29,873 nt of DNA from positions 1-29,873 of IMG/VR virus record IMGVR_UViG_3300043427_002313; one strand, written 5' to 3'. Position 1 is the first letter of the stretch; each line of letters begins with the position of its first letter. Positions 1 through 29,873 of this stretch are shown in pieces. The position numbers were made by a program, and so were the translations under genes. Origin of the DNA: a virus. The notes under the pieces are model-generated. The model did not search any database. It saw only the letters and a program-made list of their open reading frames with translations, and was not told the origin of the DNA.

Positions 1-200
1 CGATAGGCAAGGCGGCACTGGGTGGCCAGTCGCTTCTCTTCCGTAGACCAGTCGGCCTGCTCCTTGAGGAACTGCCGGTGAATGCCCTGCGGGCAGTTGG
101 CCAGGAAGGTGAGGCGCTCGGGGGTCATGCCCCACTTCTTGGCGAGGTCGTAGATGTCGCCCGGTTCGGATCCGTAGCCGGCGAAGAAGTCGGAGCTCAT
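1..200 (-). CDS. N-terminal part of HTH protein (cut by window edge)
   Basis: This is the first 66 or so codons of the gene that is complete at 29070-29675. The ATG is at 198-200 and overlaps the TGA of the dNMP kinase gene in an ATGA junction. The reading frame is open to the window edge, where it is cut. Compared with the complete copy, the visible part differs at a few residues: Ser for Thr in DWSTEE, Gln for Asn in ATQCR, and Tyr for His in LAYR. The truncation comes from where the contig was opened and is not a pseudogene. Confidence 0.85.
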   Translation of the reverse strand, partial: MSSDFFAGYGSEPGDIYDLAKKWGMTPERLTFLANCPQGIHRQFLKEQADWSTEEKRLATQCRLAY

Positions 201-398
201 AGTTTCCAAAGCTTGGCGATGCGGTAGCCGTGGAGCAGGACGGCCTCTTCGTCGCCGGAGGTGGCGTAGACAGTCTCGTCGAAGGGGACGGCGGCCATGA
301 TCTCGACCAGCGACATGGCCTCTTCGTCGTTGGCGGCCTTCCAGCCATGGCGGACGATGTGGACAGCGTGCAGGCTTACGCCGTACATGTCGCAGTAG
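1..398. repeat. Left copy of imperfect terminal repeat
   Basis: Positions 1-398 align without gaps to 29476-29873. I count mismatches at 3, 5, 6, 9, 11, 18, 20, 45, 47, 239 and 272 (11 in 398). Seven fall in the first 20 bases. The repeat covers the start of the HTH gene and the end of the dNMP kinase gene. It marks where the contig closes on itself and does not look like a functional phage terminus. The encoded terminase is lambda-like, and a cos end would be expected near the terminase genes. Confidence 0.95.
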
Positions 399-754
399 TT
401 CTTGGCGGCCTCGTACTCGTTGAGGTAGCGCCAATCGGAGACCACGAGCGTCTGGCCGTCGGTCAGGTCGGCCACGTAATTGCCGATGGCCTTGGCGAAG
501 ATGTCCTTGTCGCGGCGGCGCATGGCCCGGCCGAACTCGACCAGGAGGTCGCGGTCCTGCAGCTTGTCGGCGTCGGTGAAGTAGTCCACCTTTAGGCCGA
601 CGTTGTGGGCGGCGGTCTCGAGGGCGTACTTAAGGGTGTCGGCGAAGGCCACGCGCTTTGCATCCTTGGCGGACGCGACGATGCCCTTGGCGAAGGTGTC
701 CTTGCCGGCGCGGGCGAAGCCGCAGACCAGGACGAGGTGCTTGGAAGGCGCCAT
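197..754 (-). CDS. Deoxynucleoside monophosphate kinase-like protein
   Basis: The 185-residue cytoplasmic protein probably phosphorylates dNMPs to dNDPs for phage DNA synthesis. The N-terminus has a P-loop, GFARAGKDT at residues 12-20 (GxxxxGKD/T), followed by a kinase-like helix and strand pattern. A downstream segment, VVSDWRYLNE, fits the position of the NMP-binding region seen in phage dNMP kinases. Length fits the family, which is usually about 180-240 residues. I chose the ATG at 754, two bases after the stop of the upstream gene. A longer in-frame form would overlap that gene and lacks support. The stop overlaps the next ATG (ATGA), suggesting coupling. Another small P-loop kinase, such as an adenylate-kinase-like enzyme, is possible. 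The C-terminal portion is repeated at the right end of the window. Confidence 0.75.
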   Translation of the reverse strand: MAPSKHLVLVCGFARAGKDTFAKGIVASAKDAKRVAFADTLKYALETAAHNVGLKVDYFTDADKLQDRDLLVEFGRAMRRRDKDIFAKAIGNYVADLTDGQTLVVSDWRYLNEYEAAKNYCDMYGVSLHAVHIVRHGWKAANDEEAMSLVEIMAAVPFDETVYATSGDEEAVLLHGYRIAKLWKL

Positions 755-756
755 GG

Positions 757-1182
757 TCAGAAGGAGTCCGGGGCGGTGAGCGTCTGGCCCTTCTTGGCCC
801 ACGTCAGCTTGTACTTGTAGGACGGGGAGCCATCGGGGCGGGGGTTGCCTTCGCTGACCTCGACGAGCGTCTCGACGACCTTGCCGGCGGCCTTCTCGAC
901 GTAGGCCACGTAATCCTCGGGGGTGCGGCCGGCGAACTCGCTGGTGAAGTTGCCGGACATCTTGCCGACGAGCATGGCAAGGGACTTCGGGTACTTGGTG
1001 CCGTAGGACTGCGAGAGGCAGTGGCCGTCGGCGGTCATGAGGAAGAGGCGGTACGACATGGTGCCGTCGTCCCAGACCCGGACCTTGTCGGCCTTGGGCT
1101 TGGAGAGCTTGAGCATGTAGATGCCGGACTTCGTGATCGTCTTGAGGGGCACCTTGTCGGCGCCGTTGTGCGGGTTGTGCAT
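757..1182 (-). CDS. Hypothetical protein next to the exonuclease gene
   Basis: This 141-residue protein is not recognised with certainty. It is soluble, mixed alpha/beta and Lys-rich, with a run of short beta-like segments (SGIYMLKL, SYRLFLM, SYKYKLTW) around a helical centre. The start is the ATG at 1182, after the A/C-rich leader CCCAACCACCCAGAAACC. The longer in-frame extension overlaps the exonuclease gene and was rejected. Its position directly between the exonuclease and dNMP kinase genes suggests a DNA-metabolism role, and a single-strand-binding accessory protein would fit. That is inference from position only. No catalytic motif is visible. Confidence 0.7.
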   Translation of the reverse strand: MHNPHNGADKVPLKTITKSGIYMLKLSKPKADKVRVWDDGTMSYRLFLMTADGHCLSQSYGTKYPKSLAMLVGKMSGNFTSEFAGRTPEDYVAYVEKAAGKVVETLVEVSEGNPRPDGSPSYKYKLTWAKKGQTLTAPDSF

Positions 1183-1202
1183 GGTTTCTGGGTGGTTGGG
1201 AA

Positions 1203-2051
1203 TTAGGAGAAAGAGAGGGGGACGGCGTCGCCGGGCTTCTTCCACGGCTCGACCTTGATGATCTCGGGCTGGTAGGTCGGCCACGAGTCGAACTCGGAGC
1301 ACTTCTGGAAAAGGGTGATGGCCTCCAGCATCTTCATGCCGCCATCGGCCACCAGCTCCTGGTCGAGCTCGAAGACGGCGCCCTCGTAGGGGGCTTCCTT
1401 CTCGACGGCGATGATGCGGAAACCTCGGGGGGTCTCGCCATAGTTCAGTTTCCAGAGGTGCATGTACCAGGCGGCCTGCAGGCGGAAGTCCGGGTTGCGC
1501 TGCAGCTCGCGGCCGAAGCCGTGCGGGGTGGCGTCCTCGCGGGTGGTCTTCAGGTCGTAGAGGTAGCCGTCGGCGCCGATGAAGTCAATGGAGCCCTTGA
1601 GGGCCACGCCCATGTAGGTGCCGGTGAGCGCGATCTCGGCGGCGTGCACGCGGATGCCGTGGCTGGCCATCACGGCGCGGAGGCCGTCGGCGTAGTGCAG
1701 GGCGTTGTCGTACTCGTCGCAGTCGCAGGGCAGGTCGTCGGGCTGGAGGGTGGTCTTCCAGTACTCGTAGGCGGCCTTGCCTTCCTTGGTGTTCTTCTTC
1801 ACGTCGGGCTCGGGCTTGTACTTGGCGAAGACGTCCGGCTGGAGGACGCAGGCGTGGGTCATGATGCCTTCGCGGAGGGCGGCGGTGGCCTTCGAGGGGT
1901 TGGCCAGGGCGTGCTTGTACTTGGCCGGGGAGCGGAGCAGGACCTTGGCCAGCGTCTGGTTGAGACCGGGCAGGGCGTCGTACTCGGCGCGGTTGCCGGC
2001 GAGGCTCATGGCCTTGATGCCGGTGATGTCGGGGGGCGTGTATGTCTTCAT
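1203..2051 (-). CDS. PD-(D/E)XK exonuclease, RecE/lambda-exonuclease type
   Basis: The 282-residue protein is probably the 5'-3' double-strand exonuclease that makes the single-stranded ends used by the ERF-type annealing protein encoded about 1.5 kb downstream of transcription start of this region, at 3515-4126. The nuclease core is readable: Glu139 in AAEIALTG, Asp156 in KGSIDFIG, then Asp166-x-Lys168 in LYDLKTT, the usual E...D...DxK arrangement. An early segment (ALPGLNQTLAKVLLRSP) resembles the N-terminal helix of RecE-like nucleases in which a lesion is read. The ATG at 2051 is preceded by an unusual ACAA/ACAT-repeat leader with no Shine-Dalgarno sequence and a long hairpin upstream. 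A Cas4/RecB-like nuclease is the alternative, but gene context favours recombination. Confidence 0.82.
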   Translation of the reverse strand: MKTYTPPDITGIKAMSLAGNRAEYDALPGLNQTLAKVLLRSPAKYKHALANPSKATAALREGIMTHACVLQPDVFAKYKPEPDVKKNTKEGKAAYEYWKTTLQPDDLPCDCDEYDNALHYADGLRAVMASHGIRVHAAEIALTGTYMGVALKGSIDFIGADGYLYDLKTTREDATPHGFGRELQRNPDFRLQAAWYMHLWKLNYGETPRGFRIIAVEKEAPYEGAVFELDQELVADGGMKMLEAITLFQKCSEFDSWPTYQPEIIKVEPWKKPGDAVPLSFS

Positions 2052-2074
2052 GTATGTATGTTTGTTTGTATGTT
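2052..2074 (-). repeat. ACAT/ACAA tetranucleotide leader of the exonuclease gene
   Basis: Directly upstream of the exonuclease ATG the minus strand reads as a run of ACAA and ACAT units ending at the start codon. It has almost no G and no purine-rich ribosome-binding site. It may be an unstructured A/C-rich initiation leader, or simply a microsatellite that can vary in copy number. Confidence 0.6.
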
Positions 2075-2097
2075 ATCGGGGGGTGGTGGAAAGGGGA

Positions 2098-2158
2098 GGG
2101 GCCAGCCTAGGACTATGGAACTTACCCGGATCCAATCGGGCGAACCTAGGCCAGCCCC
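2098..2158 (-). ncRNA. Long structured hairpin in the leader before the exonuclease gene
   Basis: On the minus-strand transcript, GGGGCUGGCCUAGG (from 2158-2145) can pair with CCUAGGCUGGCCCC (from 2111-2098) over 14 consecutive pairs, with a 33-nt loop. Two of the pairs are G-U wobbles, so the pairing is continuous only in minus-strand RNA and the plus-strand copy has A-C mismatches. The loop has a smaller CCCG/CGGG stem. There is no U-run after it, so a simple intrinsic terminator is unlikely. It could be a leader that controls or stabilises exonuclease mRNA. The whole gap 2052-2165 contains no gene. Confidence 0.55.
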
Positions 2159-2165
2159 AAGGGGT

Positions 2166-2501
2166 TCAGAGGTCTTCGTCGGGATTATCAACGGCGTCCT
2201 CGATGGCGCCGAGGGTGACGGCCAGCGTCTCGGCCTTCTCGTGCAGGTTCTGGAAGGAGACCAGGAGCACGCTGATGTCGGAGCGGAGGGCGTTGAGGCG
2301 CTCGCGCAGCTCGTCGAGGTCGTGGGCGTCGTCCACGCGGGAGAGGTCGGTCACGGCGAGCACGTTGCGGAAGCGGGTGCTGTCCTGGCCGATGCGGTTG
2401 ACGTCGTTCTGGGTGACGAAGGCGGACAGGTAGCCTTCGAGGTTGAGGGCTTCGACGTGGAGGCGCTGGAGGTTGGCGGAGGCGGAGTCGCGGGGGCTCA
2501 T
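2166..2501 (-). CDS. Hypothetical alpha-helical protein
   Basis: This 111-residue protein has no recognised family. It is acidic and strongly helical, with heptad-like hydrophobic spacing through most of its length (for example LDELRERLNALRSDIS), so a coiled coil is likely. No catalytic motif is visible. The ATG at 2501 overlaps the TGA of the upstream membrane protein gene as ATGA, suggesting coupled translation. It is the last gene before the structured leader of the exonuclease. A structural or accessory role among the early genes is all that can be inferred. Confidence 0.75.
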   Translation of the reverse strand: MSPRDSASANLQRLHVEALNLEGYLSAFVTQNDVNRIGQDSTRFRNVLAVTDLSRVDDAHDLDELRERLNALRSDISVLLVSFQNLHEKAETLAVTLGAIEDAVDNPDEDL

Positions 2502-2731
2502 CGGTTGGAAATCTTTTTGAATAGGTCCTTCAGCTCGCGGCGGCGCTTATCCTCTTTGGACTCGAAAGCGCACAGGATGCCGTAAAGGGCCAAGGCGCCG
2601 AAGCCGACAGACAACAGAAGAGCAATTCCGCCCCAGAGCGGGAGGGTGATAATCCACCACGAAAGGTCGGTCAGGCCGAGAAGCTTAAGGGTGAACATGA
2701 TTAGGAAGAGGCCGGTTAGTATGTATCGCAT
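2498..2731 (-). CDS. Small two-helix membrane protein
   Basis: This 77-residue protein has an N-terminal hydrophobic stretch (residues about 3-20) and a longer one (about 24-55) that could hold one long or two short helices. A basic, charged tail follows, SKEDKRRRELKDLFKKISNR. It is probably an inner-membrane protein with its tail in the cytoplasm. The start is the ATG at 2731, after AAAGCC and just past the upstream TAA. The longer in-frame extension overlaps upstream genes and was rejected. Function is unknown. Its place in an early operon, outside the lysis cassette, argues against a simple holin role but does not exclude it. Confidence 0.72.
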   Translation of the reverse strand: MRYILTGLFLIMFTLKLLGLTDLSWWIITLPLWGGIALLLSVGFGALALYGILCAFESKEDKRRRELKDLFKKISNR

Positions 2732-2735
2732 GGCT

Positions 2736-2978
2736 TTATCGGGTGGGAATGGTGATCTCCTTGATGGTGCCCGGGGACTTGACGAAGTACCGGACGTTGG
2801 AGCGTTTGAGGGTAGGCCAGGTGTGCACCTTCCACGCCCGCATGGTCTGCTCGAGGCCCTTGGCGTTGGCGGCGGTGCATTCCCAGAAGGCTTCCCCGTC
2901 GAGCAGGATGAGCATGCCGTAAAGGTAGACGGCGTCCTTCTCGGCGAGGCGTTCGATGGACTTGGGGATGTCAGCCAT
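2736..2978 (-). CDS. Hypothetical protein
   Basis: This 80-residue protein is not recognised. It looks like a small alpha/beta domain: a helical N-terminus (IPKSIERLAEKDAVYLYGML), a middle with Cys and Trp, and a basic beta-like C-terminus (NVRYFVKSPGTIKEITIPTR). There is no signal peptide or membrane segment. The ATG at 2978 lies inside the last codons of the upstream gene (8-base overlap), typical of this compact early operon. Confidence 0.68.
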   Translation of the reverse strand: MADIPKSIERLAEKDAVYLYGMLILLDGEAFWECTAANAKGLEQTMRAWKVHTWPTLKRSNVRYFVKSPGTIKEITIPTR

Positions 2979-3216
2979 GGCGGCGCTTGTCGGCCCACTG
3001 CGAGCAGGCGTTCATGATGTCCTCGGCGGTCACCTTGTCGGCGTGGCGGAGGACGTACCAGATCTCGTCGCCGGCTTCGCGCATGGCCTCGTTGCGTTCT
3101 TCGAGCTGCTGGATGCGGGCCTTGGCGGCCGCGAGCTCGTTGATGCGCTCCAGGTTCTTCATGGCCTCGCCGATCGGGTCGAAGGACTGGCCGCCGGGGG
3201 TGAGGAAGTCGCTCAC
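2971..3216 (-). CDS. Hypothetical coiled-coil protein, GTG start
   Basis: This 81-residue protein is not recognised. Residues about 20-50 form a likely coiled coil (NLERINELAAAKARIQQLEE), followed by a short helical end. The start is GTG at 3214-3216, which overlaps the upstream TGA as GTGA. This is the same junction type seen at several other genes here and decides the start. It is soluble and presumably cytoplasmic. Confidence 0.7.
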   Translation of the reverse strand: MSDFLTPGGQSFDPIGEAMKNLERINELAAAKARIQQLEERNEAMREAGDEIWYVLRHADKVTAEDIMNACSQWADKRRHG

Positions 3217-3509
3217 GACTGGCCTCCCTTCTGGCTGTCGCTCACCCAGTTGTGCGTCCTAAACCTGGCAATCTTGATGTTGTCGGAAATGCTGTTCAGG
3301 AGGTGCTGCAGGTGTTCATTGTCCTTCATTACCATTTTAGCGGCCTCGGCTAGTTGGGAGTACTTTTCGACAAGAGAGGCGTATTCTTCGACGAGCATGT
3401 ATTTACCGGAGTTCTCTTCAAGCATCGGCTCAAAGGTGGTCGTTTCGCCTTTCTCGTTTGTGCGCACCACCGCGTCATAGCGGCAGGAAAATCGCTTCGG
3501 GTTGAACAT
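3213..3509 (-). CDS. Hypothetical protein
   Basis: This 98-residue protein has no recognised family. The N-terminal third is beta-like with charged turns (FSCRYDAVVRTNEKGETTTF). The rest is helical with coiled-coil character (YASLVEKYSQLAEAAKMVMK). I chose the ATG at 3509, six bases after the ERF gene stop. The in-frame extension upstream lies inside the ERF gene and is a shadow. Codon use here is a little less GC-rich than in the neighbours. Position between ERF and small coiled-coil genes gives no firm function. Confidence 0.7.
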   Translation of the reverse strand: MFNPKRFSCRYDAVVRTNEKGETTTFEPMLEENSGKYMLVEEYASLVEKYSQLAEAAKMVMKDNEHLQHLLNSISDNIKIARFRTHNWVSDSQKGGQS

Positions 3510-3514
3510 GGTGA

Positions 3515-4126
3515 TTAAGCCTGGGCCTCCTTGGCGACGGCCGCGTTGAAGGCCGGGTTGTTGGCGATGCTGGTGAGGTGCTCGGGGAGCAGGTCGGCCA
3601 GCCCCTGGCCTTCCTTGAGCCACCCCTTGCGCTGCAGGACGCGGACGGCGGCCTCGGGGTGGGAGAGGTATCCCGACGGGCGGATAGTTTGAGGGGTCTG
3701 GCTGGCCGCAGGAGACGCTTTGACGGCGGGCGAGAGGGTGAGGCCGTTCCCGTCGAGGTCGAGGTCCACAGAGACACAGCAGGCGGTTTGGATGGACTGC
3801 CGGCGGATGTAGGTCAGGGCGGCGCCAATCTTCTGGGGCTCGAGGCCGTCGGCCCGGATGAAGAGGTCGCCCCCATCGAAGGTCGCGCCGTCGCGGTGGC
3901 GGAAGGAAGTCACCACGCCGATGCGGCCGTCGGGCAGGGTCCGCACGATCTGGGTGAGGGCCAGGTTGTGCTTGGCCAGGACAGGCTTCACGGCGTCGAG
4001 CAGCTGGTCGAGGGAAACGTACTTCGACCCCTTGAAGGCTGGGTTGGACTTGTTCGCGCTGACGTTCTCCAGCGCGTTGAGGGCGGTGACGAAGTCCGCG
4101 TTGGCGTCAGTGGCTTGTTTGCTCAT
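3515..4126 (-). CDS. ERF-family single-strand DNA annealing protein
   Basis: The 203-residue protein probably anneals complementary single strands during phage recombination, working with the exonuclease at 1203-2051. The family signature is clear in residues about 25-120. SKYVSLDQLLDAVKPVLAKH followed by NLALTQ matches the conserved ERF opening. A beta section (GVVTSFRHRDG) follows, and KIGAALTYIRRQSIQTACC matches the family's second block. The C-terminal 70 residues hold a Pro/Ser/Thr-rich linker and a small helical end, as often seen in ERF proteins. The start is the ATG at 4126, where homology begins. The reading frame stays open far upstream, but that part lies over two other genes. Confidence 0.88.
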   Translation of the reverse strand: MSKQATDANADFVTALNALENVSANKSNPAFKGSKYVSLDQLLDAVKPVLAKHNLALTQIVRTLPDGRIGVVTSFRHRDGATFDGGDLFIRADGLEPQKIGAALTYIRRQSIQTACCVSVDLDLDGNGLTLSPAVKASPAASQTPQTIRPSGYLSHPEAAVRVLQRKGWLKEGQGLADLLPEHLTSIANNPAFNAAVAKEAQA

Positions 4127-4143
4127 GGGGTGCTTGGGAAAGG

Positions 4144-4374
4144 TCAGTCGAGTTTGCCGTTGTTGGCGGCGGCCGCGTCGATGGTCTTCTGCGTCACGAC
4201 CTTGAGGCGGCCTTCGATGCAGAGAGACCAGTAGTTCAGTTGGCCCTTGCGGCGGGGCTTGAGGGTCGAGACGACAGTGCCGTCGTGCAAGATCAGGTAG
4301 CGGGTGCCCGGGATGGCCACGGGGGGCAGTACCAGGGACTGGGTGGTCTGGAGGTTGGCGGGGATGTTGGACAT
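4144..4374 (-). CDS. Hypothetical protein
   Basis: This 76-residue protein is not recognised. It is probably a small beta-rich domain, with PGTRYLILHDGTVVSTLKPR and YWSLCIEGRLKVVTQKTI as strand-turn-strand segments and a short helical end. This pattern is common in small phage DNA-binding or adaptor proteins. No catalytic residues stand out. The ATG at 4374 lies 9 bases after the resolvase stop, and ERF follows 17 bases beyond its own stop. A role in recombination is inferred from neighbours only. Confidence 0.68.
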   Translation of the reverse strand: MSNIPANLQTTQSLVLPPVAIPGTRYLILHDGTVVSTLKPRRKGQLNYWSLCIEGRLKVVTQKTIDAAAANNGKLD

Positions 4375-4383
4375 GGTGGAAAG

Positions 4384-4863
4384 TTAGTTGATAGCGCCAC
4401 GCTTGGCGGCGTCGAGGATGAGCAGGGCATCGGCGTTGGCCAACGTCACCTTGAGGCCGGGCTCCGAACCGAAGAGCTCGCCGGCGCGGGCCTTCAGTTT
4501 GTTCTTCCAGGCGGTGGTCGAAAGGTCGCCCTTCGTGCCGACGGGGTGGGCCTTCTGCCAGATCGCGGGGCGCACGCGGTGGACTTCCCACCCGCAGGCC
4601 ACGGCGGCGCCGTAGAGCACGCCCGTGTTCCAAAACAGTTTCCCGATGGCCGACCCGGGGATGTTGCGGCCGGTGTACAGGGGCGGCTCCTCGAGGTAGA
4701 GCACGACCTTGCCGGCCTGCGTGCTGATGTTGGCCACTAGCTTGCAGACCTCCCAGTCCGTGCCGGGCATGTTGTAGGACGAAAGCCCGAGGTGCTGGTG
4801 GTACGTCACGATGGCACCGGACACGCCAGGGTCTACGGCGACGAGCAAAGGATGGTTGGTCAT
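4384..4863 (-). CDS. RuvC-like Holliday junction resolvase
   Basis: The 159-residue protein has the RNase H-fold nuclease arrangement of RuvC. Asp11 lies in LVAVDPGVSGAIV, Glu58/Glu59 in VLYLEEPP, and Asp145 and Asp151 in LANADALLILDA. These match the four metal-binding acidic positions of RuvC-type resolvases. It likely cuts branched DNA before packaging or during recombination. Length is near that of bacterial RuvC (about 170). It sits between a secreted transglycosylase gene and an unknown gene, upstream of ERF. The start ATG at 4863 follows CCAAGCC with no Shine-Dalgarno sequence. Confidence 0.82.
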   Translation of the reverse strand: MTNHPLLVAVDPGVSGAIVTYHQHLGLSSYNMPGTDWEVCKLVANISTQAGKVVLYLEEPPLYTGRNIPGSAIGKLFWNTGVLYGAAVACGWEVHRVRPAIWQKAHPVGTKGDLSTTAWKNKLKARAGELFGSEPGLKVTLANADALLILDAAKRGAIN

Positions 4864-4871
4864 GGCTTGGC

Positions 4872-5309
4872 TTAGCGTGTCGCCTTTGCCAATCGGGCGG
4901 CGACGACCCGAGTGATGGTCGGGCAGCGCGAGAGGTCAAACCCTTTCGAGCGGAAGCCAGCGAACCCCAGCTGATGGGCGGCGTACAGTTCGCCGATCGT
5001 CGGGCGGCGGCCGAGGGTTGCGGTCAGGCGGTCCTCGAGCAGAGTCAACCAAGAGGAAGCGTACGCAAGGCCGGCCTCGGGGTCGTGGGCCAGAGCGTAC
5101 GAGTAGACCGGGAGCCCGTGGGCACGGCGCCAGCGGGAGGTATCGGACCAAGCTGCGGGGAAGAATTGGCAGAGGCCACGCTCGCCCAGCCGGCCGATGG
5201 CGCGGGGGTTGTTGGCGGACTCGACTTGGATGATGGCGTCCACCTGGGCGGGAGTGATCGCGGGGAGGCAGGTGGCCGACGCGAGCAGGAAGAGCAGGCA
5301 GCGCATCAT
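4872..5309 (-). CDS. Secreted lytic transglycosylase-like protein (candidate endolysin)
   Basis: The 145-residue protein starts with a signal peptide (MMRCLLFLLASATCLPA), followed by an SLT-type lysozyme fold. Glu30 in IIQVESANNP is the candidate catalytic acid, and GERGLCQF at 42-49 matches the conserved G-x-x-G-L-x-Q-F block. It likely cleaves peptidoglycan in the periplasm. I chose the ATG at 5307-5309 because it overlaps the upstream TGA as ATGA. An in-frame start four codons earlier is possible. Cys14 precedes the likely cleavage site, but the lipobox is poor, so signal peptidase I processing is more likely. It lies among recombination genes, far from the holin-like genes. Confidence 0.8.
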   Translation of the reverse strand: MMRCLLFLLASATCLPAITPAQVDAIIQVESANNPRAIGRLGERGLCQFFPAAWSDTSRWRRAHGLPVYSYALAHDPEAGLAYASSWLTLLEDRLTATLGRRPTIGELYAAHQLGFAGFRSKGFDLSRCPTITRVVAARLAKATR

Positions 5310-5863
5310 AGGTTTCCCCATTGTTGGGCCATAGCATCGGCGATGCCTTTAAAAGTCTTTGAACGGATTTTCCACCTATCCTTACCTGGTGGCAGTTTCC
5401 AGATGCGTTGTTCCCGACCTTCCACGATGTTGGTAGGCTCCAAGCAAGGAAGGTTCTTCAACCATAGGCAGGTGGCCTTCGTCTCGCCGTGACCGAACTG
5501 CCATGGCTGGATAATCTGGTCAGGCTTACGGATGGTGGAACTAATGATGCTGATGGGGTTCTCCAAGGCGATGCGCGGGATGTCGGCATCAAGCAGACGC
5601 TGGACAAAATCCAAAGCCTCTTGCTGGCGACCATCAGCCTGCTTTGCCTTAAAGTGCTTGGCTCCGCTGACAGCCAAATGGGTGCAAGGCGGGTGGGCAA
5701 TCATCATGTCGAAGCCATCATCAAGGACGTCGAAAACAGAACCTTGGTAATGCGGCCCCGGGACATCCGTGGGCAACAGGTCACAGGAAATGGCTTGGTG
5801 TCCGGCCTTGATGAAGGCATCACGGACAGTTCCAGAATACTCGCAGGCGATAAGAACTTTCAC
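5306..5863 (-). CDS. Compact DNA cytosine methyltransferase-like protein
   Basis: This 185-residue protein begins with a SAM-binding strand and loop (VKVLIACEYSGTVRDAF), then has AHPPCTHLAVSG with a Pro-Pro-Cys at 58-60 and ALENPISIIS with Glu-Asn-Pro at 101-103. These correspond to motifs I, IV and VI of C5-cytosine methyltransferases. Typical enzymes exceed 300 residues. This one lacks room for a target-recognition domain, so it is a minimal version of a family common in phages whose activity is uncertain. The start is GTG at 5861-5863, overlapping the upstream TGA (GTGA). The stop overlaps the transglycosylase start. It may protect phage DNA or modify the pyrimidine base. Confidence 0.72.
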   Translation of the reverse strand: MKVLIACEYSGTVRDAFIKAGHQAISCDLLPTDVPGPHYQGSVFDVLDDGFDMMIAHPPCTHLAVSGAKHFKAKQADGRQQEALDFVQRLLDADIPRIALENPISIISSTIRKPDQIIQPWQFGHGETKATCLWLKNLPCLEPTNIVEGREQRIWKLPPGKDRWKIRSKTFKGIADAMAQQWGNL

Positions 5864-6144
5864 GACTGGGAGGTCGGGTGAAGGTTGCCGGTGAAGAGCT
5901 CGCCGTCCTTGTCGCGGTAGCGCCACTTGAGCAGCGCACGGCCGGAGGGGGAGACGTGGGCGTAGACGTTGATGTCGGTGCACCCGTAGAAGATGAGCAT
6001 CTGCTCGCACTCGTGGGTCTGCTGCTCGACCTGCTGGTTGGCGTACTTGGGAGTCCAGTCGCCCTGGAGCACGCGGTCACGGGCGAAGACGACGCCACGG
6101 GCCAGCGTCTGGACCTCCGTTGAAGGGTTGCCGAGGTTGGTCAT
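5860..6144 (-). CDS. Hypothetical protein
   Basis: This 94-residue protein is not recognised. It has a helical N-terminal half (ARGVVFARDRVLQGDWTPKY), then a Gln/Glu-rich turn and a beta-like C-terminal half (INVYAHVSPSGRALLKWRYR). It has two Cys residues but no clear metal site. The start ATG at 6144 follows CTAAGCC, and the stop forms a GTGA junction with the methyltransferase gene. Position suggests an early accessory gene. Confidence 0.68.
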   Translation of the reverse strand: MTNLGNPSTEVQTLARGVVFARDRVLQGDWTPKYANQQVEQQTHECEQMLIFYGCTDINVYAHVSPSGRALLKWRYRDKDGELFTGNLHPTSQS

Positions 6145-6147
6145 GGC

Positions 6148-6255
6148 TTAGTACTTCGGGTTGTCGATGATCTCGAAGAGGGACGGGCCGTCAGCGAGGG
6201 CGAGGATGTAGGCCGCCAGCGCGAGGCCGGCGAGGAGGGCAAGGATGAGTTTCAT
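6148..6255 (-). CDS. 35-residue single-helix membrane peptide
   Basis: This short gene encodes MKLILALLAGLALAAYILAL followed by a polar tail ADGPSLFEIIDNPKY. The N-terminus is one strong hydrophobic helix, either a membrane anchor or an uncleaved signal. The ATG at 6255 has the A/C-rich leader CCCAACCCACCCAAGCC, the same type as its early-gene neighbours. The TAA is three bases before the next ATG. Spacing and leader make it a credible gene despite its length. Function is unknown. Confidence 0.65.
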   Translation of the reverse strand: MKLILALLAGLALAAYILALADGPSLFEIIDNPKY

Positions 6256-6275
6256 GGCTTGGGTGGGTTGGGAGA

Positions 6276-6563
6276 TTAGAGGGAGCCGGTGATGCAGAGG
6301 GCGGCCTTCAGGGTGCTGGTCTGCTCCTTGTTGATGCGCTTGCCCTTGATGAGCTGCAGGGCGGCATGGTAGGCCACGCAGGCGATGATGTGGGCGTCAT
6401 TCGCGTCTTCGAGGTCGCACTCGTAAGCGTCGTGATCGGCGTAGAGGCCGGCCTTGTAGGTGGCCTGCACCTGGTTGACGTTGCGGGTCTGCTCTTCGAC
6501 GAGAGCGGCGAGGGAGAGGAGCACGTTGGGGCGCTCGACGATGGTGGTGATGGCGGTGGTCAT
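6276..6563 (-). CDS. Hypothetical protein, first gene after the early promoter candidate
   Basis: This 95-residue protein is not recognised. It is mostly helical and acidic (LAALVEEQTRNVNQVQATY, DAYECDLEDANDAHIIACVA), with a Lys-rich C-terminal turn. There is no membrane segment. I chose the ATG at 6563 (MTTAITTIVERP), about 28 bases from a promoter candidate and after CCAACACCAAGCC. A longer in-frame form starts in the promoter region. As the first gene of the early transcript it would be expressed immediately after infection, so a host-takeover or regulatory role is possible but unproven. Confidence 0.72.
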   Translation of the reverse strand: MTTAITTIVERPNVLLSLAALVEEQTRNVNQVQATYKAGLYADHDAYECDLEDANDAHIIACVAYHAALQLIKGKRINKEQTSTLKAALCITGSL

Positions 6564-6770
6564 GGCTTGGTGTTGGTTGGAACAGAGATGAGTAGACAAG
6601 CCCATTGCCAAGGGGTCAACACAATTCTTTTGCCAAGTTCCCGAGCGGGGTGGTTTGGAACGTTTAGGCCGAGAAAGTTGCCATAACTTCCCGAGCGGTC
6701 ACTTTATGGAACCCGCCAGCCCCGTCTACATGTCGCCCCAGACATGTCGATTAGACCCCTCTGGCTTGCC
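6564..6770 (-). promoter_or_regulatory. Intergenic control region between lysis and early genes
   Basis: This 207-bp gap has no gene. It holds a promoter candidate (6591-6619), two copies of a box reading TTGCCA...TTCCCGAGCGG on the plus strand (6630-6648 and 6678-6698), and a third short TTGCCAAGG. It also holds an ACATGTCG direct repeat at 6728 and 6742, with the palindrome GACATGTC at 6741-6748, flanked by GTCTA/TAGAC. The layout resembles an operator region where early transcription begins and late transcription ends. No clear stem with a U-run was found. Confidence 0.6.
6591..6619 (-). promoter_or_regulatory. Sigma-70-like promoter candidate for the early operon
   Basis: On the minus strand, TTGACC (complement of 6614-6619) is followed by a 17-base spacer and TCTACT (complement of 6591-6596). 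The -35 box matches 5 of 6 consensus bases and the -10 box 4 of 6. Transcription would start about 20 bases before the ATG at 6563. It sits beside the repeated TTGCCA boxes. Confidence 0.5.
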
Positions 6771-7109
6771 CTAGGAGGCGTCTTTAGTGCCCGGGCGATA
6801 GAAGACCCGCACCAGCACCGCCACGAGGACAGTGAAGCACCCCACCGCCAGCGCCCAGCCGAAGTCCCGGATGGTCTGGAGGGCCAGCGTGGCCGTCGAT
6901 AGTTGCCGCTCCAGGTTCGCGTCGTCGCTCTTCAGGTCCTTGCCCCCGTCCACGATGATGAGGGCCATGGTCTGGGAAGACCCGAAGGCCGAGAGCACGG
7001 ACTCGCAGATCCACGCGGAGCCCAAGGCCGAGACGCCGGCCGCCAAGGTCAGCATGACCACCGCCCAGAGCAGGTTGGTGTCAGCGCTTCTTGGGCTTTC
7101 GTTTGCCAT
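6771..7109 (-). CDS. Two-helix membrane protein in the lysis cassette
   Basis: This 112-residue protein has a hydrophobic helix at about 13-38 (LLWAVVMLTLAAGVSALGSA) and another at about 84-103 (GWALAVGCFTVLVAVLVRVF). Between them is a soluble, probably periplasmic section with coiled-coil character. It could be a holin partner, antiholin or spanin-like protein, and the sequence does not decide. The ATG at 7109 lies 29 bases inside the LydA-like holin gene, with the purine-rich AAGGGGAAG before it. It is the last gene before the early control region. Confidence 0.68.
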   Translation of the reverse strand: MANESPRSADTNLLWAVVMLTLAAGVSALGSAWICESVLSAFGSSQTMALIIVDGGKDLKSDDANLERQLSTATLALQTIRDFGWALAVGCFTVLVAVLVRVFYRPGTKDAS

Positions 7110-7458
7110 TGGTCTTCCCCTTGGGTTTTCCGACGATGTCGGCCGACGTGGCCGCGAGCTTCTTCTTGGCCGTCTCCTCCGCCCACGCCACGATCTGCAG
7201 GGCCATGTAGCCGGAGAGGCCGTTGAGCGCCCAGAGCATCTTCTTGTTCTGAATGTACTCCTCCAGGGCGAACCCGGAGAGGATGGCCACGGCGCACGCC
7301 ACGACGAGGTGGCCGATGACGCGGCCCACGCTCAGCTTCTCATCGGTGAGGATAATCTTCACAGTCATGCCCATCATGCCCAGGAGCCCGGCGATGCCCG
7401 CCTGCTTCACTTCGGGGCCGATGTCCTCGGGGCCCATGCTGGTGGGGGGAGGCGTCAT
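7081..7458 (-). CDS. LydA-like holin (superfamily III), tentative
   Basis: This 125-residue protein has an N-terminal segment GPEVKQAGIAGLLGMMGM, a charged loop (TDEKLSVGRVIGH), a strong membrane helix (LVVACAVAILSGFAL) and a third hydrophobic stretch near 77-92. The tail is very basic (KPKGKTNGKRKPKKR). This layout resembles LydA-type phage holins, which open the inner membrane at lysis. The ATG at 7458 overlaps the upstream TGA (ATGA). It lies between an HEAIH-motif gene and another membrane protein gene. The family assignment rests on pattern memory and should be treated as probable. Confidence 0.62.
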   Translation of the reverse strand: MTPPPTSMGPEDIGPEVKQAGIAGLLGMMGMTVKIILTDEKLSVGRVIGHLVVACAVAILSGFALEEYIQNKKMLWALNGLSGYMALQIVAWAEETAKKKLAATSADIVGKPKGKTNGKRKPKKR

Positions 7459-7745
7459 GAGATGCGGACGGGGGTGGTGTGCTTGCCTAGCAGGATGCGG
7501 CGGTAGTTCTCCTGCCAGAGCACGGCGCTGATCACCTTGCCGGCGCGGTCCACTTCCTTCTCTCCCATCTCTGGCCAGCAGATATGGATGGCCTCATGTG
7601 TCAAAGTCTCCAGCTCGCGGCGGGGCGAGAGGCGGGGGTCAATCTCGATGACCGGGCGGGCTGGGTCCGTCTCGGCCTGTCCCCATGCACGCTCTTTCCC
7701 GAGCGGGCGCCAGATGACCTTAACCTTGGTTCGCTTGCGGGGCAT
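7455..7745 (-). CDS. Small zincin-like protein with HEAIH motif
   Basis: This 96-residue protein has a beta-like start (RTKVKVIWRPLG), a stretch ending at an Asp (PVIEIDPRLSP), then LETLTHEAIHICWPEMGE. HEAIH is an HExxH zinc-binding motif, and the Glu-rich stretch after it (GEKEVDRAGK) could give the third ligand. Small phage zincin-like proteins of this shape are known, but substrates are usually unknown. I chose the ATG at 7745, inside the last 26 bases of the lipoprotein gene. The longer in-frame extension is a shadow of that gene. Location in the lysis cassette allows a peptidoglycan role, but there is no signal peptide. Confidence 0.68.
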   Translation of the reverse strand: MPRKRTKVKVIWRPLGKERAWGQAETDPARPVIEIDPRLSPRRELETLTHEAIHICWPEMGEKEVDRAGKVISAVLWQENYRRILLGKHTTPVRIS

Positions 7746-8427
7746 CGGGGCAGGGGCGGTTGCGGTAGTGTAGCCACACGAGGGCCACGACCAGGAGCAC
7801 GAGCCCACCCACACCGGGCAGGAAATAAGGGGAGGCGAACAGGTAGGGGAGCCCGCCGATGCCGGCGCCGACGAGGAAGGCCACGCTGGCCCGCAGGTAC
7901 TGGCCGAGGAGACCCATCGCGAGGGCCGCGAGGAAGCAGATACCCGCCCCGACGGCGAAGGCGTTGCGGATGCCTTCCGTCCGCACCTGCTCGACCTCGG
8001 CCTTGAGGGCCACAATCTGCTTGTTGGCGTTGTCGAGGGCGGCCTTGTTCTTGGCGGCGTCCTGCTCGGCCTTGGCGAAGTTCGCGTCGATGACCGCTAG
8101 GAGTTTCTTTCCGGCTTCCTCGGCACGCTTGTATTCCTCAGAGTTATGACGGGCCACGCGGTTGCGGACGTAGTCGAGCGCCTGGGCGTCGGGCTTCGGG
8201 AGGTAGGCCAGCGCCACGCCCGTCTCGGCCCGGACGACCTCGGGCTTGTCGGCGTTCTCGCGGGCGACAGTCACGGCGGCGGCGATGCGCTGGTCGGACT
8301 TGTCAATCTGCGTCCCCAGCTTGGCGAGGTCGGCAGGGTCGGAGGTCGGGGTTCCCGTGCCGGCGGTGTCCTGGCTAGGAGTGCAGGCCGCGAGGGCCAG
8401 CAGGGTCAGCGGCAGGACTCGGCGCAT
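7720..8427 (-). CDS. Lipoprotein with coiled coil and C-terminal membrane helices (spanin-like)
   Basis: This 235-residue protein opens with a lipoprotein signal, MRRVLPLTLLALAAC, whose LAAC fits a lipobox with Cys15 as the lipidated residue. A Thr/Pro-rich linker, a long helical coiled-coil section (about 85-150) and three hydrophobic C-terminal stretches follow (near 157-177, 181-198 and 205-222). A lipid anchor at one end and membrane helices at the other is the layout of unimolecular spanins, which join the outer and inner membranes at lysis, though those usually have a single C-terminal helix. Another envelope protein is possible. The ATG at 8427 is a few bases after the small gene upstream. 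Confidence 0.66.
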   Translation of the reverse strand: MRRVLPLTLLALAACTPSQDTAGTGTPTSDPADLAKLGTQIDKSDQRIAAAVTVARENADKPEVVRAETGVALAYLPKPDAQALDYVRNRVARHNSEEYKRAEEAGKKLLAVIDANFAKAEQDAAKNKAALDNANKQIVALKAEVEQVRTEGIRNAFAVGAGICFLAALAMGLLGQYLRASVAFLVGAGIGGLPYLFASPYFLPGVGGLVLLVVALVWLHYRNRPCPDAPQANQG

Positions 8428-8431
8428 GGAC

Positions 8432-8572
8432 TCACTTGCCCTTGAGGGCGTCGAGCAGCTTGCGGCCTTCGGCTTCGCTGGCCTTCAGGCGTTCGCCGTG
8501 CTTGCGGGCCACGAGGAGACCGGCGACGAAGCCGCCCAGGAGGGAGAGGGTGATGGAGATGATGTAGAGCAT
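8432..8572 (-). CDS. 46-residue single-helix membrane protein
   Basis: This short gene encodes an N-terminal hydrophobic helix (LYIISITLSLLGGFVAGLLV) followed by a charged helical tail (ARKHGERLKASEAEGRKLL). It is a likely type II or tail-in membrane peptide of the lysis cassette. It could be a pinholin-like or antiholin-like product, though size alone cannot show this. The ATG at 8572 lies three bases after the upstream TAA, and its stop is four bases before the lipoprotein ATG, so it fills the gap exactly. Confidence 0.65.
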   Translation of the reverse strand: MLYIISITLSLLGGFVAGLLVARKHGERLKASEAEGRKLLDALKGK

Positions 8573-8575
8573 GGA

Positions 8576-8794
8576 TTAAAGTCGGGAGAGAAGGGCGGCC
8601 AGTTGGGCTTCGAGTTCCGCGATCCGTTCGGCGTCGGTCTTGGGAGGCGTCGGCGGGTTGTAAATGATGTCGCAAACACTTTGGAAGCTGTGCTGCATTG
8701 TAGAGTAAACGCAAAAGCCGTCTGCCCGTTTCCAGCAGACAGGGTCGGACTCGATGCGCTCCCACTCGTTTCCTTGTTCGTCGATGTAGGCCAT
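8576..8794 (-). CDS. Hypothetical protein after the tail fibre
   Basis: This 72-residue protein is not recognised. The N-terminal half is beta-like and aromatic (YIDEQGNEWERIESDPVCWK). The C-terminal end is a short coiled coil (AERIAELEAQLAALLSRL) after a Pro-rich turn. A small domain plus a trimer-forming helix, directly following the fibre gene, would suit a fibre chaperone or attachment protein. That is inference from position. The ATG at 8794 lies just after the fibre TAA. Codon use is less GC-rich than most genes here, like the fibre tip. Confidence 0.66.
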   Translation of the reverse strand: MAYIDEQGNEWERIESDPVCWKRADGFCVYSTMQHSFQSVCDIIYNPPTPPKTDAERIAELEAQLAALLSRL

Positions 8795-8797
8795 AAA

Positions 8798-9690
8798 TTA
8801 GGAATAGGTAATGATGATTGCAAGGCCACCAGCACCAGCGCCACCAGCACCACTAGCAAATCCATTATTGCTAGCTGAGCCACCACCCCCGCCACCAGCA
8901 GGCCAGCCGCCATCACCACCCTGGCCACCCACTGATCCATTGACATAAGCACCACCCCCGCCACCTGTGCCACCATTCGGCCAATAATCTGTGCTTACAT
9001 AGCCAACACCAGCACCACCATTGATGCTGACAGCTGTTCCACCAGCACCGCCAGCAATTGCAAAATTGCAGCCCGAAACACTTGTGCTATTGTTCACTGC
9101 TGAGCCATTACCCCCAGCAGCTGATGTTAGGATGTTTGCCAACGCACCACCCCCACCACCACCACCTGTGCCAAAGAAAGGATTGCTGTTAAAAGTTGAG
9201 CCAGCTTGCCCTGTAGATGTTGCCCCGCTTGCTCCACTGTTGCTGGCAAAACCTGTATTGAAAAGCAGGAAGGATGTGCGAGCGCCACCACCTGATCCAT
9301 TGATTGTGCTTCCACCACCACCAAAATTACCGCCATGCGCACGAAAATTTGCAAAGGTAGTTGCTGTGCCAGCTGTCGCACCCCTTCCAGGGGTGTTATC
9401 AGTGGTGACAGACGCACCCCCAGCACCACCACCACCCACAGTGATGCTTTGAGTAGCACCAAGCTTATCAGCACTAAGCCTGATATAGCATTGGCTACCA
9501 CCAGCACCCCCGCCACCACCACTTCTGCCTGATGTAGTGGCATACCTTCCACCAGATCCACCCCCGCCACCACCACCCACCAGCAGAATATCCACCACCT
9601 TAGCACCAGCTGGCTTTGTCCAGGTGAATGTGCCAACGCTGTAGAATGTTTGCACATCACAGCCACCGCTACCACCACCGCCAGCCGTGG
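8798..9690 (-). other. Compositionally distinct polyglycine tip segment
   Basis: The C-terminal third of the fibre gene uses GGT, GGA, GCT and ACA-type codons and is much richer in A and T than the rest of the phage. The change falls sharply near 9690, at the start of the glycine-rich domain. This suggests that the receptor-binding tip was acquired separately from the shaft. Confidence 0.7.
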
Positions 9691-10918
9691 CCCACGTCAA
9701 ATCCCAGTCGGTTGCGCTGGCCTTGGCTAGCACCTGCCCGGTCGTGCCGCCAGCGGGGACGAGCTTCGTGGCCGGCTCCACCGCCGCAGTCCCGAGCCCG
9801 AGGTTCGTGCGGGCCGTCGGCGCGCTGACTAGGTCGGAGAGGTTCGACGCCTTGGCGAGCTTCGCGTCGAGCGCCGTCTGCAGGTCAGTCTGCGCCGAGA
9901 GCGTGCCGGTTATGTCGCCCCAGGCCGTCGAGGTCACAGGGGTCACGCCGCCCACGTTCACAGTCCAGGCCGCGTACGTGCCCGAGCCCGTGTGGTGGTT
10001 CACGTCCACAGTCATCGCACCCGTGCCGGAGTTGTAGGCCAGCACCTCGCCGTGCATGTGGTTCGACCCGTCAAAGGAAATAGTGACGTTCTGGGTGACA
10101 GTGTACGAGAGCCCCGTGCCAACAGTCAGCGCCTTCGTGCCGTTGCCGATCGTCAGGGACGTGGTCGAGGTCGTCAGGTAGCGGTCGCCCGGGACGATGG
10201 TGGACCAGGTGGTGTCGTAGGAGGCCCCGCTTGCCTTGCTCAGGAACTGGCCCGTGCTGCCGCCAGCCGCCACCCCAGGGCCTGCCGGGCCGGTGGCACC
10301 AGTCGCACCCGTGGCGCCGACATCACCGCGAGGGATGGTGAAGTCGAAGACCGCCGCGCCGGACGTGCCCGAGTTAGTGACCGAGGCGGACGAGCCCGGA
10401 GCCCCCGTCGTCGTCGTGCCGGCCGCAATCGTGGCCGCCGTGCCCGGGCTGCCAGTCGCACCCGTGGCCCCCGTGTTGCCCGTCTCGCCCTTGTCGCCGC
10501 GAGGGATAGTGAAGTCGAAGACCGCAGCCGAAGAGGTGCCCGTGTTGGTCACGCTCGCCGACGATCCGGGAGCGCCCGTGGTGGTCGTACCCGCCGCGAT
10601 GGTGGCCGCGTTGCCGGCGGGGCCTTGGCTGCCCGTGGCCCCAGTCGCACCCGTCTGGCCGGCAGGGATGCCGAAGTTAAAGACCGCCGCCGAGGACGTG
10701 CCAGCGTTGGCCACAGTGGCCGAGGAGCCGGGGGCAAGGGTCGAGGTCGTACCCACCGCAATCGTCGCCGCGTCGCCCTGAGCGCCCGGGGTGCCGAGCT
10801 CGACGGACAGGACGGCCGGCGCCGTGGCAAGGACGGAGAGGGACAGGCTGGCGTCCGCCCCTTCCACCTCCATGGTCAGGGAGCCCAGTACCAGCGAAGA
10901 GACGGAGATGGAGGACAT
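8798..10918 (-). CDS. Collagen-like tail fibre with polyglycine tip
   Basis: The 706-residue protein is the probable host-recognition fibre. Residues about 49-216 hold three copies of a 57-residue module, each with AATIAxGTTxT, an AAVFxF segment and a Gly-x-Tyr/Thr collagen run such as GATGATG. Residues about 217-410 form a fibre shaft with a typical NLSDLVSAPTARTNLGLGTA segment. Residues about 411-706 are packed with poly-Gly (VGGGGGGGSGG, GGGGGAY) and end in GGLAIIITYS, like glycine-rich adhesin tips of other phages. Base and codon use shift sharply at the tip. The start ATG at 10918 fits the following tail gene. The last fibre gene before the lysis cassette is a usual position for such a protein. 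Confidence 0.8.
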   Translation of the reverse strand: MSSISVSSLVLGSLTMEVEGADASLSLSVLATAPAVLSVELGTPGAQGDAATIAVGTTSTLAPGSSATVANAGTSSAAVFNFGIPAGQTGATGATGSQGPAGNAATIAAGTTTTGAPGSSASVTNTGTSSAAVFDFTIPRGDKGETGNTGATGATGSPGTAATIAAGTTTTGAPGSSASVTNSGTSGAAVFDFTIPRGDVGATGATGATGPAGPGVAAGGSTGQFLSKASGASYDTTWSTIVPGDRYLTTSTTSLTIGNGTKALTVGTGLSYTVTQNVTISFDGSNHMHGEVLAYNSGTGAMTVDVNHHTGSGTYAAWTVNVGGVTPVTSTAWGDITGTLSAQTDLQTALDAKLAKASNLSDLVSAPTARTNLGLGTAAVEPATKLVPAGGTTGQVLAKASATDWDLTWATAGGGGSGGCDVQTFYSVGTFTWTKPAGAKVVDILLVGGGGGGGSGGRYATTSGRSGGGGGAGGSQCYIRLSADKLGATQSITVGGGGAGGASVTTDNTPGRGATAGTATTFANFRAHGGNFGGGGSTINGSGGGARTSFLLFNTGFASNSGASGATSTGQAGSTFNSNPFFGTGGGGGGGALANILTSAAGGNGSAVNNSTSVSGCNFAIAGGAGGTAVSINGGAGVGYVSTDYWPNGGTGGGGGAYVNGSVGGQGGDGGWPAGGGGGGSASNNGFASGAGGAGAGGLAIIITYS
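10271..10774 (-). repeat. Three tandem 171-bp modules in the tail fibre gene
   Basis: Three in-frame copies of about 57 codons encode AATIAxGTT..., GSSA(S/T)V, AAVFxF and a collagen run ending in GATG. The second and third copies are closest to each other. The repeats can change fibre length by unequal recombination. Confidence 0.8.
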
Positions 10919-10921
10919 GGA

Positions 10922-11236
10922 TCAGTTCGTCACCTGGTCGATGACAGTCAGGCGGAAGGTGTCGGAGAAGAAGGTCGTGCCGCCGTAGACGAACTTGATG
11001 TCGCTGCGGGCGCTGCCCAGGGAGAAGCCAGCCGTGGTCGAGGCGGGCAGGCTGGCCACGAAGGACAGGCCGTCCACCGCCATGGTGATGGTGCAGGGGT
11101 AGACCACGCCCGCCGAGTCGATGATGTCGGAGGTCACAGTCGTCGTGAGCAGGTTTGCTGGGCCGCCGGCCGCCGGGGTGTAGGTCACAGTCCCCGAGTA
11201 GGTCGTGCCGCGCTTGAAGGTGACAGTGTTGCTCAT
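10922..11236 (-). CDS. Small beta-rich tail protein
   Basis: This 104-residue protein is not assigned to a family. It is almost entirely beta-like with Thr/Ser/Gly turns (VTFKRGTTYSGTVTYTPA, SDIKFVYGGTTFFSD) and lacks charged helices, typical of a small baseplate or immunoglobulin-like tail domain that carries a fibre. The ATG at 11236 follows the box CCAAGGGTAGG directly. It sits immediately upstream of the fibre gene, which supports a fibre-attachment role. No enzymatic motif is visible. Confidence 0.7.
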   Translation of the reverse strand: MSNTVTFKRGTTYSGTVTYTPAAGGPANLLTTTVTSDIIDSAGVVYPCTITMAVDGLSFVASLPASTTAGFSLGSARSDIKFVYGGTTFFSDTFRLTVIDQVTN

Positions 11237-11255
11237 CCTACCCTTGGCGGGGGGG

Positions 11256-12080
11256 TCAAACCTCGACAGTCGCCCCGCTCGGGTCCTTGGTGTATCCGGA
11301 CCAGGAGCCGTTCCATGCCGTCAGCTCGGCGCCGTAGTAGGGGTCGGGGAACCAACCAGGAGGGGAAGCGGGGTCAACGTATTGCCAGCCCTCAAAAGAC
11401 AGAGGTGACGAAAGGCAAAGCGGTCCGAGGTGCGTCTGCGTCACGACAAAGGTCGAGCCGTCCCAGATCACGTCGGCCACCTTCCACTTCTGGCAGTTGT
11501 AATTATACATGGCCTGCCCCTCTAACTGGAAAAGCTGCAAGGTCACAGTGCCGGTCGGGGTGTCTACGTCCTGCAAGATTTGCTGATAAAGAATGAACCA
11601 CTTGATGGTCTGACCCGCTTGGAAGGGTTCGCTCTTGGTGTCCGCGTCAGACCCGTCCGCCATGATGGCCAGGTATGGAACGAAGGTCCCGACGTCGTCG
11701 TCAGGAGGGCAGCCGATGACGTACACGCCCCAGTTGTCAGACCCGCCCTCGACGCTGGCCGGCTGGATCTGCACATAGCCGCCAAGGTCAACCAAGGGGC
11801 TTTCGTTTGCTGTCGCAAAAGGCCCAGTGGTCTTCGAGCCGTCAGGGAAGCCGTAGAACTTTTGGATTTCAAACTGCGAAAGCCCGAGAACCCAGGCGGC
11901 GTTCTTGCGGTAGATGGGAGAGCGCACGAAACCCTTGCGGACCTGCACGCCGTAGCCGTAGCCCGTCGGCATGATGGTCACGCGGAACTGCTCCGGGTCG
12001 CCGGCCAGCTGCGGATCGTCAATGCTGAGGGACGTGCCGTTCTGGCCCGCGCTCAGGTTGTAGCCGTTGCCGGGTTGCAT
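11256..12080 (-). CDS. Distal tail or baseplate protein, unrecognised
   Basis: The 274-residue protein is not recognised. It is rich in Gly, Trp, Tyr and Pro with many beta-like segments (YGYGVQVRKGFVRSPIYR, WFILYQQILQDVD), and the C-terminal end (GWFPDPYYGAELTAWNGSW) looks like an exposed domain. Its position after the tape measure and a second tail protein and before the fibre matches baseplate genes of siphoviruses. The ATG at 12080 is 2 bases after the upstream TAA. There is no coiled coil, signal or membrane segment. Function is inferred from order. Confidence 0.68.
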   Translation of the reverse strand: MQPGNGYNLSAGQNGTSLSIDDPQLAGDPEQFRVTIMPTGYGYGVQVRKGFVRSPIYRKNAAWVLGLSQFEIQKFYGFPDGSKTTGPFATANESPLVDLGGYVQIQPASVEGGSDNWGVYVIGCPPDDDVGTFVPYLAIMADGSDADTKSEPFQAGQTIKWFILYQQILQDVDTPTGTVTLQLFQLEGQAMYNYNCQKWKVADVIWDGSTFVVTQTHLGPLCLSSPLSFEGWQYVDPASPPGWFPDPYYGAELTAWNGSWSGYTKDPSGATVEV

Positions 12081-12082
12081 TT

Positions 12083-12976
12083 TTAGGCTAGGATGGGGTA
12101 CACCTCAGGCACCCAGCCCTCGTTGGAGTAGCGGATGGTGTAGCTGATCTTGTAGACGTTCAGCGCATAGTCCTCGAAGTTAACGCTGGCCAGCAGGAGC
12201 TTGGCGCCGGCCGGACCCGTAAACATGGTGCCCATGTAGTTGGGCAGGAGCACCGGCAGGTTGCTGTTCCAGGTCTGGTCGTTGGATGAGTAGCCCACTG
12301 CGTCACGCATGGCTTGTACCACATTGGCGCCTAAGGCGCTGTCTTCCCCGCCCTTGACGTAGATGACGCCGGAGAAGCCCGTCGTCGGGGAGAGGTAGGA
12401 CTTGCGGCCGTAGTAGTACTTGAACTCCGGGTCGAGGAAGCCGACGAACTGACCACCCGTCTTCTGGGTGAAGTGCGCCCCGTTCTCGCCTTTGTATAGC
12501 GTGCCCGTGTCGCTTGTCTTGGCCTTGAAGGTGCTGGCCTCATAGATCGGGGCCGAAGCCGTTCCAGAGCCCACGCCGGCGATTACTCCCACGCCGTCCT
12601 CGATTTCAAAGAAATTGCGGTGCGTCTCGATAGGCTCGCTGCTCGTGGCCACGGCCCCGGAGACGTTGGGGGTGGTGACACTTGGCTCGCCTTCCCCGGG
12701 CGTGACACCCGTGTTGATGCCGACATACTCGACGGCCAAGGTGGCAATGCCGTTCTTGTCGTAGGTCGCAGTCACGCGATTCGACCACATGAAAGCATCG
12801 AAGGGGGCCACCGGATGAGGCAGGCCGCGCTCGAACTCGGCGATGAGGACGGCGTATTCTTGGTCTAGTTTAAACAGACACTTGCCCGTCCATAGGCCAT
12901 AGCCGTCCTGCTGGACTGTCCAACCTGGTTGAAGGACCGGGCTGGAGAGGTCGTTTCCTTTGTCGATGCGTGCCAT
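12083..12976 (-). CDS. Tail protein following the tape measure (distal-tail candidate)
   Basis: This 297-residue protein is not firmly recognised. The N-terminal part (QQDGYGLWTGKCLFKLD) and the C-terminal part (FEDYALNVYKISYTIRYSNE) are beta-rich, and a Gly/Ala/Thr-rich middle section may be a flexible loop. The order tape measure, this gene, baseplate-like gene and fibre fits a distal tail protein that caps the tail tube. The ATG at 12976 is one base after the tape-measure TAA. The longer in-frame form would overlap the tape measure and was rejected. A tail hub or receptor-binding base is the alternative. Confidence 0.68.
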   Translation of the reverse strand: MARIDKGNDLSSPVLQPGWTVQQDGYGLWTGKCLFKLDQEYAVLIAEFERGLPHPVAPFDAFMWSNRVTATYDKNGIATLAVEYVGINTGVTPGEGEPSVTTPNVSGAVATSSEPIETHRNFFEIEDGVGVIAGVGSGTASAPIYEASTFKAKTSDTGTLYKGENGAHFTQKTGGQFVGFLDPEFKYYYGRKSYLSPTTGFSGVIYVKGGEDSALGANVVQAMRDAVGYSSNDQTWNSNLPVLLPNYMGTMFTGPAGAKLLLASVNFEDYALNVYKISYTIRYSNEGWVPEVYPILA

Positions 12977-12977
12977 G

Positions 12978-13802
12978 TTAAGAGACGTTGGTGGTCTGGT
13001 AGTAGACGTTCTTGGAAGCGTTGCCGTTGGTCTGGTCCTTCGTGAAGTCCGAAGACGAACCGGCGGCCGCCGCAATCACCGCCAGGTATTCGTTGGCCGT
13101 CTTCTGCAGCTCGATCTGATGGTTGAGCATGGTCATGTGGGGCGAGTTGCCAACGCCGAAGACAGCGTTGTCGCCGGCGAAGACGCCGACAGTGGCGGCG
13201 GCCTTCTTCTTCTCAGCTTCGGCCTTGTCGGCGGCGGCCTTGTCCTGCTCCTCTTTCAGCGCCTTCTTCATGTCGGCCTCCACGATCTTGGCGACGGCGT
13301 CCTGCACGTACTTGAACTTGGCCAGCGCCGACTCGCTCATGCCAGGGCCTTCGTCCCCGGTGGCGGCTTCCTTGAAGAAGTACTGACGGCCACGGGGGTC
13401 GCGCTTCAGGAACTCCTCGGTGACAGTCTCGCGGGCGGTGGCGGCCTGCTCTTTCTCCTTCTCCGTGCGCAGGTCCACCTGCAGCTTCTGGGCCATGTAC
13501 CGCGTCGTCGGGTCCACAGGCGAGGCCTTGAGCTCCTCGACCTTGATGCCGGCGGCGAAGTCCACCGCGTCCTTGGCGTCCTGCCGGGCCTTGGCGATAG
13601 CGCCGGAGATAAAGCTCACGGCCTGCTGCACGAGCACCATCGGCGCAAGGAAGCCCATGAAGAGGTCTTTGCCGAACTCGGTGAACTTCTTGCCGATAGC
13701 CTGCGTCTGGCGGTCCATCTCGGACATGGCCTTCTTCGCCTTGTCCACTTGCTGGGGCACGTCGGAGGTGCCCTTGATGCTGTAGTTGACGTCCGTGCTC
13801 AT
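12978..13802 (-). CDS. Very short tape measure-like protein
   Basis: The 274-residue protein starts with VNYSIKGTSDVPQQVDKAKK and KAMSEMDRQTQAIGKKF, the helical opening seen in many tape measure proteins, then a hydrophobic stretch (FLAPMVLVQQAVSFISGAI). A charged helical rod follows (about 125-215, with EKEKEQAATARETV and a Lys/Ala/Glu repeat) and a polar C-terminus. It should set tail length and help eject DNA. Most siphovirus tape measures exceed 600 residues, so the tail would be short, about 40 nm by the usual 0.15 nm per residue rule. The ATG at 13802 follows a CCAAGGGTAGG box. Confidence 0.72.
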   Translation of the reverse strand: MSTDVNYSIKGTSDVPQQVDKAKKAMSEMDRQTQAIGKKFTEFGKDLFMGFLAPMVLVQQAVSFISGAIAKARQDAKDAVDFAAGIKVEELKASPVDPTTRYMAQKLQVDLRTEKEKEQAATARETVTEEFLKRDPRGRQYFFKEAATGDEGPGMSESALAKFKYVQDAVAKIVEADMKKALKEEQDKAAADKAEAEKKKAAATVGVFAGDNAVFGVGNSPHMTMLNHQIELQKTANEYLAVIAAAAGSSSDFTKDQTNGNASKNVYYQTTNVS

Positions 13803-13803
13803 C

Positions 13804-14340
13804 CTACCCTTGGGAAGTGGTAAAAGCCGCCATGGCTTCCTCGTCCTCCGTCGTCAGTAGGTTGACCTCAACCCCCTTGAGCCCGGAGAAGGTCGTCGAT
13901 AGCCAGATGGCCTGACACTCGGGCATCGTCCAGGCACGCTCCTCAGGCACGCCGTTGCTGATCAGGTTGGCCACTAGGTTGAGTATCCAGGGCATGCCGC
14001 TCACGCGCTGCTCTAGTTTGCCCGTGTCCCAGAACTTGGGCCAGTGGGACTCGAGCATGTAGGTGCGGAAGGCCATGCAATCGTTGGCCAGCTTCGCCTC
14101 GTCCTTGGCCCATACGTAAAGCAGGGCCTTGTCCTTCCCTGTCACGTCGTCGATGGGCAGGCCGGCGCACGTCTTGATTGCCGCGAGCATGTGCCCGGTG
14201 GTGTACTCGGCCGCCTCGACGAAGGGCGAGTTGATGGCGTGCAGGCGCACGCGGTGACGCAGGCAGAAGGGAGGCAACCGATACCCGAGGAAGTCGATTT
14301 CCTCTGGATCTGTAAAGGCTAAGGCAAAGCGGCGGTCCAC
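13804..14340 (-). CDS. Tail assembly chaperone-position protein
   Basis: The 178-residue protein lies exactly between the tail tube candidate and the tape measure, where the gpG-type chaperone is found in lambda-like phages. It is mainly helical with many aromatic residues (LAAIKTCAGLPIDDVTGKDK, ALLYVWAKDEAKLANDC). I see no slippery heptamer and no downstream open frame for a gpGT fusion before the tape measure, so the chaperone may be made as one form. The start is GTG at 14338-14340. Its TAG is embedded in the CCAAGGGTAG box that precedes the tape measure ATG. Homology is not certain, so function rests on position. Confidence 0.66.
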   Translation of the reverse strand: MDRRFALAFTDPEEIDFLGYRLPPFCLRHRVRLHAINSPFVEAAEYTTGHMLAAIKTCAGLPIDDVTGKDKALLYVWAKDEAKLANDCMAFRTYMLESHWPKFWDTGKLEQRVSGMPWILNLVANLISNGVPEERAWTMPECQAIWLSTTFSGLKGVEVNLLTTEDEEAMAAFTTSQG

Positions 14341-14349
14341 GCCCTACGC

Positions 14350-14724
14350 TTACACGTAGGAAGCGATGCCGTCAACCTGGCGGAACTTGATGCTGACCCG
14401 GACGAAGTCCTTGTTGCTGCCCTTCTCGGACACGGACTCGATGCAACCCGTGATGCTCTGGGAAACGCCCACGTCCGTCTTCAAGGCGACAGTGATGGCC
14501 GCGCCGACCTCCGGCATGTCCGTGGTCTTGGCGATACCTTCGATAGTGCCGGTGCGCTCCACGCCGTCGTAGCGCAGGGTCACAGTCACGCCCGTCTCGT
14601 CGGCCACCTTGTCGTTCAGCTCGAAAGCCTTATCGACGCTCAGGCTCTGGCAGATGAAATTGCTGATGCCGGCCTGCGCGGCCACGCCGTACAAAACCGA
14701 AACGCCTTTGAGGATAGCAGCCAT
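14350..14724 (-). CDS. Tail tube-position protein (lambda gpV-like place)
   Basis: The 124-residue protein is beta-rich (GVTVTLRYDGVERTGTIEGI, KDFVRVSIKFRQVDG), as expected for tail tube subunits that stack as hexameric rings. It is short for the family, which is often 150-250 residues. The gene follows the gpU-position gene and precedes the chaperone-position gene, matching the lambda order U-V-G-H. The ATG at 14724 follows the clearest CCAAGGGTAAGAACC box (14729-14743). Abundant expression would be expected. A different small tail protein is possible. Confidence 0.64.
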   Translation of the reverse strand: MAAILKGVSVLYGVAAQAGISNFICQSLSVDKAFELNDKVADETGVTVTLRYDGVERTGTIEGIAKTTDMPEVGAAITVALKTDVGVSQSITGCIESVSEKGSNKDFVRVSIKFRQVDGIASYV

Positions 14725-14751
14725 GGGTGGTTCTTACCCTTGGCGGGCCGG

Positions 14752-15189
14752 TCAAGGCGCAAGGACGCAGAGGACCGACACCCGCAGGACAGTCGCCCAG
14801 GCACCCGTCTGCTCGTCCAGCCCTTGGTCTTCCGAGACCACTGTCACGTCGTACAGGGCCGCGTCGCCTTGGCTGGAGAACTGGCTAGTCATGGCCGCCA
14901 CGTCCGACAGGGTGGCCACCATGGCCGCCGCCCGGGCCCGGTGGGTCGTCAGGGTCACGTCGTTAGCGTTGTCGTGCAGGACCGCCCGCACCTGGCAGTC
15001 GTAGTTGCCAAGGCCGTCAGGTAGGCCAGCGGGGGTGTTGGCGGAGTCGCAGACCACCACCACCTTGGGCATGATCGCGTCGGCCGTGCTGTCCCCCGGG
15101 TAAATGTTCACTCCCGTGAATGTGGCTTCGGCCTGAAGCATGGTCACGAGGTTGCCCTCGACGATGTGGCGGATGCTGGATGTGCCCAT
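14752..15189 (-). CDS. Tail terminator-position protein (lambda gpU-like place)
   Basis: The 145-residue protein has a helical start (IRHIVEGNLVTMLQAEATF), central beta strands (AIMPKVVVVCDSANT, YDCQVRAVLHD) and a last beta pair (LYDVTVVSEDQGLDEQTGAW). This alternation fits the small alpha/beta fold of tail terminators that end tail growth and join it to the head. It lies between the gpZ-position and tail tube-position genes, as gpU does in lambda. The ATG at 15189 is seven bases after the upstream TAA. The assignment is from order and fold pattern. Confidence 0.64.
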   Translation of the reverse strand: MGTSSIRHIVEGNLVTMLQAEATFTGVNIYPGDSTADAIMPKVVVVCDSANTPAGLPDGLGNYDCQVRAVLHDNANDVTLTTHRARAAAMVATLSDVAAMTSQFSSQGDAALYDVTVVSEDQGLDEQTGAWATVLRVSVLCVLAP

Positions 15190-15195
15190 AAGTGG

Positions 15196-16161
15196 TTAAC
15201 GCTTTGATGCCTTGTCTGCGGCCTTCTTCAACCTTTGTTCCAGGTCAAGGCGCAGCTGCTTGTAACGCAGGCCGAGGACAGTGCTTTTCACGTCCGCTTC
15301 GGTGCTGACCTTGTTCATGTCCGCGATGCCGTTGCCGATGACCAGGGAGAAGACGTCCTTAGCCTCGAGCAGTTGAATGTACCCGGCCTGCCCGGCATGG
15401 CGCTTGATGTAGTTCGGGATGCCCGAGGTGCCGAAGTTCGCCTTGTTCTCGCGGCTCGAAGGCTTGGGCAGGCCCATTAGGACCTTGTACCAGCCAGACT
15501 TCAGCTTGCCAACAGAAGGCGCACGGCTCGCCACGTACTCCTTGATGGCCTCATCGTCCTGAACTAGCTGCTTGTCGCGCCAGTTGCGGAGCGGAGACTT
15601 TGAGCGTCCACCCACCAGAAAACGACCATTGAAGCGCTTAAGATGCGCCTCGTGGATTGGTCGCAAGTCTTGAACATAACCGACCCCAAACTGAGTGCTC
15701 CTGGCGATGGACCGGGCAAAGTAGTTCTTGGCCTTACGGAAGGCCCGCTCGTCGTCGTAGTCGTTGGCGATGGCCCGCAAGATTTTGGTGCCTTTCTTCA
15801 ACACAGACATCTTAGCGCCATCCAGCAGAGATCGGAAATCAGAGGGAGAACCATACCGCGTAGAATAGGCCAGTTGCTGGGTGACTAGCAAAAGAGGCCC
15901 GGACCCTTTCCCGTTTACCGCGGTGTAAATCTTTCGGACGTCGCGGTTGATGGTGTTCTCGCCGGCCTTCTGGGCCTGTTGCTTGAGGCCGTTGCCCTTC
16001 GATCCCATCGGGGGAGTCAGCATCATGGATTCGCGGCACATTAGCGCCGCATTCTTTAGCCCCACGTCCTTGATGGTCTCGCGGCAGGCGAAGGCGTACT
16101 CCATCATGGCCTGCTCGAACTCAGCTAGGCTCTTAGGCTCAATCTTGGTCTCGACCCTCAC
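15196..16161 (-). CDS. Head-tail completion protein, gpZ-position (GTG start)
   Basis: The 321-residue protein is not firmly recognised. It is helical and basic, with an N-terminal Ser/Glu-rich helix (KSLAEFEQAMMEYAFACRET) and a mid-section of aromatic and basic residues. The start is GTG at 16159-16161, overlapping the upstream TGA (GTGA). A longer open frame upstream overlaps the next gene and was rejected. Its position, after an FII-like gene and before a gpU-like gene, matches lambda gpZ, a minor tail protein needed for attachment. The length is larger than gpZ (192), so it may carry an extra domain. Confidence 0.65.
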   Translation of the reverse strand: MRVETKIEPKSLAEFEQAMMEYAFACRETIKDVGLKNAALMCRESMMLTPPMGSKGNGLKQQAQKAGENTINRDVRKIYTAVNGKGSGPLLLVTQQLAYSTRYGSPSDFRSLLDGAKMSVLKKGTKILRAIANDYDDERAFRKAKNYFARSIARSTQFGVGYVQDLRPIHEAHLKRFNGRFLVGGRSKSPLRNWRDKQLVQDDEAIKEYVASRAPSVGKLKSGWYKVLMGLPKPSSRENKANFGTSGIPNYIKRHAGQAGYIQLLEAKDVFSLVIGNGIADMNKVSTEADVKSTVLGLRYKQLRLDLEQRLKKAADKASKR

Positions 16162-16538
16162 TGGTTCAGCAGGATGACCTGCAGAGTCACCCAGGCGCTG
16201 GAACGCTTGTGGGTCTGGCCGACGATGCGCAGGCTCTTCCCGTCCACGGCAATGACCTTGCCAATCCCCAAGGAGGCGATGGGGTCCTGCCCGCTGATGA
16301 TGGCCGCCGATGCCCCAATAGACCCGTCTGGGAGGCTCCAGGAGGCCGTTGCAGCCGGGATGCGTACCATGTGCTGGGTCCGGTCCACAAAGCCCCCCTC
16401 TTGGAAGGACTGGGTGATGACCGGGTCGGAGATCAGGCACTGAAAGGTGATGGCCCCCGCGTTGCACGAGCCGGGCACCCCGAAGTCGGCCACCATCTCC
16501 TTGGCGTCAGGAAGAAACTCGGAATAGAGCGTGGCCAT
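16158..16538 (-). CDS. Head-tail joining protein, FII-position
   Basis: The 126-residue protein has beta-like sections (GAITFQCLISDPVITQSF, IGKVIAVDGKSLRIVGQT) and ends in WVTLQVILLNQ. This beta-barrel-like pattern and length (lambda gpFII is 117) fit the head-closure protein that binds the portal ring and accepts the tail. The gene follows the capsid gene across the terminator hairpin. Its ATG at 16538 is preceded directly by CCAAGGGTAAG. The stop overlaps the next GTG (GTGA). Confidence 0.65.
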   Translation of the reverse strand: MATLYSEFLPDAKEMVADFGVPGSCNAGAITFQCLISDPVITQSFQEGGFVDRTQHMVRIPAATASWSLPDGSIGASAAIISGQDPIASLGIGKVIAVDGKSLRIVGQTHKRSSAWVTLQVILLNQ

Positions 16539-16559
16539 CTTACCCTTGGGAAATCAGTC

Positions 16560-16589
16560 AAAAAAAAGGGGCCCCCCGAAGGGAGCCCC
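16560..16589 (-). terminator. Intrinsic terminator after the major capsid gene
   Basis: On the minus strand GGGGCTCCC, loop TTCG, GGGGGCCCC forms a nine-base-pair stem (one G-U) followed by eight T residues at 16567-16560. The UUCG loop and U-run are the textbook form. It would reduce transcription of the tail genes relative to capsid. The 74-bp gap 16539-16612 contains only this and the box before the next gene. Confidence 0.88.
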
Positions 16590-16612
16590 AGTTGGCAGCC
16601 GTTAGGCTAACC

Positions 16613-17479
16613 TCAGGCGCTGAGCACCCGCTTCAGGTTGTTGCGGCCCTTGGCGGCACCCATGCGGATGGCGGCCGTCAAGTAGAGGATGCCGTGCGTG
16701 TACTCGGACTCGACCATGACGGACAGGCCGCCCATGGTGGCGATGCCGGAGTTCGGGGAGGCGGACCAGACCGAGCCGGTGCCGATGCAGATCGCGTCCT
16801 TCGAGGCGGCGAAGCCGACCAGGTTCTCGCCGTTGGCCGGGAGGCCGGCGTACTGGAGGACCTGCAGGGTGCCGATGCGGCCGACGATGCCGGTGCGCAC
16901 GACGCTGTTGTCGCCCTGGGTGTTGAACGCCGAGGTCAGCTTGGCGTCCTTGCGGAGCGCGCCGATGTAGGCGGAGTTCAGGACGAGACCGCGCTCAGCC
17001 GGGGCTTCGAGGCCGTCGAGGAAGACGTCGAGGTCGACCACGTCATTGTAGTCGAAGTTCGCGGCGGTGATGACTTCGTTGGACGAGAAGTTCGCGTTGG
17101 TCACGACAGCGGCGACGGCGGCGTTGACCTTCTTGACGATCTTGGCAACGGCTTCTTCGCGGAAGGCGTTGATGATGCCGTCGGCACCCCAGGCGGCGAG
17201 CTCCGAGGCGTCGAAGCCACGGGTGGCATGGTAGTGGACGAGATTTACGGAACTCTTCGTGACATCAGCGTCGCCCGTTTGAGCGTAGCCGCCGGAAGCC
17301 TTGTCGAAGGTGATCGCGTCGTCGCCCGAGATGAAGGGGACGTCGATGGTGGTGCCGCGGTCTTCCGTGGACTGAGCCATCGTGGTGAAGACGTCGAGGA
17401 CGGGGAGCTTCGGGCGGAGGTCGGCGACGATGATGTCGGCGAGCGCGGCCGGAGCGATGTTGAAACCGGAGTTAGCCAT
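16613..17479 (-). CDS. Major capsid protein (HK97-fold)
   Basis: The 288-residue protein is the likely capsid subunit. It opens with a helical N-arm (APAALADIIVADLRPKLPVL), has the central loop-and-helix region, and a C-terminal block (GILYLTAAIRMGAAKGRNNL). It has repeated Gly/Ala/Thr-rich sections and mixed alpha-beta composition without a signal. Gene order (S49 protease, scaffold, then this) and the strong terminator directly after it both indicate the abundant capsid gene. The ATG at 17479 has an unusual leader with CCCTAAT repeats. Length is a little under the usual 300-400. Whether the N-terminus is cleaved by the S49 protease is not visible. Confidence 0.82.
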   Translation of the reverse strand: MANSGFNIAPAALADIIVADLRPKLPVLDVFTTMAQSTEDRGTTIDVPFISGDDAITFDKASGGYAQTGDADVTKSSVNLVHYHATRGFDASELAAWGADGIINAFREEAVAKIVKKVNAAVAAVVTNANFSSNEVITAANFDYNDVVDLDVFLDGLEAPAERGLVLNSAYIGALRKDAKLTSAFNTQGDNSVVRTGIVGRIGTLQVLQYAGLPANGENLVGFAASKDAICIGTGSVWSASPNSGIATMGGLSVMVESEYTHGILYLTAAIRMGAAKGRNNLKRVLSA

Positions 17480-17514
17480 AGGTGTGATTAGTAGGGATTA
17501 GGGATTAGGGAAAA
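17480..17514 (-). repeat. CCCTAAT-repeat leader of the capsid gene
   Basis: The 35 bases before the capsid ATG read on the minus strand as tandem CCCTAATC units ending in CCCTACTAATCACACCT. There is no AGGAG ribosome-binding site, although capsid should be highly expressed. A/C-rich or structured leader translation, or binding of a regulatory protein, are possible explanations. Confidence 0.55.
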
Positions 17515-17940
17515 TTAGGAGAGGCGGCCAAAGAGGATGGCGGCCTTGTGCTTCTGCAGGAAGGCCACGCGCTCGGCGCCGGCAGGCATGGCAGCGTACT
17601 GCTCCTTGAGCTGCTCGACAGTGGCGGCAGGGGCTTCCTGCTTCTCGGCGGCCACGGGGGTGGTGCCGGTGCTGGCCACGATCTCGGCGGCCTGCTTGGC
17701 GGCGGAGACGTGCGTCAGTTCCAGGGCCGCGACCTTCTCGGTGAGGGCGGCAACCTCGGCGGTCAGTTCGCCGATGCGGGCATCCTTGGCCACGACGTCC
17801 GCCTTGACGGCGGTCAGTTCGTCGGCGGCGCCGACAGTCAGCTTTTCGACAGTGGCGCGGAGGTCGTCGCGCTCGGTCAGGAGGGCGGAGGCGGCAACGC
17901 GGAGGTCGTTCAGTTCGGCTTCGGGAGTCAGCTTGCTCAT
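17515..17940 (-). CDS. Coiled-coil scaffold protein
   Basis: The 141-residue protein is strongly helical. A long coiled coil spans about 5-80 (LRVAASALLTERDDLRATVE, IGELTAEVAALTEKVAALEL), followed by an Ala/Thr/Pro-rich linker and a short C-terminal helix (YAAMPAGAERVAFLQKHK). Small coiled-coil proteins between an S49 protease and the capsid gene act as scaffolds for head assembly, as lambda Nu3 does. The ATG at 17940 follows the CCAAGTTTAAGAACC box (17941-17955). The longer in-frame form would overlap the protease gene and was not used. Confidence 0.78.
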   Translation of the reverse strand: MSKLTPEAELNDLRVAASALLTERDDLRATVEKLTVGAADELTAVKADVVAKDARIGELTAEVAALTEKVAALELTHVSAAKQAAEIVASTGTTPVAAEKQEAPAATVEQLKEQYAAMPAGAERVAFLQKHKAAILFGRLS

Positions 17941-17970
17941 GGTTCTTAAACTTGGGGATGCGGTCAAACG

Positions 17971-18762
17971 TCAGAAGGACGCAAGGGCTTCCTCGAAGGA
18001 GTCGGCCAGCCCCGTGGCGAGGCCCAGCTGCACGGCTTTCTTGCCGGAGAAGGTGCCGCCCGTGAAGGCCAGAGGGCTCACGTTAATGCGGGTGTACTGA
18101 ATGGACTCCTGGAACTCGGAGGCGATGTCATCGACCTGAGCCTGCAGGTCGGCGACCTGGGCTTCGGTAAGCGTCGTGCCTTCGATGCCGGCGCCCTTCA
18201 GAGGGGACTGGCTGGACTTGATGACCACCATACGCACGCCCGCGTCGCCGTATGCCTTGGAATAGTCAGGGATAGCCATGTACACGCCCACGCTCCCGAT
18301 GGAGCCGGAGGGCATGGCGACCACTCGGTCGGCGGCGGCGGCCAGCCAGAGGGCGGCGCTGTTGGCTTCCTCCGCGTAGGCCATGGTCGGCTTCTTCATG
18401 CGGCGGATCTTGGCGGCCAGCTCAGGCACGCCGGCGACAGTGCCGCCCGGGGAGTTAACGCGGAAGGCAACCTTCTTGACGGACGGGTCGGCCTCGAAAG
18501 CGTCGATGGCCACGCTGATGGCGTTCACATCAGTGGCGCCAAGCATGCTTTCAATCGGGGACACGCCCCGGCCGATGGGGCCGTCGATGGGGATGACGCC
18601 CACGCCTTCGGCGGTGACATGCGCCACCGGGCGTTCACCCAGGAGCTTGGCCAGCACGTCAGAGAAAGCGTACTTGTCCAGGCGGGCGGAGTATTCCGCG
18701 GCCTTGACTGGGTCGATTAGCATGGGCTCGAGGCCCTTCAATCCGTGGGTAAGGAAGCGCAT
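17971..18762 (-). CDS. S49-family head maturation protease
   Basis: The 263-residue protein is a ClpP/SppA-fold serine protease that probably cleaves scaffold or portal during head maturation, as lambda gpC does. Readable motifs include the oxyanion strand VAFRVNSPGGTVAG at 98-111, the nucleophile Ser135 in EEANSAALWLAAAADRVVA, and the segment IGSVGVYMAI. A catalytic-site Lys is likely in VIKSSQSPLKGAG. There is no signal peptide. It lies between the portal and scaffold genes. The ATG at 18762 fits a TAA three bases upstream. Confidence 0.85.
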   Translation of the reverse strand: MRFLTHGLKGLEPMLIDPVKAAEYSARLDKYAFSDVLAKLLGERPVAHVTAEGVGVIPIDGPIGRGVSPIESMLGATDVNAISVAIDAFEADPSVKKVAFRVNSPGGTVAGVPELAAKIRRMKKPTMAYAEEANSAALWLAAAADRVVAMPSGSIGSVGVYMAIPDYSKAYGDAGVRMVVIKSSQSPLKGAGIEGTTLTEAQVADLQAQVDDIASEFQESIQYTRINVSPLAFTGGTFSGKKAVQLGLATGLADSFEEALASF

Positions 18763-18765
18763 GTT

Positions 18766-20319
18766 TTAGGAATTGGGTTCTTCTTCGGTCTCGTCGTCGA
18801 TTTCCTCATCGTCGTCCATGTCGTCATCCGTCTCTGGGACGGGCGCGGCGACAGGGGCGGGGGCAGGGGCCGGAGAAGACGGGGCCTGCATGTTGGAGAA
18901 GCGCTGCATGGCCTCCTCGAAGGCCACCTTGCCGGAGGTCGCTTCAATCGTGTCCTTGGCGTAGACGATGTCCTGCACCAGCTCGGCGAAGGTCTTGCGG
19001 AAGTCGATGCCACGCTTCTTGGCGATCGCGGAGAAGGAAGTCAGGCCAGCCTTGAGGTCCTCGCGGTCATTCGCGGAGTCGCGGCCGTTGTCGATGCTGG
19101 GGCTCTGGGGCACGCTGAACTCCACGTCCGCCCAGTTCGGGTCGTCGGGGAGAAGGCCGGCCGCGATGGCCGAACCGATGCGCCACTGCCAGTCGGGGAT
19201 GAGGTAGCAGTCGTGAAGCATGCACTGCTTGTCGCCGACGTAGCGGTCCGCCTTGCCTAGCACCATGCGCACCAGCGCCGAGCCCGCCTTGCTGCCGTCG
19301 TTCACCACCTCGTAGGGTAGGCCACCGCTGGCAATCTGCCGCGAAAGGATGGCGTTGAACATGTCCATGCCCTGGCGGGGGAAGTTAGGCGCAACGCTCT
19401 TCAGGTCCTCGCCGGGCTCGAGCACGAGCAGCTTGCCGCCCATCTGGGAACCGATGTTCCCGAAGTCCGACGTGCCCATGCCGTTGAGGTCGGCCTCCAT
19501 GTTCTGGTCAATCGAGCCGCCATTTTTGGTGAGGACAGTGGGGACGTCCGTCACCTGCTTAGTCGCCCTAAGTTCCAGCTGCATGATCTCGACCTGGTCG
19601 GCCATCGAGTTGAGGGCCTGAGCCATGGGAGGCAGGCCGTGGGCCCCGCTTACCCGCTTGAAGTCGGCGATGTGCAGGTAAGTGCCGGCGGGCTTGAACT
19701 CGAACTGCCCTTCGCCGAACTGCACCCAGATGCCGCGAACCTCGCCGTACTTGCCGAAAACGAAGCCGTCCCAAGTGTCGGGCGTCACGTCCTTCGGGGC
19801 CGAAGGGCTGACCACGCGGTGGCCCTCGATGAGCTGCATCGTCGCCTTGCCCGTCGCCGGGTCGTTGACCTTGAGGGCGAAAATCTCGCCGTCCACCGCC
19901 CAGGTGTTGACGATGATGCGCTGGACCTGCTCCCCGGTCTTGCCGGTCACGTCCGCCTTGCGGGTGTCGCGGTAGTAGTAGTCCTCGTACAGTCGGGCCT
20001 TGGCAGGGTCGGCCGCACGGGAGGTCGGAGTGCTTCCGTCGCCGACCACGTACATGGTCATGTCGTTGACGTACTGAACCATGCTCGGGTAGTTCTTCTC
20101 CCCGTAGCGCGCCTTCTGCAGCAGGCTCTGGCGGTCGTATGCGCTGACATCCTTGCGCGCGTCCTGCGGCGTCGAGCCGTACCAGGCACGCCGGGCAAAC
20201 GACATGCCCGCATTCTGGAAGTTAGAGGACCAGCCAGTGTTCTGGGCCTTCGGCTTCGGCGCCTGAGCGCTTCCGGCCGTAGGGACTTGGACCTCTTTCT
20301 TGACGGACTTCTTGGGCAT
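18766..20319 (-). CDS. Phage portal protein, lambda family
   Basis: The 517-residue protein forms the dodecameric ring through which DNA enters the head. It has the lambda-portal opening (RRAWYGSTPQDARKDVSAYD) and the long helical-beta core with LYEDYYYRDTRKADVTGK and YVNDMTMYVVGDG. The C-terminus is a Pro/Ala-rich linker and an acidic tail (TDDDMDDDEEIDDETEEE). Length is typical (about 500). It follows the gpW-like gene as in lambda. The ATG at 20319 is 1 base past the previous stop region. The acidic tail is longer than usual and may touch the capsid or the scaffold. Confidence 0.88.
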   Translation of the reverse strand: MPKKSVKKEVQVPTAGSAQAPKPKAQNTGWSSNFQNAGMSFARRAWYGSTPQDARKDVSAYDRQSLLQKARYGEKNYPSMVQYVNDMTMYVVGDGSTPTSRAADPAKARLYEDYYYRDTRKADVTGKTGEQVQRIIVNTWAVDGEIFALKVNDPATGKATMQLIEGHRVVSPSAPKDVTPDTWDGFVFGKYGEVRGIWVQFGEGQFEFKPAGTYLHIADFKRVSGAHGLPPMAQALNSMADQVEIMQLELRATKQVTDVPTVLTKNGGSIDQNMEADLNGMGTSDFGNIGSQMGGKLLVLEPGEDLKSVAPNFPRQGMDMFNAILSRQIASGGLPYEVVNDGSKAGSALVRMVLGKADRYVGDKQCMLHDCYLIPDWQWRIGSAIAAGLLPDDPNWADVEFSVPQSPSIDNGRDSANDREDLKAGLTSFSAIAKKRGIDFRKTFAELVQDIVYAKDTIEATSGKVAFEEAMQRFSNMQAPSSPAPAPAPVAAPVPETDDDMDDDEEIDDETEEEPNS

Positions 20320-20322
20320 AAA

Positions 20323-20586
20323 TCAAAAGACGCGGTTATCCCAGCGGACGCTGATCACGGACCTGCGGCGCAGGCTCGCATACTGCTGGGGGTCCAACAG
20401 ATACAGAGCATAGTTGGCCTCGGCCAGCATGTCCTTCGGGGGAATGGCCCACTGCTTCGACACGCTCGACCCGCTGTCGCTGTAGCTGACGATGTTCAAA
20501 CCCTGCGTGATGGCGGAGACCGCCTTGGCGCGGATGGCCAGGAGCTCGTCTTCCGTCAGGCCGATGAAAAGTCCTTGGGTCGCCAT
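20323..20586 (-). CDS. gpW-like head-tail connector
   Basis: The 87-residue protein has an alpha-helical first part (LTEDELLAIRAKAVSAITQG), a central turn with Ser residues, and a basic end (YASLRRRSVISVRWDNRV). Lambda gpW is 68 residues, is encoded between the large terminase and portal genes, and joins the head-tail interface. The position is exact here. The ATG at 20586 has the CCAAGGTTAAGAACC box (20592-20606) 5 bases upstream. The basic tail may contact DNA. Confidence 0.78.
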   Translation of the reverse strand: MATQGLFIGLTEDELLAIRAKAVSAITQGLNIVSYSDSGSSVSKQWAIPPKDMLAEANYALYLLDPQQYASLRRRSVISVRWDNRVF

Positions 20587-20726
20587 GGGTCGGTTCTTAA
20601 CCTTGGCGGAGAAGTAAAGGGGGACGGACCGGGGGTTCCAAGCACCCGCAGCGCCAAGCCATCAGCGCCACAAACAACATTTCCCCGGTCCGTCCTCGGT
20701 CCAAGGTGACGGCCTCCGGCAGGTCG
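20587..20726 (-). promoter_or_regulatory. Intergenic region after the large terminase gene
   Basis: This 140-bp gap between the large terminase stop and the gpW-like start has no gene. It holds a long stem-loop (20622-20695), a GGCGCTG direct repeat inside the loop and the CCAAGGTTAAGAACC box. It is the only sizeable gap among the packaging genes, so a packaging or transcription signal could lie here. No AT-rich -10 element is obvious. Confidence 0.5.
20622..20695 (-). ncRNA. Thirteen-base-pair stem-loop downstream of the large terminase gene
   Basis: GGACGGACCGGGG (from 20695-20683, minus strand) pairs perfectly with CCCCGGTCCGTCC (from 20634-20622), giving 13 bp with a 48-nt loop. Only short T-runs follow (CCCTTTACTTC), so it is a poor intrinsic terminator. 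It could be a transcription-attenuating structure, a processing site, or part of a packaging signal. Pairing is strong enough that chance is unlikely, but function is not shown. Confidence 0.5.
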
Positions 20727-22520
20727 TCAAGCATCCAAGGGCGCTTCCTCGCCGGCGCCGGACCGCCCGACGATGCCCCACCTGACGGCCACGAGCATGG
20801 CCATGATCTCGCAGTCCAGGGCGTGGTTGTCTTTCTTGCCAGCCGGCAGGACCCACATGGGCTTGCCCGACCTGCTGTCTCGGATACGCACCTCGGCGTT
20901 CAGCTGCTCGGCGTAGTCGGCCACCGCGTCCCGGGCGTACGTGTGCACCTTGCGCACCCGCAGGCCAGAGAGCAGGTCCTTGGCCGCCAAGGCGGAGAAG
21001 ATCAGGAGCCGCGCCCGGTTCGTCTGCCCTGGCACGACGATGGCCTGCACGTCGGAGTAGAAGCGCTTGGTCGTCTGGTTGCCCGACCCCTTTACAGTGA
21101 AGTCCTCGTTGCCCGAACCCTTGGAGCACTTCCAGCCCCTCTTGGCCGTCTCCGCGTAGACCAGTTGGGTCTGGTCGCCCGAGTCCACGAGCACCATGGC
21201 CCGGTGCACGTTCAGCGCCGCGACCATCTTGTCGAGCTCGCCCCAGGTATCGACCTTGGCAAAGGCCATCAGACGCGAGTGCCCGGTCACCGACCACCGC
21301 CGGCACACCAGATAAAAGTGCCCACGCTGGCAGTCGATGCCCACTGTCCGCATCGGGACCGACCCGGCCGGCGCATCCTTGCGGGCCACCACCTTGGCCT
21401 TGGGGGTGATCATGGCCTCGTCTTCCCAGTCGTCCCCGAGGGAGTAGTCGCTGGCCGTGGCCGCCGTCACCATCGTGCCGCCGTCGTCGCTCCAGGGCAG
21501 GGCGAGGTACTTCTGCTTGAATATCTGACGCCCGCTCTCGTCGCCGTAGTTGTCGCTGGCCTCCTTGGCCTTGAGCATGTCCACGCTGAGGGAGCCCCAG
21601 CTCGTCGAGGCAAGGGCGTTCACGTGCAGGCCCACATACCCCTTCTTCTGCGCCACGCCCATGGGCACGAACTCCCCTTCGGCGTTACACTTGTTCCGCG
21701 TCTCGTTGGTGTCGGCCAGTCTTGTGCCGCACTTCGCGCACTCGTACGTCGTGCCCTCCTCAACCTTGCGATGGTCCCAGCCCGTGTCCGTCCGGGCCGC
21801 TTCTGGGAAGCGGATTAAGCTCCAGTCGTATGCCTGCAGATGCCCGCAGCACGGCGCCTTGAAATGCCATTCGCGGCGGTCAGTCATCTCGACCAGGTTG
21901 TGGAAGTCGTCCCCCACTAGACCGGGCTGGCTCGCGTACAGTTTCTTGCTCGTCCACTCGTACGCTTTTGTGCGGGCCATGGACTCGCCCACCGCCCCGC
22001 GTGGCCACTTCCAGATCTCATCGCCGAACACGTACCGCGTCGAGATGCGCTGCAGGTCCTTCTCCGTCGATGCGCTGTTGTTGTAGACGATGGTCCCGTC
22101 CGCAAAGTCGATGGTGTCGCTCTTGGCGTTGTCGTGCACGCTCAGGTGATTACGCACCGCCGGCACGACGTTGAAGATGGGCCGCAGGTAACGCAGGGTG
22201 AAGTCCTTCGCGTTCTCTTGGTTATCCATGTAGATGACCATGTTGCCGCGATCGTTGGCCATCAGGTAGGTCGCCGCCAAGCGCATCGTCAGGGTCTTGC
22301 CGCATTGGATCGCCCAGGGCATGGCAAGCACTCGCGTCGAAGGCTCGAGGAAGATGCGCAGCGCATGCCCGACCCACGGCCAGCGGTCCGGCCTGTACCC
22401 GCCCTTGAACGGCGAGTCGGGAATGTGCGTCACGTTGCGGGCGCACCACGCCACCGGGTCGGCGTTGTCGGGCGGCGTCAACGTCTGTCGGCCGATGGCC
22501 AGCAGGTCCGACCTGTTCAC
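20727..22520 (-). CDS. Terminase large subunit, lambda GpA family
   Basis: The 597-residue protein cuts concatemeric phage DNA and powers its packaging. The ATPase part has a P-loop variant MPWAIQCGKT at about 67-76 and Walker B RYVFGDE at 162-168. A zinc ribbon follows, with APCCGH near 222 and YECAKCG near 259. The nuclease has Asp396 in GIDCQRGHF and Asp564/Asp569 in DNHALD. The start is GTG at 22518-22520, which overlaps the small terminase TGA (GTGA). A longer in-frame form lies over that gene. GpA-type terminases act at cos sites, so a cohesive-end genome is expected. Confidence 0.9.
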   Translation of the reverse strand: MNRSDLLAIGRQTLTPPDNADPVAWCARNVTHIPDSPFKGGYRPDRWPWVGHALRIFLEPSTRVLAMPWAIQCGKTLTMRLAATYLMANDRGNMVIYMDNQENAKDFTLRYLRPIFNVVPAVRNHLSVHDNAKSDTIDFADGTIVYNNSASTEKDLQRISTRYVFGDEIWKWPRGAVGESMARTKAYEWTSKKLYASQPGLVGDDFHNLVEMTDRREWHFKAPCCGHLQAYDWSLIRFPEAARTDTGWDHRKVEEGTTYECAKCGTRLADTNETRNKCNAEGEFVPMGVAQKKGYVGLHVNALASTSWGSLSVDMLKAKEASDNYGDESGRQIFKQKYLALPWSDDGGTMVTAATASDYSLGDDWEDEAMITPKAKVVARKDAPAGSVPMRTVGIDCQRGHFYLVCRRWSVTGHSRLMAFAKVDTWGELDKMVAALNVHRAMVLVDSGDQTQLVYAETAKRGWKCSKGSGNEDFTVKGSGNQTTKRFYSDVQAIVVPGQTNRARLLIFSALAAKDLLSGLRVRKVHTYARDAVADYAEQLNAEVRIRDSRSGKPMWVLPAGKKDNHALDCEIMAMLVAVRWGIVGRSGAGEEAPLDA

Positions 22521-23074
22521 TTCGTCGCGGCCTCCAGCGCCTTCGACAGATCTGCCCGGGCGGAGCGTGCCCACTCACGCAGGGCCGCGTGCGCCGTCGG
22601 CGGGTCGTTCGGGTTCGCCTTGTCGCCGGCCTCGACGTCCAGCTTGTCGAACTTGGCAAGCACTTCGCCCATCAGCTCGACCATGGCCTGCCTTGCGTCG
22701 TCGGCCTTGATGTAGTCACGGGCCAGCAGGGCACGGCGCTCCTGCTCCTCCTCAAGGAATAAGAGAGATTTCAGACTCTGGTTATACGCGGTCTGGTACT
22801 TGCCCTGGTTCGGGTCGCCCGTTTCCATGGCCGCTTCCCAAACGCCGCGAGCCCGACCAACCAGCCCCCGGTGCTCCTCGATCGTGTCGGCCAGTGAGCC
22901 GTCGTCTAGCTCTGGCACCTTGGCCTTCGGTGCTCCACGCCGGCGGGCGGCGGCCTTCTCGTCACGCCAGGCTTGCGCCGCTTCCAGCGAAGTGTCGGGC
23001 ATGCCGTCCTTGATCAGGATGCTGACGCGCTGCGCAGTCACGCCGAGCCCGGCGGCCAAGTCTTTGAGCTTCAT
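22517..23074 (-). CDS. Terminase small subunit, Nu1-like
   Basis: The 185-residue protein likely recognises the packaging site and brings the large terminase to it. The N-terminus has a MerR/Nu1-type helix-turn-helix (LKDLAAGLGVTAQRVSILI, KDGMPDTSLEAAQAW), a known feature of Nu1 proteins. A helical middle and a C-terminal helix, which should contact the large subunit, follow. Length is close to lambda Nu1 (181). The ATG at 23074 overlaps the upstream TGA as ATGA, and its stop forms a GTGA with the large terminase. Assignment rests on HTH, length and context together. Confidence 0.82.
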   Translation of the reverse strand: MKLKDLAAGLGVTAQRVSILIKDGMPDTSLEAAQAWRDEKAAARRRGAPKAKVPELDDGSLADTIEEHRGLVGRARGVWEAAMETGDPNQGKYQTAYNQSLKSLLFLEEEQERRALLARDYIKADDARQAMVELMGEVLAKFDKLDVEAGDKANPNDPPTAHAALREWARSARADLSKALEAATK

Positions 23075-23721
23075 TTGCGGGGGTTCTTCCTAAATCCAAG
23101 GTTTTTGCACTTCCTGCTCTTTAAAAAAGAGGGGGGTGCTGGCGCCACGCGGCTCCCGGGGGGGGTCAAAAGAGATGCCTTTGGGGGGGGTATGGGGGTC
23201 TTTCCACGGGCCTGCTCAGTGAACGCCGCGTCTGTCAGGCCGTCCAGCTGCGCATCAATGCTCTGACGGCGGCGCCTCTCGACCCGGGCCAACATCCTTC
23301 GCGCCAGATAACTGATGGCCTGTTTGGTTACGCCGAACATCTCGCCGATCTCCTTGCCGGACCGATGCCCGGGCGCACGCAGTACCAGGCGCATCAGCTC
23401 CCAGTGCCGGCGCACCTTCGGGTCGTCAGTGTAGCCAAGCATGTCCACCACGTCGGCGACGATGCGGGCCACTTCCTCCCTGGTCATGTAGCTCTCCGTC
23501 TCCTCGTGCTCTTCGACGTTGGCCGTGCTCCATGCCTTGCTCGACTCGTAGATCGGGAAGACGTGGTCTTGCACGCGGGCCTCGGAGTAAGGGCCGGCGT
23601 TCATCTCGCGCATGCGCTCCTGCTGCGCCTTGGGCAACGAGCGGAACCATGCGTCGTAACGCTTGGCGTGTGCCCGGTCTTCCTTAGTGACCTGCCTATC
23701 GAAACCCTTGAGGTCGGGCAT
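23071..23721 (-). CDS. Sigma-region-4-like HTH protein before the packaging genes
   Basis: The 216-residue protein has a region-4-like HTH at about 121-148 (SGKEIGEMFGVTKQAISYLA), like sigma factors, which bind the -35 element. The rest is charged helix (RREEVARIVADVVDMLGYTD) and a Pro-rich, basic C-terminus. It lacks the -10-binding region 2, so it is not a full sigma factor. It may be a transcription activator, a late-gene regulator or a packaging-site binding protein. The ATG at 23721 overlaps the upstream TGA by one base (TGATG). Three G-runs in its coding strand region 23131-23190 could cause slippage. Confidence 0.66.
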   Translation of the reverse strand: MPDLKGFDRQVTKEDRAHAKRYDAWFRSLPKAQQERMREMNAGPYSEARVQDHVFPIYESSKAWSTANVEEHEETESYMTREEVARIVADVVDMLGYTDDPKVRRHWELMRLVLRAPGHRSGKEIGEMFGVTKQAISYLARRMLARVERRRRQSIDAQLDGLTDAAFTEQARGKTPIPPPKASLLTPPGSRVAPAPPSFLKSRKCKNLGFRKNPRK

Positions 23722-23984
23722 CAGTCGAGGCAGGGCCCCTCCTCATCGTCCATCCATGCCTCGAGGAACACGCCGTCCCACTCGCAGGTGAACTTCTCCC
23801 CGTCCACGTGGACCAGCATGCCCTTGCGCTCGTTGGTCGTCCGCTCCTCCTGCACGCCATAACGCGACAGGCCAGCGTCCCCGACCTTCTGCACGTTCAC
23901 GATGTCCACGACCTCGACGGCCGAGACGAAAGACGTGTCAACGTACAGCTCACCGCCAGAGGCGAGGTCGAGGATGTAGCGCAT
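23721..23984 (-). CDS. Hypothetical acidic protein
   Basis: This 87-residue protein is not recognised. It is beta-like with hydrophobic runs (YVDTSFVSAVEVVDIVNVQK, FTCEWDGVFLEAWMDDEE) and an acidic end, and has two Cys residues. There is no membrane segment. Position before the regulator-like gene gives little. The ATG at 23984 follows ACTAG, and the stop overlaps the next ATG (TGATG). Confidence 0.68.
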   Translation of the reverse strand: MRYILDLASGGELYVDTSFVSAVEVVDIVNVQKVGDAGLSRYGVQEERTTNERKGMLVHVDGEKFTCEWDGVFLEAWMDDEEGPCLD

Positions 23985-24033
23985 CTAGTCAAACAACGTA
24001 TGACCAGGCGCTGGTTCGGGAAGCACTAAATTA

Positions 24034-24372
24034 TTACACCACCGGGAAGACGTGGCAGTGGTTTACCCAGACGTCGGCCTTGTAGTCGTATGCCATCAGG
24101 TCGTGGCGGCGCAAGCGGTTGAAGAAGCTCTTGGGGTTGCCGCGGTAGATGCCGTCGATGTAGGCCAGCACCTGGTCAGTGGTCAGGGCCGCCGGCAGAT
24201 CGGAGAGCCGGGCGACTAGGGCCGCGTGGTTGGCGTGGCGTTGGGCCGCCGCCTTGGCCGTGGCCTTGCGCCTAGCCGCCTCCATGCGCTCGGGCTTCTC
24301 TCGCCAAAGTTTTTGCCTAAGCCGCGTTAGCTCGAGACGGCGCAGTACTTTCTCGGGGATGTTTTTTCTCAT
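24034..24372 (-). CDS. Hypothetical basic DNA-binding-like protein
   Basis: This 112-residue protein is not recognised. The first 60 residues are a very basic helix (KNIPEKVLRRLELTRLRQKL, KATAKAAAQRHANHAAL). The second half has a helix-turn-helix-like stretch (TTDQVLAYIDGIYRGNPKSF) ending in a beta end, so nucleic-acid binding is likely. The ATG at 24372 is decided by AGGGAGG eight bases upstream, the best Shine-Dalgarno in the genome. The in-frame extension upstream was rejected. It is the first gene after the structured intergenic region 24373-24579. Confidence 0.7.
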   Translation of the reverse strand: MRKNIPEKVLRRLELTRLRQKLWREKPERMEAARRKATAKAAAQRHANHAALVARLSDLPAALTTDQVLAYIDGIYRGNPKSFFNRLRRHDLMAYDYKADVWVNHCHVFPVV

Positions 24373-24579
24373 ACCCTGGCCCTCCCTAGGTTCGGGTGTT
24401 TCCCCCCAAGGGTATCGACGAGCGTCCCCCGTAAGGGGGTATAAGCGTAGTCGCATACCCTACCTATCGAGAGATAGGACGGAAGTAGTGACGGAAGTAT
24501 GCCGTGGCAATGGGCTTGCATAGGATGGGCTGGAAGGCGTTTTAAGGTGGGGGTGGGGGTGGGGTGGCTGTCCTCACCC
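24373..24579 (-). promoter_or_regulatory. Structured intergenic region downstream of the primase-helicase
   Basis: This 207-bp gap holds no gene. On the minus strand it has an ACTTCCGTC direct repeat, the hairpin CCTATC-TCTC-GATAGG, an imperfect inverted repeat GGGTATGCG/CGCTTATACCC, and CCCCC-TTAC-GGGGG. At its far end is a G-rich run on the plus strand (24546-24567). An AGGGAGG ribosome-binding site precedes the next ATG. It may contain the late promoter, replication origin or packaging site, but no good -35/-10 pair is visible. Confidence 0.55.
24546..24567 (+). other. G-quadruplex-capable run
   Basis: The plus strand has four or more G-tracts separated by single T residues in 22 bases, fitting the usual G-quadruplex pattern of four or more runs with short loops. 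The opposite, transcribed-sense strand is C-rich. It lies just after the primase-helicase stop, where it could slow a fork or polymerase. Confidence 0.6.
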
Positions 24580-26493
24580 TCAGCGGATGTAATCCCCGCT
24601 CCTAGACCCCTTGGCGGGGCTGGAAACGGCCTTCGGCTGACTGACTAGGCTGTCCCCTAGGGCGTAGACCCATCGGAGGGTGCCCGGCTGGCTGGAATGG
24701 CTCAGTTTGACGTACGGGACGAACTTGCCGTCCGAGTTACGGAGCCCGGTCCGGGACTGGCGCTTGGAGAAGCCGAAGCGGAAGGTGGCGGCCTCTTCGC
24801 CTTCCTCGGCCTTAGCGCGGAACAAGAAGCCCGAGTCACGGGCAAAGTTGCACCACTCTGCCGCCCCCGCCCCGAGATAGGCGAGCTGCTGGGGTGGCAT
24901 GCTGTCGAGGTCGAGGTTGGCCACGGGCTTGTTCGTGTGGTGGTAGTATACCAGGGCCACGCCAGTGCGCTGGAGGAGCGGGAGGATCATGCCGCGAAGA
25001 AAGGCGGACGTTTCCTTCTGGTCGGCGATCTCGAAGTCCACGAAGGCGAGCAGGGGGTCCACGACGACAACGTCGGGCTTGTGGCGGTTGATGAGGGCCT
25101 CAAGCACCTCGACGAAAGCGGCGCCGCGTGCCTTGGTGTTGCGGACGATGGTCAGCTGCTCCTTTAGCCGTGCCTTCTCGCCCAGGGTAAAGTCACGGGT
25201 GGCGCCTTGAAGCATCTCGCTCATGTCTCCCCAATCGTTCTCCGCATTAATGAGCAGGATGCGGAGCGGGCGGACGGGCTGGAGGCCGAACAGGTGCAGG
25301 CCAAGCGCCCAGCTCGTACACATCTGCATGCACATGGTGCTCTTGCCCGTGCCGGCGAAGCCGACGATCTGCACGGCGTACCCTTTGCAGAGCCAACGGC
25401 GCTCACGGCCGACGAGCACGGTGGGGTCGGCCTTGGGGTCGAAAGCGTCCATGGCTTCGAGGTCGAAGACTTCGGTGCCTTCCTGCTGCTCGACGATGGC
25501 GTTGTCCTGCTGGCCCTTCCATGCGGTCCACGCGTCCCATGTGGGCAGGCCCTGGTTGATGTCGATGAGCGCCTGCTTGGCGTCACCACGATGGGCACCG
25601 GGCAGGCGGGTGAAGCGGCTGGGGTTCTTGTTCTGCTTGTCGGGCGGGCAGTCGGCGAAGAGCTCGTAGACGGCGGCCACGCGGGCGTCGTACTCGGCGC
25701 GGTCCTTGGCATCGACGCGAACCCACGCATGGACTGACTTGCCGCCCGAGTCCACGATGGCGGTGACGGGAAGATTGGAGCGGCGGATGCGGGCCAGTTG
25801 TTCGGCCTTGGTGCCAGTGTCCCATTCGAGCAGGACGTGGCGGTAGGCGCTCACGCTGGAGTCCTTGCCGTCGGCGTCGCTGACAGGGTTGATGCGGACG
25901 AAGGAGCCGGCTGGGCCGCCGTCGAGGGCGGGGTCGAGCCCGATCAGGTCGTTCCAGGCGTTGGCGGTCTTCACGATGCCTTTGCCGGCGGGGCGTCCTT
26001 TGCCGTCCTCGGCGAGGGTGGCGGGGGTCTCGATTTGCACCTGCTCCTCGGGACGGAAAACCGCGAAGAGGAAGTCGGAGAAGGTGAGGAAGTCGGCGGG
26101 GGCGGGTTCAGCTGCGGGCGTGGTGGGGGCGGGCAGGTCGGCCAGCGTGGCCTTGCGCGGGGCCTCGGTGGGCTTCTGCGGCGCTTTGACCGGGCGGGGA
26201 AGGGAAGGGGCAGGCTTGTCGCCGATGAGCCAGCCTCGGGGCTTGTCGTGCACGCGGCGGGTCGCTTCGCCGATCTTGCGCTGGAGGTCCTTCTCGGCCC
26301 AGGGCGGGGAGCACTTGCTGGCGTTGTACTCGCGGAGGAGGTCGAGGGCGGTGGACTCGTCGAAGGCGAACCCGTGGGCCAGCACAGTGGCGGCACGGAA
26401 GAGGGCGTCGTGGCCCTTCTGGCCTTCGATGGAGTCAGGAAGGTGGACAAGGTATTTCCTTGCCCGCTCGATAAGGTCGTCGGGGTTTTGCAT
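24580..26493 (-). CDS. Primase-helicase (prim-pol plus RepA-like helicase)
   Basis: The 637-residue protein probably opens and primes the phage origin. An N-terminal helical domain (about 5-85, including CSPPWAEKDLQRKIGEATRR) resembles PriCT. A prim-pol-like core has Glu223/Asp225 in LLEWD, SGGKSVHAW at 249-257 and RLPGAHR near 297-302. The C-terminal RepA/DnaB-like ATPase has P-loop GFAGTGKST at 378-386, Walker B DVVVVDP at 474-480 and a YYHHTN loop near 517. A Pro/Ala-rich linker joins them (about 95-135). No DNA polymerase was found, so host polymerase is likely used. The ATG at 26493 follows CGCAAGCC. Confidence 0.88.
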   Translation of the reverse strand: MQNPDDLIERARKYLVHLPDSIEGQKGHDALFRAATVLAHGFAFDESTALDLLREYNASKCSPPWAEKDLQRKIGEATRRVHDKPRGWLIGDKPAPSLPRPVKAPQKPTEAPRKATLADLPAPTTPAAEPAPADFLTFSDFLFAVFRPEEQVQIETPATLAEDGKGRPAGKGIVKTANAWNDLIGLDPALDGGPAGSFVRINPVSDADGKDSSVSAYRHVLLEWDTGTKAEQLARIRRSNLPVTAIVDSGGKSVHAWVRVDAKDRAEYDARVAAVYELFADCPPDKQNKNPSRFTRLPGAHRGDAKQALIDINQGLPTWDAWTAWKGQQDNAIVEQQEGTEVFDLEAMDAFDPKADPTVLVGRERRWLCKGYAVQIVGFAGTGKSTMCMQMCTSWALGLHLFGLQPVRPLRILLINAENDWGDMSEMLQGATRDFTLGEKARLKEQLTIVRNTKARGAAFVEVLEALINRHKPDVVVVDPLLAFVDFEIADQKETSAFLRGMILPLLQRTGVALVYYHHTNKPVANLDLDSMPPQQLAYLGAGAAEWCNFARDSGFLFRAKAEEGEEAATFRFGFSKRQSRTGLRNSDGKFVPYVKLSHSSQPGTLRWVYALGDSLVSQPKAVSSPAKGSRSGDYIR

Positions 26494-26554
26494 GGCTTGC
26501 GGGGGTGGGTATGGTCAGCGGGCGGGCTTCTGTCGAGCCTTCTTGCGTGAGCGA
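26494..26554 (-). promoter_or_regulatory. A/C-rich leader before the primase-helicase
   Basis: This 61-bp gap reads, near the ATG, ATACCCACCCCCGCAAGCC, with no Shine-Dalgarno sequence. It is the same C-rich leader style as at 6255, 6563 and 4863. No gene or hairpin was found in it. Confidence 0.5.
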
Positions 26555-27598
26555 CTAGGAAGGGTCAGCCAAGGGCAAGGCCAGCGAGTCGCTCAGCCTG
26601 GCCTGTATGGTGGCGGCATACTCGGGGGAGAGCTCGATGCCGATGAAGGATCGTCCAAGGCGCTTGCAGGCTACCCCCGTGCTTCCCGTGCCGGCAAAGG
26701 AGTCGAGCACAAGGGCCCCAGGGCGTGACGATGCTTTGATGATGTGGGCCAGAAGCTCTTGAGGCTTTTCGCAAGGGTGTTTTCCTTTGTAGTGCTGCAC
26801 GACGGGGAATGTCCAAACGTCGGTAAAGAACTCGCAAGGCTTGGCCGCGTCGAAAGGACGGCGCAGGTCCTCGTACTCACGGCGCAGGTCCTCGTACTCA
26901 CGGCGCAGGTCCTCGTACTCACGGCGCAGGCCATCGTACTCACGGCGCAGGCCATCGTTGCCGGCTCGATTGAAAATCTCCCGCATCTTGTGGTAGTGTT
27001 CTTTGGTTGGCAAAGCCCACTGAGATTGGCTGAAGTAATGGGAAGGGGTAGAGCATCCCATGGCTTTAATGATTTCCTTCGTGGTCAGGCCGGCGGCGTC
27101 TCGCTCTTTTACAAAGTAAGACCGCAAAGGCTCAAACAGGAAGCCCCGGAGCTCGTCGCACTTGGCCCGATACTTGCCCTCACGCTTGGCCATGTTGTCG
27201 GCTCCCTTTTTCTCGGCAAAGATGATGCGCTCGGTCTGAGGAAAGTAGGACCGCAAGTCTTCCCGGCACTGTCTGTTATGGATGCCGCTTGGCTTCATCC
27301 AAACAATGTGGTTTAAGACTTTGAACCTGGACGCGATCATCACCTCGACACGGCTGGCCATCTGAGGAGACGCGAAACAATACAGCGAGCCGTTGGGCTT
27401 CAAGACGCGTTCCCATTCGGCGGCGACCTTGTCCAGCCATCCGATAAACTCGGAAGCGACCTCCCACTGCCTGTCCCAGTCGTCGTCCTTAACCTTGAAA
27501 TAAGGCGGGTCGGTAAGTATGATGTCGACGCTGTTGGATGGCAGCGCGGCCATCTTCTCCAGGCAGTCGCCGTTGATTACTTGGTAAGTATTGCTCAT
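26555..27598 (-). CDS. Beta-type DNA amino-methyltransferase with heptad-repeat insert
   Basis: The 347-residue protein methylates adenine N6 or cytosine N4. The order is beta-class: the catalytic DPPY is at 30-33, and the SAM-binding FAGTG is at 301-305 in VLDSFAGTGSTGVACKRLG. Between them is an insert. Residues about 168-200 look like a small HTH (AGLTTKEIIKAMGCSTPSHY), followed by five copies of LRREYE/D (about 215-247), likely a coiled coil. This may serve as target recognition or dimer contact. The ATG at 27598 overlaps the upstream TGA (ATGA). It may protect DNA from host restriction or mark the phage genome. Confidence 0.87.
   Translation of the reverse strand: MSNTYQVINGDCLEKMAALPSNSVDIILTDPPYFKVKDDDWDRQWEVASEFIGWLDKVAAEWERVLKPNGSLYCFASPQMASRVEVMIASRFKVLNHIVWMKPSGIHNRQCREDLRSYFPQTERIIFAEKKGADNMAKREGKYRAKCDELRGFLFEPLRSYFVKERDAAGLTTKEIIKAMGCSTPSHYFSQSQWALPTKEHYHKMREIFNRAGNDGLRREYDGLRREYEDLRREYEDLRREYEDLRRPFDAAKPCEFFTDVWTFPVVQHYKGKHPCEKPQELLAHIIKASSRPGALVLDSFAGTGSTGVACKRLGRSFIGIELSPEYAATIQARLSDSLALPLADPS
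26860..26957 (-). repeat. Tandem 21-bp repeat coding a heptad coiled coil
   Basis: The unit on the plus strand is GGCGCAGGTCCTCGTACTCAC. Copies at 26860, 26881 and 26902 are identical. The copy at 26923 has GGCCATCG and a partial fifth follows at 26944. Each encodes LRREYE/D. Identity of the DNA and not just the protein indicates recent expansion. Confidence 0.92.
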
Positions 27599-27882
27599 TT
27601 GGTTTTAGCCTTCTTGCGGGCGGGGCCGTAGTAGGGGGCGCGGCGGACGTATTTGCCGGTGTAGCGGCGCAGCTCGATGCGCTCCAGGATGCCGGCCTTG
27701 ACGCCTTCGGAGAGGTAGCGCTTGGCGCACGAGCGTTTGCACTTCCAGCGCTTCTCCCAGTAGTCGATGGGGTGAAAGCCGGGCGGGGCCTTCTCGGCCT
27801 GCTTCTGGATCTCGGAGACGATGGCGTCGAGGATGTCGTCCCTGACGCGGTGGTTGGCGACGACGCTGGTGCCTTGGCTCAT
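27595..27882 (-). CDS. Small basic DNA-binding-like protein
   Basis: This 95-residue protein is not recognised. The middle helix-turn-helix-like section (KRWKCKRSCAKRYLSEGVKA) and a very basic C-terminus (APYYGPARKKAKTK) suggest a winged-helix-like or other nucleic-acid binding fold. I chose the ATG at 27882, which overlaps the upstream TGA (ATGA). The longer in-frame extension lies over the membrane peptide gene. Directly before the methyltransferase, it may be a regulator or partner of that enzyme, which is inference from position. Confidence 0.68.
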   Translation of the reverse strand: MSQGTSVVANHRVRDDILDAIVSEIQKQAEKAPPGFHPIDYWEKRWKCKRSCAKRYLSEGVKAGILERIELRRYTGKYVRRAPYYGPARKKAKTK

Positions 27883-28055
27883 TTGCACAGAAAGTAGATA
27901 GCCAAGAAAATGTAGGCCATGATAGCATGCCCCCAGAACAGTGCCTTCCATTCTTTGGCCTCGATTGAATTGATTACAATGCGACCCCAGACCCAAAGGA
28001 TGGGTCCAATGCCTAGGCCCCAAAGCATTAAAAATCCTATGTGCTTATTACTCAT
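27879..28055 (-). CDS. 58-residue two-helix membrane protein
   Basis: The protein has one hydrophobic helix at about 5-24 (IGFLMLWGLGIGPILWVWGR) and a second at about 37-56 (LFWGHAIMAYIFLAIYFLC), with a short charged loop between. It is probably an inner-membrane hairpin with both ends on one side. It has lower GC than its neighbours. The start ATG at 28055 and stop both form ATGA junctions. Function is unknown. Superinfection exclusion or a membrane-acting early role are possibilities without direct support. Confidence 0.7.
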   Translation of the reverse strand: MSNKHIGFLMLWGLGIGPILWVWGRIVINSIEAKEWKALFWGHAIMAYIFLAIYFLCK

Positions 28056-28822
28056 TTGCGTTTCTTGGGATTGAACATGCGGAGGCCCGTGGTCCAGACG
28101 TAGTTCTGGCCGACCTTGTGCACCAGCCAGGCTTTCCAGTTGTCGCCATCCGTCCAGCCCGCGACCCAGCCCGTGCCCCAGCGGGCGGTGGCTAGGCGCC
28201 CGGAGGCGTAGCCCATCGCTTCCTTCTGGCAGAGGCACCCGGCGCTGAAGGCGTTCCCGCTGCCGTGTTGGGTCAGGGCGATGCTGGCCAGCGTGTGGGT
28301 GTGGCCGTGGATCAAGCCGCCGCCGTGGACGGCGTAGTGGAGCCCCTGCTTGACTGTCGCGTTCTCGCCGTGGGCGTAGCCGTGGACGAAGGCCACCTTG
28401 CCTAGTCGATAGACGCCGAGGTCGGCGTGGTAGGGCAGGATGGTCTTGGCCCCCGCTTGGCGGGCCGTGCGGTTGATGGTGTCCTTGATGTCCTGGCAGT
28501 AGTCGCGCACCAGGGCGGAGCTCGACGACGCGATCAGGTTGTCGAGGCGGTGCTCGTGGTTGCCCCAGAGGTAGACAGTGGGGCGGAAGCGCTTGAGGAA
28601 GTCCATGCCGGCCTCGAGGTCGGCCTTGAGGGACTCGCCGCTTTCCGCGTCAGAGGTGCCGACGCCACGGCGCAAGGCGCGAAAGTCGAAGTGGTCGCCG
28701 CCGGCGATGCGGACGGAGGGCTTGTAGTCCTTGCAGAACTCCCAGAGGGCGGCGAGTGCCTCCGGGTCGGCCATGTCCCCGTGGGAGTCGGACGCGAAGA
28801 CGAAGCGGGTGGGTTCGCTCAT
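28052..28822 (-). CDS. Calcineurin-like metallophosphoesterase
   Basis: The 256-residue protein has the full metal-binding set of the family: DSHGD near residue 11, GGDHFD near 42, GNHEH near 87, a His in FVHGYAHG and HGHTH near 171. These bind two metals and hydrolyse phosphoesters. The substrate is unknown; candidates are nucleic-acid ends, nucleotides or cyclic nucleotides. I chose the ATG at 28822 because it overlaps the TGA upstream (ATGA). Its N-terminus MSEPTR copies that of the upstream gene. Nuclease activity like SbcD/Mre11 is possible, but no SbcC partner is present. Confidence 0.85.
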   Translation of the reverse strand: MSEPTRFVFASDSHGDMADPEALAALWEFCKDYKPSVRIAGGDHFDFRALRRGVGTSDAESGESLKADLEAGMDFLKRFRPTVYLWGNHEHRLDNLIASSSSALVRDYCQDIKDTINRTARQAGAKTILPYHADLGVYRLGKVAFVHGYAHGENATVKQGLHYAVHGGGLIHGHTHTLASIALTQHGSGNAFSAGCLCQKEAMGYASGRLATARWGTGWVAGWTDGDNWKAWLVHKVGQNYVWTTGLRMFNPKKRK

Positions 28823-29073
28823 GACTTCACCCCCTTGGCATCGTCCCAAACCTTTTTTGCATCTTTGTATCTGAACTCGTCGTATTCATCAGTCCACAGA
28901 AGGACGTGAAGGACACGATCCCCGGCCTTGGTCAGGCGCTCGACCTCGGCCTTGAGGCGGGCGTAGTCGTCGTACATGACCAGCGGGCCAGCGGGGTCAA
29001 CGGCGAGGATGTTTCCGCCAAGGGTCAGTTGCGCCTGGTTGTTGGCCACGCGGTAACGGGTTGGTTCGCTCAT
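28819..29073 (-). CDS. Hypothetical protein with MSEPTR start
   Basis: This 84-residue protein is not recognised. A beta-like first part (RVANNQAQLTLGGNILAVDP) is followed by helical charged sections (DDYARLKAEVERLTKAGDRV) likely to form a coiled coil. The first six residues, MSEPTR, match the next gene's start, including nearly the same DNA, so a local duplication is likely. The ATG at 29073 overlaps the upstream TGA (ATGA), and the stop overlaps the phosphoesterase ATG. Confidence 0.72.
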   Translation of the reverse strand: MSEPTRYRVANNQAQLTLGGNILAVDPAGPLVMYDDYARLKAEVERLTKAGDRVLHVLLWTDEYDEFRYKDAKKVWDDAKGVKS

Positions 29074-29675
29074 CGTTTGATGCGGACCTTGTTAGGGCCT
29101 CGGGCCTTGTACTTCCTCGCGATCTTCAGCCCCATCTTCTTGGCGGCGATGTAGAGCCGGGTGTAGGGGATGCCAAAGCGCTTCTCGGCCTCGCGGAGGG
29201 TGATGCCGAGGTCGTGCGCCTTCTGGGCGGCCTCGTAGGACTCGGGCTCCTTGATGCGGAGGGTGCGGCCGTCCCTGGTCTTGAACAGGTTTGCCCCGCC
29301 CACGGGGGCCTTGGTGCCGTAGTCGCTGCGCTTGCCGGCGGGGAGGGAGCCGCCCCAGGAGAGCTTACGGCGGCAGCCAGCGGGCCACGTCACGCCGACC
29401 TTGGCGAGGAAGGCGGTGATGACACCCAGCTCGACCTTGGCGTACTCGGCGGCCTCGTAGGCCGTGAAGCCCTGCCGGTGTGCCAAGCGGCAGTTGGTGG
29501 CCAGTCGCTTCTCTTCCGTCGTCCAGTCGGCCTGCTCCTTGAGGAACTGCCGGTGAATGCCCTGCGGGCAGTTGGCCAGGAAGGTGAGGCGCTCGGGGGT
29601 CATGCCCCACTTCTTGGCGAGGTCGTAGATGTCGCCCGGTTCGGATCCGTAGCCGGCGAAGAAGTCGGAGCTCAT
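29070..29675 (-). CDS. HTH-domain protein (complete copy)
   Basis: The 201-residue protein has an N-terminal helical domain (DIYDLAKKWGMTPERLTFLA) with an HTH look, a basic middle, and a second HTH near the C-terminus (ITLREAEKRFGIPYTRLYIA) followed by Lys/Arg-rich KARGPNKVRIKR. It probably binds DNA as a regulator or accessory replication protein. I chose the ATG at 29675, which overlaps the kinase TGA (ATGA). A TTG-start extension 3 codons longer is possible. The first part is repeated, slightly diverged, at 1-200. Confidence 0.72.
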   Translation of the reverse strand: MSSDFFAGYGSEPGDIYDLAKKWGMTPERLTFLANCPQGIHRQFLKEQADWTTEEKRLATNCRLAHRQGFTAYEAAEYAKVELGVITAFLAKVGVTWPAGCRRKLSWGGSLPAGKRSDYGTKAPVGGANLFKTRDGRTLRIKEPESYEAAQKAHDLGITLREAEKRFGIPYTRLYIAAKKMGLKIARKYKARGPNKVRIKR

Positions 29676-29873
29676 AGTTTCCAAAGCTTGGCGATGCGGT
29701 AGCCGTGGAGCAGCACGGCCTCTTCGTCGCCGGAGGTGGCGTAGACTGTCTCGTCGAAGGGGACGGCGGCCATGATCTCGACCAGCGACATGGCCTCTTC
29801 GTCGTTGGCGGCCTTCCAGCCATGGCGGACGATGTGGACAGCGTGCAGGCTTACGCCGTACATGTCGCAGTAG
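29476..29873. repeat. Right copy of imperfect terminal repeat
   Basis: This matches 1-398 with the 11 differences listed for that copy. In coding terms the differences give Thr for Ser, Asn for Gln and His for Tyr in the HTH protein, and synonymous changes at Val and Thr codons of the kinase gene. The pattern is that of selected sequence variants and not of read errors. Confidence 0.95.
29672..29873 (-). CDS. C-terminal part of dNMP kinase (cut by window edge)
   Basis: This is the last 66 or so codons of the gene complete at 197-754, with the frame open to the window end. It differs by two synonymous changes in the compared part. The stop overlaps the HTH gene start (ATGA). The truncation reflects the contig end and is not a broken gene. 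Confidence 0.85.
   Translation of the reverse strand, partial: YCDMYGVSLHAVHIVRHGWKAANDEEAMSLVEIMAAVPFDETVYATSGDEEAVLLHGYRIAKLWKL

Follow-up and report, generated by a model that had tools for sequence, protein, structure and literature searches.

A bipartite box at the start codons of six late genes of a tailed phage, re-spelled from clade to clade: candidate late promoters

The late region of the tailed phage studied here carries a bipartite unit of about 25 bp, TTKACC–N6/7–CCAAGKTTAAGA followed by 0–9 nt and then ATG, which occurs in six copies before six late genes of the window (the whole stretch of 29,873 nt that was analysed) and nowhere else in it. In related phages the same six genes carry a box whose spelling has been replaced clade by clade. 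The reading favoured here, to which we give about an even chance, is that the six boxes may be phage-specific late promoters which yield leaderless or very short-leader mRNAs and are read via a phage specificity factor. The further suggestion that they represent an undescribed kind of late promoter, abutting the start codon and changing its spelling at all six sites, lineage by lineage, along with a helix-turn-helix factor, is offered tentatively from the comparison of genomes.

The window is an IMG/VR record of a tailed phage in which the terminase, portal, protease and capsid genes all lie on the minus strand, and its early half encodes a primase/helicase, Erf, an exonuclease and a methyltransferase. 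Since the two ends of the record overlap (8-398 matching 29484-29873, 391 bp at 98.2%), the record is close to complete, the genome being circularly permuted or terminally redundant. An Opitutales-type verrucomicrobium is the probable host, because relatives of the TerL occur in three MAG bins (Opitutales, Opitutae and Verrucomicrobiota) and Verrucomicrobia phage P8625 is among the strongest TerL matches by E-value in the cultured phages listed. A host call from cultured relatives was dropped, as a search of 50,697 phage records gave no match to the capsid protein and the best TerL identity to cultured phages is only about 23%.

The initial annotation had listed a set of box strings before late genes on the minus strand, all of which were recovered there above chance frequency: CCAAGGGTAAGAACC at 14743-14729, CCAAGGTTAAGAACC at 20606-20592, CCAAGTTTAAGAACC at 17955-17941, and a short form, CCAAGGGTA(G/A)G directly followed by ATG, at 11247, 13813 and 16549. 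With up to three mismatches allowed, the window holds nine matches where 1.7 are expected, a count reached by 0 of 100 shuffles. It was correct that the box is longer than a ribosome-binding site, but its upstream half had been missed: when the starts are compared side by side, TTKACC stands 6-7 nt 5′ of CCAA at all six sites (with a spacer of 7 nt at five and 6 nt at one), and the box first reported is the 3′ half of the bipartite unit. The long and short forms, which had been kept apart, are one box and differ in the 0-9 nt that lie between it and the ATG. The six copies and the neighbouring features are as follows, with clade A denoting the relatives of the window's phage.

20596..20619, minus strand: start box 1, CTTTACTTCTCCGCCAAGGTTAAG, 9 nt 5′ of ATG 20586 of gene 20323-20586; PWM 28.3; conserved at 16 nonredundant clade A starts and also in clades B, C and D
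17945..17968, minus strand: start box 2, TTTGACCGCATCCCCAAGTTTAAG, 4 nt 5′ of ATG 17940 of gene 17515-17940; PWM 32.3; 13 clade A starts
16539..16562, minus strand: start box 3, TTTGACTGATTTCCCAAGGGTAAG, abutting ATG 16538; PWM 28.0; 5′ end in the T-run of the capsid terminator
14733..14756, minus strand: start box 4, CTTGACCGGCCCGCCAAGGGTAAG, 8 nt 5′ of ATG 14724; PWM 27.4; 7 clade A starts
13803..13826, minus strand: start box 5, CTTTTACCACTTCCCAAGGGTAGG, abutting ATG 13802 and overlapping the 3′ end of gene 13804-14340; PWM 28.3; 7 clade A starts, spacer of 6 rather than 7
11237..11260, minus strand: start box 6, TTTGACCCCCCCGCCAAGGGTAGG, abutting ATG 11236; PWM 27.0; 8 clade A starts
16560..16589, minus strand: intrinsic terminator after the major capsid gene, 9-bp stem and T8, overlapping box 3
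16613..17479, minus strand: major capsid protein gene (phrog_283), with no box, no Shine-Dalgarno and an anti-SD energy of 0
23071..23721, minus strand: helix-turn-helix protein gp23071, upstream of TerS in all clades; candidate specificity factor

There are six late groups, and in each of them the box is carried by the leading gene alone; none precedes the major capsid, portal, protease or terminase genes in the window's late region; its earlier description as specific to structural genes was sound in pointing to late genes and too broad in which of them it covered. The early genes lack it, as had been claimed, and the box does take in a stop codon of the preceding gene, the TAG of gene 13804-14340 lying inside box 5. 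A looser string, GGAAGAACC at 23090 before TerS, had been counted with the others and reaches no box-level score in the window. The start of gene 17515 is ATG 17940 according to its homologs, and not the TTG of the automatic open reading frame, which begins inside the box (17967-17941).

More than 100 related contigs were brought in from IMG/VR by searches with TerL, the capsid protein and gp14752, and ten larger contigs are syntenic with the window. Scored with the full motif matrix, the box is present at all 62 non-redundant clade A starts of the six genes, with every score at least 19.5, against a maximum of 17.4 for 106 control starts of ten other late genes, 102 of which score below 7. 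The four exceptions are weak matches before TerS in four relatives (L012, L013, L014 and L018; e.g. TTTTTCCAAGGTTGGG; score 7.7-17.4, 17-31 nt 5′ of the start); they seem to lie within the last part of the gp23071 coding region and may be a degraded seventh site. When the matrix was built from five genes and the sixth was scored, all starts of five of the genes and 5 of the 7 starts of gp12978 exceeded the 99th percentile of the 106 control starts. When both strands of whole clade A genomes are scanned, each genome shows exactly six strong sites; all lie at late genes and on the coding strand, which upholds the late control element that had been proposed. Nearly all other hits score no better than shuffled sequence, apart from a single hit of 17.6 in the early half of G001. 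The clade A consensus consists of TTKACC, a spacer fixed at 6-7 nt but free to drift in its letters, CCAAGKTTAAGA, 0-9 nt and ATG, with positions -18 to -13 unconserved. At the same gene the distance from CCAA to the ATG drifts between 11 and 20 nt, the ATG never being nearer than position +11, which is nearly always A.

In the more distant clades B-D these six genes also have a box, spelled differently: (G)TTGCCC–N–CCGCAG(A/T)TTT in clade B, also written with CCGCAG(A)TTT and again with exactly six strong sites per genome; TTCCAA–N–GCAA–TTAAG in clade C; and CAAC–N–CTAAAGATAT (CTAAAG) in clade D. The two halves start about 11-13 bp apart in clades A-D, as read from alignments. In a comparison that took one representative set per clade, with the boxes picked by eye, identity is 0.71 between genes within a clade and 0.58 for the same gene between clades, a contrast reached by 0 of 5000 label permutations. 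That all copies in a genome have changed spelling together argues for a trans-acting reader of the box; six separated sites changing jointly are the expected mark of a reader that they share, and point to one. Such concerted re-spelling in four clades and dozens of relatives also sorts the functional parts (the two halves and their fixed spacing) from the non-functional and suggests that the phage factor co-evolves with the box. The arrangement of box 3 and the terminator is kept in relatives too, the T-run holding the start of the box in clades A-C and clade D having its own short form there. In three clade B contigs (L033, L037 and L057) the gp14350 box is displaced to about 33 nt from the start codon, and an unrelated leader fills the gap. 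A 6.3-kb contig (L097) combines a clade C box at gp20323 with clade A-like boxes at gp17515 and gp16158, which suggests a recombinant (or a chimeric assembly).

In the promoter model, each box would head a late sub-operon that comprises two or three genes, transcription would start at the ATG or within about 9 nt upstream of it, giving a leaderless or very short-leader mRNA, and the host RNA polymerase would be redirected by a phage-encoded specificity factor co-evolving with the box. The occurrence of exactly six strong sites on one strand, each at the first gene of a late group, counts for this model, and a spacer of fixed length and drifting letters between two conserved halves about one helical turn apart is typical of bipartite DNA recognition. 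Because the box starts within the terminator T-run, expression of the gene that follows has to begin anew or depend on read-through, and the drifting ATG distance, together with the 33-nt cases of clade B, fits a promoter better than an RNA signal bound to the start codon. The nearly invariant A at +11 in clade A would fit a transcription start, leaderless in the short forms and with leaders beginning AAC or AC in the long ones. The concerted re-spelling, the five analogous elements of the cultured phage P8625 described below, and the way in which the helix of the candidate factor tracks the box type also speak for the model. What counts against a promoter is that the halves lack -35/-10 spacing, that the upstream half is only 23 nt from the ATG in the short forms, which is unusual for a bacterial promoter, and that the clade A box is always within 9 nt of the ATG, as a translation signal would be; moreover, the annotated gp18 of P8625 starts right after a terminator and has no box, which makes read-through a real option. 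Known promoter classes were also considered. A sigma-70 promoter (TTGACA-N16-18-TATAAT) was rejected, there being no match above chance and no found site that coincides with a box, and a sigma-54 promoter was rejected on inspection, GG (-24) and GC (-12) being missing at that spacing in the clade A boxes. A T7-like promoter would be similar in length to the box, but no gene for a phage single-subunit RNA polymerase was seen among the large proteins scanned.

The best candidate for the specificity factor is gp23071, a conserved protein encoded just upstream of TerS in clades A-D (about 80 contigs), whose C-terminal part is a helix-turn-helix (weak Pfam matches to MarR_2, HTH_11 and Sigma70_r4). 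Its recognition helix differs by clade, reading GVTKQAIS in A, VSKQAIHKRA in B, GISHFTMRYRA in C and GKGRDSIS in D, and tracks the box type, with KQAI accompanying TTGNCC in A and B and SH accompanying TTCCA in C and in L247, a record with an SH-type helix and C-like boxes; the extra contigs mostly have no late region, and L247 alone added data to this correlation. The AlphaFold2 model of the protein is weak to fair (pLDDT 68, pTM 0.34), and in a Foldseek search with it sigma factors stand at the top and make up most of the best 30 matches, none of them significant (best E 0.095); no sequence match was found in the PDB or in phage records. Because there are other conserved small proteins to which no function was assigned (e.g. 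6771-7109 and 24034-24456), gp23071 is to be taken as a lead, a candidate for the factor that reads the box, rather than as a result.

An alternative that is possible, if rather unlikely, is that the box acts in the mRNA, where a phage RNA-binding protein or the ribosome would bind it to begin translation at the gene that leads each late group, as has been suggested for the SAS of mycobacteriophages. The position of the clade A box 0-9 nt before the ATG at every site, its confinement to the same strand and its placement, closely like that of SAS in cluster K and cluster EF phages, all suit this alternative, whereas the drift of the ATG distance, to about 33 nt in three contigs, does not. Furthermore, the six sites share no RNA fold, their pairing with the anti-SD does not rise above random (in clade B it is about 0 at all but one of the six genes), the spelling differs by clade although ribosomes hardly change, and the capsid gene, whose product is needed most, has no box. 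A shared RNA hairpin was rejected for the lack of such a fold; the gp14350 site alone folds better than shuffles, via a GGKT...AACC pairing that the short forms do not have. A boxA/nut-like reading of CTCTTTACC was set aside as well, since it is seen at one gene only and is not conserved at the others. The leader of the capsid gene (window 17480-17514 and homologs) is itself conserved, A/C/T-rich and CCCTAATCCCTACTAATCACACCT-like, with no Shine-Dalgarno pairing, and a similar leader precedes gp14350 in the clade B contigs with the displaced box. The initial annotation had raised both an RNA and a DNA role and preferred the former; the motif's architecture and drift, the lack of a shared RNA fold, the overlap with the terminator and the elements of P8625 lead us to favour action as DNA.

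It is improbable that the boxes, instead of being start signals, are repressor or silencer sites of the stoperator kind, or RNA-processing sites at the boundaries of late sub-operons. The stoperators of mycobacteriophage L5 are likewise one-directional asymmetric sites close to gene starts, but they are spread over both genome arms, whereas the box stands at six late starts only, and among the proteins scanned none was recognised as an integrase or a repressor; sub-operon mRNAs would also result if a long late transcript were cut, but a bipartite site of 25 bp is long for the known RNases. A plain ribosome-binding site, with AAGG as its Shine-Dalgarno and chance similarity around it, is very improbable and was rejected on the evidence of the relatives: AAGG is complementary to the 16S rRNA tail and stands 5 nt before the ATG in the short forms, but its spacing to the ATG spans 5-14 nt, in all clade A phages examined it reads AAGT or AAGA at gp17515, and most clade B-D sites lack it, while TTKACC and TTAAGA stay (conservation of AAGG alone, with the remainder drifting, which had been named as the sign of a plain site, is not seen), and the anti-SD pairing energy is at random level in clade A (-3.3, against -3.0 for random sequence) and about 0 at five of six genes in clade B, the exception being gp12978.

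Phage late promoters that are read with a phage factor are known from T4 (gp55) and SPO1 (gp28/gp34), where they have -10 or -35/-10 elements and ordinary leaders. The boxes resemble these in being late-gene-specific sites with what would be phage-specific recognition, and differ from them in lying right against the ATG and in having no more than a candidate factor.

In P8625 (NC_029047.1, L129), whose TerL is about 23% identical and which is thus only distantly related to the window's phage, a TTGACA-N8-GTATCC-N7-GGATAC-ATG element stands before five late genes (5412, 9620, 10736, 15558 and 17499); in four of the elements 17 nt separate a TTGACA-like hexamer from a TAT that stands just before the ATG, and one element lies right after the terminator downstream of the capsid gene. 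Like the boxes, these elements occur in several copies, at late genes, at the ATG, in one case after the capsid terminator, and in a phage with a host from the Verrucomicrobiota; they differ in their unrelated spelling, palindromic second half and sigma-70-like 17-nt spacing. Promoters are not mentioned in the P8625 genome paper (PMC4642752). The annotated TTG start of P8625 gp13 at 9620 is the first base of the element, and the real start is probably an ATG slightly downstream.

The closest described counterparts of the boxes are the SAS and ESAS of cluster K mycobacteriophages (PMC3203893; Adephagia, PMC11373665) and cluster EF Microbacterium phages (PMC7302621), in that both are asymmetric repeated boxes just 5′ of selected start codons, longer than a ribosome-binding site and conserved in front of particular gene families, and in both a further upstream element varies in spelling between subclusters or clades. 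The SAS lie 3-9 nt 5′ of the start and the boxes 0-9 nt in clade A, with the 33-nt exceptions in clade B; an ESAS consensus shared within a genome and differing between subclusters likewise has its counterpart in the boxes. The SAS consensus, GGGATAGGAGCCC / GGGAAAGGACCCC in cluster K / EF phages, is not that of the boxes (CCAAGKTTAAGA). The cluster EF SAS was aligned to the 16S 3′ end (PMC7302621), whereas the duplex energies of the boxes are those of random sequence, and fall to about 0 for all but one of the six genes in clade B. The ESAS, later read as containing SigA-like promoters, has 17-bp imperfect inverted repeats, where the boxes have a single TTKACC upstream and no repeats. The SAS phages have 13-19 SAS genes per genome, against six here, all of them late and in phages of a different host phylum. 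The boxes were therefore not filed as SAS: placement, one-way orientation and lineage-specific spelling are common to both, and sequence, 16S pairing and inverted repeats are not. SAS have been known in phages since 2011 without an agreed function, and the boxes bear on how late genes may be switched on without Shine-Dalgarno signals in phages of the Verrucomicrobiota, hosts with almost no phage genetics.
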